Source: Lyngbya sp. HA4199-MV5 (GTDB lineage Bacteria > Cyanobacteriota > Cyanobacteriia > Leptolyngbyales > Leptolyngbyaceae). Taken from it: 64,000 bases of DNA. The position numbers and the translations under genes are program-made. Where the stretch lies: positions 1 to 64,000 of the forward strand of contig JAHHHL010000016.1 in NCBI GenBank assembly GCA_019359375.1, in the 5' to 3' direction. A model generated the notes under the pieces. That model was not told where the DNA came from. It did no database searches and was given only the letters and a program-made list of their open reading frames with translations. Below, piece after piece: positions 1 to 64,000 of the stretch (its first letter is position 1; every line of letters begins with the position of its first letter).

Positions 1-52
1 GGTCTTCGATTTGAGCGGGGGGCAGGGTTTTCCGTTGGTCTGAATACTCCAT
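1..52 (-). CDS. 5' end of an unidentified gene, cut by the window edge
   Basis: An ATG at 50-52 (minus strand) opens a frame starting MEYSDQRKTLPPAQ that stays open to the window edge. A purine-rich AAGGGACG lies a few bases upstream and could be its ribosome binding site. Only 17 residues are visible, so no family can be named. The IS630 element follows about 220 bp away. Confidence 0.3.
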   Translation of the reverse strand, partial: MEYSDQRKTLPPAQIED

Positions 53-272
53 GCTGCTCGTCCCTTGTTACTCGAAAAGGAACTTCCACTCTACTCGATT
101 CGGTAGTCTCTTTTATAGGAACCGCCTTACCTGGTTTGTAACGTCTGAAACATCAATACTGAGCAACGATTCCAGATCGCCAGTCTATGATCCGACGTAG
201 CAGCTCTTATGGGAAGTGCGATCGCAACCTCATCGTACACATCTACGATCGCTTGAACCCCTGCCACCGTTA

Positions 273-1415
273 TACCAATTCTTTAAAGACCAGCTACAGA
301 TAGTGCGTCCAGAATAGAGCGCCAACCGACAATGGAGGCAATCACCGCTTGGGTCATCGCTTCTAACCGGGCGTGCATCAACAACCGCAACTCATCGAGA
401 TCCTTCGGCAGTTGCCACCGCAGTCCCAACTTGAAATGCTGCCATACGCGCTCAATGGGATTGGTTTCGGGAGCGTGTGATGGTTGAAACAGCAAGATGA
501 TGTTGTGCGGCAGCTTTAACCGTTTGGCTTTGTGAGCACCCGCTTGATCCAGTTGGATGATCAGAATACAGTCTTTGTACTGCTCACTCACCAAGTCCAG
601 AAACACCTGGAAACACTCGCTGTTGAGGTGTGTGAACTCGTAGAAAAAATGGTCTCCCGTAGCCGGTTCCACGATGCCGTAAAGATAGGTCGCCTTAAAC
701 TGCCACTGCACTTTGCCTTGGGGCTTCACACCCTTGGCGGTGATCTTACGTCCACTGATCGTCTTCAGTCCAATCCGGGTCTCATCCTCGCAGAAGTAAC
801 GCACTTGCCCTTGCAGTCCCAGCACGGTGACGGCGTACCAAGCTAACAGCGCGAGGTTCTCGGCGAGTTTTTTTATATGCCTCGACACGCGCATCGGTGT
901 TAGCCACACTGACCGGACGAGCTACTTTCGGTGAGGCTTTAAGTCGGTAATGCACCAACTGATGCACGGTTTTGTAGGGAGCACTGATGCCGAGTTGACT
1001 CTCTAACCACTGGCAGATCGCGCCATAGCTCTCGAAGCCCTCAGGTTGGTGTAAGCGTTTGTTGAGCGCCTCTTGTGCCCATTGAGGAATGCTCTGTTGT
1101 CGCCCGGTGCGGGGTTTGTGTGCTAGAAGTGCCTCTAACCCACCTTGGCGGTAAAGACGCAACCACTCCTGCACTGTGACGCGGTGACGACCCAGTAAGG
1201 TGGCAGCGGACTGGATGGTGGTGGCTTGCTTCGTTTGCAGCAGATACAACAGTTGAAGCCGTTCTTTGTCGGAAGCGGTCTTTTGCGTTCTAAGCCGTTG
1301 CTTCAGGTCGGCTTCCGTTTCGGTGATCTTGAGTTTGTAAACGCCTGCCATATCTGCTGCTTGAACCCAACAGCTACTTTATACCATCTGTAGCCTAACC
1401 TTGAGGAATTGGTAT
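273..1415 (-). mobile_element. IS630-family insertion sequence
   Basis: Imperfect terminal inverted repeats bound the element. The left end reads TACCAATTC and then CTACAGATAGTG at 294-305. The reverse complement of the right end reads ATACCAATTC and then CTACAGATGGTA. A TA dinucleotide flanks each side (271-272 and 1416-1417), matching the TA target preference of IS630/Tc1-mariner elements. The single transposase gene is minus strand and split over two frames. The end positions are good to one or two bases. The element lies 48 bp beyond the stop codon of the integron-integrase remnant. Confidence 0.85.
283..1351 (-). CDS. IS630-family transposase, made by frameshift
   Basis: DDE transposase that would cut and paste the surrounding element. 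The upstream frame (1351 down to 782) holds the N-terminal helix-turn-helix region with a typical HRVTVQEWLRLYRQGG stretch. The second frame (909 down to 283) holds the catalytic core: the first Asp in CEDETRIGL, the second in IIQLDQAGAHK, and the final Glu in PETNPIERVW. The frames meet at a run of seven A residues (868-874 read on the minus strand). Joining them needs a shift equivalent to +1, giving VEAYKK followed by LAENLALL. Slippage at A-runs is common in this family, so the gene is probably intact and functional rather than mutated. It has no accessory genes. Confidence 0.85.
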
Positions 1416-1463
1416 TACAGACCAGTTTCTCTAGTCAGCAAAACTATCCTGACTACGATCTCA

Positions 1464-1592
1464 TCACCCATCCAATGGACTTTTCACACCTCGCCCACCT
1501 CGATTGATGACGTGGATATACACCATTGTCGTCTTGACATCTTTATGCCCCAGCAATTCCTGCACCGTGCAAATATCGTAACCATCTTCTAG
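1464..1592 (-). pseudogene. intI: integron integrase (IntI), C-terminal remnant
   Basis: Read on the minus strand from CTA at 1590-1592 to TGA at 1464-1466, the frame encodes [28 protein letters not shown] and then [13 protein letters not shown]. This is the C-terminus of an integron-type tyrosine recombinase. LGH carries the late catalytic His region, MVYIHV carries the Tyr nucleophile, and the GGxGVxSPLD ending is typical of IntI. The N-terminal part (roughly 280 residues in intact members) is missing. Just upstream (1593-1620) the sequence still hints at the FRHSFATHL segment but contains a stop and small deletions. Orientation is classic: the integrase points away from the cassette array, which begins to the right. 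The remnant cannot be catalytic. Confidence 0.85.
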
Positions 1593-1727
1593 CCTGCATT
1601 ATTCATGACGACTTTGGAAAAGCTCGGAAAGACCTGCTATGAAGTCAACCTGGCGATTTGCCTAAAAAACAGTCTTTTTTGAGGTGTCTCTGCCATCAAC
1701 GTTCCAGCAGTTGGTGAATAATCCAGG

Positions 1728-1857
1728 CTAGGGCGCATTATCAATCCAGCTTGAAAGCTTGTGGTATCAGCATTGTCGCGCTCGTCCCAACAAACAAGCT
1801 AGGGGCTGAAACCCTTGCTGCAAGTGGTGTGTAGTCGTAATTGACGACAGCCCCTAG
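1728..1857. repeat. MITE-like repeat, copy A
   Basis: A 130-bp non-coding element seen again at 28760-28889 and 42133-42263, and in deleted form at 37574-37656. It starts CTAGGGCGCATTATCAAT and ends TTGACGACAGCCCCTAG, so its ends are imperfect inverted repeats. Internally CTAGGGGCTG (1799-1808) pairs perfectly with CAGCCCCTAG (1848-1857). This copy abuts a truncated purE start, so insertion here may have broken that gene. Confidence 0.75.
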
Positions 1858-1935
1858 TGGCTGAGCGATCGCGTCCTGCATGGTGGGCAAATCTGAATCA
1901 CTGCCCATAATAATACCGATGGGAGGAGAAGTCAT
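1858..1935 (-). pseudogene. purE: purE 5' fragment (N5-CAIR mutase), truncated
   Basis: The first residues, MTSPPIGIIMGSDSDLP followed by TMQDAIA, match the N-terminus of PurE, which interconverts carboxyaminoimidazole ribonucleotides in purine synthesis. GSDSD is the nucleotide-binding signature. The similarity stops near position 1864, where the frame reads into the adjacent MITE-like repeat. The rest of PurE (about 140 residues) is not found nearby on either strand. A functional copy must exist elsewhere in the genome. The fragment could be a leftover of a duplication or rearrangement. Confidence 0.7.
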
Positions 1936-2422
1936 AGAAAGGCTAAAGGATAAAGGCTAGGTTTTGAGTTAATTAGGACTAACGCAAAGATCTTGGACTT
2001 CTACGATGGGATCGGCTTTTATGGCTAAATTTTAACCAAAAGTCGAGGATCTAAACACTTTGCCTAAAACCTTGTAACAGAGTCAAGCGAGAATTCGGGT
2101 GCAGCTATCGGCGGCTCACCGCGATCGCACCGTAGTCTGTATGTCACTACCTTTCCGCGAGGAGGACGAAAATACAGCACCCTTTAGTACTTTGCTTGTC
2201 TCCATAGGAAATATGAAAATATACGAAACGATCCTGTTTATCCACTCTCAGGAGCGTATTGTGCAGAAGAATTCTACCTAAACACCAAATTTGGGGTGTT
2301 ATGCCGAATCATTCTGCCTATCCACCCACTATGGGATCTTAGGCGGAACCTTTCCGCCTACTAATAGTTGAGCTGCCTTGTATTAACTGTTAGCGCTTGG
2401 GAACACTACAGAGTAACCGGCA
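1936..2422. other. spacer between purE fragment and first attC
   Basis: No convincing gene is present. Two small palindromes stand out: AACACC/GGTGTT around 2281-2300, and AGGCGGAA-CCT-TTCCGCCT at 2341-2359. The string TTGGGGTG at 2291 is complementary to the R'' core of the first attC, so an older gene-less cassette may start here. In an intact integron the attI site and the missing integrase 5' half would lie in this stretch. Neither can be recognised. Confidence 0.5.
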
Positions 2423-2508
2423 CCCCAACTCTACGTTGGAGCCGACGAACACCGTTAGCCCGACGACGCGATCTAAGCGGCGTTCGCGGCTCAACTTCGT
2501 TGTTCGAC
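2423..2508 (+). other. integron attC site 1
   Basis: The canonical attC layout is visible: R'' CCCCAAC (2423-2429), a 5-nt spacer, then GTT-G-GAGCCG (2435-2444). On the other arm CGGCTC-AAC (2487-2495) is followed by a 6-nt spacer and R' GTTCGAC (2502-2508). The inner arms pair perfectly except for one extrahelical G at 2438, the feature that orients attC recombination. R'' and R' differ in sequence, as expected when R' belongs to the next cassette: it matches the GTCGAAC core at 3418 exactly. Confidence 0.85.
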
Positions 2509-2612
2509 TGCTTTAAGTTATCGGTGAGGACTGTGGCTAAAACTTGTCTGCCCGATTTTAAAGCCCTGGACATCAAGTATCTTTGATAAGACAGTTTATC
2601 TAGACCATCTTC

Positions 2613-3443
2613 ATGTTGTTTGATTTTCATCTCTGCCCGCTAGAAGAAGTGAAACCGTGGGGCAAGCCTCCTGATTTGAGCTTGTCGTGGTTCGGTTTCA
2701 CAGAAGGTTTTTACCGCTTACAGGTCGGTTTAGAGTTCTTGCTGAATTATTCTGACGAAATGGTTAATTATTGGGCTAAACAATTTCCTAGCGTCTACGG
2801 TGGCTCGTTTGTTGATTATTACGTAGTGCGGCTGTGGGAAGATCTTCTCGATATGCTTTCTGATGTGCTTGAGCCGATGCCAAGTAAGCTTTCCAGCTTT
2901 TTTGAGAAAGACCAAAAAGCTTGGTTTCAGTGGGAGAGCGATTTATTAAATTGGGTCGATAATCAACCTGATGAAGATAAAGCATTAGAGATGTTTGAAC
3001 TTGCAGTCTCGTGGCAACGTGTTCGCCGCCTGGATGCCGCCTATCTTCAAAACTCACCTAGAATCTGGATATGGTCTACGGAAGAATCGGTCATCATCAG
3101 TTGGGACAACACAGACATTGTATTGGAAGGTATTCAAGTTTGGTCAGCAACACAAGGGCACTACTATATCAAGCGAGATAAGTTTTTGGATGAAGTTCGT
3201 GCCTTTCACAATAAGCTAATGAGTGAGATGGCTGAGCGTGTCGAAAGTGTTTGCGCTCATTGGTGTCGGACAGAAATCCATGTAGACACTGGACATCTGA
3301 GACATGAGCAACAAGACCGAAAAAGGTGGCTTGATCTCGCTCTGAAAAAGTCACCCTCTGTAGACTGGGACGATGTGCTGGCTGCCACTAAAATGATGTC
3401 GGCTAATATGCCAAGCAGTCGAACACTACGTTGGAGCGGATAG
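2613..3443 (+). CDS. cassette-borne DUF5984-like protein
   Basis: A 276-residue soluble protein encoded in the first complete integron cassette (2503-3497). It begins MLFDFHLCPLEEVKPWG, followed by the aromatic-rich stretch LSLSWFGFTEGFY. This resembles the DUF5984 family, whose function is unknown to me. No signal peptide, membrane segment or catalytic motif is visible. The stop codon (TAG at 3441-3443) lies inside attC site 2, so the last seven residues, ending RTLRWSG, are encoded by the recombination site. This overlap is common in gene cassettes. A long leader (110 bp) separates the cassette start from the ATG, so the gene may carry its own promoter. Base use is less HIP1-rich than its neighbours, consistent with acquired DNA. 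Confidence 0.75.
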   Translation: MLFDFHLCPLEEVKPWGKPPDLSLSWFGFTEGFYRLQVGLEFLLNYSDEMVNYWAKQFPSVYGGSFVDYYVVRLWEDLLDMLSDVLEPMPSKLSSFFEKDQKAWFQWESDLLNWVDNQPDEDKALEMFELAVSWQRVRRLDAAYLQNSPRIWIWSTEESVIISWDNTDIVLEGIQVWSATQGHYYIKRDKFLDEVRAFHNKLMSEMAERVESVCAHWCRTEIHVDTGHLRHEQQDRKRWLDLALKKSPSVDWDDVLAATKMMSANMPSSRTLRWSG

Positions 3444-3504
3444 CATAAAGATCTCGGTGTTGAGTTTAGAGTGATCTGCTACCGCTCAACTCTGCCGTTA
3501 TGCC
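3418..3504 (+). other. integron attC site 2
   Basis: R'' GTCGAAC (3418-3424), 5-nt spacer ACTAC, GTT-G-GAGCGG (3430-3439), central region, CCGCTC-AAC (3482-3490), 6-nt spacer TCTGCC, R' GTTATGCC (3497-3504). The inner arms pair perfectly around an extrahelical G at 3433, exactly as in site 1. R'' matches the R' at the left end of its own cassette (2502-2508). R' matches the R'' of site 3. These are the boundary rules of integron cassettes. Confidence 0.88.
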
Positions 3505-3538
3505 GCAGGGCACCAGTAGTGTGGAGGAGTGTGGAGGA

Positions 3539-3853
3539 ATGAAGTTCCCTATCAGTATCAGATTGCTCAATGTACTTGGCGGTACTTTATTTGCTTGTGG
3601 TTCTTTGTTGTTTATACAGTCCGTTGTAGTAGCCGTAGGAAATCAGGTACAAGCTACTGTAAATACAGCATCGCTTATAGTAGCTGGCAATACACCAGGT
3701 CGTCTTACTCCAAGCGACATCAAGGAGAGATCGGCTCTTTCAAAGGAAATGGTGAATCTCTCAGCAGATATGTTTTCGCAGCAACAATTGTTCTTCGCTC
3801 AAGCTGTAATAGGGACTGGACTTGTATGTCTGCGTGAAAAAAGCCGTGAGTAG
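3539..3853 (+). CDS. small two-helix membrane protein in cassette 2
   Basis: A 104-residue protein. The ATG at 3539 is chosen because GTGGAGGA lies directly upstream as a strong ribosome binding site. Residues about 8-35 (LLNVLGGTLFACGSLLFIQS and onward) form one hydrophobic segment. A second, weaker segment near the C-terminus contains AQAVIGTGLVCL. The part between is polar and probably faces one side of the membrane. I recognise no family. It is the first gene of the second cassette, starting about 40 bp after the cassette boundary, which is the usual position for a cassette gene. Confidence 0.65.
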   Translation: MKFPISIRLLNVLGGTLFACGSLLFIQSVVVAVGNQVQATVNTASLIVAGNTPGRLTPSDIKERSALSKEMVNLSADMFSQQQLFFAQAVIGTGLVCLREKSRE

Positions 3854-3899
3854 TTTGTGTTGAGGCATCATGGGTAAAGCATAGTAGTATAAACATCCC

Positions 3900-4670
3900 A
3901 TGTATGACGACACTTGTCGGTTCCTTGCCGAGCACTTCTCCGCCGACTTTGCCAGTTGGCTGCTCGGAGAGCCTGTCACCCTGACAGAACTCCAACCCTC
4001 CGAACTCTCCCTCGACCCGATTCGAGCCGATGCCCTGATTTTCCTGGAATCGGACAAAGCCATTTTGCATATCGAGTTTCAAACACTCCCCAAAGAAAAT
4101 ATTCCGTTCCGTGTGCTGGATTACCGTGTCCGAGGTTATCGAAGAGATCCGACCAAACCAATGCGACAGGTCGTGATTTACCTGAAGCAGACCGGATCGG
4201 CGTTGGTTTACCAAACCAGCTTTACGATGGAACGCACTCACCATGAGTTTGAAGTGATTCGCCTGTGGGAGCAACCTGCATCACTCTTCCTGCAATACCC
4301 TGGGCTGATTCCTTTTGCGGTTCTGGGTCAAAGTGCGGATGCAGAGGAAACCTTGCGCCAAGCCGCTCAAAGGGTGGAGCAGATTGCAGACCCCGCGACG
4401 CAAGCGAATCTGATGGCAGCATCAGGGATTTTAGCTGGGTTAAAATTAGAAGACGAGATTATTTATCGCATACTACGGAGAGATATCATGCAGGAGTCTA
4501 CTGTTTATCGCTCTATTCAGAGAGAGGCTCAAGAAGAAAAAGCACGGACGATCGCCCTCAACCTGCTGCGGGGAGGCGTAAACATAAATCTCATTGCGTC
4601 TTCAACAGGTTTATCGATCGAGGAAGTCCAACAGCTTCAGCAACAGGTAGATAATCCTTCACAAAGTTGA
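3900..4670 (+). CDS. Rpn-family recombination-promoting nuclease / putative transposase
   Basis: A 256-residue protein of the PD-(D/E)XK superfamily. RADALIFLESDKAILHIEFQ near residues 42-62 supplies the active-site Asp and the ExQ element. A YRVRGYRRDP stretch follows. The C-terminal part, from LLRGGVNINLIASSTGLSIE, is a short regulator-like helical tail typical of the cyanobacterial Rpn/DUF4351-like group. Length is normal. Rpn proteins cut DNA and promote RecA-independent recombination in E. coli; here that is by family only. It is the second gene in cassette 2, ending 37 bp before attC site 3, and has an AT-rich leader that could hold a promoter. Confidence 0.8.
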   Translation: MYDDTCRFLAEHFSADFASWLLGEPVTLTELQPSELSLDPIRADALIFLESDKAILHIEFQTLPKENIPFRVLDYRVRGYRRDPTKPMRQVVIYLKQTGSALVYQTSFTMERTHHEFEVIRLWEQPASLFLQYPGLIPFAVLGQSADAEETLRQAAQRVEQIADPATQANLMAASGILAGLKLEDEIIYRILRRDIMQESTVYRSIQREAQEEKARTIALNLLRGGVNINLIASSTGLSIEEVQQLQQQVDNPSQS

Positions 4671-4707
4671 GTGGATCGATCCGACGGGAAGCTACTCGTG
4701 AAGACAC

Positions 4708-4797
4708 GGCATAACAATCCCGTTGCACACCGACCGTATGAAGTTGGTTGCTGAGTTCAAGAGGTTACTAGCGGCGGGTGAACGGGGTCGTTATGCC
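4708..4797 (+). other. integron attC site 3
   Basis: The outer cores GGCATAAC (4708-4715) and GTTATGCC (4790-4797) are perfectly complementary. Inside them GTT-G-CAC-A-CCG (4722-4732) pairs with CGG-GTG-AAC (4775-4783), leaving G4725 and A4729 extrahelical. The unpaired central loop is about 42 nt. The total length of 90 nt fits the attC range. The R'' core equals the start of cassette 2 (TTATGCC at 3498), so this site closes that cassette. I found no further attC to the right. Confidence 0.88.
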
Positions 4798-4827
4798 GCG
4801 ATCGGCACGGCTATTTCTGTTGATGCT

Positions 4828-4920
4828 TCAAACCGTCCAGTCTTCGATGAGTAACCCTAGCACCTTGCCAAAATCTCGATCATTACGGGTCAACAGAACT
4901 AAGCCATGAAACAGCGATCG
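4828..4920 (-). pseudogene. PIN-domain (VapC-type) toxin, C-terminal remnant
   Basis: The minus strand from about 4920 to TGA at 4828-4830 reads HGLVLLTRNDRDFGKVLG and then LLIEDWTV. This is the end of a PIN-domain ribonuclease: LLTRNDRDF carries the late acidic residue. The upstream part is gone. Instead the frame runs into a repeat (4930-4963) of the kind with inverted GGTTGGGT/ACCCAACA. It is a dead fragment. Confidence 0.6.
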
Positions 4921-4929
4921 CTGATCTTG

Positions 4930-4963
4930 TAGGTTGGGTGGAGCATTGCGAAACCCAACACAA
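4930..4963. repeat. GGTTGGGT...ACCCAAC interspersed repeat
   Basis: GTAGGTTGGGTGGAGC is followed by ATTGCGAAACCCAACAC. The ends are partly complementary (GTTGGGT / ACCCAAC). It looks like a short dispersed repeat and truncates the vapC remnant. Confidence 0.5.
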
Positions 4964-5030
4964 ATTCTGAAACTAGCGATCGACTGCCCAGGCTAAAATA
5001 AAGGGTGCAAGTCGCAGCGAGGTCAAACTC

Positions 5031-5330
5031 ATGGCAGTTTCTCCAGAAGAGAGGTTTCACCAACGACGACCCCGATATAGTAAAGAAGAATTTACCCAAC
5101 GGGGCAATGCCCTCTATGAATCCAAAATCCGGCTTCAGGTTGAGCCAAACCACCGGAACAAGATTGTGGCGATCGATATCGAGACGGGTGAGTTTGAGAT
5201 TGGCGATGATAGCTTGAGTGCAGCCGATCGGCTTTTCCAACGCCTTCCCGATGCTCAACCTTGGTGTGTTCGGATTGGCACTGGTCCGGTTCATCGTTTG
5301 GGATTTCATACCCCGGTAGAAGCACAATGA
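5031..5330 (+). CDS. conserved hypothetical protein paired with an aspartic protease
   Basis: A 99-residue soluble protein beginning MAVSPEERFHQRRPRYSKEE. It has a charged N-terminus and a beta-rich middle with VAIDIETGEFEIGDD. There is no signal or membrane segment. Its TGA overlaps the ATG of the following protease-like gene by four bases (ATGA), so the two are translationally coupled. I know such pairs from cyanobacteria but not what they do. A toxin-antitoxin-like or processing module is possible. Confidence 0.7.
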   Translation: MAVSPEERFHQRRPRYSKEEFTQRGNALYESKIRLQVEPNHRNKIVAIDIETGEFEIGDDSLSAADRLFQRLPDAQPWCVRIGTGPVHRLGFHTPVEAQ

Positions 5331-5695
5331 TTTTTGGTTTTGTGCAGAATCGGGAGGCGGTTGTTCAGCTTGCCGTGATTGGCGATCAGCAAAAGAAGCA
5401 AGGGATTCGCGCCGTCATTGACACGGGCTTTACGGGAGGCTTGACGCTGCCATTAACCATAACTGCGGATCTAGCGTTGACTTGGTTTACACAGCAGGCG
5501 GGGTTTCTAGCTGATGGGAGTCGTAGAACATTTGATGTCTATCGTGGGACAGTCATCTGGGACGGTCAGCTTCGGGTGATTGAGATCAATGCCTCTGATA
5601 CGGCACCTTTAGTAGGAATGGCTTTACTGGAAGGGTTTGAACTCAGGGTACAAGCCTATGAAGGTGGCAGTGTGACAATCCTGCCGATCGCGTAG
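5327..5695 (+). CDS. clan AA (retropepsin-like) aspartic protease
   Basis: A 122-residue protein beginning MIFGFVQNREAVVQLAV. AVIDTGFTGGLTLP (about residues 29-42) contains the DTG catalytic triad of retropepsin-type proteases, and the later LVGMALLEGFELRV is the conserved hydrophobic-Gly element. At this size the enzyme would need to dimerise. The start is fixed by the ATGA overlap with the preceding gene. The last 72 bases overlap the 3' end of the convergent small gene. Confidence 0.8.
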   Translation: MIFGFVQNREAVVQLAVIGDQQKKQGIRAVIDTGFTGGLTLPLTITADLALTWFTQQAGFLADGSRRTFDVYRGTVIWDGQLRVIEINASDTAPLVGMALLEGFELRVQAYEGGSVTILPIA

Positions 5696-5905
5696 TTGCG
5701 GGGAGTCCACAAGAATAGACTCATCCCCTTGGCGAATCGCTCGCCCATACGCAAGAACCTCCTCAAACGCAGGTTCATCTTTGAAAGATCCTGTAATTTG
5801 TTGCAGCCAATTTGTCGGCTGAGAAGCCACAACCTGCTTTTGTAACTCCGCGATCGCTGCTTCTACTGCTGCAAGGCGTTCTTCTAAAGAAGTGTTAGAT
5901 GCCAT
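5624..5905 (-). CDS. small coiled-coil hypothetical protein
   Basis: A 93-residue protein whose N-terminus MASNTSLEERLAAVEAAI forms a short coiled coil continuing into AELQKQV. It is followed by NWLQQITGSFKDEPAFEE and an AYGRAIRQGD segment resembling small antitoxin-like proteins of cyanobacteria. The C-terminal 25 residues overlap the protease gene in antisense and look atypical, so the stop codon may have drifted downstream. Function unknown. Confidence 0.6.
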   Translation of the reverse strand: MASNTSLEERLAAVEAAIAELQKQVVASQPTNWLQQITGSFKDEPAFEEVLAYGRAIRQGDESILVDSPQLRDRQDCHTATFIGLYPEFKPFQ

Positions 5906-5950
5906 GTGAGTTTCCCCTCATTAATCGTTTTTGACTAGCACCACGCTTAA

Positions 5951-8878
5951 CTACTTTGTCTCCATCCAGTTTTCGCCAGAGTGGATTTCCACAACTAGGG
6001 GAATGGATAGCTCAACTGCCGATTCCATTGTGGCTTTGATTTTAGGTCCCAGTTCTGCCCATTCGTGGGGGGGCATCTCGAAGACAAGTTCGTCGTGGAC
6101 TTGCAGCAAGAGGCGTGCCTGATACGGTTCGATGAGGTCGTGGAGTTTGACCATCGCAATTTTGATGATGTCGGCACTGGAGCCTTGAATGGGGGCATTG
6201 GCAGCGGCACGGAGCGATCCGGCATCGTACTGGTCGCGGAGTTTGAGTTTGGTGAGGTCGATCGCCCCTGCATCTGTGCCTCTCAACCGCTTGAGTGATT
6301 CGCTGGCAAAGTTGAAGTAGCGGCGACGACCGAGGATGGTTTCGACGTAGCCATTGGCGATCGCCTCGCGCTGCATCTGCTGGAGGTATTGGAAAACGTT
6401 GGAGTAGCGATCGTTGAAGCGATCGATAAACAGGCGGGCTTCGCTGACTTTTACGCCTGCTTCTCGTGCAAACCGTTGGGCACCCATGCCGTAGATCACG
6501 CCGAAGTTGATGATTTTGGCGAGGCGGCGTTCTTCGGAGTTGATGTCGTCTTTTTCCAGCAGCAGTCGTGCCGTCAGCGTGTGGATGTCGCCATTCTCCC
6601 GGTAGGTGTCGAGCAGGATGGGTTCCTGGCTGAGGTGGGTCAGAATGCGGAGTTCGATTTGGGAATAGTCGGCGGCGACCATCACCCAACCAGGTTCGGA
6701 GACGAAGGCTTTGCGAATCTGGCGACTGAAGGCAGTACGAATCGGGATGTTTTGCAGGTTGGGGTTGGAGGAGGAGAGCCGTCCGGTGGTCGTGCCCGTC
6801 TGGTTGAAGTCGGTGTGGACGCGATGGGTATCGGGACGCACCAGCAGGGGCAGTGCATCGACGTAGGTGGATTTCAGCTTGCTGAGGGTGCGCTGCTCCA
6901 AGATGGCATCGATGACGGGATGATCGCCTTGCAGTTTTTCCAGCGTGGCAGCATCGGTGGAAAAGCCCGTCTTCATGCGGCGCGATTTTTTGGTGTCCAG
7001 TCCCAGGGTGTTAAACAGCAGATCGCTGAGTTGTTTAGGTGAGCCGAGGTTAAATTTCTGTCCGGCAACGTCGTAGGCATGAAGCTCGATCGCCGCCAGA
7101 TCCGTCTCTAGCTTTTTAGACAGTTCTTTCAAATAAGCAACGTCAATATGCACCCCGCAGTATTCCATCTCTGCCAGCACAGGTTCCAGCGGTTGCTCCA
7201 CGTCCAGCAACAGCCGATGCAGGGCGGGAACTTCCTCTAGTAGGGCGCGTAGTTTGGGCACCAGGAGAAAGGTGGTGTAGGCATCCAAGCCGCAGTAGTC
7301 TGCGACGGCAGGAACATCTATATCGGCGATCGTCTTTCCTTTGGGCACCAGATCGGTGTAGCTCTGCGCGGTGATGTTCAGGTGTTTGCTGCTCAACTCC
7401 GTCAGGTTATGGCTTTCATCGGGATTGAGGACGTAGCTTGCCAGCATGGGATCGAAGATCACGCCTGCCAGATGGATACCCTGACAGCGCAACACGAGGC
7501 GATCGAACTTGGCATTTTGTAAGGCTTTGGGATAGTCGGCGCTTTCGAGAATGGGACGCAGTGCTTCCAGGGTGGCAGCTTTGTCGAGATTGCTGCTGCT
7601 GGTGTGTCCCAGCGGAATGTATGCCATGTCGTCTAACGCGGCACCCCAAGAGCAGCCAATCCCAACCAGGTCGGCATCACGGGGTTCGAGGGCTGTGGTT
7701 TCGGTGTCCCAGGCGACGGGGGTTTCAGGACTGGTGAAGGTTTTGAGGCGATCGATTAGCTCGGTCAACTTCTCAGGCGTATCAATGATGTGAGGCGTAA
7801 TGGCTACAGAAAGGACTTTCTGGGCAGCGATCGTATCTTCAGCGCTGAAGAACCACAGATCGCCATCTTCCCGGTATTGAGGTGTGGCAGCCGCTTTCTG
7901 ATTCTCTGCTGATGCTGCATCCTGGGACGGTTCTGCCTGCACACCGCTGAACTGGCGATGAACTTTCTGGATGCGATCGATAAAGGTGCGAAATTCCAGC
8001 TTTTCCAGCAGTGCATTCACAGCGGTTTCATCAAAATCGCGGATGCGGCACGACTCCCAATCCACGTCCAGCGGCACGTCCAGGTGAATCTGCGCCATCC
8101 ACTGCGAATGTCGCGCTTCGTCTTTGCCCGCTTCTAGCTTCTGCCGCACGGCACCCTTGATTTGATCCAGCGACTCGTAAATCTTCTCCAGCGATCCGTA
8201 GGTGGTGAGTAGCTGCACCGCCGTCTTATCGCCAATCCCCTTCACACCGGGAATATTGTCGGAACTGTCGCCGCACAGCGCTTTGTAGTCCACCACCTGC
8301 GAGGGCAGAATCCCCATTTTCTCCTTCACCTGCTCCACGCCAAATTCTCTGGGTGGCGGTGTGCCTTTGCCGTAGACCGTGCTGAGGTAAAGGACTTTCG
8401 TAGTTGCCTCGACATCCACGAGTTGGAACAGGTCACGATCGCCACTCAAAATCTTGACCAGAAAGCCCTCTACACTCGCCCGTCGTGCCAGCGTCCCAAT
8501 CACGTCATCGGCTTCGTAGTTTTCTGCCGTGAGAATGGGCAGATTTAGCGCCAGCAGCAGCTCTTGCAGGTTCGCCAGATCGGGAATGAAATCCTCCGGT
8601 GTTTCGGCTCTGCCCGCTTTGTAAGTTTCATCGGCATCGTGACGAAAGGTTTTCTCAGACAGGTCAAAGGCGATCGCCACATACTGCGGTTTCTCCGCCT
8701 CCATCGTTTCCAGCAGCGCTTTGAGAAAGCCAAACGAGACGCTGGTGGGAATGCCCGATTTCGTGCGGAGTCCACCATCGCGACCTTTCGCAAAGGCAAA
8801 GTAGGAACGGAACGCCAGCGAATGCCCGTCGATGAGGAGGATGAGCGGTTTGGTTGGAGGGGAGGCAGGAGAAGCCAA
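5951..8878 (-). CDS. polA: DNA polymerase I
   Basis: A 975-residue replication and repair polymerase that removes RNA primers and fills gaps. The 5'-3' exonuclease (about 1-300) starts with LILLIDGHSLAFRSYFAF and includes NYEADDVIGTLA. The 3'-5' exonuclease (about 360-560) keeps the acidic residues in VAWDTETTALE and the YCGLDAYT element, so proofreading should be active, unlike in Taq-type enzymes. The polymerase domain shows motif A (VAADYSQIELRI), motif B (KIINFGVIYGMGAQRFAR) and motif C (LLQVHDELVFE). Length is normal. A candidate -10 box TACAAT (minus strand, 8907-8912) lies about 30 bp upstream of the ATG. A long hairpin at 8925-8957 separates it from the toxin-antitoxin genes further upstream. 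Confidence 0.97.
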   Translation of the reverse strand: MASPASPPTKPLILLIDGHSLAFRSYFAFAKGRDGGLRTKSGIPTSVSFGFLKALLETMEAEKPQYVAIAFDLSEKTFRHDADETYKAGRAETPEDFIPDLANLQELLLALNLPILTAENYEADDVIGTLARRASVEGFLVKILSGDRDLFQLVDVEATTKVLYLSTVYGKGTPPPREFGVEQVKEKMGILPSQVVDYKALCGDSSDNIPGVKGIGDKTAVQLLTTYGSLEKIYESLDQIKGAVRQKLEAGKDEARHSQWMAQIHLDVPLDVDWESCRIRDFDETAVNALLEKLEFRTFIDRIQKVHRQFSGVQAEPSQDAASAENQKAAATPQYREDGDLWFFSAEDTIAAQKVLSVAITPHIIDTPEKLTELIDRLKTFTSPETPVAWDTETTALEPRDADLVGIGCSWGAALDDMAYIPLGHTSSSNLDKAATLEALRPILESADYPKALQNAKFDRLVLRCQGIHLAGVIFDPMLASYVLNPDESHNLTELSSKHLNITAQSYTDLVPKGKTIADIDVPAVADYCGLDAYTTFLLVPKLRALLEEVPALHRLLLDVEQPLEPVLAEMEYCGVHIDVAYLKELSKKLETDLAAIELHAYDVAGQKFNLGSPKQLSDLLFNTLGLDTKKSRRMKTGFSTDAATLEKLQGDHPVIDAILEQRTLSKLKSTYVDALPLLVRPDTHRVHTDFNQTGTTTGRLSSSNPNLQNIPIRTAFSRQIRKAFVSEPGWVMVAADYSQIELRILTHLSQEPILLDTYRENGDIHTLTARLLLEKDDINSEERRLAKIINFGVIYGMGAQRFAREAGVKVSEARLFIDRFNDRYSNVFQYLQQMQREAIANGYVETILGRRRYFNFASESLKRLRGTDAGAIDLTKLKLRDQYDAGSLRAAANAPIQGSSADIIKIAMVKLHDLIEPYQARLLLQVHDELVFEMPPHEWAELGPKIKATMESAVELSIPLVVEIHSGENWMETK

Positions 8879-8924
8879 GGGAATGCCATTGAAGGAGACA
8901 GACTCTATTGTAAGGAATTCAGGC

Positions 8925-8957
8925 AGACCTCGGAGGTTTCTAAAACCTCCGAGGTCT
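8925..8957. repeat. 15-bp-arm hairpin of the CCTCCGAGGTC family
   Basis: AGACCTCGGAGGTTT and AAACCTCCGAGGTCT are perfect inverted arms around CTA. There is no T-run on the minus strand, so it is an imperfect terminator candidate for the toxin-antitoxin genes ending at 8996. Related GACCTCCGAGGTC cores occur at 9810 and 10560. Confidence 0.6.
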
Positions 8958-8995
8958 TAATGCAACCGGGTTTTCGTTCTGGTGCCTCAAGCAGT

Positions 8996-9211
8996 CTACA
9001 ATGACGTGCCAAAGACGGTCGGCTCTGGTAGAGATTCATCCTGTTTGATAGCAGATTCAATCAATAACTCCAGAACCTCCTCAGCATTGGTCAAGGCTTC
9101 GCTGTAGGTTTCTCCATGCGTGTGGCAAAAGTCTCCCCATTCAGGAAGGCTAACGACGTAGCACTGATCCTCATCAGACCACTGAATGAGAATGGTATAG
9201 CGGCTCTTCAT
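8996..9211 (-). CDS. HicB-like antitoxin-type protein
   Basis: A 71-residue protein. YTILIQWSDEDQCYVVSLPE and then WGDFCHTHGETYSEAL is the HicB/UPF0150 fold: beta strands with the conserved xHGxTxxEAL element, followed by a helix. The usual C-terminal DNA-binding part is absent, as in short HicB-like proteins. No hicA follows it. Instead it starts 12 bp after a RelE-type toxin and is probably cotranscribed with it. Confidence 0.75.
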   Translation of the reverse strand: MKSRYTILIQWSDEDQCYVVSLPEWGDFCHTHGETYSEALTNAEEVLELLIESAIKQDESLPEPTVFGTSL

Positions 9212-9223
9212 GCTTCTTCCTGG

Positions 9224-9484
9224 TTAATTTCTGTAAGCATCTTTTCGGTGCCTGCAATTTAAAATCACCAAAACAGAATCTTGATCTTCGATCTCGTAGC
9301 GAATGCGATAGTCTCCCACTCGAATGCGGTATTCATGGTCAACCCCTTTTAGTTTTTTGACTCCTGGTGGGCGAGGGTTTTCGGCAAGCAGTGAGATCCT
9401 CTCTACCATGCTCGCTCGCACATCGTTTGGTAGGCTACCAAGCTGTTTCTGCACGGGTTTAGGAATGATGACCCTATAGCTCAT
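9224..9484 (-). CDS. RelE/ParE-family toxin
   Basis: An 86-residue mRNA-interferase-type toxin. MSYRVIIPKPVQKQLGSLP gives the first strand and helix, and KKLKGVDHEYRIRVGDYRI followed by RYEIEDQ is the RelE core. NCRHRKDAYR at the end matches the catalytic C-terminal strand. It starts inside the end of the preceding antitoxin gene (11-bp overlap), the usual antitoxin-toxin order. Confidence 0.9.
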   Translation of the reverse strand: MSYRVIIPKPVQKQLGSLPNDVRASMVERISLLAENPRPPGVKKLKGVDHEYRIRVGDYRIRYEIEDQDSVLVILNCRHRKDAYRN

Positions 9485-9731
9485 GAGGCTTGTTCAGACC
9501 GATGGCGATGTAGTCCTGAATCGTCTGATACTCTCCAGTTCTGTAAGCTCTCCGCGCCTCCTCTACTTCTGCTAGCACTGTTGGGTCTTGCTCCAGCAAG
9601 TCGTCTTCTGCGTCAGCAATCTGTGCTTCTAACAGTTCTAGCAGTTTCAGCTTGTCCTCCAGTCCCAAAGATGTAATCGCATCTATCAGTGACGTAAACG
9701 GAATCTGCAACTCAACACTATCTGGCATCAT
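9474..9731 (-). CDS. antitoxin of the RelE-type pair
   Basis: An 85-residue acidic protein directly upstream of and overlapping the RelE toxin. The hydrophobic helix LIDAITSLGLEDKLKLLELL is followed by an acidic linker and EARRAYRTGEYQTIQDYI, which would wrap the toxin. No clear DNA-binding fold is visible. A TACAAT box (minus strand, near 9784-9789) lies about 55 bp upstream and could be the operon promoter. Confidence 0.8.
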   Translation of the reverse strand: MMPDSVELQIPFTSLIDAITSLGLEDKLKLLELLEAQIADAEDDLLEQDPTVLAEVEEARRAYRTGEYQTIQDYIAIGLNKPHEL

Positions 9732-9808
9732 GGTTTCCCTTCAGCGTTTCGCCTCATCAACCTCAGCGATGGAGGATAGCTCTATTGTAGAGAATTCGCC
9801 TGCCGATT

Positions 9809-9841
9809 AGACCTCCGAGGTCTCGGAGACTCAGAGGTCTT
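9809..9841. repeat. CCTCCGAGG hairpin repeat, second copy
   Basis: AGACCTC (9809-9815) pairs with GAGGTCT (9834-9840), and inside it GACCTCCGAGGTC is itself palindromic. The flanking CTCTATTGTA and GAATTC strings recur beside the 8925 hairpin, so a longer module was duplicated. Confidence 0.5.
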
Positions 9842-9967
9842 GAGCGATCGCACGCTCCACCCGTTCAGCGATCGCACATGCAAAGCGTCAGGGCTATACT
9901 TGCGAAATTAGTTGGTGAGACAGTTTGTTTATATTCGTCGGTAGATTGTAGGGTTGAAGGTGCATTG

Positions 9968-10537
9968 ATGCCCCAGATTAAATTCCATCCATGTTTGTCT
10001 GAAGAAGCCCTTCAGCTTCAGCAAGTGATTGAGGCTGGAGCAACGGATGCTGAGAACACGATGGATCTCGGTATGGCGTTCTTGATCATCAAGGAGATTG
10101 AAACTAGCGAAAGCTTGGAAGGCTCAATCGATCCGGTTGTCCTTGCTAACAGATTTCTCGATCGTCTGGATGAACCCTACAAGAAGTATTTATCTGAACA
10201 TCACGCAATTCAGCCTTGGTGGGAAATTCCGTCTTCTCAAGAAGCTGAAAGGATAATCGTGTGGTTACTGACTCATAGCGTATCAGCGGAGCCTTCTGCC
10301 TTCGACTACGTAGAGCCAGCGATCGAATTTACTCAAAAACTGCTTCAATTCATTGGTGAGCCTTGTCATTTTGTAACCAACGTCAAACGGCGTATACACT
10401 GGCGGACACCTGACGATTACTATTTTGAAAGTGAAGCCGGATTTGGTGTCTTTCGCATAGGAGATTGCTGGGATGAAGGCGTAATGTTGATCTCATCCAA
10501 GCGCATTGGAATGTTGTGGTTCCTGGGTTATGACTAA
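9968..10537 (+). CDS. hypothetical protein, possibly an immunity-type protein
   Basis: A protein of 189 residues from the ATG at 9968 (MPQIKFHPCLSEEALQLQ). A longer form from 9878 adds 30 residues but lacks a good ribosome binding site, whereas AAGGTG precedes 9968. It is acidic and soluble, with many Trp and aromatic residues in the second half (RRIHWRTPDDYYFE, WFLGYD). No catalytic motif or membrane segment is seen. Aromatic-rich acidic proteins of this size often neutralise toxins or sit in accessory islands, but that is inference. Confidence 0.6.
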   Translation: MPQIKFHPCLSEEALQLQQVIEAGATDAENTMDLGMAFLIIKEIETSESLEGSIDPVVLANRFLDRLDEPYKKYLSEHHAIQPWWEIPSSQEAERIIVWLLTHSVSAEPSAFDYVEPAIEFTQKLLQFIGEPCHFVTNVKRRIHWRTPDDYYFESEAGFGVFRIGDCWDEGVMLISSKRIGMLWFLGYD

Positions 10538-10685
10538 TCGGCACAAAAGGTTGCTAATCCGACCTCCGAGGTCTTGAGGTTAATCGCTCTTGGGTCGATC
10601 GCGCCTTCCGCCCAGTAGAGCCATTGTCTACAATTGATTGCATCGCGATCGTCTGGCGTGCCCTATGGAGACAAGAGAGGCAAAC

Positions 10686-10931
10686 ATGGAACCTATCGTC
10701 TATCAAGTTGATGCCGTCTGGGACAATGATGCATCGGTCTGGGTGGCAACGAGCGACGATGTGCCAGGATTAGCCACTGAAGCCGATACCATTGAAGCCC
10801 TGAGTCGAAAGCTGCGGGATCTAGTCCCTGATCTGCTGTTGCTCAATCGCGTGATTGCTGCTGATTATGCAGGTGCGATAGCGGTGCAACTCAACAGCCA
10901 TCGGCAAGAGTTAATCGAACTGGCATCATAG
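10686..10931 (+). CDS. DUF1902-type antitoxin
   Basis: An 81-residue protein starting MEPIVYQVDAVWDNDASV, continuing WVATSDDVPGLATEAD. The pattern of strands plus VPGLATEADT is the HicB-like/DUF1902 fold. The ATG at 10686 is preferred over upstream starts because GAGAGGCAA precedes it. The next gene begins immediately after its stop codon, so the two form a toxin-antitoxin operon. A TACAAT box near 10629 may be the promoter. Confidence 0.8.
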   Translation: MEPIVYQVDAVWDNDASVWVATSDDVPGLATEADTIEALSRKLRDLVPDLLLLNRVIAADYAGAIAVQLNSHRQELIELAS

Positions 10932-11129
10932 ATGGCAGCATCACTGACCCCGGCACTCAAGAAGTTGTTGACAGGAGCAGGCTGTTTCTTTGAGCGACAC
11001 GGGAAAGGCGATCATGAAATCTGGTATAGCCCCATTACCGATCGCCGCTTTGTGGTAGACAGTTTCATCAAATCGCGTCATATAGCGAATGCCGTTTTGA
11101 AGCAGGCAGGCTTACCAAAGGCTTTTTAG
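10932..11129 (+). CDS. hicA: HicA-family toxin
   Basis: A 65-residue protein with the dsRBD-like HicA fold: LKKLLTGAGCFFERHGKGDH contains the catalytic His after GKGDH, and the end carries the HIANAVLKQAGLP helix. HicA toxins cleave mRNA. It begins directly at the stop codon of the DUF1902 antitoxin gene, which indicates coupled translation. Confidence 0.88.
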   Translation: MAASLTPALKKLLTGAGCFFERHGKGDHEIWYSPITDRRFVVDSFIKSRHIANAVLKQAGLPKAF

Positions 11130-11212
11130 GTCTACGAAATACTTTGCATCCTTGGTTTTTCTAGGGCTTTTCTATCACTACCTTTGCAGAACCGTAGCGA
11201 TCGCGAATGAAC

Positions 11213-11247
11213 TTCTGCCTTCTGCCTCCTGCCTTCTGCCTCCTAAC
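11213..11247. repeat. CTTCTGCC/CTCCTGCC low-complexity tract
   Basis: Tandem 7-8 base units (CTTCTGCCTTCTGCCTCCTG and so on). The same kind of tract, often in the opposite orientation (GGCAGAAGGCAGGAGG), recurs near 12227, 15250, 28214, 46160 and 50360. Confidence 0.7.
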
Positions 11248-12139
11248 CCTCTTCCCTCGGTCGATCGCTATCAATATAAATCACCACCTTGGCAGGACCA
11301 TAGCGATCGCGGATGACCCGTTCTACTCGTTCGGCGATCGTGCGTGCCACGCTCATGCATTCGGGGTGTAGAATCAGCCGCATTTCAACAAAGACCTGCC
11401 GACCGACGACTCCACGAGATTGGATGCCGTAGCAGTGAGTGATCCCTTCTACCTGATGAATGGTTTGTGCCAGAGCTTCGGGGGCGATCGCCATTTGTTT
11501 CATCAACGATGGCAACTGCCAATTAAAGACGCGCCAGCAGTTGCAAACGGCTATCACCAGCATGCCGATCGTCAGTAAGGGATCAAGCCAGAGATAGCCA
11601 TGCCCAACCCCCACTAACGCTGCCATCACTGGAAGCACCAGCCACGTATCTTGAAACAGATGAGAGGCACTGAAGCGCAGTGCATTGTTTTCTAACAGAC
11701 CTGCCTCGTAGCGCTGAAAGCAGGCGAGGCAGAAGTTAATCGCCAGCACCACACCTAAAAGCTGAAAGAGGGGAGCACTCATGCGTAGCGGCAACACATT
11801 AGCGGCATCTTGCCCGATCGCCCCTAGCTGCTGCGTCGCCACCGCTAGTAGACTAAGGCACGCGAACCCCATGAGGGCAGCCAACAACAGCGCTAAAACG
11901 GCTTCTACTCGACCGTGTCCGCTCACGTCCCGGCTAGCCGGATAACGCGACGTGATGGCGATCGCGCTCAAAAGAATACTAAACCCATTCATCAACGTTT
12001 GGAGTGATTCTGCAAGCAAGCTCAAGGACAGCGTTGCCCAACCAATCCAGACTTTTACCACCAACACAAGCAGTATCAGCCAAAGTGATGCGAACAACAC
12101 CTGACCCACTGCTCGACGACGACCCTGTGCCTCAGCCAT
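11243..12139 (-). CDS. cation diffusion facilitator (CDF) family transporter
   Basis: A 298-residue inner-membrane protein with six predicted membrane segments and a C-terminal cytoplasmic ferredoxin-like domain (about 215-298, from LAQTIHQVEGITHCYG). CDF proteins export Zn, Fe, Mn or Co in exchange for protons. The membrane-segment 5 half-site HxxxD is intact (HLFQD), but the segment 2 half-site, normally DxxxD or HxxxD, reads ESLQT here. Transport may therefore be altered, or selectivity may differ. The 3' end overlaps a low-complexity tract. It appears to be a single-gene unit. Confidence 0.88.
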   Translation of the reverse strand: MAEAQGRRRAVGQVLFASLWLILLVLVVKVWIGWATLSLSLLAESLQTLMNGFSILLSAIAITSRYPASRDVSGHGRVEAVLALLLAALMGFACLSLLAVATQQLGAIGQDAANVLPLRMSAPLFQLLGVVLAINFCLACFQRYEAGLLENNALRFSASHLFQDTWLVLPVMAALVGVGHGYLWLDPLLTIGMLVIAVCNCWRVFNWQLPSLMKQMAIAPEALAQTIHQVEGITHCYGIQSRGVVGRQVFVEMRLILHPECMSVARTIAERVERVIRDRYGPAKVVIYIDSDRPREEG

Positions 12140-12226
12140 AGCCTACAAGCTACTATGAGATTTGCTTTCACATTATCAGCGGTTAATTTGGTAATGAACG
12201 GAAAGTAATGGGCGATTGGGGGAAAA

Positions 12227-12393
12227 GGCAGGAGGCAGAAGGCAGAAGGCTAAAAACTAAAGGCTAAAGGCTAAAAACTAAAGGCTAAAAAGCTGACGTT
12301 AACCGCTCTCCAACCTTTTTATCCTTCATCCCTTATCCTTTATCCTTTCCCCCCTTGACCGCTCTCAACCCTTTTATCCTTTATCCTTTCCCC
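12227..12393. repeat. low-complexity spacer repeats
   Basis: GGCAGGAGGCAGAAGGCAG leads into several copies of GGCTAAAAACTAAAGGCTAA. Then come two copies of a GCTCTC-AACC...TTTATCCTTTATCCTTTCCCC block. The second block ends at the ATG of the phosphatase gene and creates a spurious in-frame extension upstream. Confidence 0.7.
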
Positions 12394-13230
12394 ATGCCAA
12401 ACCCCTCCCCTTCCACCGACATCAAACTCCTCGTGCTCGATATTGATGGCACGATCGCGGGTATTTCAAACGAGATCCGCAAGCCTGTGATTGAGGCAGT
12501 CCGTGCCGCGCAGTCAAAGGGCATTCAGGTGGGGATCGCGACGGGGCGCATGTATCAGGCAGCGGTGCGCTTCCATCAGGCGATTGGGTCTACCCTGCCG
12601 TTGATGGCGTATCAAGGTGCGTTGATTCAAGATCCGACAACGCAGGAAATCTATCGTCACTGGACGGTGCCCAAGGCACTGGTGCTTCAGCTTCTGGATT
12701 ATTTTGAACAGCCAGAGCTGCGATCGCTCCTCTCTGTCCACTTCTACATCAACGACCAGCTTTACGTGCGGGAGATTACGCCTGAAACGGAAGAGTATGC
12801 CGAGCGTTCTGGTGTCACTCCCATTCCTGTCGGAGATTTGCGAACGGCATTAGCAACGGAACCTACAAAAGTCCTGGCGCTCAGCGACGACACCGACCTG
12901 ATCACGACGCTGCTAGGCAATTTGCAGACCCGCTACACGCCTGCTGAACTGTACCTGACCAAATCCGTTGCCACCTTTTTTGAAGCCACCAATCCCCTTG
13001 TCAGCAAAGGTACGGCGGTGCGTTATCTGGCAGAAGAACATCTGGGGATCACGGCAGAAAACGTCATGACGATCGGCGATAATTTCAACGACGTGGAGAT
13101 GATTGAATACGCTGGCGTTGGTATTGCAATGGGCAATGCGCCAGAAGCCGTCCAGGCTCTAGCCGATTGGGTGGCTCCTGATGTCGAGGAGGATGGAGTT
13201 GCTGCTGCGATCGAACGGTTTCTGCTCTAA
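12394..13230 (+). CDS. Cof-type HAD-superfamily hydrolase
   Basis: A 278-residue phosphatase of the HAD Cof/type IIB group, which dephosphorylates sugar phosphates or similar small molecules. LLVLDIDGTIAG holds motif I (DxDGT), GIATGRMYQAA motif II, the conserved Lys lies in VSKGTAVRYLA, and TIGDNFNDVEMIEYAG is motif III/IV. The cap domain lies between residues about 90 and 200. The start at 12394 is chosen because upstream codons come from a repeat. It is followed by 170 bp of spacer and a convergent gpmI. Confidence 0.93.
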   Translation: MPNPSPSTDIKLLVLDIDGTIAGISNEIRKPVIEAVRAAQSKGIQVGIATGRMYQAAVRFHQAIGSTLPLMAYQGALIQDPTTQEIYRHWTVPKALVLQLLDYFEQPELRSLLSVHFYINDQLYVREITPETEEYAERSGVTPIPVGDLRTALATEPTKVLALSDDTDLITTLLGNLQTRYTPAELYLTKSVATFFEATNPLVSKGTAVRYLAEEHLGITAENVMTIGDNFNDVEMIEYAGVGIAMGNAPEAVQALADWVAPDVEEDGVAAAIERFLL

Positions 13231-13400
13231 AACCAGTGCTTGCGATCGAACTGTCTTCTAGCAAGCACAAGCCCTCTGCCTCTTAGCGGTCAGCCTGGAA
13301 GTTATGAGTTTTGAGTTGAACCAGTTGTTAGTTGTTAGTGCATGAGCCGTTCCCGACTCCTTCTAAAAACTAGAAACCAACAACCAACAACTCCCTCCCC

Positions 13401-14999
13401 CTACCGCGACACCTGCACCGGAGTCCGGTTGGGCTTCACTTCAAATTCAGCCGACTGAATCATCGATCGCCCCGTCATTTCAGGTGGCTGAGGCAGCTTC
13501 AGAATGTCAAGGATGGTAGGCGCAATATCGGCAAGGCGACCATCTTCACGCAAGGGTACCTCCGTTCCGTGTACGGGGATTTTGCGCCCTTCGCCTTCCA
13601 CCAGAATGAAGGGCACAGGATTGGTTGTATGGGCTGTCCAGGGGTTGCCCTGCCCATCGCACATCACTTCAGCGTTGCCGTGATCGGCTGTGATGAGCGT
13701 CGTGCCACCTGCCTGGATAATGCTTTCCAGCAAACGACCGAGGCAGCGATCGACCGCTTCCAGTGCCGTGACCGTTGGCTCTATTTTGCCTGTATGACCG
13801 ACCATATCAGGATTGGCGTAGTTCAGGACGATGAGCGAGTAGACGCGCTTTTTCACCGCCGCGATCGCCACCTCCGTCACCTTCTCAGCAGACATGGCAG
13901 GGGCTTTATCGTAGGTTGCTACCATTGGGCTGGGTACCAGTTCCCGATCTTCGCCAGCAAAGGGATCTTCAATGCCACCGTTGAAGAAGTAGGTGACATG
14001 GGCGTATTTTTCGGTTTCAGCCGAGCGAAACTGGCGCAGACCGTGATGAGCAATTACTTCGCCCAGAATGTTGGTCAAATCCTGTGGTGCAAAGGCAACC
14101 GCAACGGGTAGCTGCGAATCGTACTGCGTAAAGGTCACAAACGATAGGGGTTTTACCTGGTCTCGCGGGAAACCATCAAAGGCGGGATCAACGAATGCCT
14201 GCGTCAACTGGCGAGCGCGATCGGGGCGGAAGTTGAAGAAAATCACCCCATCTCTAGGCTGCACGGCACCGGGCGCAATTCGCGTAGGCAACACAAATTC
14301 GTCATTTACCCCGTCTGCGTAGGATGCTTGTAAGACTTCCAGCGCCGATCGACCATCCCCTTCGCCATCTTGCGCCATCACGTCATACGCAAGCTGCACG
14401 CGATCCCAGCGGTGATCCCGATCCATGCTGTAGTAGCGTCCACTGAGGGTGGCAATGCGCCCAATGCCGCGATCAGCAACATAAGCCTGAATCTTCTCAA
14501 CCGAAATTTTGCCCGCGGTGGGCGCGGTATCACGACCATCTGTAATGACGTGGATGCACACATCCTCAAGCTGCTGATCCTTTGCCAGATCCAGCAGCCC
14601 AAACAGGTGCATCAGGTGCGAATGCACGCCACCATCCGAACATAGTCCAACCAGATGCAGCTTCGTGCCGTTACGCTTCACATCCTGACAGACTTTAACC
14701 AGCGCCGCATTGCTCAGCAGCGTGCCATCTTCTACCGCATCCGAAATGCGTACCAATTCTTGCGGTACCACTCGCCCTGCGCCAATGTTCAGGTGCCCTA
14801 CTTCCGAGTTGCCCATTTGCCCATCTGGCAACCCCACGTCCTTACCCGACGTGCGAATCAACGTATGGGGGTAGGTTGCCCAAAGACTGTCAATCACCGG
14901 GGTCTTCGCTGCTGTAACGGCATTACAGTCAGTGTCTTCTCGATAGCCCCAACCGTCCAAAATCACCAACACTACTGGAGACACAGGCGCTTGCGCCAT
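13401..14999 (-). CDS. gpmI: 2,3-bisphosphoglycerate-independent phosphoglycerate mutase
   Basis: A 532-residue Mn-dependent glycolytic enzyme interconverting 3- and 2-phosphoglycerate. PVVLVILDGWGYRED is the N-terminal metal site. GNSEVGHLNIGAGR carries the phosphoserine nucleophile (NSE). VITDGRDTAP, RYYSMDRDHRWDR and the C-terminal LITADHGNAEVM complete the alkaline-phosphatase-fold metal ligands. The frame is open upstream to 15224, but MAQAPVSPVVLV at 14999 gives the normal length and is preceded by AAGGGCG; the extra 75 residues look like translated spacer. Confidence 0.95.
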   Translation of the reverse strand: MAQAPVSPVVLVILDGWGYREDTDCNAVTAAKTPVIDSLWATYPHTLIRTSGKDVGLPDGQMGNSEVGHLNIGAGRVVPQELVRISDAVEDGTLLSNAALVKVCQDVKRNGTKLHLVGLCSDGGVHSHLMHLFGLLDLAKDQQLEDVCIHVITDGRDTAPTAGKISVEKIQAYVADRGIGRIATLSGRYYSMDRDHRWDRVQLAYDVMAQDGEGDGRSALEVLQASYADGVNDEFVLPTRIAPGAVQPRDGVIFFNFRPDRARQLTQAFVDPAFDGFPRDQVKPLSFVTFTQYDSQLPVAVAFAPQDLTNILGEVIAHHGLRQFRSAETEKYAHVTYFFNGGIEDPFAGEDRELVPSPMVATYDKAPAMSAEKVTEVAIAAVKKRVYSLIVLNYANPDMVGHTGKIEPTVTALEAVDRCLGRLLESIIQAGGTTLITADHGNAEVMCDGQGNPWTAHTTNPVPFILVEGEGRKIPVHGTEVPLREDGRLADIAPTILDILKLPQPPEMTGRSMIQSAEFEVKPNRTPVQVSR

Positions 15000-15296
15000 A
15001 GAAACTCGCCCTTCCATGAATGAGTTCTCAGAAATAATAGCATTGCCGCTCAGTATCCTTAAAGCTGCAATGAATCTGGAATGGTAATCTTTTTGATAAC
15101 TTGACTGATTGATGAAGCCATTAGTGCTGTCAGTGGAATTCTGCGGGTGGCGATCGGAAGGCAGGGGGCAGGGGAGACAGGGGAAGCTAGGGAAGCAGGC
15201 AACCTCCTTCCCTGACGCATTCAACCCTCAATTTCAAAGGTTTTTTTAGCTCCCTCTGCTCCCTCTGCCCCTCTGCTCCCTTTGCCTCCTCTGCGC

Positions 15297-16208
15297 TCAC
15301 TCTCCACCTGGTTTCAGCCCGCCTGTATCGCCCGATCGCACTCTTGATGAAGGATTAATCCACTCATTTAGCCCCTCACCCAGGAGCGATAGTCCGACGA
15401 CCATCACGGTCATTGCCAGACCGGGGAACAAGGTCGTCCACCAGATCCCGCCTGTAGAAAGTCCATCTAACGCTTGCCGTAGGTCATAGCCCCATTCAGC
15501 GGTTTCTTCGGGCAAGCCTAAGCCCAAAAAGCCCAGTCCGCCCAATGTGAGAATGGCATCGGCGGCGTTGAGTGTAAACAAGACTGGCACGCTTTGCACC
15601 ACATTCAAAAACAAGTAGCGGCTGAGGATTGCCCAGGTAGACGCGCCCATTGCCTGTGCCGCTTCAATAAAGAGTTCTGTTTTGACGCTCACGGTATGGT
15701 TGCGAACGACGCGATAGTACTGTGGCACATAGGCAATACTGAGCGCGATCGCCGCATTCAATACCCCACGACCCACCACAAACGCCAGCGTCACCGACAG
15801 CAGTAATCCCGGTAGCGTGTAAATAGTATCCATTAAAAACAGCAGGAGGCGATCGAGCTTGCCGCCCAAATAGCCGCTGACCATGCCCAACGGCACCCCA
15901 ATGATTAAACTCAGCAGGGTTGCCAGAATCACCACCTGAAGCGCTGCCTGACTGCCAAACACCGTACGAGACAGCACATCGTAGCCCAGTCGCGTTGTGC
16001 CAAACCAATGTGTCCAAGAAGGTGGCTCTTGCGGTGGGTTTGCCAAAAATTCTGTCGGGTCTTGCAGCCAACCAAAAGATTGCAATGCTGGAGCCAGAAC
16101 CGCCAACCCCACAAAAAAGATGGTGATGACCAACCCCACCTGCGTCATCCGTACAGAGAGAGAGGCGCGATCGGTTAAACGAAAGAATTGGTTGATAGAA
16201 AAAGACAT
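15297..16208 (-). CDS. peptide/nickel-type ABC transporter permease (DppC-like)
   Basis: A 303-residue inner-membrane protein with about six membrane segments. HWFGTTRLGYDVLSR is the DppC/OppC signature after the first helix, and EAAQAMGASTWAILSRYLFL is the EAA loop contacting the ATPase. It would move oligopeptides, dipeptides or nickel into the cell. No cognate ATPase or second permease adjoins it; the nearest related gene is the solute-binding lipoprotein at 50636, far away. Scattered subunits are common for this system in cyanobacteria. Low-complexity tracts (15161-15295) lie just downstream. Confidence 0.9.
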   Translation of the reverse strand: MSFSINQFFRLTDRASLSVRMTQVGLVITIFFVGLAVLAPALQSFGWLQDPTEFLANPPQEPPSWTHWFGTTRLGYDVLSRTVFGSQAALQVVILATLLSLIIGVPLGMVSGYLGGKLDRLLLFLMDTIYTLPGLLLSVTLAFVVGRGVLNAAIALSIAYVPQYYRVVRNHTVSVKTELFIEAAQAMGASTWAILSRYLFLNVVQSVPVLFTLNAADAILTLGGLGFLGLGLPEETAEWGYDLRQALDGLSTGGIWWTTLFPGLAMTVMVVGLSLLGEGLNEWINPSSRVRSGDTGGLKPGGE

Positions 16209-16346
16209 GGGAGAAGTGTTAGCGGTCAGCGTTTAATGATTCATTCATGCTTAATCATCTCAGCATTTGGATCAGGGCATTTGGATCAGGTTGTTGCTGG
16301 CTCAAACCGGGTTGAGGGAAGCATCCACTCACCGACTAAACAAAAA

Positions 16347-16380
16347 AAAGCAGTCTACCTACCCGGTGGCGGACTGCTTT
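16347..16380 (-). terminator. Rho-independent terminator (minus strand)
   Basis: AAAGCAGTC and GACTGCTTT are perfect 9-bp arms around a 16-nt loop. On the minus strand the stem is followed by a run of T residues. It would end transcripts of the amidase gene that stops at 16611. The 16381-16610 spacer holds nothing else recognisable. Confidence 0.75.
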
Positions 16381-16610
16381 GTCAGAATGATGATGAGCTT
16401 CTCAATGCGTTAATCATGATCTAGCTAATGAGATCTAACTTCTATCCTTTGGTACATTTCCAGGCGCGATCGCTTTAAAACTTGAGCCGAGAAACCGTTG
16501 CTGTTTTACGCTTAAGGAAATAATCAGTAGGTGGTCTAAATAACGTCAGTATTAAGGTCTTTTCAGTCTTGAGCCGTAGGCTGCACCTGCCATTTCTAAG
16601 ACGCTAAATG

Positions 16611-17990
16611 TTAAGACGCTAAATTGCCATTCACGGCTTGACGAATATCCGGTAATCGGACGGTTCTCCCACCTTCGGTGCCGGGGCATTCTGTGGCGAC
16701 GCGATCGCGATGTCCCATCATGCGGGGTAAGTTGCGAGTACCAAAATCGCCCGTGGGCGTGGGAATAGGAGTGACCGTATTGGTAATGCCATACCGCTTG
16801 CAGAGCAGCGTACACAGTGCCACTGCCGCGTTGTACATAGCCTGGTTGATCGTGACGGTGCTATAGACACCATCAAAGGCAACGCCTAGACCGTCGTTGA
16901 CCACATCATGGGCACCCCGCTTTGTTTCACTCCGTGCAGAGTAAACTCGACCACTCGGCATAACGATGAAGTGATAGCCAATATCAGCCCAGCCGTTGCC
17001 ATTCACATGACCGTTGTAGATGACTCGCATACGGGCGGCTTCGTCTGCGATCGAGGCGTTCGTCGCTGGCGCGTTCTTAAGAAAGGTGTGATGCAGCGTA
17101 ATGCCTTTAGGCTGTAGGTTGGGTAGGTCAGATGGCGAGGGAGTGCTAGTCCAGGTTGCGCGGGGCTGTACCTGGAATGTACCCGCTTCAGCGCTGATCA
17201 CCTGAATGATGGTTTGGGCTTTGTCTTGCTCAGAGCCAATGATTTCGATGAGACGTTGCCCGGTTTGACGTAACACGGTTTGAGCCTGCCACTTGCCATC
17301 CTGAACTCTGGGACGAGCCAGTTCTAGCGTTTGGTCTGCCCGTAAAATGAGCTGGTCGCCATTGTTGTAGTTGGTTGCGTCGCCTGTAAGCGTAAGGGTG
17401 GCTTCTACCTTTACTTGTTTAGGTGGATTAGTAAAGCTGACGCGGGGAGGGCGTGGTTGAGCCGCAATGACATCGATCGCCGTCTGAGCGCGATCGCGTC
17501 CATCCGAGCTAATAATTTCCAGCACCCGCTTACCCGGTTGGTTAAACCCAATGGTCGTTTGCCATTTGCCCGCGTTCACAAACGGTTTTGCCAGATCAAA
17601 CTGCTGATCGGCGCGTAAAATGAGCGCGCTACCGTCGGGGAAATTGGCTGCTGTACCCCCGATCGTCGCGGTTTGCAGTACAGGCAGTCGAGTGGGCACC
17701 TGGGTAAACTGAAGTTGTCTTGCTTGTGGTGCTGTGGAGACCACTGGAATGGTCAGTTCGACGCTTTCAGTCCCCACCTGAATTTTGAGACGGCGGTTGC
17801 CTGCTTGCTGAAACAAGAAATCGATCTGCCAGGTGCCATCGACATTGATCTCTGGTCCAGTGGTGCGAAATTGACCATCGATCGTCATCATCAGGTTGTT
17901 GCCAGCGTAGAAGGGAGAGGCAACCCCTAAGATCGAGAAGCGCTGTTGCACCAGCACTGGACTTTGGGGGGCTTGAGTAATCTGAAGCAT
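16611..17990 (-). CDS. N-acetylmuramoyl-L-alanine amidase (PGRP fold) with beta repeats
   Basis: A 459-residue protein. The C-terminal half (about 285-450) is an amidase_2/PGRP zinc peptidoglycan amidase: the first ligand lies in GITLHHTFL, the core in DIGYHFIVMPSGRVY, and the last ligands in MMGHRDRVATECPG. The N-terminal 270 residues contain three similar beta-sandwich repeats sharing NGDQLILRADQ-like and GKWQ...GQRLIEIIGS-like strings, probably substrate- or wall-binding. No signal peptide is visible at the annotated start. It should cleave the bond between muramic acid and the stem peptide during wall turnover. A terminator lies 230 bp downstream. Confidence 0.85.
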   Translation of the reverse strand: MLQITQAPQSPVLVQQRFSILGVASPFYAGNNLMMTIDGQFRTTGPEINVDGTWQIDFLFQQAGNRRLKIQVGTESVELTIPVVSTAPQARQLQFTQVPTRLPVLQTATIGGTAANFPDGSALILRADQQFDLAKPFVNAGKWQTTIGFNQPGKRVLEIISSDGRDRAQTAIDVIAAQPRPPRVSFTNPPKQVKVEATLTLTGDATNYNNGDQLILRADQTLELARPRVQDGKWQAQTVLRQTGQRLIEIIGSEQDKAQTIIQVISAEAGTFQVQPRATWTSTPSPSDLPNLQPKGITLHHTFLKNAPATNASIADEAARMRVIYNGHVNGNGWADIGYHFIVMPSGRVYSARSETKRGAHDVVNDGLGVAFDGVYSTVTINQAMYNAAVALCTLLCKRYGITNTVTPIPTPTGDFGTRNLPRMMGHRDRVATECPGTEGGRTVRLPDIRQAVNGNLAS

Positions 17991-18280
17991 ACGGAAGAAT
18001 CCTCAAAACGGGAGCATTTTGGCTGCTGAACCAGTTTGCTTAATGAGGCTGGAATGGTCAAGGGCTAAGGTGAGATAGACTCTACGATCGATCAGCTCAA
18101 AGCAGCGACGGCAATCAACTTTAAACGTAGCACTAAGCTTTCTATGCGTATTTGAATTGTTAGCCTGCGTCAGGCGCATGGTCGTCAACTAAGTAACCTG
18201 AGTTCGGGATAAGCTGAAACCGTGATTCTGCCGTTGCCTGAAAAGGCGATTCTTTCGTCAAAGTCATGGCAAAATCCCCT

Positions 18281-18319
18281 TAACCCGAACTGACGTTTGA
18301 GTAGCGTCAGTTCGGGTTA
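18281..18319. repeat. 15-bp-arm inverted repeat
   Basis: TAACCCGAACTGACG (18281-18295) and CGTCAGTTCGGGTTA (18305-18319) are perfect arms around a 9-nt loop. A related AACCTGAGTTCGGG string lies at 18190. The rest of the 17991-18375 spacer has no recognisable gene. The hairpin may stop transcription of the orphan antitoxin gene to its right. Confidence 0.6.
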
Positions 18320-18375
18320 GATTCGCCTCTAAGTTGGCAGCCCGTAGCTTTTTCGCATCTTTAAGGACTTGACGA

Positions 18376-18660
18376 CTAAACTGAATCGTCCACGCCATTG
18401 AGATGCTCCAAATTTAGATGCTCCAAAAACGTCTCTTCCGACACCCAATCATCGGACTGTTCAGCCGCTCTTACTACCTGCACCAAACCCGGCACCGCTT
18501 GCAAATAAAGGGTTCCCTGCAAACTATCCCAATCGGCTTTTGACAGCAACACCGCGTTTCCTTTGCGACTGGTAATTTCTCGCGGCAGGTGGTCTTGATT
18601 CACTTGCTCAACCAGTCTAAACAAATTTGCTCTCGCTTCGCTGGCACTCAGACTTTCCAT
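18376..18660 (-). CDS. Phd/YefM-family antitoxin without visible toxin
   Basis: A 94-residue protein starting MESLSASEARANLFRLV, followed by EQVNQDHLPREITSRKGN and AVLLSKADWDSL. This is the Phd/YefM DNA-binding N-terminus plus its strand. The C-terminal half would bind a YoeB-type toxin, but no RelE-fold gene follows before the next 18281 hairpin. It is therefore an orphan, or acts on a distant toxin. An ATG four codons upstream is also possible. Confidence 0.8.
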   Translation of the reverse strand: MESLSASEARANLFRLVEQVNQDHLPREITSRKGNAVLLSKADWDSLQGTLYLQAVPGLVQVVRAAEQSDDWVSEETFLEHLNLEHLNGVDDSV

Positions 18661-18761
18661 GAGCCAGTCCAATGATGTACGACTTATTGTACTGTATGGA
18701 ACGATCGCCGAGCCTGTAGATCGCCAATCCTTTAAAACGCCAACCTTGTAAATTGTCGGTA

Positions 18762-19516
18762 TCAGTAACTAATTTTCAAGGTGACAGTTGCGCTAACTAT
18801 TTGGGAGCCAGTCACTACGGTTGAAAACTGCTGAGAGTCAAGCCTAGCAGTTCTTGCTTCTAATGCGTCTACCCTACCAGATGCTCCGTTATCAGAGTAA
18901 TTAAAGATTCTACCAACTACGTTGGGTCGAGGCGCGAGGATTTGGACTTCTGACACTTCCTGTTGAGTGGCTTTCATAGCACTCAGGGCAGCCTGACTTT
19001 TTGTTCAGCATTCTGAAATGCCTCTCGAATAACTTTCTTCTGCGCTGCTTCAATCACCTCTTCAGAAGAAAAGAGGGTCAGGCTACTAATCCGATTCGCT
19101 CCAGCTTTGACAACTTCACCTAAAATGCTACCTACCCGCGCATTTGGAACCTGAAAACTAATGGTGTTAGTAGCGCGGTAGCCAACAATTTGCCGCTGAG
19201 ATCTTGAACTGTAGTCGCTTATCGGCTCCAGTTCAAGATCTGTCGTCTCTAGATTCTGCACCTTTTGTGCTCTCAGCAGTGTTACAACCGCTGACGTGCG
19301 ACGCGCCACTTCTTTTTGAACAGTGTTGACATCCTTCCCTTGAACGTCAATGCCGACGTTAACACCTGTTGTTGTGGTTGGAATTTGCACCTGTGCATCC
19401 CCGGCGACGGTTAACGCTCTGACTCGTTTTTCCTGCGTCAAGGCTGGAGTGGCGACACTCAAATTTACCAGCCCGATCGCCAGCGGTAGCAGCATCCATC
19501 GGTTAAGCTCGTTCAT
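18762..19516 (-). pseudogene. SIMPL-domain (DUF541) exported protein, frameshifted
   Basis: The gene begins MNELNRWMLLPLAIGLVN with a cleavable signal peptide, and the SIMPL/DUF541 body follows (RALTVAGDAQVQIPTTTT, GYRATNTISFQVPNA). After EAFQNAEQKVR the frame ends in LP and stop at 18983. The correct continuation AALSAMKATQQEVSEVQI runs in the next frame to 18762. A single missing base near 18995 explains the break. Joined, the protein would have about 250 residues, normal for periplasmic SIMPL proteins of unknown function. It is either a recent mutation or a sequencing error. Confidence 0.75.
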
Positions 19517-19623
19517 TGTCAAATCCCTTCTCAGCAAAGACCTGATGCAGTATAGGCAGATCAAGGATTACAGGCGCGACAGAGAAATTACTTAAAGCCC
19601 TTAATTTTAGTGTTGCGGGCAAA

Positions 19624-19724
19624 GCGGCACGATCGCTTGCAGATCTTTGCTGCTCAAAAAAACGAGATCCAGGAGGTGCGGTAGCATTGGTTTAGTGGTC
19701 ATTGCTGAAGAGCGATCGTGCCGC
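19624..19724. repeat. separated HIP1-containing inverted repeat
   Basis: GCGGCACGATCGC (19624-19636) and GCGATCGTGCCGC (19712-19724) are perfect 13-bp arms 75 bp apart, upstream of the Uma2 gene. A similar GCGATCGTGCC hairpin lies at 32261. Confidence 0.45.
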
Positions 19725-19760
19725 AAGCTCTCAACATAAGCGTTTAAGCAGGACATCGCT

Positions 19761-20381
19761 ATGGTGCAAGCCACTCCCCAACTCACAACCTTTGATGAGT
19801 TTATTGCCTGGTATCCAGAGGATGGGCGGTATGAGCTAATCAATGGGAGAGTGTGTGAAGTGAAACCAACCGGGCTGCATGAACAGGTCGGGGGCTACCT
19901 GAACCGAAGACTGTCGGTGGAAATGGATCGGTTAGGGTTGCCGTATTTCATCCCCAAAAGCTGTACCGTCAAGCCGTTTAGCGAACAGTCGGGTTATCTG
20001 CCAGATGTGGTCGTGGTGGATCAGACGAAATTAGCAGATGAACCCCGCTGGCAGCCAGAATCTACGTTAATGCAAGGTCGATCGATGCCCCTGGTAGTGG
20101 AAGTCGTCAGCACCAATTGGCGCGATGACTACCAGCGCAAGGCAGCAGATTACGAGGAGATGGGCATTCTGGAGTTTTGGATCGTGGATTACTTGGGGTT
20201 AGGCGGACGGCGCTACATCGGCACACCCAAGCAGCCTACGTTTTCGGTGTATCAGTGGGTGGATGGAGAGTATCAGGTGGCATTGTTTCGAGGTGAAACC
20301 CGCATTCTGTCACCGACGTTCTCAGAATTGGTGTTAACGCTTGCTCAGATACTGCAACACGTTGGCATTAAGGTTGACTAA
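19761..20381 (+). CDS. Uma2-family (DUF820) PD-(D/E)XK endonuclease-like protein
   Basis: A 206-residue protein of a family greatly expanded in cyanobacteria. FDEFIAWYPEDGRYELINGR is the typical N-terminus. The nuclease core runs through YLPDVVVVDQ (active-site Asp), PLVVEVVSTNW (Glu) and DDYQRKAADYEEMGI (Lys). The C-terminal strands describe an interface. Biological role unknown. The family is often linked to mobile DNA. Single gene with a HIP1-bearing inverted repeat upstream. Confidence 0.88.
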   Translation: MVQATPQLTTFDEFIAWYPEDGRYELINGRVCEVKPTGLHEQVGGYLNRRLSVEMDRLGLPYFIPKSCTVKPFSEQSGYLPDVVVVDQTKLADEPRWQPESTLMQGRSMPLVVEVVSTNWRDDYQRKAADYEEMGILEFWIVDYLGLGGRRYIGTPKQPTFSVYQWVDGEYQVALFRGETRILSPTFSELVLTLAQILQHVGIKVD

Positions 20382-20510
20382 CCATTGAAGCTTTTCGATG
20401 GGTGCTTTTAGCCTTACCACGATCGCCTCGCTATTTCTCCCATTCCACTACGCCCAGTGCTTTCAGTAGGGATTTTTGAGCTTCCGTGAGTTCAGTAAGG
20501 ACTTAATAGC

Positions 20511-20747
20511 TCATCCCAAACCCAATTTTTGCTTCAGGCTAGACAACGAGATGTCCCCCGGTTCCTGCAAAGCCGTATCGGCATCGAAGCTGTCTATCTC
20601 ATCCTCAAGCGCCTCAAGTGGTAACTCTAAGTCCACTTTGTATTTGAATTGCAGGTATTGCAAAAAATGACACAGCTCATCTAGAGCCGATCGGGGCAAT
20701 GAAGGCACCTCTAAGTCAACAGGCTCAGTTAGCGGCAACGTAGTCAT
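20511..20747 (-). CDS. small hypothetical antitoxin-like protein
   Basis: A 78-residue acidic protein. LPRSALDELCHFLQYLQFKY resembles the N-terminal helices of DUF2281-type antitoxins, and the C-terminus is acidic and probably unfolded alone. It follows higA by only 6 bp and is likely cotranscribed. No separate toxin is seen. Confidence 0.6.
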   Translation of the reverse strand: MTTLPLTEPVDLEVPSLPRSALDELCHFLQYLQFKYKVDLELPLEALEDEIDSFDADTALQEPGDISLSSLKQKLGLG

Positions 20748-20753
20748 CGCTCC

Positions 20754-21056
20754 TTACACCGCACGAGGACGAATTTTCTCCAGTTCTTGCGCTTCGTCCT
20801 CTTGAGCATGATAGAGATCCCAGCGCAATTGCAGCGTCATCCAAAAAGCAGCAGAAACCTCAAAAAACTTAGCCAGCCTTAATGCCGTACTGGGTGTTAT
20901 GCCACGCTTCCCGTTCACCAATTCATTGACCCGTTGATACGGAACATGGATGGCATCGGCTAATTCGCGTTGAGTCAATCCCATTGGTAGCAAAAATTCC
21001 TCAAGCAGCATTTCTCCTGGATGGGTGGGCGATCGATGGGTTGGTACTCTCATCAT
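20754..21056 (-). CDS. higA: HigA-family antitoxin
   Basis: A 100-residue XRE-type helix-turn-helix protein. THPGEMLLEEFLLPMGLTQR and then ELADAIHVPYQRVNELVNGK is the HigA DNA-binding domain, with ITPSTALRLAKFFEVSAAFW following. The start at 21056 is chosen because AAAGAGGAAGAC precedes it; the frame is open further upstream over the toxin gene. It would repress its own operon and neutralise HigB, whose gene lies immediately upstream but is broken. Confidence 0.9.
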   Translation of the reverse strand: MMRVPTHRSPTHPGEMLLEEFLLPMGLTQRELADAIHVPYQRVNELVNGKRGITPSTALRLAKFFEVSAAFWMTLQLRWDLYHAQEDEAQELEKIRPRAV

Positions 21057-21069
21057 GTCTTCCTCTTTG

Positions 21070-21365
21070 CTAACCGTGATAGTCCACAATTTCAACATCA
21101 TCCGGTTCTGCCTCTGTCCAAACGAAACAGATCCGGTATTGGTCATTGATGCGGATACTGAACTGTCCTTTGCGATCGCCCTTGAGTCCTTCCAGGCGAT
21201 TTCCAGGCGGCACTCGTAGCTCATCTACAGTGATCACAGAATCCAGTAAATCGAGCTTTCGACGTGCTTGCTTCCATAAAGACGATGACAAACCTTTCGA
21301 GCGGCTTGGGACGACTTACCATTAAAGATATCTTCTGTTCCAGAGTCTTTAAACGACCGGATCAT
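21070..21365 (-). pseudogene. higB: HigB-family toxin, frameshifted
   Basis: The N-terminus MIRSFKDSGTEDIFNGKS, continuing SQAARKVC, is read from 21365. The rest (SSLWKQARRKLDLLD, VPPGNRLEGLKGDRKGQFSI, NDQYRICFVW) is in another frame ending at 21070. One lost base around 21290 separates the halves. Together they would give a normal HigB mRNA interferase of about 98 residues. The order toxin then antitoxin fits HigBA. The break inactivates the toxin unless it is a sequencing error, while the antitoxin remains intact. Confidence 0.8.
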
Positions 21366-21427
21366 AAAAGCACTGTAGCACGGTATCTGTGCTATTCCAG
21401 CTTGTCGTGCCGAAGCGATCGCCCCGG

Positions 21428-24400
21428 TCACTTTTCCGATTCCACCGCGCCGAGTGCTTTGAGTGAGGATTTTTGGGCATCGGTGAGTCCGGTTGCGCCT
21501 GTGATGTCCATGCCTTCGTAGAGGCGATCGAACTTGAGCTGCCGTAGCCGAGTACATTTGTGTACATCCCACAGTTGCACGGAGCCATCTTCGCTGCCAC
21601 TCACCAGCAGCGTACCGTCTGGGTTAAAGGCAAGGGCACGAATGGCGGCGGTATGTCCACGCCGAAGCGTGTCCTGGCAGGTGCCAGTGCTGACATCCCA
21701 GAGTTTCACGGTCGCATCGCCACTGCCACTAGCGAGGGTTTTGCCATCAGGGCTAAAGGCGATCGCATAGACTTGCTGCGTGTGTTCTTTGAGCGTTTGG
21801 AGGCACTTGCCCGTTTCTACATCCCACAACTTCACGCTCTGATCTTTGCTGCCGCTGGCGAGGGTTTTACCATCGGGGCTGAAGGCGATCGACCAAACGA
21901 GTTCTTCGTGGTCTGACAACGTTTGCACGCACTGTCCCGTCTGCACATCCCACAGTTTCACCTTGCCATCCGCATCTCCGCTGGCGATCGTCTGACCGTC
22001 GAGGCTAAACGCCACCGTACCAACCCAGTGCGTATGCCCTTCTAGTACGTTGAGACACTTCCTGGTGGCAATATCCCACAGGCGCACGGTGCGATCTTCG
22101 CTGCTGCTGGCAAGCAACCGACCATCCTGACTAAACGTAACTGTCCAGACCCAGTGCGTATGTCCTTCTAACAGGTTGCAACGAGGATGTTGGCGATCGC
22201 GCAGATCCCAAAGGCGAATGGTGTAATCGCTCCCTCCAGTTGCCAGCAGCGGCTCTTGCGGACTGAAGGCGACCGATCGTAGCCGTCCTTTGCTTTTCGA
22301 GTCTTGTAGAATGTCATGCTGTTCGTGATGCAGATCCCAAAGGCGCACGGTATTGTCATCACCACCGCTGGCAACGGTTTGCCCATCGGCGCTGAAGGCA
22401 ACTGAATACACTCCTAACGCATATCCTTGCAGGACGTTGAGCGCTTTGCCATTGGTTGCATCCCAGAGCCGGACTGCCTGGTCGTCACTGCTGCTCAGGA
22501 GCGTGTGCCCATTGGGGCTAAAGGAAATTGACCAGACCTGGCTGATGTGTCCCGTCAAGTTCTTTAAACATTCGCCCGTTTGACTATTCCAGAGCTTAAT
22601 GGTGCGATCTTCGCCACTGCTGGCAAGGGTTTTGCCATCGGGGCTAAAGCGAACAGCATGGACTTTTTTGCTGTGCCCTTTCAAAGTCTCAAAGCACTCT
22701 CCGGTCTGCACCTTCCAGAGTTTGACCGTCTGGTCTTCGCTGCTGCTAGCAAGCCGTTGTCCGTCAGGGCTAAAACGAACAGAGAAAACCTGGCTGGTGT
22801 GTCCTGACAACGTTTTGAGGCAGTTGCCCTGGCTATCCCACAGTTTGATGGTGCCATCTGCACTGCTGCTCACCAGGTGATGTGGGTTGATCGGATTGAA
22901 CGAAACCGACCACACCGAGTCAGTATGCTCCTTAAAGGTGGTAAGACATACGCCACTGCTAGCATTCCAAAGTTTGATCGTGTGATCTTCGCTGGCACTG
23001 GCGATCGTCTTTCCATCAAAGCTAAAGGCAACGCTATAAACCTTGCCTGAGTGCTGCTCAAGCGTATGGAGACATTTGCCTGTCCGCACGTCCCAAATTT
23101 TGATGGTCTGGTCTTCGCTACCGCTGGCTAACCGCTGATTGTCTGGGCTAAAAGCCAGCGACCAAACCCAAGCGGTGTGACCTTTGGACCGCTGAATCTG
23201 CTTATTGTCAGCCGACTGCCAGAGCCGAATCTCACCGTCTGCCCCGCCAGTGGCAAAGAGCTTCCCGTCGGGACTGTACTGTACGGAAACCAGGCTAGCC
23301 AGACCTAAGATTTCGGCAAACACAGAACCGCCGAGATCAGCATTCGCAAAGCTTGTATTCTGAAGCTTGACGTTCTTTAAATAGGCACGCCAGAGCGTGA
23401 GTGCTGAAAAATCACGTCCGCTCAAATCAGCCTGAGTCACATTGCTTTGCATCTGGCAAAGTAGATTGATCAAATTGCCGATCGCGTAACCCTTTTTAGT
23501 AAACGACTGTCCGCGTAAACGATCAAAGCTGCGACGAATCCGTGTTTCAAGCTCGGCTTCATAAACATCTAGCAGTTTGGTCTTAATGGGTTCCAGAATT
23601 TCTTTTTGCTGTGCTTTACGGATGTGGTCTAAAGCTTCAGCTTTTATCAGAGAATAGCTATTTAAGAACCGTAGCTTTCTCCAGCTAAAAACGGCTTCAT
23701 CCGGTTGCTCTAACAGTTGTTTGATTTCAGCCGTCACCTGCTCAACTAACTGCTCATTTGTGTACTCCATAATTGCAGGTAGTTGAATGAGTTTGCCGGA
23801 TTCTGGTGCACCAACAATCAGCGATCGACGTAAAAGTGATTCCACCGCTTCGAGCAAGCGCATCGCTTCAGAAATAGGAATATCGTCCCTCAGTTCTGCC
23901 AGCGAAACGTAGTCGCGGTTGATTGCCAACCAGTACATGACTCGTTTTTCCAAATTGGATAAGCGCTTAAACTGTTGCTCTAAAAGAGTGCGAATATCGC
24001 CGTAAACAGCCGTATCTTGTTTGATTTGTGCTAAAAATTCGGCGATCGTATTATTAAATAAATTAGAAATAGTGGTGGCAACAATCTTAAGCGCTAGAGG
24101 GTTGCCAGAGTAGCGTTCTACTAACTCACTGAGTTCTAGATCAGAACCTTCTAACCCCTTGTCTTTAAAGATCAAACGCGCTTCTTCCTGGTTCAGACCG
24201 TTGAGTTGTAGCACCTTTACAGGAAGATTTTTGCCTTCTAGTGTTGCGATATCTTTGGGCTTTTCACGACTGGTCAGAAGGAGGCAACTCTGATGCAAGG
24301 CTTCACCTAATTTTTTGAACAGGTAGCCATACATTTCGTACCCGTCTTTATATTCGCCCGCGTGATCGTAATCTTTACCCTCACCACTGCATAAGATTGA

Positions 24401-25072
24401 TTCTACGTTATCGAGAATGATCAGACAGCGATGGTCTCGTAGTACTTGAAGTAATCGTAGAATGCGGCTGTTTTCATCTTCAGGTAGATCGGCTTCATAA
24501 TCGTTAGGGAAAAAATTGAGCAGATCTGCCAAAATACCGTTCAGGGTTGGCGCGTTGCGGAGCGATCGCCAGATGACATACTCGAACTGATCTTGCACCT
24601 GTCTGGCAATCCGAGAGGCTAGCGTTGTTTTGCCAATGCCACCAATGCCCAACACAGCCACCAGCCGACAACGAGTGGCGCGATCGCGGTCTGTCGTACT
24701 CCCAACAATCCAATCCTCTAGCTCTGCAAGCTGGGTTTCACGACCACAAAAATCAACGACATCAACAGCTTCGCCCCAGTCCGATGTACGTTGGTTTTGT
24801 CCTGGCTGGCGTAACTGATACTCAAGGAGAAGCTTTTGCTTCAGGTGTGTGAGCTTTTTGTTACCACCAGCATCAATGTGGAACTTTTTGTAGCTCTCGC
24901 CCAATCGCTTACGGACAGCCGCTTCACTAATTTCCAGGGTTTTCGCAATTTCAGCTCCGGGACGATCGTCCAATGCAAGTAAGAGCGCTTCAAGCTCTGT
25001 GCGGGTGACACCATTCCTGGTTGCCATTTCTGTGACGAAGCTGTCAGGGATGGTGGACATAGAACCGTACAC
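21428..25072 (-). CDS. STAND NTPase with NB-ARC and 14 WD40 repeats
   Basis: A 1214-residue signalling ATPase. Residues about 20-90 are a helix-turn-helix-like head (TRTELEALLLALDDRPGAEI, ISEAAVRKRLGESYKKF). The NB-ARC domain has a P-loop GIGGIGKTT at 142-150, Walker B CLIILDNVES and the sensor region LLLTSREKPKD. A winged-helix/linker part follows, then pentapeptide-like ADLSGRDFSALTL. The last 600 residues are WD40 repeats with GHT...SPDG...LASGS...KLWD units. I count 14, enough for two seven-bladed propellers. In related proteins the propeller senses a ligand and the NTPase oligomerises. No enzymatic effector domain is evident. It is transcribed alone, with its 3' end facing the higBA group. 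Confidence 0.93.
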   Translation of the reverse strand: MYGSMSTIPDSFVTEMATRNGVTRTELEALLLALDDRPGAEIAKTLEISEAAVRKRLGESYKKFHIDAGGNKKLTHLKQKLLLEYQLRQPGQNQRTSDWGEAVDVVDFCGRETQLAELEDWIVGSTTDRDRATRCRLVAVLGIGGIGKTTLASRIARQVQDQFEYVIWRSLRNAPTLNGILADLLNFFPNDYEADLPEDENSRILRLLQVLRDHRCLIILDNVESILCSGEGKDYDHAGEYKDGYEMYGYLFKKLGEALHQSCLLLTSREKPKDIATLEGKNLPVKVLQLNGLNQEEARLIFKDKGLEGSDLELSELVERYSGNPLALKIVATTISNLFNNTIAEFLAQIKQDTAVYGDIRTLLEQQFKRLSNLEKRVMYWLAINRDYVSLAELRDDIPISEAMRLLEAVESLLRRSLIVGAPESGKLIQLPAIMEYTNEQLVEQVTAEIKQLLEQPDEAVFSWRKLRFLNSYSLIKAEALDHIRKAQQKEILEPIKTKLLDVYEAELETRIRRSFDRLRGQSFTKKGYAIGNLINLLCQMQSNVTQADLSGRDFSALTLWRAYLKNVKLQNTSFANADLGGSVFAEILGLASLVSVQYSPDGKLFATGGADGEIRLWQSADNKQIQRSKGHTAWVWSLAFSPDNQRLASGSEDQTIKIWDVRTGKCLHTLEQHSGKVYSVAFSFDGKTIASASEDHTIKLWNASSGVCLTTFKEHTDSVWSVSFNPINPHHLVSSSADGTIKLWDSQGNCLKTLSGHTSQVFSVRFSPDGQRLASSSEDQTVKLWKVQTGECFETLKGHSKKVHAVRFSPDGKTLASSGEDRTIKLWNSQTGECLKNLTGHISQVWSISFSPNGHTLLSSSDDQAVRLWDATNGKALNVLQGYALGVYSVAFSADGQTVASGGDDNTVRLWDLHHEQHDILQDSKSKGRLRSVAFSPQEPLLATGGSDYTIRLWDLRDRQHPRCNLLEGHTHWVWTVTFSQDGRLLASSSEDRTVRLWDIATRKCLNVLEGHTHWVGTVAFSLDGQTIASGDADGKVKLWDVQTGQCVQTLSDHEELVWSIAFSPDGKTLASGSKDQSVKLWDVETGKCLQTLKEHTQQVYAIAFSPDGKTLASGSGDATVKLWDVSTGTCQDTLRRGHTAAIRALAFNPDGTLLVSGSEDGSVQLWDVHKCTRLRQLKFDRLYEGMDITGATGLTDAQKSSLKALGAVESEK

Positions 25073-25598
25073 TCCTTGAACACACGCTATATGACAGGTA
25101 TCAATATGTGAGTTGCTTGTTTATAGCATGAACATTAATACTCCTTAGTGGTTCTTAAGGAGCTTTATCATTCCTTACTATTGATGCTGCCATCTTTACG
25201 CTACCCACACACACGCAAAATCAAACATCTTTTTTATAGGTCGCCTGGAGTGTCAATTCTGCATAGGCGCTTACAAAACTCGCCACCTTGCAGGTTCTCA
25301 TCTGTAGTAGTTCTGTAGCAGTAGCGTTTCTCACACAAAGTGAGGACACGCTGCGATCCAAGAAATCTCACTGAGTGGAGCAAATAGCAGCAAAGTGTAT
25401 TTCTGAGCACAAAATGATCTATAGGCTCACTATACGCTTGTGAGAATAAAGTTATAGCAAAGATGAAGCACACTCGATTCGACTCTTGCGTCATCATTTT
25501 TTTATGAATCCGCGAGTTCTCATCCTTGAATTATAGCTGGAATTAACACTGTGTGAGAGTGATGGTAGCTGACTAACCTTTACTGGAGAACCATCGTC
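25073..25598. other. spacer upstream of STAND gene
   Basis: No gene recognised. A hairpin CTCCTTA/TAAGGAG (25141-25162) sits about 70 bp upstream of the STAND start and could be an operator. The remainder is AT-rich with no clear repeat. Confidence 0.4.
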
Positions 25599-25820
25599 AT
25601 GGATGTAGATTTCTTTCAGCCAAGAATTATTCGCCATTTACCGCAGCGGGTTGCCGCGAAATTAGAAGCGTCTGAGTTAGGCATGAGGGTTGCCTACGGT
25701 GGCACCTCCTGGCGCTTTAAGCTTCTGGTTTCGATGGGACAAGTCATTCAATTGCTGCCTGGTCAGACGGTCACGATCGTCGGAGTCGAGGATACGTCTA
25801 TTTTAATTATCGAAGTGTGA
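25599..25820 (+). CDS. small conserved hypothetical protein
   Basis: A 73-residue protein starting MDVDFFQPRIIRHLPQRV, with CTGGAGAACC upstream as ribosome binding site. It ends in a beta-rich part, GQTVTIVGVEDTSILIIEV, that looks like the small barrel of NfeD-like or translation-protein-like domains. No signal peptide. Function unknown. The peptidoglycan-binding gene follows after 129 bp. Confidence 0.55.
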   Translation: MDVDFFQPRIIRHLPQRVAAKLEASELGMRVAYGGTSWRFKLLVSMGQVIQLLPGQTVTIVGVEDTSILIIEV

Positions 25821-25949
25821 GAAGTCACAAGGCGGGGCGCGGTGACGGTGCCAATCAATAGATTAATCGCGTCCCGCCCCCTGTCCCCTGTTCCCTGTCC
25901 TCTGTGTTCCCCTTGCTTAAACCGATTGGATTCGATCAGGAGAATTGTG

Positions 25950-26819
25950 ATGAGAATCAAAGCAGTGATCCCGTGGCTGCGAACGAAACAGAATCAGCTT
26001 AGCCAGATCGTTTCGCTTCCAGCACGGCAACAGGTTTATTTGATTACGACCCGTCCACCGCTCTACCGCAATATTAGTAGCGAGTCGATTCAGGGCGCGA
26101 TCGTCGAGATGCAGTCTATTCTTGTCGCAAAAGATTATCTGGCAGTTGCTAGCGGCACGTTTGATCAAGCAACGGAAGATGCCGTGAAGCGCTTTCAGCG
26201 AGAGCATAACTTGGGCGACGATGGCATTGTGGGCGCACTCACATGGGCGGCACTCTGCTATCCAGAACTGCGACGGAGCGATCGCCCGTCTTCGCTGGAA
26301 GTGCAACGGGCGATCGTCAATTTGCAAGAACTGCTCGCACTGGCAGGCTGCTACAACAGGGAGCGAGATGGGTATTTTGGTAAGGCAACGGTGCGGGCAG
26401 TGAAGCGCTTTCAACGTACCTATGGTCTGCACGCCGATGGAGTGGTGGGACCGCTTACATGGTCGGTACTGCTGGGAATGCGCCAGCATCCGAGCCGTGT
26501 TGATCGCTTGCTGGTCGGCATTTATCTTTCGCGATCTGAGGTGACAAGCCTGCTTCAGGAACTTTGCATCATTGCCTATATTGTTCTGGGCATTTACTTT
26601 AGCCCTGCGACGACCAAAGAACTTAACGTGGTCGATTTTGGTCGAGCGGTGACGACCGCGATCGCGCTGACCTGCATTATCCCGTTTTTGCCCGATCGGT
26701 TGTTTACCAAAATGCCGAGCGATCCACGGCTGTTTTTGCTTCGCTATGCTCATTACGTGCCGCTGGGTATCTTCTCTGACTCTGTGTTGGCATTGCTGCG
26801 GCAAAAGCTCTTCAGCTAA
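25950..26819 (+). CDS. membrane protein with two peptidoglycan-binding domains
   Basis: A 289-residue protein. Two PG_binding_1 domains are in tandem: TFDQATEDAVKRFQREHNL followed by GDDGIVGALTW, then YFGKATVRAVKRFQRTYGL followed by HADGVVGPLTW. The C-terminal 80 residues are hydrophobic (LCIIAYIVLGIYFS, AVTTAIALTCIIPFL) and should anchor it in a membrane. No catalytic domain is seen, so it may tether the wall. ATG 25950 is preferred because CAGGAG precedes it. A stem-loop follows the stop. Confidence 0.85.
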   Translation: MRIKAVIPWLRTKQNQLSQIVSLPARQQVYLITTRPPLYRNISSESIQGAIVEMQSILVAKDYLAVASGTFDQATEDAVKRFQREHNLGDDGIVGALTWAALCYPELRRSDRPSSLEVQRAIVNLQELLALAGCYNRERDGYFGKATVRAVKRFQRTYGLHADGVVGPLTWSVLLGMRQHPSRVDRLLVGIYLSRSEVTSLLQELCIIAYIVLGIYFSPATTKELNVVDFGRAVTTAIALTCIIPFLPDRLFTKMPSDPRLFLLRYAHYVPLGIFSDSVLALLRQKLFS

Positions 26820-26831
26820 GCGCAAACGGTG

Positions 26832-26863
26832 AGATCCCGTACTTCTGGAGAAGTCAGGGATCT
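26832..26863 (+). terminator. stem-loop after the peptidoglycan-binding gene
   Basis: AGATCCC/GGGATCT and inner ACTTCT/AGAAGT form a 13-bp interrupted stem starting 12 bp after the stop codon. There is no clear T-run, so termination is probable rather than certain. Confidence 0.55.
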
Positions 26864-26917
26864 GGTTGATGCAGTAGACTTTGGGGAAAGTAGGGTTCTA
26901 AAGGACGAAAGCCAGCA

Positions 26918-27580
26918 ATGACAGGAATTTTTTTGGCAAGTGCGAGTCGGGGTGTGGGGAAAGAAATTGCAAAAAGCCTGATTGCCCAGGAGCATGATGT
27001 TGTCGCACTGCTACGATCGGACACGGCTCGTTCAGAGCTAGAGGCATTGGGGGTTACGGTGGTCATTGGCGATGCTCTGGATGCAGAGGCGATCGCCGCA
27101 CTCATTGCCAAGCAGTCTCCTGATGCCGTGATTAGTACGATCGGCGGTAAGCCTACGGATGGTGAGCGGGCTGACTTTAAAGGCAACCAAAATTTGATTG
27201 ATGCAGCGGTGAAGGCGGGTGTGAAGCGGTTTGTACTGGTATCGTCGATCGGTGCGGGCGATAGTGCGGCTGCCCTCCCACCGCAGGCACTCGAAACCCT
27301 GGGAGCCGTACTGGCAGAAAAGGAACAGGCAGAAAATCACCTCATTGCCAGCGGTTTGACCTACACAATTATTCGACCCGGTGGGCTGAAGTCGGAACCA
27401 CCCAGAGGTACGGCGGTTCTAACCGAGAACCCCAATGTAGCTGGCTCGATTCACCGGGCAGATGTGGCGGATCTGGTGGTGCAGAGTCTCGCGTCCGATC
27501 GCGCTCACAACAAAATTCTGTCAGCGGTCGATCGTACCCTGCTGTTTGGTCAGCTAGAGTTTGAAGACTTTGCGCTGTAA
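26918..27580 (+). CDS. NAD(P)-binding atypical SDR-family protein
   Basis: A 220-residue Rossmann protein. MTGIFLASASRGVGKEIAKS replaces the usual GxxGxxG with ASASRGVG. VVIGDALDAEAI, VISTIGGKPT and RFVLVSSIGAGDS are the NAD(P)-binding core strands, and LTYTIIRPGGL is the substrate-side signature of NmrA/YwnB-like proteins. Substrate unknown; members serve as reductases or redox sensors. The stop overlaps the 3' end of the convergent membrane gene by 31 bp. Confidence 0.88.
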   Translation: MTGIFLASASRGVGKEIAKSLIAQEHDVVALLRSDTARSELEALGVTVVIGDALDAEAIAALIAKQSPDAVISTIGGKPTDGERADFKGNQNLIDAAVKAGVKRFVLVSSIGAGDSAAALPPQALETLGAVLAEKEQAENHLIASGLTYTIIRPGGLKSEPPRGTAVLTENPNVAGSIHRADVADLVVQSLASDRAHNKILSAVDRTLLFGQLEFEDFAL

Positions 27581-28116
27581 CTGCTGGATGGCTGTCGCTC
27601 AACCAATGACGTTGTTGCTGGCGCACATAATAAGCCAAATGGTTTCAACCAACCTGCGGCGAGTGCCTTATCCAGCACAAGACGGATGCCGGCAAACAGC
27701 AATAAGCTTTCGATGCCGACGATCACTAATGCTGGAAGCGAGATCGGCTCGTACAAACGTCCTTCAACCAACGCCAAGCCGCGCACCAGACCGAATGCCA
27801 GCACAGCGCCATCTTTGAGGTGAGAATTTTGGTCTTGCCGAATGATGTATCGGTAGGTGATGCCGAAGAGAAAGCCAGAAAGAGCCGCGATCGCCCCACT
27901 CATGAGTACCGTCATCATCGCTGTTGGGAGTGTATTGGACGGGAGCCAGCGTGACGATAGCCACCAGCCCTTGACCAGCGTAAGGGCACCAAACGTCAAC
28001 CCACCCGTCACTGCGCCCAGCAGTCCCGCTTTCACCGATTCCAGACGTTCCGCTAAATTAATGGGCAGATCAATGGGTGCGATCGTCGTCTCAGGTTCCT
28101 CAGGATGCATCAACAT
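27550..28116 (-). CDS. integral membrane protein of unknown function
   Basis: A 188-residue protein from MLMHPEEPETTIAPIDLP. Four hydrophobic segments are evident (GLLGAVTGGLTFGALTLVKG, MMTVLMSGAIAALSGFLFGI, AVLAFGLVRGLALVEG, LVIVGIESLLLFAGIRLVLD). Gly-rich helices suggest tight packing. Upstream in-frame ATGs exist (28185), but the extra residues are Cys/His-rich and unlike a membrane leader. I recognise the type from cyanobacterial genomes, but not the function. Confidence 0.75.
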   Translation of the reverse strand: MLMHPEEPETTIAPIDLPINLAERLESVKAGLLGAVTGGLTFGALTLVKGWWLSSRWLPSNTLPTAMMTVLMSGAIAALSGFLFGITYRYIIRQDQNSHLKDGAVLAFGLVRGLALVEGRLYEPISLPALVIVGIESLLLFAGIRLVLDKALAAGWLKPFGLLCAPATTSLVERQPSSSYSAKSSNSS

Positions 28117-28213
28117 AGCTGGGTGTTGGCAATGGCAGCGTTTTGATTGTAGATGGAAAGCCCATCCACTGATGGCAGTCTTCATCTAAGTGCGGTACAG
28201 GCATTTGGATTTG

Positions 28214-28323
28214 AGGCAGAGGGCAGGAGGCAGGAGGCAGAAGGAAATCCTTTATTCTCTTCACTTTTGCCCTCTGCCGTTTTCTTTACTTCTGCCCTCT
28301 GCCCTCTGCCCTCTGCCTTTTTG
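28214..28323. repeat. facing GGCAGAGGGCAGG / CCCTCTGCC tracts
   Basis: A purine tract (GGCAGAGGGCAGGAGGCAGG) is followed 45 bp later by its pyrimidine complement (CCCTCTGCC repeated). The whole can fold into one long hairpin. It lies between the membrane gene and petN. Confidence 0.65.
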
Positions 28324-28451
28324 CAATCGCACCTCACTTGACCAGAAAATGCTATATCCATGCCTTCCAATCTCTCACAGCCTTTATCCCCGTGCAACTT
28401 TGCACTATGATCAACAGAGAAAACATGTCGCAACGCTGATTTTACACACTC

Positions 28452-28541
28452 ATGGATATTTTGACGCTGGGTTGGGTTTCATTGCTGGTAGTGTTTACGT
28501 TCTCGATTTCGTTGGTCGTTTGGGGACGCAACGGGTTCTAG
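28452..28541 (+). CDS. petN: cytochrome b6f complex subunit PetN
   Basis: A 29-residue single-helix membrane protein starting [18 protein letters not shown] and ending [11 protein letters not shown], an almost perfect match to PetN. It is an essential small subunit that stabilises the cytochrome b6f dimer linking photosystems II and I in the thylakoid membrane. Length is exactly as expected. It is strong proof that the host is an oxygenic phototroph. A candidate -10 box TATGAT lies at 28406. The next small membrane gene starts 24 bp later and may be cotranscribed. Confidence 0.97.
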
Positions 28542-28565
28542 GCGGGTATTGAGTAGGCGGGTATT

Positions 28566-28763
28566 GTGGAAACTCCTGTTTTTAACGTTCTCATTCTGGT
28601 TGCCTTCGGGCTGATGGTGCTGGTCAGTGGTGGCGTGGGCTATCTCACTCTGGCAGAATGGCGCGATCGCCGTCGTCGCGATCGAGAAGCGCGGGGCGAT
28701 CGTGCCATCCCCCGCACCACAGATAAGCTCTCTCGCAAAGCTGGCAAGGCAAAAAAGCCTTAG
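28566..28763 (+). CDS. small single-helix membrane protein downstream of petN
   Basis: A 65-residue protein. METPVFNVLILVAFGLMVLV is a membrane segment. The rest is a very basic cytoplasmic tail (EWRDRRRRDREARG, KLSRKAGKAKKP). No family recognised. Its stop codon coincides with the first bases of MITE copy B, so the original C-terminus may have been changed by that insertion. Confidence 0.65.
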   Translation: METPVFNVLILVAFGLMVLVSGGVGYLTLAEWRDRRRRDREARGDRAIPRTTDKLSRKAGKAKKP

Positions 28764-28889
28764 GGCATGTCATCAATCAGCCCCAAAACCGTGCAATATC
28801 AGCAGTATCACGCCCGTCCCAACACACAGGCTAGAGGCTAGAACCTTTGCTGCAAGCACTGTGTAGTAGTAATTGATGACAGCCTCTAG
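28760..28889. repeat. MITE-like repeat, copy B
   Basis: Same 130-bp element as 1728-1857. The ends are TTAGGGCATGTCATCAAT and ATTGATGACAGCCTCTAG. The internal stem is CTAGAGGCT (28831-28839) with AGCCTCTAG (28881-28889). Compared with copies A and C, one G-C pair has become A-T on both sides, a compensatory change. Confidence 0.8.
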
Positions 28890-28987
28890 CATTTTGGCTA
28901 AAGGTCATTTTGCGGAAGGTAATGATGTGAAGTCTACCTGAGCCAATTTTCTATGAGTGGTGTTCTAGAAATTTGTTCACGATTTCT

Positions 28988-29015
28988 GTAGGGACGTTAC
29001 ATGTAACGTCCCTAC
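28988..29015. repeat. perfect 28-bp palindrome
   Basis: GTAGGGACGTTACA joined directly to TGTAACGTCCCTAC with no loop. It resembles interspersed palindromes seen in other cyanobacteria. It lies just downstream of the minus-strand gene ending at 29054. Confidence 0.65.
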
Positions 29016-29053
29016 GGATCGCCGAATCTGTGTAGCTAGGGTACGATCGCCGC

Positions 29054-29359
29054 TTACAGTAAAGCGTTGAGGCTTCGGACGAGCGGATCTTGATAACGCT
29101 CCAGAATATTGCGGTAGGTGTCTGCTAATGCCTGGGCAAGCCGATCTTCCACATCCTTGGCTTCTTGCCTGGAAAGGCATGTTTCAAAAAAGGTCTGATA
29201 CTGATTCGACTGAAAAAGTCCTGTTGCAAGCTCTTTGAGTAGAGTTTCATCAAAGGGTTTGCCCCAATCAAACTGCTCATCGATCGTCTCTAACAAGAGC
29301 ATTTTAGCCTTACAGCGAATGACCGCTCGATGCGGACGGTGACGATTAGCTAATTCCAT
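29054..29359 (-). CDS. hypothetical helical protein
   Basis: A 101-residue soluble protein from MELANRHRPHRAVIRCKA. It is helix-rich and charged (ETIDEQFDWGKPFDETLL, CLSRQEAKDVEDRLAQAL). No signal, membrane segment or motif that I recognise. An upstream in-frame ATG (29419) adds 20 Tyr/Arg-rich residues and is less likely. It is monocistronic. Confidence 0.55.
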   Translation of the reverse strand: MELANRHRPHRAVIRCKAKMLLLETIDEQFDWGKPFDETLLKELATGLFQSNQYQTFFETCLSRQEAKDVEDRLAQALADTYRNILERYQDPLVRSLNALL

Positions 29360-29851
29360 GACAGTGTATGCTGCGTAACGATGTCTTGCAGTATACCCAT
29401 GTTTTGGAATCGAGTTCACCCCGCCAAAGTCTCATTGTGGTAAGGGAACTGCCGACGTTGGCTTCGCCTTATCCGCCTAATATGGTATCTGCCAGACCCC
29501 CTTAGTTTCCTTGCGAGACGGAGTGACTCTCAGCATTTTCTCAGTTTAGAATCAGCCCTGCTTCACAGTCAGCAGATAGGATGAAAGCTAGAGCCGCAGA
29601 GTAACCACTCTCAGCGGCGAAGTTACCTTATATCAAATGTTCTTTATACTAGGAACTTAGAATCAGATGCTTGGTGAGTCAGTCGTTGCCGCCGCGATCG
29701 ACGATAGAAAAGCCTTCCCTATACTTTACTCCCTTATACCCTAGTGGTCTATCAACTTTTAGTTGATAAGTTCAGCAAAGCTAAGAACCAATGAAGGTGT
29801 GTTTTTTGAGGGTTTTCAATCCATCAAAAAATTCTTGACAGAACACTAGAG
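29360..29851. other. spacer upstream of the histidine kinase
   Basis: No gene is recognised. TATCAACT-TTT-AGTTGATA (29750-29768) is a perfect hairpin about 85 bp upstream of the kinase start and is a candidate regulator-binding site. AT content rises towards the gene, as in a promoter region. Confidence 0.4.
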
Positions 29852-30952
29852 ATGAAATTAATCAACGATTCACCAACCCGCAGCCGCACGAGAGGACAAC
29901 GCTTCTACCCTGCGTCCTTGAGATTGCGCCTACTGGTTAGTATGGGGGGAGTCTGGGCGATCGGGCTGAGTAGCTTGCTGATTCTGAGCCACTGGGAAAT
30001 ACAGCCAGCGCGGGTTATGCTGTCGCCGACAAGTCCAATGTATGACTTACTGCACATGCTTGCCACACGCATTGTCTGGATCAGCGCTGTTCTCATTAGC
30101 AGCATGATGGCAATTAGCATGGGGCTGGTTTGGCGATCGCTCAATTCGCTTCAGCAGTTTAGCCAATGGGTTTTGTTCGATGCATCAATGCCGCGGATGC
30201 AGTCGATTCCCAAAGAAATCAAACGACTGGTGCAAGCGTGGACGGAAATGCAGGCAAAACTCATGAGCGCCAAACAGCAGCAGCGGCAATTTACCAATGA
30301 TGTTGCCCATGAGCTGCGATCGCCGCTCAGTCTGGTTTACGGCTATCTGCAACGCGGTCATCAGCAGAATTTAACCGAGCTGCAACGAGAAAAATTGGCA
30401 ATGGCAATTGCGGAAACTGAACGCATGACTCAAATCCTGCAAGATTTACTCGACCTAGCACGGGCAGAAAGTCTCGATCTATCTACAGCTCAGGAAGTGC
30501 TGATTTTGAACGAGTTTGTGCGGGATGTGGCAGTGATGACGGAAACCGTGGAGCGGCGACCAATTCAAACCGAACTGGTGTCGTTTGCCGTGCGGGTGCA
30601 GACCAATCGCGATTACTTGATGCAAGTGCTGGATCATCTCATTCAAAATGCCATTCAGTATTCTGAACCGACCACGCCGATCGTGCTGAAACTCAATCAA
30701 ATTCAAAATATGGCGGTCATTCAAGTCAGCGATTCTGGGCAGGGCATTCCCGCCGATCAGCAGGCAATGGTGTTTGAACCGTTTTACCGTCTTGATCCCT
30801 CACGAGCACGGGCGACAGGCGGGACAGGACTGGGGCTAGCGATCGTGCAACGGCTGGTGGCACAAATGGGCGGGACGATCGCGCTGGAGTCGCACCCAGG
30901 CACAGGCAGCACGTTTACGATTACGCTGGCAACGATCGGAGAAAGTCGATGA
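29852..30952 (+). CDS. sensor histidine kinase, RppB-like
   Basis: A 366-residue membrane kinase. Two transmembrane helices (about 28-48 and 72-92) flank a short periplasmic loop, which makes a large ligand-binding sensor unlikely. QFTNDVAHELRSPLSLVYGY holds the phosphorylated His. HATPase boxes follow: N in LIQNAIQYSEP, G1 in VSDSGQGIPADQ, G2 in TGGTGLGLAIVQRL. Its TGA overlaps the ATG of the response regulator by four bases. The pair resembles cyanobacterial RppAB/NrsRS-type systems that respond to redox or metals, which is inference from sequence type. Confidence 0.9.
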   Translation: MKLINDSPTRSRTRGQRFYPASLRLRLLVSMGGVWAIGLSSLLILSHWEIQPARVMLSPTSPMYDLLHMLATRIVWISAVLISSMMAISMGLVWRSLNSLQQFSQWVLFDASMPRMQSIPKEIKRLVQAWTEMQAKLMSAKQQQRQFTNDVAHELRSPLSLVYGYLQRGHQQNLTELQREKLAMAIAETERMTQILQDLLDLARAESLDLSTAQEVLILNEFVRDVAVMTETVERRPIQTELVSFAVRVQTNRDYLMQVLDHLIQNAIQYSEPTTPIVLKLNQIQNMAVIQVSDSGQGIPADQQAMVFEPFYRLDPSRARATGGTGLGLAIVQRLVAQMGGTIALESHPGTGSTFTITLATIGESR

Positions 30953-31620
30953 ATGCGCATATCTTACTGGTCGAAGATGAAGTCAAACTGGCGCGATTTG
31001 TGGAACTGGAATTAATCAGTGAAGGCTATCGCGTCAGCGTTGCTCATGATGGCATGGCGGGTTTGACGCTGGCGCGAGAGGCAATGCCCGACATCGCCAT
31101 TCTGGATTGGATGCTGCCCGGTCTGTCAGGCTTGGAACTGTGTCGGCGCTTGCGATCGACCGGCACGAAGATTCCAGTGATCCTGCTGACAGCACGGGAT
31201 GAGGTGGGCGATCGGGTAGCGGGACTGGATGCAGGAGCCGATGATTACGTGGTCAAGCCGTTTAGTATCGAAGAACTGCTGGCACGGGTGCGTGCCCATT
31301 TGCGGCGCAACCAGGACGGAAGCGATGAAGTGCTATTTGAAGATCTGCGGCTAAATCGGCGCACTCGCGAGGTGTATCGCGGTCAACGGGCGATCGAACT
31401 GACGGCTAAAGAGTTTGATTTGCTGGACTATCTGCTGACCCATCCGCGTCAGGTCTTTACACGCGAACAGATTTTGGAAAACGTCTGGGGCTATGACTTC
31501 ATGGGCGACTCCAATATCATTGAAGTGTACGTGCGTTATCTGCGGCTGAAGCTAGAAGAGAATCAGGAGAGCCGCTTAATTCACACGGTGCGCGGTGTGG
31601 GCTATACACTGCGGCAGTGA
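30949..31620 (+). CDS. OmpR-family response regulator, RppA-like
   Basis: A 223-residue regulator. The receiver domain (1-120) has the acidic pocket LLVEDE, the phospho-acceptor Asp in IAILDWMLPG, Thr in ILLTARDE and Lys in YVVKPFS. The winged-helix domain (about 128-222) includes LTAKEFDLLDYLLTHPRQVF and YVRYLRLKLEE. It is coupled to the kinase by an ATGA overlap. The spacer after it (31621-31753) contains CTCAGCC twice, at about 31638 and 31672, which could be its own binding half-sites in front of the DM13 genes. Confidence 0.93.
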   Translation: MNAHILLVEDEVKLARFVELELISEGYRVSVAHDGMAGLTLAREAMPDIAILDWMLPGLSGLELCRRLRSTGTKIPVILLTARDEVGDRVAGLDAGADDYVVKPFSIEELLARVRAHLRRNQDGSDEVLFEDLRLNRRTREVYRGQRAIELTAKEFDLLDYLLTHPRQVFTREQILENVWGYDFMGDSNIIEVYVRYLRLKLEENQESRLIHTVRGVGYTLRQ

Positions 31621-31753
31621 CGCTTCTGAGAAACTTCTCAGCCAATGATGGTTTAACGTTCAGATACCTCTCAGCCTGCTCTCGATCGACAGCGAGAAGA
31701 TACAGTCAAGCCGAAAGAGAGGCTGCACTGAATCATTTGAGAGGAACCTCATC

Positions 31754-32257
31754 GTGAAACTCAATCAACTCGCCCTCACTGCTCTGACGTTAATCGCCGT
31801 TGCTCTCCCGATCGCCATCAGCAGCGCCCAAGCACTGCCGCCTACTACAACGGGTGGTTCATTCATCACCTCGTCTCAATTCATGGCTCAAGCGCCAACC
31901 CGCATTGCTGCCACAGGCACCTTTGTTGCGGCTGAAAAGCCCACGACTGGGACGGCTCGGATCGTTGTCGAAGCAGGTAAGCGCTATCTGGTCTTTGATT
32001 CAGCGTTCAAAACGAGCGACCAGGGTCCCGATTTGCATGTTGTCCTCGATCCGGCTGCTCAACCGCCCATGTCGTATCAAGACACGACGCGCTATGTAAA
32101 TCTCGGCAAACTGCAAAAGTTTGATGGTGAGCAACGCTATCCGATTCCGGCAACCGTAAATTTATCACAGTTCAAATCGGTGGGAATTTGGTGCCGCATG
32201 GCAAACGCAACCTTTGGCTATGCACCGCTGCGAATGTCTACGAATGCCAACCGCTAA
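31754..32257 (+). CDS. exported DM13-domain protein
   Basis: A 167-residue protein. The N-terminal signal peptide (LALTALTLIAVALPIAISSA) should send it to the periplasm. The DM13 domain follows: GTFVAAEKPTTGTARIVVEA, then FKTSDQGPDLHVVLDPA and IPATVNLSQFKSVGIWC, with the conserved Cys in WC. DM13 domains are predicted electron-transfer or redox-sensing modules with a near-invariant Cys. A GAGGAACCTC ribosome site precedes it. It lies just downstream of the two-component pair and is a likely target. Confidence 0.88.
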   Translation: MKLNQLALTALTLIAVALPIAISSAQALPPTTTGGSFITSSQFMAQAPTRIAATGTFVAAEKPTTGTARIVVEAGKRYLVFDSAFKTSDQGPDLHVVLDPAAQPPMSYQDTTRYVNLGKLQKFDGEQRYPIPATVNLSQFKSVGIWCRMANATFGYAPLRMSTNANR

Positions 32258-32260
32258 AGC

Positions 32261-32293
32261 GCGATCGTGCCACTGATACTGCGGCACGATCGC
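32261..32293. repeat. HIP1-containing hairpin between DM13 genes
   Basis: GCGATCGTGCC and GGCACGATCGC are perfect 11-bp arms around an 11-nt loop, starting four bases after the stop codon. With no T-run it may act as a partial terminator or as an mRNA-end stabiliser. Confidence 0.55.
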
Positions 32294-32330
32294 CATGGCA
32301 TGACTTTATTCAAATCGGGAGGTCATACTG

Positions 32331-32852
32331 ATGAACTGTAAAGGCGCGATCGTGCTTTATATCGCTGTAATGATGGCGGGTTGTACGACGCAAACTGCCA
32401 AACAAACAACGGAAAGCCCTGCTGCTAGCACTCCTGCCGAAGCGGCGGTGCCCCAAGCAAGCCCATCGACTCAGGCTCAGCAATCCACGGCATCAACGGC
32501 TCAACGATCGGGTCGATTCGTTTCTGGAGAGCATGAAACAACGGGAACCGCTCGCATTGTGACTGCAAATGGTAAACAAACTCTAGAGCTAGACCAAAGT
32601 TTCAAAACGTCTACTCAAGGTCCCGATTTGTTTGTGATTTTGCATCGTTCTGATCATGTCTTGAAAACAACAAAGCCGCCTGCTTACCCGTTGCAACAGC
32701 AAGATTATGTTGTGGTGAGTCCGCTACAAAAATATAGTGGAGCGCAGCAGTACACCATTCCGAACACAATTCAGTTAGCCAACTACAAATCAGTGGTGAT
32801 CTGGTGTCGATCGTTCAATGCCACGTTTGGTGTCGCTCAACTCAACCGCTAG
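32331..32852 (+). CDS. DM13-domain lipoprotein
   Basis: A 173-residue paralogue of the preceding gene. IAVMMAGC is a lipobox, so Cys is lipidated and the protein anchored on the periplasmic side. A Ser/Thr/Ala/Gln-rich linker (about 20-60) leads to the DM13 domain: GRFVSGEHETTGTARIV, FKTSTQGPDLFVILHRS, and NYKSVVIWCRSFNATFG with the conserved Cys. GGGAGGTCATACTG precedes the ATG. Tandem placement suggests duplication and shared regulation. Confidence 0.88.
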   Translation: MNCKGAIVLYIAVMMAGCTTQTAKQTTESPAASTPAEAAVPQASPSTQAQQSTASTAQRSGRFVSGEHETTGTARIVTANGKQTLELDQSFKTSTQGPDLFVILHRSDHVLKTTKPPAYPLQQQDYVVVSPLQKYSGAQQYTIPNTIQLANYKSVVIWCRSFNATFGVAQLNR

Positions 32853-32987
32853 CTTACAGCCATTTTCACTTGCATTCAGCACACCCCATACCCTACACCC
32901 CACACCCGTATCCACAGGACTGTGGCTTACCCAATCAGTAACCGCTGTAAAGAGCACGATACAGTCAAACCTTAAGCGTGTTTTGAT

Positions 32988-35216
32988 ATGACGAGTCAAA
33001 TGTCGAAACCCCAAGCAGCCACACTCGTGATGCTGGGAACCTTGCTGCTATCAGGCGCGATCGTCGCTGCCTGGTTTACTGAGCAGGGCACGATCAGCAT
33101 GATTTTCCAGCAGATCAACGCCATGCAGGAGAATCCGCCAATGTGGGTGATGGCTCCGATGATGGTTGGGCGCTATCTGCTGTTCTGGACAGTGGTGTTG
33201 ATGCTGAGTGTGTTTCTCATCACCAAAATTTCGCCCCGCCCCCAGCCGTGGTCGCGTGTGCTGGTGGTGAGTATTCTGCTCATCTTAACCATTCGATATT
33301 TAACCTGGCGATCGCTCTCGACGCTCAATCTGGACACACCGTTGAATGGTGTTTTTAGTTTGGGCTTATTTTTTCTAGAATTACTGACGTTAGTTGGCAG
33401 CTTGATTCAGTTGGTGTTGCTGCTGCGCGTCCGCGATCGTCGTTCCGAGGCGGATGAGCGATCGCGCAATGTGATAAACGGCAACTTTGCGCCCACAGTA
33501 GACATTCTGATCCCAACCTATAACGAACCAGAATTTATTTTACGGCGGACTATTATCGGCTGTCAGGCGTTAGATTATCCGCAGAAAACGATTTATTTGT
33601 TAGATGATACTCGTCGTCCGGAGATGCGATCGTTAGCGACAGAATTGGGCTGTGAATATCGCACCCGACCCGATAATCTCTATGCTAAGGCGGGGAATTT
33701 AAATCATGCTCTGGCTCAAACGAATGGTGAGCTGATTGTAGTCTTTGATGCGGATTTCATTCCAACCAGAAACTTTTTAACGCGCACCGTTGGTTTCTTT
33801 CAAGATTCGCAAGTGGCGCTGGTGCAAACCCCACAAACGTTTTATAACCCCGATCCGATTGCTCGCAATTTAGGCTTAGAAGACATCCTCACACCCGAAG
33901 AGGAAGTGTTTTATCGTCAAATTCAACCGTTTCGCGATGCGGCAGGCGGAGTCATTTGTGCCGGTACGTCGTTTGTCGTGCGGCGATCGGCATTGACTGA
34001 AGCAGGCTGCTTTTTCACCGGATCGCTGAGCGAAGATTATTTTACGGGGATTCGGCTTGCCGCTCAGGGCTACAAAGTGGTGTATTTGAATGAGAAGTTG
34101 AGTGCAGGGTTGGCGGCTGAAAATATTGCGGCTCAAGCACTGCAACGAATTCGTTGGGCACAAGGTACGCTTCAGGCATTTTTCATTCAAGCAAATCCGT
34201 TGACGATTCGGGGGCTACGTCCTTTGCAACGATTAGCGCATCTTGAAGGCTTACTACATTGGTTCACGAGTTTGTCACGCCTGGGATTTCTCTTTATTCC
34301 GCTGGCGTATGCGTTTCTGGGCGTGATTCCCGTCCGCGCCACTCCCGCCGATGCTGCGTATTTCTTTTTGCCGTATTATCTGGTGCAAATTACTGCCGCT
34401 GCCTGGTTGAATGAGCGATCGCGATCGGCGTTACTGGCAGACATTTACTCGCTGGTGCTGTGTTTTCCGCTGGCAATGACGGTGATTCGCGTCATGCTCA
34501 ATCCGTTTGGCAAAGGCTTTCAAGTCACACCCAAGGGCGGCACGAGCGATCGCTTCACGTTCAACTGGCAGTTAGCATTTCCACTCATGGCAATGTTTCT
34601 CGCATCCGCGATCAGTTTCTGGGTGAATTTAGGCATTTACACCATGAATGGCATGGGTCAGCCAAATCTGCCGCTCGAACTTGCCGAACGGCTCAAGGGT
34701 TTTGATTTAGGCTTATTCTGGAGTCTGTACAATTTGCTGATGTTGAGCATATCGCTGCTGATTTTGATTGACGTTCCCCGCTTATCGCCCTACGAGTGGT
34801 TCAAACTGCGACGAACCGTGCGACTGCAAAGCGGCGATCGCGCCTTCTGGGGAACGACAAGCCTGCTTTCAGAAGTCGGCGCAGAAGTGATTTTGACCCA
34901 AACAAATTTGCCTGATTTTGTGGAACAACCCGCGCAATTTGAACTTTTAGAGGAAGGATTAGTTCTACCGAGTCGAATTGTGAGTCAACGCTGGCAGGGT
35001 GACAGTCCGAGTATTCAGGTAACATTTGAGCCGCTGACATTAGCTCAGCATCGCCCATTAGTAGAACTGTTATTTTGCCGTCCCGGACAGTGGAAAAGCC
35101 GTTGTGCGCCCGGAGAATTGCGATCGATCTGGCTACTGTTTAGAATTCTCTTGCGTCCGCGTGTGGTGTTCGATCGCCATCCCAGCATCAGCGCGATCAG
35201 CGTTACACAAGGTTAG
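32988..35216 (+). CDS. BcsA-like family 2 glycosyltransferase (cellulose synthase type)
   Basis: A 742-residue membrane enzyme that would polymerise a beta-glucan from UDP-sugar. Helices are at both ends. The GT-A domain carries TVDILIPTYNEPEFI, LLDDTRRPEMR, FDADFIP, SEDYFTGI and QRIRWAQGTLQ (the QxxRW processivity motif). The C-terminal 90 residues resemble a PilZ domain: FKLRRTVRLQSGDRAF followed by TTSLLSEVGAEV, suggesting control by cyclic di-GMP. No bcsB or other cellulose genes are adjacent. It starts 135 bp after the second DM13 gene on the same strand. Confidence 0.9.
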   Translation: MTSQMSKPQAATLVMLGTLLLSGAIVAAWFTEQGTISMIFQQINAMQENPPMWVMAPMMVGRYLLFWTVVLMLSVFLITKISPRPQPWSRVLVVSILLILTIRYLTWRSLSTLNLDTPLNGVFSLGLFFLELLTLVGSLIQLVLLLRVRDRRSEADERSRNVINGNFAPTVDILIPTYNEPEFILRRTIIGCQALDYPQKTIYLLDDTRRPEMRSLATELGCEYRTRPDNLYAKAGNLNHALAQTNGELIVVFDADFIPTRNFLTRTVGFFQDSQVALVQTPQTFYNPDPIARNLGLEDILTPEEEVFYRQIQPFRDAAGGVICAGTSFVVRRSALTEAGCFFTGSLSEDYFTGIRLAAQGYKVVYLNEKLSAGLAAENIAAQALQRIRWAQGTLQAFFIQANPLTIRGLRPLQRLAHLEGLLHWFTSLSRLGFLFIPLAYAFLGVIPVRATPADAAYFFLPYYLVQITAAAWLNERSRSALLADIYSLVLCFPLAMTVIRVMLNPFGKGFQVTPKGGTSDRFTFNWQLAFPLMAMFLASAISFWVNLGIYTMNGMGQPNLPLELAERLKGFDLGLFWSLYNLLMLSISLLILIDVPRLSPYEWFKLRRTVRLQSGDRAFWGTTSLLSEVGAEVILTQTNLPDFVEQPAQFELLEEGLVLPSRIVSQRWQGDSPSIQVTFEPLTLAQHRPLVELLFCRPGQWKSRCAPGELRSIWLLFRILLRPRVVFDRHPSISAISVTQG

Positions 35217-35225
35217 CCACAGTAT

Positions 35226-36089
35226 CTAGTCCAATCGCTTTTGAACATTGCGAGCCGTTAGACCAGTCGAGTTTTCGACAATTTCAAACTTCACAGATGT
35301 TCCAGCGGACAGCGTGCGATACCCCTCACCCGGAATCGCCGTGAAATTAAAGAATAGCTCCTCATTTGTGTCGTCTTGAACGATCGTCCCGTTGCCCGAT
35401 GGCAAATCGAACCAGCGCACCACGCCTTGACCAACCGGGAGACCGTTTGCACCGATCGCAGGCGTTCCATTCGCCCATTCCTGCTGAGGAATGCGAATTT
35501 GTTTCACCGCTGGCGTGTTGTAGGCTTCGTAGCGGTAGTCCGATCGCGTTGCCATGATGGCGCGCAGATCCGATCGCAATTCTTCCAGAGTGGGTCGCCC
35601 GACAAAAAACCAGCCGTTGTAGAGTTTGTGGATAGTCAAATCGGGACGCAAGACAAACGTGTAGGGCTGAGCGCGATAGGCATATTCGCCTTCGGTTTCA
35701 TCCAAAATCTTGATTTGTTGAATGACTTGCCGCTGTTCATCCGCTAAGAATTGCCATTGTGCGCCTAATCCGGCTCGAAACGCAGCTTGCACCAGCGGCG
35801 GATCAGCGCTGACCGCAGCAAGTTTGCAGTAGTTCACCATCAACTCATCCTGAAACTGCACCAATTGCCGAAACTGCTGTCGATCGCGCGGACAAAAGAA
35901 CCCACGATAAAACACCACAATCAACGGATAGCCGTCTAAAAAGCCCAGCTTGCGATCGACCAATCCAGGCTGAGTCAACTGAGAAAGTTGAACCAATTCA
36001 TTCTGGTGATTCGGTAAGGCAAGATCAGGAAAGCGATCGCCCACCTGCAAATGAGTTGTCATCAATTCATCGCTCACATATTGGGGCAT
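35226..36089 (-). CDS. peroxiredoxin-like (redoxin) domain fused to a cold-shock domain
   Basis: A 287-residue cytosolic protein. Residues about 14-185 are a thioredoxin-fold AhpC/TSA redoxin: VGDRFPDLALPNHQNELVQL, then VVFYRGFFCPRDRQQF with the presumed peroxidatic Cys66; the second Cys of a CxxC is absent (PRDR). Residues about 222-287 match a CspA-type OB fold: GVVRWFDLPSGNGTIVQDD, LFFNFTAIPGEGYRTLSAG, VKFEIVENSTGLTARNVQ. The RNP-1/RNP-2 aromatics are partly replaced. I infer a peroxide-responsive nucleic-acid binder. The frame is continuous, so the fusion is real unless two genes were merged by error. It converges with the glycosyltransferase gene, 9 bp apart. Confidence 0.85.
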   Translation of the reverse strand: MPQYVSDELMTTHLQVGDRFPDLALPNHQNELVQLSQLTQPGLVDRKLGFLDGYPLIVVFYRGFFCPRDRQQFRQLVQFQDELMVNYCKLAAVSADPPLVQAAFRAGLGAQWQFLADEQRQVIQQIKILDETEGEYAYRAQPYTFVLRPDLTIHKLYNGWFFVGRPTLEELRSDLRAIMATRSDYRYEAYNTPAVKQIRIPQQEWANGTPAIGANGLPVGQGVVRWFDLPSGNGTIVQDDTNEELFFNFTAIPGEGYRTLSAGTSVKFEIVENSTGLTARNVQKRLD

Positions 36090-36275
36090 CCGAGCGTATC
36101 ATCTTCTATTAATAGACCTTCATGGTCTGAACAACGCCCAACCGCGCTAAACATCGTTCTAAAGTTAGCCTAAAAATTAACCCTAGAGAGTGCAGTTTCA
36201 GCCTTAAATTGGATTAGCTTCTGTGAGCTAAAATTCTGTCTCATGCTGAAACCGCACTATTGCCTGAGATTTAGT

Positions 36276-37517
36276 ATGGATCAACAAGCCCCTGAACCGT
36301 CTGAGCGTGAGCGTCGCGTTTTAGAGTGTTTAGCTGCACTCAGCTACCGTACTGGTGAACTGGGTCACTATCTGGATGAAATTGCGCGGGGTGTCAGCCG
36401 TTTAATCAAATCAGATTGGTCGATCGTCACAGTCCGCCATGGCAACGATGGACAAGTTGTGGCAAGCAGTTTGGATTTAGGAGAGGGCGATCACGGGTTT
36501 TCGATGCATGGCACGCTGGTGGGCGAGATCACGCAGACCGGACGATTGCTGATTATTGAAGATATTCGCAATGATGTGAGGCAGAGTCAACTGCCGGAAG
36601 AGTATTCCGGTTACATAGGTGTACCGCTGCGAACCGCTCAGAATGAAGTGATTGGCACCATTTGCTCATTTGTGCGGCAGTCGCGTCAATTTACGGATGA
36701 CGAAATTCGCACGGTAGAATTATTTGCCGAACGCGCAGCAACGGCGATCGACAACTATCGGCTGTATCAACAGCAGCAGCAGTTTAACAAAGTTTTGGAA
36801 CAAGAAGTCGCTGCTCGCACCGAAGAACTTCAGGTTGCTCAGGCGCAGTTGATTGAGCGCGAACGACTTGCCGCTATTGGTCAATTTGCCGCCATGATTG
36901 TTCACGAGGTCCGCAATCCACTCACAACGATCGACCTGGGTTTAAAACACGCCCAAAAGATCTTAGCCTCCGGCGTGGATCAAGAGCGTCTGGCACTCTC
37001 GCTGAGTGAATCTCATCGCCTCAAGCATTTACTCAATGAAATTTTGCTGTACGCCAAACCGCAGGTTTTACAGCTTTCAAGACTGAATTTAAGTCGTTTC
37101 CTAGACGAATTACTGATTCAAATTCGAGAGATGCCGGAGGCGATCGAACGACAGATTGAACTGAAACATTCCTTACCTGAAGTTGAAGTTTTAGGCGATG
37201 TGAATAAATTGAGACAGGCGTTTATCAATCTGTTTCGCAATGCCTTGGAAGCGATCGCTCCCGGAGAGACGGTCAATTGCAATGTTTGCTGTGCTAATTC
37301 AAATCAAGTTTGGATACAAATTCACAACGGCGGCGATCCGATTTCACCGGAAATTCTACCCAAATTGACTGAACCTTTCTGTTCTACAAAGCCCTCTGGA
37401 ACAGGATTGGGACTGGCGATCGTCAAGCGAATCATCGTTGCTCATAACGGAGACCTGACGATCGCGTCCACTAACGAGGGAACGAGTGTAAGTGTTCAGC
37501 TACCGATCGCTGTGTAG
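36276..37517 (+). CDS. GAF-domain histidine kinase
   Basis: A 413-residue soluble kinase starting MDQQAPEPSERERRVLEC; an ATG 33 bp upstream is also possible. The GAF domain spans about 20-170 (GYIGVPLRTAQNEVIGTIC near its end). A coiled coil (QQQFNKVLEQEVAARTEEL) links to the dimerisation domain with AAMIVHEVRNPLTTIDLGL (phospho-His). HATPase boxes are LFRNALEAIAPGE and GTGLGLAIVKRI. No response regulator is adjacent, so its partner is unknown. No Cys suited to bilin attachment is obvious in the GAF domain. Confidence 0.9.
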   Translation: MDQQAPEPSERERRVLECLAALSYRTGELGHYLDEIARGVSRLIKSDWSIVTVRHGNDGQVVASSLDLGEGDHGFSMHGTLVGEITQTGRLLIIEDIRNDVRQSQLPEEYSGYIGVPLRTAQNEVIGTICSFVRQSRQFTDDEIRTVELFAERAATAIDNYRLYQQQQQFNKVLEQEVAARTEELQVAQAQLIERERLAAIGQFAAMIVHEVRNPLTTIDLGLKHAQKILASGVDQERLALSLSESHRLKHLLNEILLYAKPQVLQLSRLNLSRFLDELLIQIREMPEAIERQIELKHSLPEVEVLGDVNKLRQAFINLFRNALEAIAPGETVNCNVCCANSNQVWIQIHNGGDPISPEILPKLTEPFCSTKPSGTGLGLAIVKRIIVAHNGDLTIASTNEGTSVSVQLPIAV

Positions 37518-37573
37518 TTTCTCCAAAATGATGTAGTAGACAGGTTCATCTTGGGGAGAAAGTCCTTCCAGTG

Positions 37574-37656
37574 CTAGGGCGCGTCATCAATTCAGCTCCA
37601 AAGCCTGCGGTATCAGCTAGAATCGCTGGGAGTTTATTTCTCCGCAAGCCCCTTAG
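37574..37656. repeat. MITE-like repeat, internally deleted copy D
   Basis: CTAGGGCGCGTCATCAATTC through GGTATCAG (to about 37616) matches the left half of the element, and AGCCCCTTAG at 37647-37656 matches its right tip. The middle is lost. The right end overlaps the stop codon of the emfourin-like gene. Confidence 0.65.
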
Positions 37657-38096
37657 TGCGATCGAGCGGTTTCCACTAACCAATGCACGAGGGGTTTGAG
37701 CGATTCTGGAATGGCGGCTTCCTCAAAAGCGATCGTGTGTTTGCGATCGCCCTCCTGCACCGTGATCTCGTACTCAAAGCGATCGGGTTGTGCTGGAGTT
37801 GAAGGGGGTGCTGGTACGTGAAAAAAGTCCGCTGCATCTACCAGTCGGCGTAGTTGGTTCACGTTGTCTGGCGCTAGAGTGGCCGTATCGACAGTGATTG
37901 TAATCGGTATGCCAGTGTAGCCACCACTGCGCTCTAAAGTAATTTGCATCGCATTTTGCTCAGTTACGGTTCTAGTCAAAGCAAATCTAGTCAAAGCAAA
38001 TCTAGTCAAAGGGAACGTGTGGCTCAAGAACGGTAGCACCAACCCAGCCCAGATCTGTTGTGAGAAGTGCCGCCGTGTGAGAGCTGTTCCTTGCAT
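37653..38096 (-). CDS. emfourin-type protealysin inhibitor
   Basis: The core MQITLERSGGYTGIPITI, LRRLVDAADFFHVP and DRFEYEITVQEGDRKHTIAF is the emfourin fold, a small protein that blocks protealysin-like M4 peptidases. In Serratia the inhibitor gene follows the peptidase gene, as here (46 bp gap). The longest frame has 147 residues and begins ALTRRHFSQQIWAGLVLPFL, a twin-arginine-like leader; a start at 37949 would give just the inhibitor core. A 15-nt unit (CAAATCTAGTCAAAG type) is repeated about three times in the linker region at 37975-38010, encoding TRFALTRFALTR. Which start is used is open. Confidence 0.85.
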   Translation of the reverse strand: MQGTALTRRHFSQQIWAGLVLPFLSHTFPLTRFALTRFALTRTVTEQNAMQITLERSGGYTGIPITITVDTATLAPDNVNQLRRLVDAADFFHVPAPPSTPAQPDRFEYEITVQEGDRKHTIAFEEAAIPESLKPLVHWLVETARSH

Positions 38097-38142
38097 CGTC
38101 TTTCAAGCCAAGCTTTCAATCCAAACTCTAAAAATCCAAAAT

Positions 38143-39198
38143 TTAAACGACCCCGACTTGTTCCCAAGCGCTCCGGACGGCGGTTTGTTCTTCACTCTCG
38201 TTGCCGTAGAGCTGTGCGGCGATCGCGATCGTGGCTGTGGCGGCTTCCTCAAAGGTGGCGCTACGACTCAAGGCGCTCTTCAGTGTGATATACCAGATTT
38301 TGCCTGCTTTTTCCCAGGCGTAGCCACCGATCGCGATTGCTGCTAGATAAAAGGCATGGTTTGGAATGCCAGAGTTAATGTGAACGCCGCCGCGATCGCG
38401 AGTGCCCGTATACCGATCCCGATAATGTTTGGGTTGAGGATCGGTGCCGAAATTTGGGTCATTTGCATACGCCTTCTGCCCGGTCAGTGTGCGGACACCG
38501 CGAATGCTTGCGCCCGGACCCAAGATGTCTTTGCCGATATACCAATCGGCTTGTGCGGCGGTTTGGTTATACTTCCACTGACTGATTAAACTGCCCATCA
38601 CGTCGGCAAAACTCTCATTGAGTGCGCCCGATTCACCAAAGTAGTCGAGATCGCTGGTAAAACTCACCACCCCATGAGTCAGTTCATGTCCCACCACATC
38701 AAGGGAACGGGTGAAGCGGGTAAATAAAGTCCCGTCACCGTCGCCATAAGCCATTTGCTTGCCGTTGAAGAAGGCGTTGGACATGGAGCTGCCGAAGGTA
38801 TCACCCACATGGATGCTCGATCGCAACGGTAAGCCAGCATCATCCAGCGAGTCGCGATCGAACACGTCCTTGTAGAAATCATACACATCCCCAGAGTAGT
38901 CGTAAGCCTCATTCGCGGCTTCATCATCCACTGGGCGATCGCCTTCTCGCCGCAAGAGGTTGCCCGGTAGCGGATCGCTGGCTCCACGCATATCAAACAC
39001 ATACCGCTCTTTGCCAGCAACTTGTCCCAGCAACGAAGCTGATAGCGGTTGTGCGCTTAACAGTCGCCGTGCCGTCCGATACTCGTTGCCCAGTGAGGCG
39101 AGCGCAATCTGCCGCACCGCTGGGTCATCGGAGTCTTGTAGCGTTTCAGCCATGTAGGGCGGCACAAAGCAGCAAAGAGCATGATGGCATAAGTGCAT
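38143..39198 (-). CDS. protealysin-like M4 metallopeptidase
   Basis: A 351-residue zinc endopeptidase of the thermolysin family. VVGHELTHGVVSF is the HExTH zinc motif, GALNESFADVMGSL supplies the third ligand, and GGVHINSGIPNHAFYL holds the catalytic His. The short N-terminal propeptide (about 50 residues) contains CCFVPPYMAE, the PPL motif of protealysin-type precursors. There is no signal peptide, so it may be intracellular or use a non-classical export route, as known for protealysins. It is followed by its likely inhibitor and preceded after 11 bp by an unknown HhH protein gene, so all are probably in one operon. Confidence 0.93.
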   Translation of the reverse strand: MHLCHHALCCFVPPYMAETLQDSDDPAVRQIALASLGNEYRTARRLLSAQPLSASLLGQVAGKERYVFDMRGASDPLPGNLLRREGDRPVDDEAANEAYDYSGDVYDFYKDVFDRDSLDDAGLPLRSSIHVGDTFGSSMSNAFFNGKQMAYGDGDGTLFTRFTRSLDVVGHELTHGVVSFTSDLDYFGESGALNESFADVMGSLISQWKYNQTAAQADWYIGKDILGPGASIRGVRTLTGQKAYANDPNFGTDPQPKHYRDRYTGTRDRGGVHINSGIPNHAFYLAAIAIGGYAWEKAGKIWYITLKSALSRSATFEEAATATIAIAAQLYGNESEEQTAVRSAWEQVGVV

Positions 39199-39209
39199 AA
39201 TCGGTTCCT

Positions 39210-40178
39210 CTAGACAACGTGAAGCATGGGCACTTTAAAACATGCTGCTGCTGCGTGTTGCAGCGTGACTAAAACCTTCAAACGGTAGGTGCCCGATTTG
39301 TGCAGTTGCAGCGATGGCAGGAGAACTCTAGAGAGAGAGTTGTTTGAAAGGGAATCATGCGCTGTCACGTCAGCCAAACAGTCAGTTTCACCAGAAGTCA
39401 GGTTGCGTGCCAGACATTGCACCCGGTAGGCAATCTGGTTTTCCTGGTTTGCTTCTGTTAGCCCAGTCAACTGCATGGATACTTCCAGCGCAAACGGCTC
39501 AATGGTTTGAATCGCACCTGAGAAGATCGGGCTATTTTGGTCAGCCACCATCGGGCGGCTCATGGAATGTGGCTGCATTACCCGTAGCTGCGTAATTTCT
39601 GCCTCAAGCGGAGTGGCAACGATCGCACTGCCAGTAGCTTGTACAGAAGAAAGCGATGCCTCGACGCGATCGCGCATCCACGGTTGCAGCCGATCCGTTT
39701 CCAAAGCGCTCCAATGTTCAATAGCATCCGCTTCGAGATGATGGACAACCAGTCGCTGTTCGGTCTTGCCGTTGATCTGCCGGGTTTGATAAGCCACGTT
39801 GAACGAGGCAAACGAATCCCAGCCTGCTAACGCTAGGTCTGGTTCTACCTCTCTACGTTGTTCCAGATCATTGGAACCATTGACTGGTGTAAGCGCTTCG
39901 ACGACCGTAGACGATTTTGCTGGCTCTGACGATGCCTCAACCGGGTGAACCTGAGCCTGAGCGATCCATGCGTCCAACTCATCGCGGGAGACTGTGCGCC
40001 CATCACGCCTTGCTTGAGCTTCGATATCATCGGCTGACGCTTGAGCCAGGGCGGCGATCGTATCAATGCCCAGCGCGTTAAGCCAGCGCTTTCTCACCGC
40101 GCCAATGCCCCGAATCTGCGTTAAATCGGTGCCGTTTTTATGGTTGCTGTTGGTTTCATGTGGTGGCGATCCCATCAT
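39210..40178 (-). CDS. HhH-domain protein with C-terminal beta domain, protease operon
   Basis: A 322-residue soluble protein. The N-terminal part, TQIRGIGAVRKRWLNALGID and ALAQASADDIEAQA, is a helix-hairpin-helix/DUF4332-like unit. A variable linker follows. The last 110 residues are a beta-sandwich-like domain (FALEVSMQLTGLTEANQENQ, LHKSGTYRLKVLVTLQHAAA). The overall style resembles the neighbour at 40299, which has a comparable LKPGLYEIGAVATV element. It starts 11 bp upstream of the M4 peptidase, so a link to its activity is likely. I know no function. Confidence 0.7.
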   Translation of the reverse strand: MMGSPPHETNSNHKNGTDLTQIRGIGAVRKRWLNALGIDTIAALAQASADDIEAQARRDGRTVSRDELDAWIAQAQVHPVEASSEPAKSSTVVEALTPVNGSNDLEQRREVEPDLALAGWDSFASFNVAYQTRQINGKTEQRLVVHHLEADAIEHWSALETDRLQPWMRDRVEASLSSVQATGSAIVATPLEAEITQLRVMQPHSMSRPMVADQNSPIFSGAIQTIEPFALEVSMQLTGLTEANQENQIAYRVQCLARNLTSGETDCLADVTAHDSLSNNSLSRVLLPSLQLHKSGTYRLKVLVTLQHAAAACFKVPMLHVV

Positions 40179-40298
40179 CCTGTTCCCTCATTTGAATAGG
40201 AACCTGGTAGGCGCAAAGTCCTACCAGGTCAATCACTCCTGCACCGGGTCAGGAGATCGTTACGTCCAGCACTACACCGAACTGAGAAGGGCTACCCC

Positions 40299-40853
40299 TT
40301 AGTCTTGACCGGATGCATACACTTCCAGCAAGACTTCTTTGATGTAGCCATGTCCCCAGATCTTGGTTGTGCATCTGTTTTCAACTGGACCAACGGTAGC
40401 AACTGCACCGATCTCATAAAGTCCGGGCTTTAAGCCATCCCGTCGGGCAATACCCCGATGAATCAGTTGATAGCTGTACTGATCTTTGGTGGTGACAAGC
40501 GTTGCTTGAACATCCACTTCAGGTGCATTCTTGCCATAGCCTTCAAGACCAAAATCAATGATGATCCGGGTGCCCAAACACATCAAAAGTTCGGTCAACG
40601 GTGTTCTGTTAAACAGAACATCAACCGCGACTTCGTACTGCTCATCCTCTGCAATGATGAATGGAGAATTGCTCGGATCGGCGGGCTTGGTACCAAGACC
40701 ACGAACGCGCAAGTTTTGCAGTTTGAACTCAACGGGACCGACGATCGTGCGAGAGCGAGTTTCGCTTGTAGTCACCTCAGCCGTTTGACCAGCAGGAACG
40801 CTACCCGCCATGAATTGAGCGGTTCCTACCATTGCATCCATTTCGTTAGCCAT
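40299..40853 (-). CDS. unknown beta-rich protein, first gene of protease operon
   Basis: A 184-residue soluble protein starting MANEMDAMVGTAQFMAGS. No signal peptide or known motif. From about residue 40 it is mostly beta strands (EFKLQNLRVRGLGTKP, YEVAVDVLFNRTPLTELL, TTKIWGHGYIKEVLLEVY). The pattern suggests an immunoglobulin-like or jelly-roll fold. It precedes the HhH protein by 120 bp on the same strand. A substrate, scaffold or second regulator of the peptidase are possibilities only. Confidence 0.65.
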   Translation of the reverse strand: MANEMDAMVGTAQFMAGSVPAGQTAEVTTSETRSRTIVGPVEFKLQNLRVRGLGTKPADPSNSPFIIAEDEQYEVAVDVLFNRTPLTELLMCLGTRIIIDFGLEGYGKNAPEVDVQATLVTTKDQYSYQLIHRGIARRDGLKPGLYEIGAVATVGPVENRCTTKIWGHGYIKEVLLEVYASGQD

Positions 40854-41491
40854 AATCTAGTATCCTCGTATGTTGCAAGTTCTTGAATTTGGTTGTTAGC
40901 CATTGCTTGAAGTAGCTTTCAGGCATCCAGACTTCAGCTCATTCACGCTTGGCTTGTCAACTGAATTCATCATGGCAGCGCCATAGATCATTGTGCAGTA
41001 CCCAGGTTGGGTACTCTTTCTGAGCGATCGTTATGATAAGCTCAGCCGTATGTTTACAATGGATTTTTCAGTGCAAATGGCTGTTTTTTTAAGGCTTATC
41101 TTTTCAACTTAAGATTGGGAAAAATTCAGTGAGTTTCCTATGTCCAAAACTAGCAGCTTGACACTATTTCAGAATGATTCTTTTCAAGCAAGTCAAACCG
41201 AAATAAGCTACCATAAGCGGTCATTCAAGACCTGATGAATGAAATAAAAATTCTTGCCAAAACGCTCTTGCCAAACGTATGCGATCGAGGCAACCAATTG
41301 CGTGCAGCGTGTTTGATGTGAGCTAAACCAGAGGCGATCGCGTTTCAACCGGATACCTGAGCTGGCTTACTGTCTGCTCGTGACGCTAAGATGTAGCAGC
41401 ATTGCCCGGAGTCGATCGCCTGCGGATCCAAAGCTGAAATGGGTAGTTGATAATAAGAGTGCCAGTTTTGTGTGGGGTTATAGACAGATCA
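40854..41491. other. long spacer between divergent units
   Basis: No gene, RNA or strong hairpin is recognised in about 640 bp. CTTGCCAAAACG and CTTGCCAAACG form a short direct repeat near 41260. It must hold the promoters of the minus-strand protease operon and the plus-strand membrane gene. Confidence 0.4.
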
Positions 41492-42034
41492 ATGAACGCT
41501 CAATCGGTAAGAAGAGTCCCCTGGGTTTCTTGTAGTCTGCTGCTCATTGCCTACGGCTGCCTTGGTTGGTTGCTAGCAAGCCCTACACTCACAAACCCTA
41601 CATGGCTGTCACCAACGTGCCAAAGCACCCTTGCCACGATGCATCACATGCTGCCACTTGCAAGTGCGCCGGAGTATATTTGCCGCATCATTGTTCAGGA
41701 GAATCTGGTGGGTGCGATCTTGGCGATCGCCTGGGTTGTTGTGGCATCCTGTATGTTTATTTCGCCGCTCACCAGTTTTAACCGCTTCATTACCCGCTGG
41801 TTCCAATCAGACACCGTTGCTTTTCTAGCGCTGTGTGTCATTGCTGGGTTGATTGCGTGCATCCTATTCTGGCTTCAACTTTTTCTCCACATCTCCACGA
41901 TTTTGGCGAGTGAAGCCTTAGCGCGAATTGACCTGCAAACACTGGGGCTGAGTAAGCCACATGCGTTTTGGATTTTAATCCTGCTTTCACTCATTGGTTT
42001 GGGCATAGGCTGGGGCATGCGACTGTCGATTTAG
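41492..42034 (+). CDS. membrane protein of unknown function
   Basis: A 180-residue protein from MNAQSVRRVPWVSCSLLL. Four membrane segments can be seen (SLLLIAYGCLGWLLA, NLVGAILAIAWVVVASCMFI, FLALCVIAGLIACILFWLQL, AFWILILLSLIGLGIGWGM). The first loop carries two Cys residues (PTCQST, YICRI) that could form a periplasmic disulfide. No family recognised. A MITE copy lies about 100 bp downstream. Confidence 0.7.
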   Translation: MNAQSVRRVPWVSCSLLLIAYGCLGWLLASPTLTNPTWLSPTCQSTLATMHHMLPLASAPEYICRIIVQENLVGAILAIAWVVVASCMFISPLTSFNRFITRWFQSDTVAFLALCVIAGLIACILFWLQLFLHISTILASEALARIDLQTLGLSKPHAFWILILLSLIGLGIGWGMRLSI

Positions 42035-42132
42035 CCGTCGGTTTGATGGGTGATCGACAGTATTGATGGGTAATAGACAATAAAAAGCAGCCCGATCGGC
42101 TGCTCGAATCAATGCATGAGGATACGCCTAGC

Positions 42133-42263
42133 TTAGGGCGCGTCATCAATTAGCTCCAAAACCTTGCGGTATCAGCATGGTCGCGCCCACCCAAACACAC
42201 CAGGCTAGGGGCTGGAATCCTTGCTAAGAGCCATGTGTAATTGTAATTGATGACAGCCCCTAG
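42133..42263. repeat. MITE-like repeat, copy C
   Basis: A full-length copy. The ends are TTAGGGCGCGTCATCAATTA and TAATTGATGACAGCCCCTAG, nearly complementary. The internal CTAGGGGCTG (42205-42214) pairs with the terminal CAGCCCCTAG (42254-42263). Confidence 0.8.
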
Positions 42264-42401
42264 AGTTGCCCAACCCTACCAAAGCGACGGTTACTGTTTT
42301 TGATACATCTAGACTAAGGACACTGCAAAAACCGTCACACTCGCAAGCACAGTTGCTCTACATGCCCGTAAAACTGTCAGTAAGCGTTTAACTGTCTCCA
42401 C

Positions 42402-42438
42402 TGCCCCTCGGTACTTCACCTGAGGGGCAATTTATTTT
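42402..42438 (+). terminator. Rho-independent terminator (plus strand)
   Basis: TGCCCCTC and GAGGGGCA (8-bp perfect arms, 12-nt loop) are followed by ATTTATTTTA. It could end the membrane gene transcript (stop at 42034) or a short unannotated transcript between 42264 and 42438. No open frame is present there. Confidence 0.7.
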
Positions 42439-42475
42439 AGTGGGCGTATGTCCACATCGGTCTTGAACCTTTGAA

Positions 42476-42823
42476 CTAAAGAAGGCGGAAAATAAAGGGA
42501 TAGCGGAAGGGTTGGTCAGGCTTGTTAAGGCTGTGCGTTACTGCCCAGATGGTCAAGCCCCAATGCACCAGCCACCAAATTCCCCCTGCCAGACCCAGCG
42601 TGATAAACGAGAGTGGGATCAGAATCAAACCGTACAGCCATACGTTGAAGTGAAAGTTAATCGCTTCTTTAGCATTTTCTTTCACAACGGGGTCATCGGA
42701 GATCAGTGAGACGGCGATCGGAATCGCCACGGAAACAATTAAGCCACTAAAAAAGATTGACCCATGGCTCAGAGCCGATAGGAGCTTACGTTTATCAGTA
42801 TCAAATACTTCGGGGCTTTGCAT
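42476..42823 (-). CDS. DUF4870-family membrane protein
   Basis: A 115-residue protein with three hydrophobic segments. KLLSALSHGSIFFSGLIVSV starts the DUF4870 pattern. DDPVVKENAKEAINFHFNVW is the signature loop between helices 1 and 2. LGLAGGIWWLVHWGLTIWA closes it. Function unknown; the family is small and integral in the membrane. Its 3' end faces the terminator at 42402. Confidence 0.9.
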   Translation of the reverse strand: MQSPEVFDTDKRKLLSALSHGSIFFSGLIVSVAIPIAVSLISDDPVVKENAKEAINFHFNVWLYGLILIPLSFITLGLAGGIWWLVHWGLTIWAVTHSLNKPDQPFRYPFIFRLL

Positions 42824-43385
42824 CTTAACCGCCTCCCGTAGAAGGGTGCTTGCTTACAATTGCCACTATACAGCGATCGTAATCCTCCAGCGCTGATGAG
42901 AACACCACCATCATTGGCGGGATTACCGAAGCAAGAAGAGAGAAGGAAACGGCAGAGACGGGTTGAGGTTTGAGGTGAACCAGTTGTTGGTTGTTAGTTG
43001 TTGGTTGTTGGTTGTTAGTGTTCCCCTACCTCCAGCCCCTTACTCACTCCCGACGCTCAACTTCACCCTTGCCTCGATTGCTGCCAGAATAGAATATGGA
43101 TACAGTATTTTTGGCTCAACGGATAAAACAAGTCAATCGTGGGCATTCTGGCAACAGAAAGTCATTTAGCAGAGATTGTAACAGTAAGCACCTGTACACA
43201 CATTCTCAGGTCATAGTGCCAGAATCGTCCTAGATTGAGGGTGTAAATAACGTTGGCAGCGACATACATTGGCGGCTTCAATCATGGCTGCATTATGCTT
43301 CTAGATGCGTCGCCAGCAACCACCCCTATACAGTTCGCATTACCACTGAGTAAGTGGCTTCCTTTCTACCCCTTAGTTGGTATCT
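42824..43385. other. spacer upstream of the cyclase gene
   Basis: A GGTTGTTAGTTGTTGGTTG tract at about 42980-43020 is one of several such low-complexity repeats (also 13325, 46130, 50330, 62040). I recognise nothing else in the 560 bp. The cyclase promoter must be here. Confidence 0.45.
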
Positions 43386-46103
43386 ATGAAAGCTACATCA
43401 CCGCATCTGCCCGATCCCCATCATGGCAATACCATTGATGTTGTGGCTCATCAAGAGGTTGAGATCGTTGCCACTTCGTCAGAAGCAGTGATGAGTGAGG
43501 TTGTGGTTGATCACCCATCGAGTCACGATCGCGAACGCTCCGCTGATTCTACACATGCGGCAGACCTCGGGCACCTTTTAGAAACAGGGCAGCACAACCC
43601 TACAGGCGGCGCACTGGTCACGAGCAAGGGTAGTTTTGGCGCGTTTCTGGCTCCTCTCACCAAAGATAAGTTTAAAGAAGTCGTCACCGATGTGGAGCAA
43701 AAGCTTCAGGTGGTGCATCAAACGCTCTCCATGCTGGACAATCTGCTGGACGCAAAGGGGTTTGATGCCATCCTAGAAGAGATGTTGCGCTCCATTACAC
43801 TCAAAACGAGCGAGTTGCTCAACGCCGATCGCGCCACCATTTATCTACTCGACGAAGACAAAAACGAATTGTGGGCGATCGTTGCCAAAGATGAACGGGG
43901 GCACAACCTGGAATTACGCCTGCCTGCCACCGTAGGGATCGCAGGTGAAGTGGCGACCAAACGCGAAGTGGTCAACATTCCCTACGACTTTTACGATGAC
44001 CACCGCTCTGAAGCAGCACGAAAGTTTGACGAAAAAAACCACTATCGCACCTACACCATGCTGGCGATGCCGCTCCTGGATGAGTCCGGCAAGCTAGTCG
44101 CGGTCGTGCAGCTTATTAACAAACTCAAGCAAGACCTTGATCCCCAGGCATTACTGGAGGAGAAAATCGATCGCCATGGCTTCACGCACAAAGATGAGGA
44201 AGTGTTTGAAGAATTCGCGCCCTCGATTCGTCTGATCATCGAATCGTCGCGATCGTTCTATCGGGCAACGCAGCAACAACGTGCCGCCTCCGCGTTGATG
44301 AAAGCAACCAAATCCCTCAGTCAAAGCAGCCTTGATCTGCAAGAAACCCTGAAAAAGGTGATGGATGAAGCACAAGAGTTGATGCAGGCAGATCGCAGTA
44401 CGCTGTGGCTTGTAGACCGCGATCGCAACCAGCTTTGGACAAAGATCCCCATTAGCGGTGTGCTTCAGGAACTCCGTATTCCAATGGGAGCAGGCTTTGC
44501 AGGGCAGGTCGCTACCACAGGCAAACCCGTGATCATTCCCTTCGACCTTTATGACGATCCCAACTCGCAAACGTCGAAAGAAACCGACAAAAAAACGGGC
44601 TACCGGACGTGCAGCATCCTCTGTATGCCTGTGTTCAATGCGGATGGTGAATTGATTGGTGTTACGCAGCTCATTAACAAGAAAAAACAGGGCGATTATC
44701 CTCCCTACGATCCCGCCCACTACCCGGAGGCACCTGATTGCTGGCGTGCCAGCTTTAACCGTAATGACCAGGAGTTTATGCAGGCGTTCAACATCCAGGC
44801 GGGTGTGGCACTTCAAAACGCAAAGCTGTTTGAGACCGTCAAACAACAAGAGCAGATGCAGCGAGACATTTTGCGATCGCTCAGCAATGGGGTCATCTCA
44901 ACTGACAAAAAGGGCAACATTATTGCCGCCAACGAAAGCGCCAAGAAACTACTCGGACTCAGCTATGGCGAGACGCTCGAAGGCAAATCTGTCAGCGACC
45001 TGATCAAAATTGAGAAAGGTGACTTCACCAAATGGTTTGATATGGGGTTAGCAGGCAAAGACGAAAAGAGCCGCCAGCAATACTATCCCGACCAGATCTT
45101 GCAGCCGTATCAGGGGCTAGAGCAACATAGCGTCAACCTTTCCATTAACACGATCGCCGACGCTAAAGATGATGCTGAAGTCTCCGGTGCACTCGTAGTG
45201 ATGGAAGACATCAGCGATGAGAAACGGCTGAAAAGCACGATGTACCGCTACATGACTCAAGAACTGGCAGAGCAGCTTTTAGAAAATCCTGATGCTGCCA
45301 AAATGGGCGGCGATCGCAAAGATGTCACCGTCCTCTTCTCCGACATTCGCAGCTACACCACATTGACCGAAAGCCTGGAAGCAGAAGCCGTCGTGGAAAT
45401 GCTCAACAAGTACTTTGAATCAATGGTCGATGCGGTCTTTCAGCACAAAGGCACCCTCGATAAGTACATCGGCGATGCCATCATGGCGGTCTTCGGCTCT
45501 CCTTTACCACTGGATGACCACGCCTGGATGGCAGTGCAAACCGCGATCGAAATGCGTCGTCGCCTGACCCTCTTCAACGCCGAGCGCGTAGCCAACCACC
45601 AACCAGCAATCAAGATTGGGATTGGGATCAACTCCGATAGCGTCATCAGCGGCAACATTGGCTCTAGCAAGCGGATGGAATTCACCGCGATCGGGGATGG
45701 GGTCAACCTGGGAGCACGGCTTGAAAGTGCCAGCAAGCAGTACGGCACCGATATTGTGATCAGCGAAAACACCTTCAAACCCTGCGCCGATCGCATTTGG
45801 ACTCGCGAACTCGACTACATCAAAGTCAAAGGCAAAAACCGTCCCGTTGCCGTTTACGAACTTGTGGGACTTCAATCCGAGCCGATCCCCGATACCACAA
45901 AGCAGATCATTGAGCATTACAGCACCGGACTCAAACACTACCGCGATCGCAAATTTCCCCTCGCAATGGGCGCGTTTGGCACGGTGCTAGAACTCGACAA
46001 AGACGACAAATCCGCCAACCTGCACCTGGAACGCTGCCAACACTGGCTCAAAAACCCGCCACCAGACGATTGGGATGGCTCGTGGAGTATGACGGAGAAG
46101 TGA
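43386..46103 (+). CDS. class III adenylate cyclase with two GAF and one PAS domain
   Basis: A 905-residue soluble signalling enzyme. Two GAF domains (about 115-290 and 310-485) share SELLNADRATIYLLDEDKNE / QELMQADRSTLWLVDRDRNQ motifs and resemble cyanobacterial CyaB-type cNMP-binding GAFs. A PAS domain (about 495-620) follows. The catalytic domain (about 645-800) keeps both metal Asps (VTVLFSDIRSYT, DKYIGDAIMAVFG), the substrate Lys (DKYIG), Thr in EFTAIGDG where class IIIb enzymes have Thr, and Asn/Arg in GVNLGARLE. It should make cAMP. Class IIIb cyclases can respond to bicarbonate. The ATG at 43386 is preferred over a TTG nine bases earlier. Confidence 0.93.
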   Translation: MKATSPHLPDPHHGNTIDVVAHQEVEIVATSSEAVMSEVVVDHPSSHDRERSADSTHAADLGHLLETGQHNPTGGALVTSKGSFGAFLAPLTKDKFKEVVTDVEQKLQVVHQTLSMLDNLLDAKGFDAILEEMLRSITLKTSELLNADRATIYLLDEDKNELWAIVAKDERGHNLELRLPATVGIAGEVATKREVVNIPYDFYDDHRSEAARKFDEKNHYRTYTMLAMPLLDESGKLVAVVQLINKLKQDLDPQALLEEKIDRHGFTHKDEEVFEEFAPSIRLIIESSRSFYRATQQQRAASALMKATKSLSQSSLDLQETLKKVMDEAQELMQADRSTLWLVDRDRNQLWTKIPISGVLQELRIPMGAGFAGQVATTGKPVIIPFDLYDDPNSQTSKETDKKTGYRTCSILCMPVFNADGELIGVTQLINKKKQGDYPPYDPAHYPEAPDCWRASFNRNDQEFMQAFNIQAGVALQNAKLFETVKQQEQMQRDILRSLSNGVISTDKKGNIIAANESAKKLLGLSYGETLEGKSVSDLIKIEKGDFTKWFDMGLAGKDEKSRQQYYPDQILQPYQGLEQHSVNLSINTIADAKDDAEVSGALVVMEDISDEKRLKSTMYRYMTQELAEQLLENPDAAKMGGDRKDVTVLFSDIRSYTTLTESLEAEAVVEMLNKYFESMVDAVFQHKGTLDKYIGDAIMAVFGSPLPLDDHAWMAVQTAIEMRRRLTLFNAERVANHQPAIKIGIGINSDSVISGNIGSSKRMEFTAIGDGVNLGARLESASKQYGTDIVISENTFKPCADRIWTRELDYIKVKGKNRPVAVYELVGLQSEPIPDTTKQIIEHYSTGLKHYRDRKFPLAMGAFGTVLELDKDDKSANLHLERCQHWLKNPPPDDWDGSWSMTEK

Positions 46104-46270
46104 AGGCAAAGGCTAAAGGCAATGGAGTTGTTGGTTGTTGGTTTTTAGTTTTTAGAAGCAGTCAGGAGGCAGAAGGCAGAAGGCAGGAGCCATCTTTCGT
46201 CCTGCACCCCTCATCCCCCCTCCCTCCCTCATCCTTCATCCCTCTGCCTCCCCCTCCCCTTTTTTCTCAC
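46104..46270. repeat. low-complexity repeat block
   Basis: GGCTAAAGGC, GTTGTTGGTTGTTGG, GGAGGCAGAAGGCAGAAGGC and then CCCTCATCCTTCATCCC tracts in succession. It has the same composition as the other spacer repeats. Confidence 0.65.
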
Positions 46271-46379
46271 TGCAACGGCTAGTCCTTTACAGTAATAGGG
46301 CATATTAAGTGCGTCTCCAAGTGGGGGATCATACGATCGCCGCCTTGATGATGCCTAGCCCACCCCACTCTCTGACGGT

Positions 46380-49313
46380 ATGCATTCTTCGACTGCGAAT
46401 CCATTGCACGATCCAGACGCACAGACTGCGACCACTGGTGGTTTGACAGAGGCAACGCTGAGAACGTCCCTTACCATGCTTCAGCAGGTGGTTGATCACT
46501 TACCTCAAGCGATTGGTTGGAAAGACAAAAATGCGGTTTTTCTAGGTTGCAATCAGGCGTTTGCTCAGGCTGTGGGACTCCAGCATCCAGACGAAATTGT
46601 CGGTAAGGTTGCCAGCGAGATGCAATGGCAGAACCATCCCGCTGCTTTTTTGGACGATCGCGATCGCGCCTTAATGGAGCAGAAGACGGCAGAGTATCAC
46701 CAGCTTGAAGCGTTACCCCACGCAGAGCCGCCCATTTGGTTAGACTTGAGCCGCATCCCCCTCTGCGACGAGTACGGCACCTGTATTGGCATCTTGGCTG
46801 TTATTGAGGAAGCTACCGATCGTAAACAGGCAGAAGAAACGTTGCGCCGGAGTGAGGCGACCAATCGTGCCTTAATCAATGCAGTTCCCGATTTGCTGTT
46901 TCGCATCCAGCAGGACGAGACGTATCTGGATGTACAGCGCAGCAAAAGCTTTAAGGTACTCAATCCTGATCAACTGGTGATTGGCGGCAAGGTGAGCAAC
47001 TCGCTACCGCCTATCCTCGCTCAGCAGCGCATGCACTATGTCCAGAAAGCGCTGAGCACGGGTGAACTGCAAATCTACGAACAAGAGTTGGTGATTGACG
47101 GTGTGCAGAAGTATGAGGAAGTCCGTATTGTGCCCTGCCAGACAGATGAAGTGATGGCGATGGTGCGTGACATTACTGAGCGTAAACAGGCAGAAGAAGC
47201 GCTGAAGATGGCGCAATTTTCGATCGACCATGCGGCTGATGCCATCTGGTGGATAGAAGAAAGTGGCACAGTGGCTTACATCAATAATGCAGGTTGCCGC
47301 GACCTGGGATATCCCCGTGAAGAAATTCTAGGCAAGCGGGTTTGCGACTTCAATCCTGAGTTTCCAGCAGAAGCTTGGGCTGACCACTGGGAAGAGATGA
47401 AGCAAAAGGGTCCAACAACCCTTGAAACATTCAATCAGCGTAGCGATGGTTTAGTTTATCCAGTTGAAGTGAGCGTTAACTACATTGAGCTGAACGGCAA
47501 GGCATACCATTGCGCCTTTGTGCGGAATATCACCGAGCGCAAAAAGGCAGAAGAGGCTCTGCACCTGACCCAATTTGCCATTGATAATGCCTCAGACGCG
47601 ATGTGGTGGGTAGAGCCTGATGGACATGTTTGTTACGTCAATGCGGCGGTTTGTCGCCAAATTGGTTACACACAGGAAGAAATCGTGGGCAAACGGATTC
47701 AGGACTTTGCCAAAGGCTTTACGGATGAAGCCTGGGCGCACCATTGGGAAGAGGTTAAAGCGCGAGGCTCCTTCTCGTTTGAAACGCAGAACGAACATAG
47801 GGACGGCACGATTTATCCCGTTGAGGTAACGGTTAACTATATTCAACTAAACGGCAAGGAACTCAACTGCTCGACGGTGCGGAACATCACCGATCGCAAG
47901 CAAGCCGAAGCCGCCCTGCGTGAATCAGAACAGCAGATGCGCGAACAGGCCCATCGAGAACGCCTGCTTAACAGCTTGGTCAGCCGCATTCGAGATTCTC
48001 TAGACTTTGACACCATTCTCGAAACAACCCTGCAAGAAGTGCAAAATTTTACCGAAGCCGATCGCTGCCAGTTTTCCTGGTACGACCCCAACGGTGAAGA
48101 AAGCTACTGGGAAGTCGTTAAAGAAACCCGCTATACCCATTTGCCGAGTTGGGTCGCTCGCTACCCGGTCTCGCCGACCTCGCCACTTCTAGTGCAGCTT
48201 CTCGATCGCCAAATTCTGCGGGTAGACGATGTGGAAACGTTACCTGACTCAAGCCTGCTGCGCTTTATGCAACGCTTTCACTACAAAGCCATGCTGGCGA
48301 TTCCGATACGGATGCAGTCTGGGTTGCTGGGCACCATCTTTTGCTGCAACAGTGCCACAGCGCAAATCTGGTCAGACAACGATATCGAGTTGATCCAGGC
48401 TGTCATTGCGCAGTTGGCGATCGCGCTCAACCAGGCAGATCTATACAACCAAAGCCGTACCAGGGCGCAGGCACTAGAGCAGGCATTGCGGGAATTGCAA
48501 ACCACGCAAACCCAGATGGTGCAAAGTGAAAAAATGTCTAGCCTGGGTCAGTTGGTAGCAGGCGTGGCTCACGAGATCAACAATCCGGTTAACTTTATCT
48601 ATGGCAATCTCAACCATGCCACTAGCTACACCCAGGATTTGCTGCATCTCGTCCGCCTCTATCAACAGCACTATCCGTCACCTGCATCAGAAATTCAAGC
48701 CGCTGCTGACACGATCGACCTGGACTTTTTACTCGACGATCTGCCCAAGCTGATGACTTCCATGAAGGTAGGGGCTGAGCGCATCCAAAAAATTGTGCTG
48801 GCGCTTCGCAACTTCTCTCGTATGGACGAAGCCGAGGTCAAGCAGGTCGATATTCACGAAGGCATTGACAGCACCTTGATGATTTTGCAAAGCCGACTCA
48901 AAGGCAAAGCGCCACGCGTTGATATTGAGGTGATCAAACGGTATGGCAACCTGCCTCGGATCGAGTGCTACCCCGGACAGCTTAATCAGGTGTTTATGAA
49001 TGTGCTCTCCAATGCGATCGATGCGCTAGAGGAAGTCGTGATGAGCGATCGCACGCCTACCATCTGCATTCAAACCGAACAGATGAATCGGGAGACCATT
49101 ACGATCAGAATTGCGGATAACGGCTCCGGTATGACACCAACCCAGCAACAACGACTGTTTGATCCCTTCTTTACGACGAAGCCTGTTGGTAAGGGCACGG
49201 GACTGGGGTTGTCGATCAGCTACCAAATTGTAGTGGAAAAACATAGCGGCACCCTCACCTGCACGTCGGCAAAAGGTGAAGGCACTGAGTTTTGCATTAC
49301 CATTCCTGTTTAG
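46380..49313 (+). CDS. multi-PAS, GAF histidine kinase
   Basis: A 977-residue soluble kinase. Four PAS/PAC units (about 30-150, 160-270, 275-395, 395-515) repeat the NITERKxAEEAL-type ends. The third and fourth are close duplicates (AADAIWWIEESGTVAYIN / ASDAMWWVEPDGHVCYVN). A GAF domain (about 535-700) contains ADRCQFSWYDPNGEE. The kinase core has LGQLVAGVAHEINNPVNFIY (phospho-His), LSNAIDALEEV, DNGSGMTPTQQQ and GKGTGLGLSISYQI. PAS domains could bind flavin or haem, but no cofactor residue can be fixed here. No response regulator is adjacent. Confidence 0.93.
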   Translation: MHSSTANPLHDPDAQTATTGGLTEATLRTSLTMLQQVVDHLPQAIGWKDKNAVFLGCNQAFAQAVGLQHPDEIVGKVASEMQWQNHPAAFLDDRDRALMEQKTAEYHQLEALPHAEPPIWLDLSRIPLCDEYGTCIGILAVIEEATDRKQAEETLRRSEATNRALINAVPDLLFRIQQDETYLDVQRSKSFKVLNPDQLVIGGKVSNSLPPILAQQRMHYVQKALSTGELQIYEQELVIDGVQKYEEVRIVPCQTDEVMAMVRDITERKQAEEALKMAQFSIDHAADAIWWIEESGTVAYINNAGCRDLGYPREEILGKRVCDFNPEFPAEAWADHWEEMKQKGPTTLETFNQRSDGLVYPVEVSVNYIELNGKAYHCAFVRNITERKKAEEALHLTQFAIDNASDAMWWVEPDGHVCYVNAAVCRQIGYTQEEIVGKRIQDFAKGFTDEAWAHHWEEVKARGSFSFETQNEHRDGTIYPVEVTVNYIQLNGKELNCSTVRNITDRKQAEAALRESEQQMREQAHRERLLNSLVSRIRDSLDFDTILETTLQEVQNFTEADRCQFSWYDPNGEESYWEVVKETRYTHLPSWVARYPVSPTSPLLVQLLDRQILRVDDVETLPDSSLLRFMQRFHYKAMLAIPIRMQSGLLGTIFCCNSATAQIWSDNDIELIQAVIAQLAIALNQADLYNQSRTRAQALEQALRELQTTQTQMVQSEKMSSLGQLVAGVAHEINNPVNFIYGNLNHATSYTQDLLHLVRLYQQHYPSPASEIQAAADTIDLDFLLDDLPKLMTSMKVGAERIQKIVLALRNFSRMDEAEVKQVDIHEGIDSTLMILQSRLKGKAPRVDIEVIKRYGNLPRIECYPGQLNQVFMNVLSNAIDALEEVVMSDRTPTICIQTEQMNRETITIRIADNGSGMTPTQQQRLFDPFFTTKPVGKGTGLGLSISYQIVVEKHSGTLTCTSAKGEGTEFCITIPV

Positions 49314-49376
49314 ATGGATTAGTTGAACGTTACTCGGTATTTAGGAGATTTCCAGGAAAGAATGTACCGTCTGGGA

Positions 49377-49438
49377 AGGGGCAGGTTTTGCCAGCATCAT
49401 TATTTCCAGTCGATCGCGTCGGTGTCAAACCTGCCCCT
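49377..49438. repeat. AGGGGCAGGTTT inverted repeat
   Basis: AGGGGCAGGTTT (49377-49388) and AAACCTGCCCCT (49427-49438) are perfect 12-bp arms. They resemble cyanobacterial GTAGGGGC-type dispersed repeats. The rest of the 49314-49601 spacer is not recognised. Confidence 0.55.
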
Positions 49439-49601
49439 ACGGGTCGTTTGTTTGCTAGAAATCTCCTTCGCACCCAGCTCGTGTTCTACCGCAAGATTTC
49501 TACCTGAAGTAGGCGGTTCTCACTACCAAAGGACAGAAGCCACCCCGCCCTTCATTGTCTACAGTGAGGAAGTGCCTTTACGGTTGAGGAATGGTTTAGC
49601 G

Positions 49602-50321
49602 ATGGCTACTTACGATAACAATGCCTTCATGAAAGGGACGGAGCGCGCCTCCCAAGCCCTTACAGACGCGTTCAACAAAGCGACAACGGCGGCAGGAGAA
49701 ACATTCGGCACCTCGCTTCATGACTTTTTGGCACAGGGCACTGAAACCGTTGGCAAGGTCGTGACACCTGTTGTTTCTAGTCCATTCATCAAATTTGCGA
49801 CCAAAGTTCCGGGTGTAAGCTGGCTGATGGCAGCGCTTGGGCAGGTAGATGTAGATGCCGTTCAACGCGATGTTGAGGCACTGAGACGCGACCATCCACT
49901 GGATAGTGACGTAGCGTTAGCCCAGCGAGTCATTGCGGATACGGCGTTAAAAGCGGCTGGTATTGGTTTAGCGACTAATTTCATTCCCCCGTTGGCACTG
50001 ATGCTGCTGGCGGTGGATTTTGGGGCGATCGCGGCACTCCAGGCAGAAATGATTTACCGCGTTGCCGCTATCTATGGCTTTTCGCCCGCTGACCCCACTC
50101 GACGCGGTGAGGTGCTGACCCTTTGGGGCGTATCAACTGGAAGCTCAGAAGTGGTTAAAGCAGGGCTGAGTGTGGTTGAGCTGGTACCTGTGGTGGGTGC
50201 AGCCGTCGGTAGCGTTGGGAATGCAGCCATTTTGTATGCGCTTGGTAATGTTGCCTGTCGCTTTTACGAGGCAAAGCGTAGAGCCGTTGCGGAAGAGAAG
50301 GCGAAAGAAGTTGTTGGTTAG
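49602..50321 (+). CDS. EcsC-like protein
   Basis: A 239-residue protein from MATYDNNAFMKGTERASQ. The hydrophobic central part (AAGIGLATNFIPPLALMLLA, VDFGAIAALQAEMIYRVA, AIYGFSPADPTRRGEVLTLW) matches the EcsC family: a buried hydrophobic helix followed by the YG(F/Y)xPxDP element. SVVELVPVVGAAVGSVGNA is a second hydrophobic hairpin. EcsC proteins are linked to secretion and membrane functions, but the mechanism is unknown. The open frame extends 93 codons upstream through a repeat, which I do not count. Confidence 0.75.
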   Translation: MATYDNNAFMKGTERASQALTDAFNKATTAAGETFGTSLHDFLAQGTETVGKVVTPVVSSPFIKFATKVPGVSWLMAALGQVDVDAVQRDVEALRRDHPLDSDVALAQRVIADTALKAAGIGLATNFIPPLALMLLAVDFGAIAALQAEMIYRVAAIYGFSPADPTRRGEVLTLWGVSTGSSEVVKAGLSVVELVPVVGAAVGSVGNAAILYALGNVACRFYEAKRRAVAEEKAKEVVG

Positions 50322-50635
50322 ACGAAAGAAGTTGTTGGTTGTTGGCTGTTAGTTGTTGGAGGGCAGAAGGCAGGAGGCAGAAGGCAGAAGGCAGGGATGA
50401 GGGATGAAGGGTTTGACAGTCATCAGTGAGCAGTGAAACAGTCACCAGTTGAAGAGCGTGGCATGACCGACTGGCTAGAAACTGATTACTGTAGCTTGCT
50501 TCCGTAGGGTTGACTGGAGACTTTAGATTGCTTCCCGCAGGGTTGGCTGACTGCTGATAGCTGACCGCTGACTGCTGAGACTGCCGTAGAATAGAATGCT
50601 GAACTCGTGTAGAACGGGATGCGTTCTCTCTACCC
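50322..50635. other. low-complexity spacer
   Basis: It contains GTTGTTGGTTGTTGG, GGCAGAAGGCAGGAGGC tracts and two related CGTAGGGTTGACTG / CGCAGGGTTGGCTG strings (about 50503 and 50535). No gene is recognised. Confidence 0.5.
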
Positions 50636-52267
50636 ATGCCTGATTTGCGATCGCCCTTTCTCAAACCTTTTCTTAGGCACTGCCTCATCTTTTGCTTTTG
50701 CTGCTTGCTGGCAGTGAGTTGCCAACGCTCTACGCCCGAATTGCGATCGCCCACAGCGGGTAGCGGACGCATCACGCTTGGTACAACCTCGACTATTAGT
50801 ACGCTTGATCCCGCCGATGCTTATGGTACGTTTCCGGGTAGTTTGCTGTACAACCTGAGCGATCGCCTCTACACCTACAAGCTTGGAACGACTGACTTGG
50901 AGCCGCAGCTAGCGATCGCGTTACCGACGGTTAGCACTGACGGATTACGCTACACGGTGCCCCTGAGACAGGGCGTTGTCTTTCATGACGGCACGCCCTT
51001 CAACGCTAAAGCGATGGCGTTTTCCCTCCAGCGCTTCATGGAAAATGGGGGATCACCGTCCTTTCTGCTGTCAGATCTAGTGGCGACGGTGGAAGCAACG
51101 GCTGAGTATGAGTTGACTATTAAACTAAAAAAGCCCTTCGCCGCGTTTCCGTCTCTGCTGGCGTTTTCGGGTGCCTGTGCCGTATCGCCTGATGCATATG
51201 AAATCAAAGCTGGAGCCTTTAAGCCACAAATACTGGTGGGTACAGGTCCCTACAAGCTAGTGAAGTTTGGGACTGATCTCATGCGCCTGGATGCGTTTGA
51301 CCAATACTGGGGCACAAAGCCTGCGAACAAGGGACTGGATATTCAGTTTTTCTCTAGCCCAGCAAATCTATACAACGCCTTTCGCACAGGGGCGGTAGAT
51401 GTGGCGTATCAGAATTTGGCGATCGATCACATTCGTAACCTGCAACAGGGAGCCGTAACAGCAGGATGGCAAATTATCGAGAAAGCAGGCAGCGGCATTG
51501 ATTACTTAACGCTGAATCTCAAATCACCACCGCTTGATCGGGTGGAAGTGCGACAGGCGATCGCCGCGATGATCGATCGACCCCTCCTGCGCGATCGCAT
51601 TTTTCAGGGACAAATTGATCCCCTCTACAGCTTGATCCCCACGACGCTGGAGGAACAAACGCCTGTGTTCAAAGCGCAGTATGGCGATAGTGATGTTAGC
51701 AAAGCCACTGCCTTTCTCACCAAAGCGGGCTACTCCACGGCAAAACCGCTCAAGGTTGAGTTCTGGTACCGATCGAACCTGACGAACGATCAACTGGCGG
51801 CGATTACCCTCAAAGCCGCTGCCAAAAAACGATTGGGTGGCTTGATGCAGATCGACCTCAAAAGCGTCGAATCCACCACGGCGTATAAGAATTTAGACAA
51901 GGGCGTGTATCCCATGTTCCTGCTCGATTGGACACCCGATTTTCTGGACGCAGACAATTACATCCAGCCGTTTCTCGAATGTGCCAAAGGGTCAGCGACA
52001 GAGGGCTGTACCGATGGTTCCAGCTTTTTACAAGGTTCGTTTTATTACAGCGATCGTGCCAACCAACTCATCGATCGAAGCCGCAAAACCCAGAATCCCG
52101 CCACCCGAAAACAACTCTTTATCGCCCTGCAAGCTTTGTTAGCCAAGGATGTTCCCTTCATTCCTCTCTGGCAAAACAAAGACTATGTATTCACTCAAAA
52201 GTGGATTCAAGGAGTCAGCTTAGAAGTGACCCAAAAAGTTCCCTTCTGGACGCTTCGGAAGGCGTAA
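50636..52267 (+). CDS. peptide/nickel-type solute-binding lipoprotein
   Basis: A 543-residue SBP_bac_5 family protein. IFCFCCLLAVSC is the lipobox, so it is anchored outside the inner membrane. The binding core has TTSTISTLDPADAYGTFPG at the start, DGLRYTVPLRQGVVFHDGTP, LTIKLKKPFAAFPSLLAFS and GTGPYKLVKF. It would deliver peptides or similar solutes to a Dpp/Opp-type permease such as that at 15297, though they are 35 kb apart. It is transcribed alone. Confidence 0.93.
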   Translation: MPDLRSPFLKPFLRHCLIFCFCCLLAVSCQRSTPELRSPTAGSGRITLGTTSTISTLDPADAYGTFPGSLLYNLSDRLYTYKLGTTDLEPQLAIALPTVSTDGLRYTVPLRQGVVFHDGTPFNAKAMAFSLQRFMENGGSPSFLLSDLVATVEATAEYELTIKLKKPFAAFPSLLAFSGACAVSPDAYEIKAGAFKPQILVGTGPYKLVKFGTDLMRLDAFDQYWGTKPANKGLDIQFFSSPANLYNAFRTGAVDVAYQNLAIDHIRNLQQGAVTAGWQIIEKAGSGIDYLTLNLKSPPLDRVEVRQAIAAMIDRPLLRDRIFQGQIDPLYSLIPTTLEEQTPVFKAQYGDSDVSKATAFLTKAGYSTAKPLKVEFWYRSNLTNDQLAAITLKAAAKKRLGGLMQIDLKSVESTTAYKNLDKGVYPMFLLDWTPDFLDADNYIQPFLECAKGSATEGCTDGSSFLQGSFYYSDRANQLIDRSRKTQNPATRKQLFIALQALLAKDVPFIPLWQNKDYVFTQKWIQGVSLEVTQKVPFWTLRKA

Positions 52268-52966
52268 AGAAGGCAGGGAAGGCAGGAGGCGCAAAATAAC
52301 GGGAGCATTGAACGCAAGGAGCGGCCGTGCTTACAGGGCGCATGTAACGTTTCCTGTACTTTGCCATCGAAACCGCAAACTCTTGTAATGAAAGCTTAAG
52401 TTACTGTTAAAGATGGCGACCCCTTGCGGTTGAATCGATTATGGTGCGATAGCTTTTTAACATTCCAGAAAGGTTATTCCTATCCTCAGAGAATATGTGG
52501 AGTGATGATCAAGAGTTGTTCAACCTTTCTTACGCTGTCTTTCTCACCACGCTGTACTTCTCACATTGCCATTGAGATGTCTGAATCTTGCCCAGGACAG
52601 AAACGATCCCCGTTTTTCTCTGCTTTTAGTTAGATCGATCGCACACCCGCACCTGCTAAAGTCAGCTTCGCTAAGTCTTTGACACCTAAAACGAATGCTT
52701 ACCAAGAGCAAACGCTTGCCTTGATCCCTCGTTTTATCGCCATCTTTACGGGCAGACCTTCTGACCCCTACTAAGTATCCAGAAGCGAGTTCCACTGCTT
52801 GAAAGCCCACACGTTTTAGAAGAACGGACATTTCAGGCTACTTCATCGTTTACCTTCCATCTTTTATGCCTCCGAATCGTGCTTGTCGCTTGTATGCCAT
52901 TGCGCTGAGTAGCCACGCCAGGTGCTACGTCAAGCCGCGCTTCTTACCCCTTTTGGATTTTCCTAC
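52268..52966. other. spacer upstream of the GH57 gene
   Basis: About 700 bp with no gene, RNA or striking hairpin that I recognise. Open frames on the minus strand here lack a ribosome site and family resemblance. Confidence 0.4.
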
Positions 52967-55741
52967 ATGACTTCAAATTTCGATTCCCGCTTGGCTGGGT
53001 CTGTTTCTACTGAAGCGATCGCGGCTGAGCAACGTGAGCATCCGATCAGCGCGTTGCCTCACATGAGCTATCCAAGTGACGGTCAAGTTGGGATCACTGC
53101 AACCCACGATCGTCCCCACGCTGATCCCCTCAAGACGGCACAGGGTGTTTACGTCACAGTTCACGGGCATTTTTACCAGCCACCGCGCGAGAATCCTTAC
53201 CTGGATGCGATCGAGCGTCAGCCCAGTGCGGCTCCGTTTCACGACTGGAATGAGCGCATTCACCATGAATGCTACCGACCCAACGCCTTTGCCCGCATTT
53301 TGAATGAGCAGGGAGACGTGATTGGGATCGTCAATAACTATGAGTTCCTCAGCTTCAACATTGGTCCCACGCTCATGAACTGGCTGGAGCGGCACGATGT
53401 TGAAACCTATCAGCGCATTCTAGAAGCCGATCGCAAAAGCTGCGCCCGATTGAACGGACATGGGAACGCGATCGCCCAGGCATATAACCACATCATCCTG
53501 CCACTAGCGAACGATCGGGACAAGTTAACCCAAATCCGGTGGGGCAAAGCTGACTTCCACTCCCGCTTTGGGCGTGATCCCGAAGGCATGTGGCTGGCAG
53601 AAACCGCTGTTGATTATGCCACCCTCGAAGCCCTCGTCGCTGAAGGGATCAAATTCATCGTCCTGGCTCCCTCCCAGGCGCAACGTTGCCGTCCACTATC
53701 AACTGATGATCAGCCTGTCTCTCAGTGGCTCGAAGTCGGTGGCGGACAAATCGATCCCACCCGTCCGTACCGCTGCTTTTTGGAACGTGAGGGGAGAGGA
53801 GAGAGGAGAGAGGAGACAAACACCTCACACCTTACACCTCACACCTCACCCTATATCGACATCTTCTTCTATGACGGTCCGATCTCGCGCGACATGGGCT
53901 TCGACAGTGCGTTGAGCAGTTCTCATAATCTGGTAGGGCGCTTGGGACAGGCGGTGCGTGGGGATCAACGTCCCTCTCAACTGATTTCTGTCGCAACGGA
54001 TGGCGAAACCTTTGGGCACCACAAGGGCGGCACCGAGAAATGCCTTGCCTATGCGTTCGCCCGTGAGTTTGCTGATCGCGGTTGGACAGTGACGAACTTT
54101 GCCCACTATCTCTCGCTGCATACGCCCACCTGGGAAGTGGAGCTAAAGCCTGTTACCGCGTGGAGTTGCAGTCATGGGGTCGATCGCTGGCAGCATGACT
54201 GTGGCTGTGGCGGCGGTGGACTTTGGAACCAGCAGTGGCGACGACCATTACGAGATGCTTTAGACTGGTTGCGAGATCAGTTAAGCAAGGTGTATGAAGA
54301 CGCAGGCAGAAAACTTTTCCGCGATCCCTGGTTGGCGCGGGATGAGTACATTCAGGTGATGCGCGATCGTAGCCTTGCCAATCTCACGCACTTTCTCACC
54401 CAGCATCAGACCCATAAACTCAGTACCTCCGAGCGTGTCGATGCCCTACACCTGCTAGAAATGCAGCGCCACGCCCTGTTAATGTACACCAGTTGCGGGT
54501 GGTTTTTCGATGAGCTATCACGTCCGGAGGGCGTACAGATCCTCCGCTATGCTGCCAGAGCGTTAGAACTCGCTGGCGAAGTGACGGGCATCCAGCTCGA
54601 AAAAGCCTTTGTGCGCCGATTGTCACTGGCTCCCAGCAACGTCGAATATTTCCAAAATGGGGCTGAAGTTTACCGTCAACTGGTGAAATCGGCGCAGATC
54701 AGCATGGAGCAGGTAGCGGCTCATTACGCGATCAGTTCCCTGTTTACGACCTACTCGAAAGAGCATCAAATCTATTGCTACACGGCAAACCAGCTTGACT
54801 ATCAGCTTCAGCGGATGGGATCGTTGACTCTGGCGATCGGACAACTTCAGCTTGTGTCAGACATCACCCGCGAAAGTGTCCATCTCGTCTTTGCAGTGGT
54901 GCATCTCGGCGGTTGGGATTTTCACTGCTGCATTCAGCCCTTTTCAGGTCGGCGCGACTATGCGGAGATGAAAGACCAACTCTTTGAGTCCATTAAGCAG
55001 GCAAGCGCGGCACAAACCATTCTGGCGATGAACGCCATCTTTGGCAATCAGTCCCACAGTCTCCAAAGTCTGTTTGCAGAAGAGCGCCACCGCATTATGC
55101 GCTTGCTCACGCAGGAGACTCTCACCCGTTTAGATCAGCTTTACACCCAGGTCTACCGGGATAACTACGGCGTGTTGATGGCATTTCATCGGGATGAGTT
55201 GGCTGTACCGCAAGAGCTTCAGGTGGCGGCTGAGATCGCCTTGAGCCATCGCGTCTCCCTTGCACTCAGAGCCTTAGAACAGGAAAGCAGCGATCTAGCC
55301 ACTGAAGGATCTCCCGCTAGCGCCAATCGCCTGTTAGAACTGGAAGCGATCGCTACTGAAGCCACCCATCTCCATTGCACGCTCAATCTGCCAGAAGCCA
55401 GACAGTCACTAGAACGGCTGGTACTGCGATCGCTCTGGCAACTCCTTTATCACTTTGACCCGGCTACCAGTAAAGCGGAACTGCACCGTCTCAGACGACT
55501 GCTGGCGCTCGGTAAACAGATGAAACTGGATCTGTCGTTGGCGCAGGCACAGGAACTCTATTTCCAGCGGCTACAACACTGGCTGATCCCAGAGTGCTGT
55601 CAGTGGTTGAATAGTGCAGGGCAGTTTGAATCCGATCGCGCGCTCACCATGCAACTGGCTGATTTGCGATCGCTCCTCGAACTGGGACAAACCCTGGCAG
55701 TCGATGTCAACGGCTGGCTCAAACAGTTGCCACCAATGTAA
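52967..55741 (+). CDS. GH57-like DUF3536 protein with repeat-derived insertion
   Basis: A 924-residue cytosolic protein from MTSNFDSRLAGSVSTEAI. The N-terminal half is a glycoside-hydrolase family 57 barrel: VTVHGHFYQPPRENPYLD, NIGPTLMNWLE, DPEGMWLAETAVDYATLEAL and SVATDGETFGHHKGGTEK are conserved blocks. The C-terminal half is the DUF3536 helical region. The family is probably linked to alpha-glucan metabolism, with no activity proven that I know. Between RCFLER and IDIFFYDGP lies EGRGERREETNTSHLTPHTS, a 21-residue stretch (about 53789-53851) encoded by a spacer-type low-complexity repeat. Relatives have only a short loop there. The frame is preserved. Confidence 0.88.
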   Translation: MTSNFDSRLAGSVSTEAIAAEQREHPISALPHMSYPSDGQVGITATHDRPHADPLKTAQGVYVTVHGHFYQPPRENPYLDAIERQPSAAPFHDWNERIHHECYRPNAFARILNEQGDVIGIVNNYEFLSFNIGPTLMNWLERHDVETYQRILEADRKSCARLNGHGNAIAQAYNHIILPLANDRDKLTQIRWGKADFHSRFGRDPEGMWLAETAVDYATLEALVAEGIKFIVLAPSQAQRCRPLSTDDQPVSQWLEVGGGQIDPTRPYRCFLEREGRGERREETNTSHLTPHTSPYIDIFFYDGPISRDMGFDSALSSSHNLVGRLGQAVRGDQRPSQLISVATDGETFGHHKGGTEKCLAYAFAREFADRGWTVTNFAHYLSLHTPTWEVELKPVTAWSCSHGVDRWQHDCGCGGGGLWNQQWRRPLRDALDWLRDQLSKVYEDAGRKLFRDPWLARDEYIQVMRDRSLANLTHFLTQHQTHKLSTSERVDALHLLEMQRHALLMYTSCGWFFDELSRPEGVQILRYAARALELAGEVTGIQLEKAFVRRLSLAPSNVEYFQNGAEVYRQLVKSAQISMEQVAAHYAISSLFTTYSKEHQIYCYTANQLDYQLQRMGSLTLAIGQLQLVSDITRESVHLVFAVVHLGGWDFHCCIQPFSGRRDYAEMKDQLFESIKQASAAQTILAMNAIFGNQSHSLQSLFAEERHRIMRLLTQETLTRLDQLYTQVYRDNYGVLMAFHRDELAVPQELQVAAEIALSHRVSLALRALEQESSDLATEGSPASANRLLELEAIATEATHLHCTLNLPEARQSLERLVLRSLWQLLYHFDPATSKAELHRLRRLLALGKQMKLDLSLAQAQELYFQRLQHWLIPECCQWLNSAGQFESDRALTMQLADLRSLLELGQTLAVDVNGWLKQLPPM

Positions 55742-55750
55742 TCGCTAATA

Positions 55751-56368
55751 TTAGGCATCCACTCTTTCGCCTCGCTTGTTTCGCCATCGATATTTGCTCT
55801 GATATTCACGGCGCTGTTTCGTGACTTCATACAAAACGATGCCTGAGGTTGTGCCCAAATTCAAACTCTCGATCATGCCAAACATGGGAATGCTCACGCA
55901 CATTTCACTGCGCTGTATGGCTAGGTCGCTTACGCCTCTAGCCTCATTGCCAAACCACACAGCCAACTTGGTATAGATAGTGTAGTCAGCCTCATCCAGG
56001 ACAACGTTTTTCCTTCCCTTGATATGGGGAGATGTGACGATCGACACGAATCGGTTGTTCTCTAAATGTTCAAGGCAGGCTTCGGTGCTATCAAATCGTT
56101 TGACAAAGCTCCACTTGATTGCCGATACAGAGGTTTTTGAGAGCGACTGTCTCTCCCGCATTTCTAGCCAATCGTTAGGCAAGGCTCCCCTTGGATCTAC
56201 GATGTATGCTTTTTCTACCCCCAAGGCATTTACGTTTCTGATCACCGTACCGATGTTCCTGATATCACTTGGATCTTCGATAACCGTGATCAAGTTCTTG
56301 CATCGATAAGGCTTGATCGCTTCCGCACGTTGTCGAACCGAACTCCGTTGCTTTTTTTCCTCTTCCAT
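55751..56368 (-). CDS. SpoU/TrmH-family RNA 2'-O-methyltransferase
   Basis: A 205-residue SPOUT enzyme. DIRNIGTVIRNVNALGVEKA is motif 1 with its Asn/Arg, AVWFGNEARGVSDLAIQ motif 2, and IPMFGMIESLNLGTTSGIVL motif 3 forming the knotted S-adenosylmethionine site. The first 20 residues are basic and helical. It most resembles TrmH, which methylates G18 of tRNA, but a rRNA target cannot be excluded. It converges with the GH57 gene, leaving 9 bp between. Confidence 0.88.
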   Translation of the reverse strand: MEEEKKQRSSVRQRAEAIKPYRCKNLITVIEDPSDIRNIGTVIRNVNALGVEKAYIVDPRGALPNDWLEMRERQSLSKTSVSAIKWSFVKRFDSTEACLEHLENNRFVSIVTSPHIKGRKNVVLDEADYTIYTKLAVWFGNEARGVSDLAIQRSEMCVSIPMFGMIESLNLGTTSGIVLYEVTKQRREYQSKYRWRNKRGERVDA

Positions 56369-56399
56369 AAGTTTTTCGACTGCATCGCTTCAATGCTGA

Positions 56400-56831
56400 A
56401 CGCCTAATAAGTGAATCGGGGAGCCTATGGATATAGACTCCCCGATTCGATCAAAGATTAAGGCTCCCCGCAACGCCGTCTTACCTCAGTTTTTGACCTG
56501 GTAAAAACCAGGTGGGTACCTCATGCCATGACTTAAAGTTTCCGGGTACAAGCCCGGTCTACTGCCGTCTGGCGATCGATTCCCGTTTGAACAGAGCATA
56601 GTCAAAAAACGTTATTGGCAGTCACCAACGCCGCAGTTGAACCTCTCACCATTTTAGCGGTTGAATCGACAAACCGCCCGTGAACGGTGACAGATCCCCG
56701 ATTTTTTGAAAAAGTAGGGGCTTAGCAGTCGGACAACGGTTTTTATGATGACTAGAGATTATCTGCCGACCGCTCAGCCCCCACAAGGGTAATCTCTTTC
56801 TCAAAAATTCCCTCAAGGCGAAGTCTTGCAG
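56400..56831. ncRNA. structured non-coding block, possibly a TnpB-type element remnant
   Basis: Several strong stems lie in 430 bp without a gene. GAATCGGGGAG/CTCCCCGATTC is at 56413-56448. ACCTGG-TAAAA-CCAGGT is near 56499. CCGGGTACAAGCCCGG is near 56549. A long stem at 56717-56781 pairs GGGGCT-AGC-GTCGG with CCGAC-GCT-AGCCCC, with two mismatches. AGAGATTA (56754-56761) could also pair with TAATCTCT (56790-56797), giving a pseudoknot. Read on the minus strand, the order of hairpins is reminiscent of the scaffold beside IS200/IS605 or IS607 tnpB genes, but no tnpB is present. Identification is tentative. Confidence 0.35.
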
Positions 56832-57716
56832 CTAATCCGTGATTCTGGCGCATAGTCCGGCTCCTGCTGCCATCAGCACAGCCGCGATCGCCAGCGTCTC
56901 AGTAATCCCTTCCCCAAGCAACCACGCTGAAACAGTAGCACCCGCAAACGGCGCGAGCGCAAAATAAGCCCCCGCCCGTGATGCGCCTAAATATTTCAAT
57001 GTCATGACAAAGCAGAACAGGGTCAACCCGTTTGTGAGAAAGCCAACGCCTAAAACACCGCAGAGCACTGGTAAAGCGGGTAAAGGTTGCCCTGCCAGCA
57101 GCGCGATCGCCACATTGATCGCCCCAGCACCGCCACTTTTCAACAGCGCGACCTGCAAGGGATCTTTTGCTGCCACTTTGGTCGTGAAGTTACTGTCCAG
57201 CGCCCAGTGAAAGCAGGTGCCCAAAATCAACAACGCGCCCCAGGTTAAGCCAATGCCCGTGTTTTTTGCCTGAGCTAGAACTACACCTCCAGCAACGATC
57301 GCCACCATCCCTACAAAGACCTGCCAGCGCCATCGTTCGCCAAAAACTGTCCATGCCAGTAGCGCTGTGAACACGCACTCAAAGTTCAACAGTAAGGACG
57401 TTGCCGCCGCCGTGGTATGGACTAACCCGGTTGTGAGCAGGACGGGAGCAATCACCCCACCCACCAAAATCGATGCCCCTAACCAGTGCCAATCCTTTTT
57501 GTGCAGGCGATCGGGCGATGGGTGAATGCGCTTGCGAATCAGGTAAATTGGCAGCAGCCCCAGCCCACCACCGAGAAAGAGCAACCCTGCCAGCAGCCAC
57601 GGTTGCACCTCATTGAGAAACAGTTTGGCTAAGGGCGTTGTGGCACCAAACAGCAGCGCCGTACTGATGCCAAAGCCAACACCAGGGAGCGCAGACCGAA
57701 AACTTGATTGGGTCAC
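56832..57716 (-). CDS. EamA/DMT-superfamily transporter
   Basis: A 294-residue protein with ten predicted membrane helices in two EamA repeats. PGVGFGISTALLFGATTPLA starts repeat 1 and WGALLILGTCFHWALDSNFT repeat 2. SAAATSLLLNFECVFTALLAW-like text (TTAAATSLLLNFECVFTALL) is the conserved mid-repeat element. Members export amino acids or other small metabolites. The substrate is unknown. The desaturase gene ends only 8 bp upstream, so both are probably cotranscribed. Confidence 0.9.
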   Translation of the reverse strand: MTQSSFRSALPGVGFGISTALLFGATTPLAKLFLNEVQPWLLAGLLFLGGGLGLLPIYLIRKRIHPSPDRLHKKDWHWLGASILVGGVIAPVLLTTGLVHTTAAATSLLLNFECVFTALLAWTVFGERWRWQVFVGMVAIVAGGVVLAQAKNTGIGLTWGALLILGTCFHWALDSNFTTKVAAKDPLQVALLKSGGAGAINVAIALLAGQPLPALPVLCGVLGVGFLTNGLTLFCFVMTLKYLGASRAGAYFALAPFAGATVSAWLLGEGITETLAIAAVLMAAGAGLCARITD

Positions 57717-57724
57717 ATATGCAC

Positions 57725-58741
57725 CTAAGCAGGCAAGACCAGAAAGGAAACTTCGATCGCGCCGTAGAAGCTCTCCAGGCTGCGATTGCCCTGTTCATCA
57801 ATGCCGCGCCCCTGACCGGAATAAAGCCGCGAAATTCGGTAACGGTGGTAATTCCCCAGCAGTTCGGGCAGCGTAATGTATTGCACCTCATCTCCCTTAA
57901 ACAGGGCGCGATCGAGGTCATGCAGGTTATACCACGGGCATTTCATCAGTTCATGATGGGCATTGTGGTAGCCAAAGTTCAGTAACAGCAGGTTGAGCCA
58001 CCAATAGCGCAACGACACCACATTCGAGAACGTGTTTGCCTGCTCGTGGGCACGATCGCGCTTTGGGAGCGCACTACCGACTGGAAACACCTCATAGGTA
58101 TGCTGAAAGGCATCCACAAACCGCAGCACGGTCAACATGCCAATGTAGGACAAAAAGTAGAGCAGCAACGCCTTGGGCGAAACGATCCCCAACAGCGCAA
58201 AGAGTCCCCCCCGCACGAGGAGAATCAGCACGTTCCGCAGGCGTTCATCCCGGCGATCGGGTTCCCAGAATGGCGCAAAGATCGATCGAATCCGCAACAG
58301 AAACGCCAGCGAGGGAAAGTAGAGCCATTCCAGCGCTAAAAGGAGCGATCGCATAGGCGCAGGCATTGCGTTCAAAAACGTCATCAAATCAAAGCGGCAA
58401 AAATCCACTCGGTTTACATGATGGGCAATGTGCAGCCGCGCCAAATCTTCAAACCGGGCATAGCAGCCACCATTCAGCCACAGCATCAGGTTCCCGAAGG
58501 CAACATTCCATGCCTTGCTTTCAAATAAAGCACTGTGCATAAAATCGTGCGCCAGGTATGCCGAGCACAGTAAACTATGCGTTAAAAAAACAACGCCCAG
58601 TGCATTCAGCCAACCGCTTGGCAACAGCAGCAGCCCAATGCCACCCACATAGCTCACCAGTGTATACAGAATGGAAAGTACATTCCACAACGGCTTTTTT
58701 TGATGCAAATAGTGATTGATCTCGATCGTTCCGGTAGTCAT
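57725..58741 (-). CDS. fatty acid desaturase-family membrane di-iron enzyme
   Basis: A 338-residue integral membrane enzyme. The three histidine boxes that bind two irons are intact: HDFMH, HIAHH and NAHHE preceded by YH. Paired hydrophobic segments place the boxes on the cytosolic side. It differs from DesA-D in spacing (for example ARFEDLARLHIAHHVNRVD), so it may be a hydroxylase or desaturase of other lipids or of carotenoids. It is upstream of the EamA transporter with an 8-bp gap. The 58742-58976 spacer holds nothing recognised. Confidence 0.88.
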   Translation of the reverse strand: MTTGTIEINHYLHQKKPLWNVLSILYTLVSYVGGIGLLLLPSGWLNALGVVFLTHSLLCSAYLAHDFMHSALFESKAWNVAFGNLMLWLNGGCYARFEDLARLHIAHHVNRVDFCRFDLMTFLNAMPAPMRSLLLALEWLYFPSLAFLLRIRSIFAPFWEPDRRDERLRNVLILLVRGGLFALLGIVSPKALLLYFLSYIGMLTVLRFVDAFQHTYEVFPVGSALPKRDRAHEQANTFSNVVSLRYWWLNLLLLNFGYHNAHHELMKCPWYNLHDLDRALFKGDEVQYITLPELLGNYHRYRISRLYSGQGRGIDEQGNRSLESFYGAIEVSFLVLPA

Positions 58742-58976
58742 GACGGTTTTGAACCCCTGATTTTGCCTGATGTTCTTAAAAGAATGTTGTGAAGCTAGGA
58801 ATCACTCATCCCAACGCTCAAACAGCTTAAACTTGAGTGAAAAGATGATGTGTGCAAGGCAGCACTTCCTGCTATGGCGGAATCGGACGCTTTGACGATG
58901 ACGCTCCTTCATTTATCGTAATTGACAAGCTTCTAACCGTCTGTTTACTGCTTGACCTTCACTGCTGGACTTGTCG

Positions 58977-59828
58977 TTAATGCTCCTCATGCAACGCATT
59001 GATGATGGCACGTTTGATTTGAATAAAGTCGGGATCAAGCTTCATGTCAAGCTCCCGATGTTCGGGCAGCGGTACTTGAAAATCTTGTTTGATTTGTCCT
59101 GGATGGGCACTCATCACATAAATACGCTGCGATAAGAAAACAGCTTCTTCCAAATCGTGAGTAATCATCAAAATGGTGGTGTGGGTCTGCTCCCATAGCT
59201 CCAGCAGAAACTTCTGCATCTGCTCCTTCGTTTGAGCATCCAACGCTCCGAAGGGTTCATCCATCAGCAGGACTTCCGGCTCGTTTGCCAGGGCACGGGC
59301 GATCGCCACTCGCTGCTTCATCCCACCCGACAACTGTTTGGGATAGGCTTTGGCAAACCTGGTCAGCCCCACCACCTCCAGATAATACGACACCCGCTGC
59401 TTGATTTCGGCTCTAGGCAACCGACGAAGCTTCAGCCCAAACGCAATATTTGCCGCTACCGTCAGCCAGGGATAGAGCGTATAACTTTGGAATACCATGC
59501 CCCGATCGGCTCCTGGTCCCGGCACGACTTCCCCATCCACCAAGACTTTGCCAGAGCATGGGGAGACTAAGCCCGCAATAATGTTGAGCAAAGTGGATTT
59601 GCCACACCCTGAAGCCCCAACAATGCAGACAAATTCGCGGGGTTGCAGGTAAAGATTGACGTTCTGCAACGCGATAATAGCCTTCCCTTTTTGCGAAAAG
59701 CTTTTGGACAAGCCTTCTACTTGAAGTTTAGGCATTTGGGCTGACTGGACGGATGTAGGAGAGGTGCTAGTAAGAGTCAAATTAGTCTTGAAGTCTTGTG
59801 GCGAAGGAGACAATTTCAAAAAAGGCAT
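58977..59828 (-). CDS. ABC transporter ATPase, SsuB/TauB/NrtD type
   Basis: A 283-residue ATPase. Walker A is VGASGCGKSTLL, the signature is QLSGGMKQRVAIARALA, Walker B is VLLMDEPFGALDAQT and the switch His is in MITHDLEEAVFLS. The first 31 residues are unusual and Ser/Thr-rich; MPKLQVEGLSKSFSQKG at 59735 may be the true start. Related importers take up nitrate, sulfonate, taurine, bicarbonate or pyrimidine precursors. The cognate permease is divergent, 275 bp away. Confidence 0.92.
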   Translation of the reverse strand: MPFLKLSPSPQDFKTNLTLTSTSPTSVQSAQMPKLQVEGLSKSFSQKGKAIIALQNVNLYLQPREFVCIVGASGCGKSTLLNIIAGLVSPCSGKVLVDGEVVPGPGADRGMVFQSYTLYPWLTVAANIAFGLKLRRLPRAEIKQRVSYYLEVVGLTRFAKAYPKQLSGGMKQRVAIARALANEPEVLLMDEPFGALDAQTKEQMQKFLLELWEQTHTTILMITHDLEEAVFLSQRIYVMSAHPGQIKQDFQVPLPEHRELDMKLDPDFIQIKRAIINALHEEH

Positions 59829-60103
59829 CTCTATGATGCTAGTAGAGCAAACAGAACATTACAGAACGGAGTGCGGGCATCTTGCCCGCGTCTATGGTGT
59901 TACAAATCAATGGCGTTGCAAACCGTTTGTTTCGGTCTACTAATCCATTCAAGCATTTGCAGAAACGATACGCCAAACGTGTTTTCCCTCTCTATTAAAC
60001 GAAGGCGCTGGGTCTAGAATTGTGGCGATCGCTACGGCTGTCTAACTGACCGTCCTCGGACAATGCGAGTTTACGTTGTTCCATTACCACTCCCACTACT
60101 GCT

Positions 60104-60940
60104 GTGCTTAAATCTCTGCCTGCGTCTCGCAAACAGTATCTCACCCCATCCGTCTTTTGGAGTATTCGTCAAGGCTTTCCCCGCTGGCTAAGTACACTCA
60201 TTTCGATCACGGCGCTAGTGATACCGCTGGCTGTTTGGGCAGTTCTCAGTTACGGCGGGTGGGTGACACCCATTTTCCTGCCAACTCCAACGGCGGTCTT
60301 GCAATCTGGCATTCAAATGTTTACCCAGGAAAACCTCCTGTTGGATGTGTTTGCCAGTTCCTACCGCGTCTTCCTGGGCTTTTTAGCAGCGGCAATCATT
60401 GGCGTACCGATCGGCATTGCAATGGGCACCTTCTACAGTATGGAGAGTCTCTTTAGTCCTATTGTTGGTACAGTCCGTTACATGCCCGTTGCTGCTTTTG
60501 TACCGCTCATTATTCTCTGGCTAGGGTTGGACGAGCCGACTCGCGTGACGATTATTTTTTTGGGGATTGTGTTCTTCAACGCCATTATGGTGGCTGATGC
60601 GGTGAAATTTATTCCCAATGAATTGCTCAGTGTGGCTTACACCCTGGGAGCAAATCGTTTTGATGTTCTGGTGCGTGTCATTATTCCGGCGATCGTCCCC
60701 AGCATCATCGATACCTTGCGCGTCAACGTAGCAGGCGCATGGAATTATCTGGTCATCTCAGAACTCATCGCGTCTGAAAATGGCTTGGGGTTTCGCGTGG
60801 TTCAGTCACAGCGCTATCTTCAAACAGACAAAGTACTGTTCACGATCGCCATCATTGGACTCATTGGATTGCTCACAGACTTTGCGTTTAAGCTGCTGTT
60901 CAACCTGGCAACACCCTGGGCAGAACGATCGTCCTCTTAA
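60104..60940 (+). CDS. ABC transporter permease, SsuC/TauC/NrtB type
   Basis: A 278-residue inner-membrane protein with six helices. SIIDTLRVNVAGAWNYLVIS plus the preceding VAYTLGANRFDVLVRVIIPA is the EAA-type loop that docks on the ATPase. There is no in-frame ATG at the start. GTG at 60104 is used, although an ATT at 60083 would add seven residues. No periplasmic binding protein is in the window, so the substrate is unknown. Confidence 0.9.
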   Translation: MLKSLPASRKQYLTPSVFWSIRQGFPRWLSTLISITALVIPLAVWAVLSYGGWVTPIFLPTPTAVLQSGIQMFTQENLLLDVFASSYRVFLGFLAAAIIGVPIGIAMGTFYSMESLFSPIVGTVRYMPVAAFVPLIILWLGLDEPTRVTIIFLGIVFFNAIMVADAVKFIPNELLSVAYTLGANRFDVLVRVIIPAIVPSIIDTLRVNVAGAWNYLVISELIASENGLGFRVVQSQRYLQTDKVLFTIAIIGLIGLLTDFAFKLLFNLATPWAERSSS

Positions 60941-61051
60941 GAGTATCAAGAGCAAGCGTGTTGAGTGTTGAGTGTTAAGTGTTGAGTGTTGAATTGATTA
61001 GGCAGTCAGCGGTCAGAATTAGGGAGTAGGGAGTAGGGAGTGGGTTAGAGG

Positions 61052-62013
61052 TATAGCTAATGCCAGAAAGGTTGCGGCATAATGGAGAGAATCTAGAACA
61101 ACTCAAATCAATTTGCTTATGCCTGCTGCCTATAGTCATGACTTACGCGAGAAAGTCGTAGCGGCAATCGACCGAGGCGAGCGAAAAAGTCACGTTAGTC
61201 AAATGTTCAATCTCAGTCGGGACACGATTGACCGATGGTTGAAGCGGCGTGAGACGACAGGCAGTGTCAAAGCGGCGCAAGGGTACCAACAAGGGCATAG
61301 TCACCGGGTCAAGGATTGGCAAGCGTTTCGTGCCTTTGCACAAACTTATGGTGATCGAACCCAAGCCGAGATGGCGCAATTGTGGCAAGGGCAGATCAGC
61401 CAACGAACGATGGCACGAGCCTTAGCACAGATTGACTGGACGCGAAAAAAAAGACGTATGGCTACCGCGAACGAGACGAATCGAAACGTGCCGCTGTCCA
61501 AGCACAACTAGCCACCATTCCGCTGTCCCAGCGAGTCTATGTCGATGAATCGGGGATGGATGAACGTGATGACTATGGGTACGGTTGGTGTGAGTGGGGC
61601 AAGCGGTTTGAGGCGTTCAGGACGGGTCGCAGAACTGGACGGGTCAACATGATTGCTGCCTACTGTGAACACCAGTTGACTGCCGCTTTTACCGTAGACG
61701 GTGCCTGCAATCGAGTTGTGTTTGAAACGTGGTTAGAAACGTGTTTGCTGCCTACACTTCAGCCTGGGCAAGTCGTAATTTTGGATAACGCGACCTTTCA
61801 TCATGGCGGTCGGATTGCTCAACTGCTGGCATCAGTCGGTTGCCGTTTGTTGTACTTGCCCCCGTATTCGCCAGACCTCAATCGCATTGAAAAGGGTTGG
61901 GCTTGGCTCAAAAGTCGAATACGCAAACGCTTCGCTCTCTCTGGCACCCTCCGTTCAGCCATGGAGTCTGTCTTAAAAGAAGCAGTGTCCTAACCTTTGT
62001 GGCTACAGCTATA
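61052..62013 (+). mobile_element. second IS630-family element
   Basis: Imperfect terminal repeats: left TATAGCTAATGCCAGAAAGG and, as reverse complement, right TATAGCTGTAGCCACAAAGG. TA dinucleotides bound both ends. The element is about 960 bp and differs in sequence from the one at 273. It sits inside low-complexity spacer repeats (GAGTAGGGAGTAGGGAG to its left, CAACAACCAACAACTAACAA to its right). Confidence 0.85.
61119..61993 (+). CDS. IS630-family transposase, made by -1 frameshift
   Basis: The first frame (ATG 61119 onward, MPAAYSHDLREKVVAAID) holds the helix-turn-helix (SQMFNLSRDTIDRWLKR). At a run of eight A residues (61445-61452) a -1 shift moves into KKTYGYRERDESKRAAVQ and the catalytic frame. 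There the DDE residues are D in VYVDESGMDERD, D in VVILDNATFHHGG and E in PDLNRIEKGWAWLK. The final stop is at 61993. Both frames look intact, so the element may still move. It belongs to the ISY100-like group by its layout. Confidence 0.88.
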
Positions 62014-62098
62014 GAAGGCAGCAGTTGTGCTTCTTCCAACAACCAACAACTAACAACTAACAACTACATTCAGCGGTCAGCTTTTTATCCTTCAGCCT

Positions 62099-62854
62099 TT
62101 AGCCTTCCCCCTCTCCAGCCAACACAATCCGATCGACAAACTTCCCAATCAACTGGTTGGCGATCGGCGTTTCGTGCAGTCCTTCAAGCACCTGTGCCAG
62201 CGCTTCAGCACTCTCTAAATAGCGGCTCTGGTAGCGGGTAATGCGAGTGATCAAATCAGCGACATCCACTTCAGGATGAAACTGAAACCCGTAAAAAGGC
62301 TTGCCTGCGATCCGAAACGCGTGATACGGACAAAGCTCTGAATACGCCAGCAACACCGCTTCCTCTGGCAAGAAAAGCGCACGTTCTTTATGCCCCGACA
62401 CTGCCCAAAAGCGGTCAGGAACATCATGAAAAAGAACATCTGTTGCTGCGGCTTCAGTGAGTTTCAATGGATAAGTCCCTATCTCCATGCTTGCTGCATC
62501 AACGATCACCTGTCCTCCCAGCGCTTCAACAGCAACCTGAAAGCCAAAGCAAGACGCAAAAACAGGAATACTCTTGTCCAGGCAGTAAAGCAGCAACCGC
62601 TTGGCATCGTCTACAAACGGATATTTTTCTGGTTGCGTCACCGAGGCATCGCTAGAGCCGCCCACCAGTAAAGCGTCGTATCCCGTAAGGCAAGTGGACT
62701 CAAAGGCAGGTGTCTCAAAGGTATTGAGTACGTCAATCTGATGCGCCTCCAGCCCACTGTAGCGAACAAATTCATCAAGTTCCTCCTGACACGTCACCGC
62801 ATCATCTCGAATTTGTAGTAAGAGAAGTTTAAGCTGAGAACGTTGTTTGGTCAT
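62099..62854 (-). CDS. class I glutamine amidotransferase-family protein
   Basis: A 251-residue protein. PVFASCFGFQVAVEALGG contains the nucleophile Cys in the GxCxG-like turn, and FYGFQFHPEVDVADL contains the catalytic His and Glu, so the triad is complete. It is not fused to a synthase domain, like the GMP-synthase-like stand-alone amidotransferases (YfeJ/PuuD-like). The substrate is not known. A repeat tract follows its 3' end. Confidence 0.85.
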   Translation of the reverse strand: MTKQRSQLKLLLLQIRDDAVTCQEELDEFVRYSGLEAHQIDVLNTFETPAFESTCLTGYDALLVGGSSDASVTQPEKYPFVDDAKRLLLYCLDKSIPVFASCFGFQVAVEALGGQVIVDAASMEIGTYPLKLTEAAATDVLFHDVPDRFWAVSGHKERALFLPEEAVLLAYSELCPYHAFRIAGKPFYGFQFHPEVDVADLITRITRYQSRYLESAEALAQVLEGLHETPIANQLIGKFVDRIVLAGEGEG

Positions 62855-63529
62855 TGAGTCATACAGGCACCACTGAGCTTATTCTTACCTACTTTAGGCT
62901 ACGGATTGAGCCTGTAGCGATTTAGCTCGTAGGTCGGTGAAAACACACGCCGATCGCAGTGCCAGAAGCGGCGATCGTTTCAAGGCAATCATACAGAATT
63001 CCCCACTCAAACAAGGTACACCCTGACTCCTTCAACCTCTGACTCCCTCAACCAAGCTGTACTTCACCAGGTTGGGAATCGCTATAAAAAAACTCCCATC
63101 TACCGGATTAACCACTATCACACCATAAACAGTTCACGTCAGTAAATAGATGTAGTGCAGCGAATCATACGAATAGCTAACTGTTTACGTTCAACGACTA
63201 ATGGGAGCGATCGCGTTAAGTGCTTTCCGTAGCTCTACGGAATTGGCTTTAGAGGAAAGAAGTTGCTCAATTGATTTTCTGTAACCTCAAAAGCGCAGCA
63301 ATCGCAGACTTTAGCAACTTCTTTTCAAAAAAATGTAATCAATAAAACAACGTTAAATTTGTGTTTTGACCAATTTTAGCAATGATTACTTAGAGATCCA
63401 TTGCTTGAAGAAGCGCTAGAACCTCAGTAAAAACCGCACTGAAACGAAGCTTCTATGAATTTGCAAAGGCTATGTTTGTTCAAGATTTCATACCGGGAAC
63501 GCTAATGATGCTAGCGTGGAAGGTAAAGC
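62855..63529. other. spacer with two hairpins
   Basis: TTCCGTAG-CT-CTACGGAA lies near 63224-63242. AAAGAAGTTGCT (63256-63267) pairs perfectly with AGCAACTTCTTT (63313-63324) across 45 nt. These lie about 200-300 bp upstream of the last gene and could form a leader RNA. No other gene is recognised. Confidence 0.45.
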
Positions 63530-64000
63530 AATGGCAGACAATTCTAGTCTTTTTGATAACAGTACATCAACACAGCGACTCATCACCGCTACAACCAGCA
63601 CACAAACGTTTTCTAATACTCAATCAGATACAAGCTACTCACTTGACTCAGGCGATACGCAAGATTTCTTTCGCCTCCGCCTTAGCCAGCGTAGCAGTGT
63701 TGTCCTGGCGCTGACCTCTCAAAACGCCAATGCTGATATTGCCATTCTTGATGCGGGTGGCACGTTACAGCAGTCCAGTAATGGTGGCACTCTAGCAGAT
63801 GCTTTTACAACAGGATCGCTTAATGCCGGTGATTACTACATCCGAGTTTTTCTAGCAGACTCCAGCACCAGCACAAACTACACGCTGAAGGTAAAATCTA
63901 CGCCTGCTGCCCGTGCAGACTTGCTCTGGCGTAATCCTAGCAGTGGACAAAATGCCGTTTGGCTCATGAATGGCAATAGCCTCACCAGCAGCTTTTATGC
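63530..64000 (+). CDS. 5' part of an exported PPC-domain / FG-GAP-like protein
   Basis: From ATG at 63530 (GGAAGGTAAAGCA upstream) the frame is open to the window end, 157 codons. It begins MADNSSLFDNSTSTQRLI without a classic signal peptide. SLDSGDTQDFFRLRLSQRSS and LNAGDYYIRVFLADSSTSTN form a pre-peptidase C-terminal (PPC) domain. Then ADLLWRNPSSGQNAVWLMNG begins a repeat of the kind used in large VCBS/FG-GAP surface proteins of cyanobacteria. The full protein is probably large and secreted by a type I system, which cannot be checked here. Confidence 0.85.

Follow-up and report, generated by a model that had tools for sequence, protein, structure and literature searches.

Cyanobacteria are listed among the hosts of integrons in the accessible parts of two papers (PMC8618304, PMC2426708), and a dedicated cyanobacterial attC model is mentioned in the accessible parts of two more (PMC8352920, PMC9176274). 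Arrays of attC sites that stand without an integrase are termed CALINs (clusters of attC lacking integrase), for which a threshold of two attCs is given in the accessible text of a study on Xanthomonas (PMC12444791). The same text describes CALINs together with a lineage-specific decay of intI and states that mobilisation of CALINs in trans is possible. As potential origins of CALINs, the accessible part of PMC8618304 lists off-target insertion, loss of intI and rearrangement. Gene-less cassettes with promoter activity are described from Vibrio superintegrons (PMC11014356) and, as ORF-less cassettes, from an oral metagenome (PMC6557892), again according to the accessible parts of these papers. 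A literature search over open-access titles and abstract openings returned no paper on the cyanobacterial arrays, orphan attIs or gene-less cassette treated here, and no study of integron expression in cyanobacteria. Integrons, CALINs and cyanobacterial hosts are already known; the value of the present locus lies in what orphan attIs tell about CALIN formation and in a conserved gene-less cassette.

The locus lies in a stretch of 64 kb (in the following, the window) at the start of contig C93 in the 6.9-Mb genome (95 contigs) of Lyngbya sp. HA4199-MV5. We propose, with a probability of roughly 0.85, that it is a decayed chromosomal integron which lost its integrase before the split from the congener G002, was rearranged later and received its first cassette in trans. 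Like the Xanthomonas CALINs in the accessible text of PMC12444791, the array has attCs without a working integrase beside them and goes with lineage-specific inactivation of intI, and as in some of the Xanthomonas genomes described there a complete integrase is encoded elsewhere in the genome. In contrast to the Xanthomonas CALINs, the array opens with a cassette that recurs unchanged in the complete array of this genome. For its own part, the window array keeps a recognisable attI. With the cyanobacterial chromosomal integrons of PMC8618304, PMC2426708 and PMC8352920, as far as their accessible parts go, the locus shares the IntI family, the attC type and the phylum. These papers and the detection of IntI above the TIGR02249 cut-off in 31 of the 58 genomes searched (relatives plus the own genome) do not agree with the assertion of a previous, sequence-only reading of this DNA that integrons are little described in cyanobacteria.

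The array begins with an attI region (2200-2367, plus strand) that lacks an adjoining integrase and is homologous to the DNA by which intI is separated from cassette 1 in relatives. Positions 2200-2370 match the intI-adjacent DNA of three loci (L109, L020, L021) with ~73-74% identity across the whole length, are also homologous to that of a fourth (L116), and the attI of the integron on contig C8 of the same genome is ~80% identical (81% over 114 bp). Judged by eye, the crossover Gs are located at 2367, 2502, 3497 and 4790, giving three cassettes on the plus strand. Cassette 1 (2368-2502) is a mini-cassette of 135 bp without a plausible gene and with a conserved motif at ~2385-2413. Cassette 2 (2503-3497) contains an ORF (2613-3443) for a DUF5984 protein (235 bits). 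Cassette 3 (3498-4790) contains ORF 3500-3853, whose product of 117 aa matched nothing in Pfam or NCBIfam, and ORF 3900-4670, which encodes an Rpn family nuclease/putative transposase (TIGR01784, 71.5 bits, cut-off 52.1). As an attI separates the integrase position from the cassettes, three of which follow, and a working integrase is missing at the locus, the designation as relic integron in the sequence-only reading holds. The attI, the cassette boundaries and the complete integron on C8 were absent from that reading.

The attC sites are short palindromic elements that could in principle arise by chance, a reading which we regard as practically negligible. It draws on a crude palindrome scan (R''/L''/L'/R') that performed at chance level, failing to separate the sites from shuffled sequence: attC 3 topped the window with a score of 17.5, two of six shuffles also reached 17.5, and attC 1 and attC 2 were outside the top 12 of the window. 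It draws as well on the minimum-energy folds of the isolated sites, in which only attC 3 forms the attC hairpin while attC 1 and attC 2 fold otherwise. Due to these two results we trained a covariance model (R1) on 11 attCs of contig C8 without any window sequence; their alignment has 16 consensus pairs, 10 of which are kept through changes on both sides. R1 recovered three plus-strand attCs within 2.4 kb, namely attC 1 at 2419-2511 (59.8 bits, E 1.1e-12), attC 2 at 3414-3506 (71.4 bits, E 1.2e-15) and attC 3 at 4705-4799 (57.5 bits, E 4.3e-12). Apart from these, only the reverse strand of attC 1 (22.2 bits) was reported at E ≤ 1 in the 64 kb. Because attC 1 has the same core as one of the sequences on which R1 was trained, attC 2 and attC 3 are the independent tests. 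Against chance stand the low E-values (4e-12 to 1e-15), the lack of any further site in the 64 kb and the R'' arms. By eye, each R'' arm is complementary to the start of the cassette to which it belongs, with two mismatches in the case of cassette 1. Also by eye, the arms R''/R' and L''/L', the spacers and an extrahelical base are present, and the sites fit the compensatory-change model R1. The three sites had been described from the sequence with correct coordinates, boxes and spacers, and a covariance-model search of the kind suggested as a check, here with R1, came out positive.

R1 also performs beyond this genome. On the array side of ten other intI loci it found attCs in nine (L019, L020, L021, L022, L025, L026, L055, L066, L083); the tenth, L024, gave no attC and has an array side of 354 nt only. 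Outside the cyanobacteria, R1 recovered two of the five cassette attCs expected for a class 1 integron array (L186). It detected no attC in an array of Pseudoalteromonas (L185), where two long VCR-like candidates are ill-suited to the model.

Having at least two close attCs in one orientation but no gene for an integron integrase beside them, the window array is an ordinary CALIN that has retained its attI. The attC spacing usually allowed in a CALIN is up to 4 kb. The classification as CALIN by the definition of attCs without integrase, which had been made from the sequence, is borne out by three attCs in 2.4 kb beside a mere integrase stump. The phrase "without an integrase" is true for the window locus alone, since a genome-wide search, as had been advised, revealed a complete intI together with an array on contig C8. 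The gene at C8:61761-62699 encodes an IntI of 320 aa (475.6 bits against TIGR02249, cut-off 265) and lies intact beside an attI, so that contig C8, and not the window, carries a complete integron. In the whole genome R1 gave 40 matches at E ≤ 0.001, comprising 15 on C8, three on C93 and 22 elsewhere, mostly single; contigs C33 and C41 have two matches each and are candidates for further CALINs. Of the C8 matches, 13 lie on the side of intI that faces the array, and the other two, behind the gene, belong to a second, integrase-less attI array. Orphan attI-like regions are found at C8:66793-66887 and C58:13991-14101. An integrase 94.4% identical to the C8 IntI is encoded on the annotated plasmid pB (NZ_CP083584.1) of Kovacikia minuta (Leptolyngbyaceae), with five R1 attC matches on the array side; 41 kb of this plasmid and 34 kb of C8 have only intI/attI and two attC-like pieces in common (E ≤ 1e-10).

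With a complete IntI in the genome and single attC-model matches scattered over many contigs, the window CALIN could have been formed by off-target insertion of cassettes through a distant integrase, at a site that never was an integron. This origin is very improbable in our view, as the array begins at a recognisable attI with DNA that normally lies beside intI.

Left of the array, the window contains an insertion sequence (271-1417, minus strand) which we take to be of the IS630 family, with matches to DDE_3 and HTH_23/HTH_32, inverted ends that match by eye and a transposase whose frame is broken into ORFs 782-1351 and 283-909. The element ends ~45 bp short of the stop codon of an intI stump and has not cut this stump. 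The stump (1464-1595, minus strand) comprises the C-terminal 43 aa up to the stop and keeps LLGH and the TTM-Y region. Its match (1467-1595) covers positions 272-314 of the 315 positions of the integron integrase model TIGR02249 with E 2.6e-16, and with 61.9 bits against the cut-off of 265 it is all that exists of an integrase at the locus. Scored as a protein of 43 aa, it reaches 65.8 bits with TIGR02249, about twice the values for XerC (32.7) and XerD (31.1). Its identification as an IntI C-terminus, as well as the peptide comparison suggested for it, is hence confirmed, no better non-integron match being seen among these models. The IntIs most similar to the stump are those of G002 and Tildeniella (88% of 42 aa); taken alone, this similarity is compatible with one original integron. 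Between stump and attI follow a MITE-like dispersed repeat of ~130 bp (1728-1858, no strand assigned), present at at least 40 further places in the genome (40 of 342 candidates scored), and then a 5' fragment of purE (1861-1938, minus strand) with its first ~26 codons, the complete purE being located on contig C4. Since window base 1 is also the first base of contig C93, the left side with insertion sequence and stump could be misassembled.

The order and orientation of these elements, with the stump on the minus strand followed by attI and plus-strand attCs, is that of an integron, and it is the basis for reading stump and array as a single integron whose integrase was cut in place to its last 43 codons. 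We consider this unlikely. The purE 5' fragment and the dispersed repeat intervene, so that the stump is not colinear with the attI, and G002 has the same junction of purE-upstream sequence and attI as the window (84.6% over 1939-2215, 91.8% over 2200-2370) with a complete purE, no integrase and no stump being seen between them. Thus, the stump is probably not the array's own integrase, and the earlier statement that this integrase lost its first ~280 residues in place is probably wrong.

The congeners also show where the array is situated. In all five congener loci examined (L150, L151, L153, L154, L155) purE 5' DNA and polA are neighbours, and the window array adjoins polA at the place that is between purE and polA in the congeners. 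No fossil of the first IntI codons was detected adjacent to the window attI (score 20, p 0.9) or the G002 attI (p 0.48), and therefore the loss of the integrase at this locus is visible by comparison alone. Due to the purE/attI junction common to the window and G002, with the G002 purE complete and no integrase between, the loss of intI most likely preceded the split of the species. Under the decayed-integron reading that we prefer, the attI (2200-2367) and three cassettes with complete attCs would be what remains of a chromosomal integron whose own integrase was lost before the split from G002, leaving the attI beside purE-upstream sequence. An unrelated intI 3' stump and the insertion sequence would have come to the left side afterwards, through a rearrangement at the dispersed repeat. 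The array would still be usable as a substrate, and the complete C8 IntI most likely acted on it in trans. We infer the order of the losses, the rearrangement and the action of IntI in trans.

Cassette 1 connects the two arrays. Five full copies of the 135-bp cassette are present on C8, each 100% identical over a match of 138 bp; beyond the following crossover GTT the identity is lost, and the flanking attIs differ by ~20%, a pattern expected from an exchange by IntI. The identical cassette in both arrays points to movement between them. As the cassette is identical while the attIs differ, we propose that the C8 IntI most likely inserted or exchanged the first cassette of the window in trans. 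Alternatively, homologous recombination between the arrays or a common donor could account for the shared cassette.

Orphan attIs are widespread in the family. A search with the attI core gave matches in 24 of 42 family genomes, 97 rows that merge to 95 places. For the 91 attI-like places in genomes with integrase data, a TIGR02249 match lies within 600 bp in 10 and none in 81 among the matches listed, the list reaching down to E ~2.6e-8 with its family-genome rows judged to be integron integrases by hand. The ratio of 81 to 91 is rough, because an orphan attI served as query, many matches are short and partial, several places are at contig ends, the integrase list was hand-picked and the window, whose own stump is ~630 bp away, is counted among the 81. 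We also searched for fossils of the first IntI codons at 30 attI loci, of which six were dropped: four that contain an integrase or much of one, one duplicate and one that was too short. In seven of the remaining 24 orphan attIs a fossil was detected at the expected distance (p<0.05 each; ~1.2 expected), and five of the seven exceed all 1260 null windows. One positive control (L269) worked; the other (L258) failed, since its highest-scoring attI match did not have the orientation to intI that the test presumes. Orphan attIs together with first-codon fossils support integrase loss as a probable source of CALINs in this family.

The gene-less unit is found in other cyanobacteria as well. The 135-bp sequence has matches in 21 of the 388 genomes of the class, some of them to the attC half only, and the motif pattern GTTANNNCTTGGGAANMCT derived from it gave 40 matches in 23 of the 388 genomes, in comparison to 7 for the reversed pattern. 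The related mini-cassettes of other cyanobacteria have a motif of ~25 nt in common, across genera. Ten of the 30 motif loci that were fetched have neither an attC match nor a mini-cassette, and eight of these ten look like chance; L212 and L239 have the motif without attC, with a possible ORF starting downstream in L212. Like the cassettes from Vibrio and the oral metagenome, as far as described in the accessible parts of PMC11014356 and PMC6557892, the unit has no gene, possesses an attC and occurs inside arrays. It differs from them by the motif common to several genera and by lying directly at an attI box in about half of the tested cases. A scan of 2150-2650 gave no sigma-70-like match.

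The position of the mini-cassette was evaluated for 29 hand-picked starts, some from one genome and with the seed loci of the attI profile (L026, L108, L195) excluded. An attI-type box is located directly upstream in 14 of them (p<0.01) and not in 15; one start directly follows the end of an attC, and the own attC was recognised in 23. The mini-cassettes of L218 and L235, both from one genome, are not first, being preceded by an attC at a distance of 275 and 138 nt, respectively, and four of the five copies on C8 are not first in the array either. The enrichment at the first position is suggestive only. Mini-cassettes are rare at intact integrons: the motif is at the expected place beside intI in two of the 109 loci L019-L127 (L026, L108), a set in which ~20 loci have less than 300 nt at that place and some are not cyanobacterial. 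Further intI-adjacent cases outside this set are C8 and L195, the latter with a partial intI. A motif match in L120 (15.6 bits) was discarded as it is within the range of shuffled sequences (maximum 18.7).

An extended hairpin peculiar to the mini-cassette was considered and rejected, the complementarity of cassette start and R'' scoring 10.0 on average in 16 mini-cassettes and 10.2 in ten ordinary cassettes. Within the mini-cassettes this complementarity exceeds that of swapped partners (reached in 0 of 10000 permutations), as expected for the R arms of any attC. With a stem of the usual length, the mini-cassette has its sole distinctive part in the ~25-nt loop motif. RNAalifold returned 0 pairs on a badly gapped alignment of 21 rows, and Rfam no family match at six mini-cassette or motif loci. 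A coding function of the motif was dismissed, because by eye some copies have stops in frame. As a leading guess, the mini-cassette may be a promoter or leader. On a wider scale we speculate, tentatively and with more doubt than confidence, that a conserved gene-less first cassette of ~135 bp with a core close to AAMTGTTAGYGCTTGGGAACMCTATAG sits at attI, is copied within and between arrays and is kept as promoter or leader in platforms with a dead integrase, while one IntI per genome would serve the dispersed platforms in trans.

In conclusion, the identical cassette shared by the two arrays gives a natural example of cassette movement between an integron that is complete and an array that lacks its integrase, and the gene-less cassette represents a defined, testable element in cyanobacteria. 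The orphan attIs of the family and their first-codon fossils are direct evidence for the route to CALINs by loss of the integrase.

Near polA in the window only a 5′ fragment of purE is present (1861-1938), and the complete gene lies on a different contig (locus L179, 6426-7043). In the congeners compared with the window, purE adjoins polA. This neighbourhood in the relatives, together with the position of the complete purE on another contig here, indicates a rearrangement at the purE/polA site of the window. Sequence matching within the genome located a dispersed repeat of ~130 bp at 1728-1858, of which a second window copy at 42134-42263 is 79% alike. The repeat matched 40 further places in the genome, mostly at 83-92% identity (40/342 candidates scored), and is probably MITE-like. 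A 6S RNA is encoded at 56461-56642 (Rfam RF00013, 83.2 bits).

The motif carried by the gene-less mini-cassette of the window was also matched, with no attC hit, at two loci, L212 (about 1496-1525) and L239, whose genomes are different members of a single genus. About 30 nt downstream of the motif in L212 lies the start of a possible membrane-protein ORF, a position that hints at a role of the motif in expression.

Further integron elements are found on other contigs of the genome to which the window belongs. Among the cassettes of the array with the complete integrase (contig C8, L017) are ones for an AHJR-like nuclease/HEPN protein, a phospholipase-A2-like protein, a methyltransferase, for which the match is weak, and a TPR protein, beside which lies a weak match to an AAA ATPase. 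C8 also carries a second attI that lacks an integrase; it lies about 4 kb behind the complete intI and is followed by two cassettes (L018, 5336-6960). Contig C58 carries an orphan attI (L152, 5980-6140; C58:13991-14101); a search of this locus with the covariance model built from 11 attC sites of C8 gave zero attC matches. By eye, a methyltransferase-like ORF and half an attC come next.

Plasmid pB of Kovacikia minuta (L180, NZ_CP083584.1), annotated with a MobV relaxase and typed as non-mobilizable, encodes an integron integrase and has five matches to the attC model. It is thus a cyanobacterial plasmid bearing an integron.
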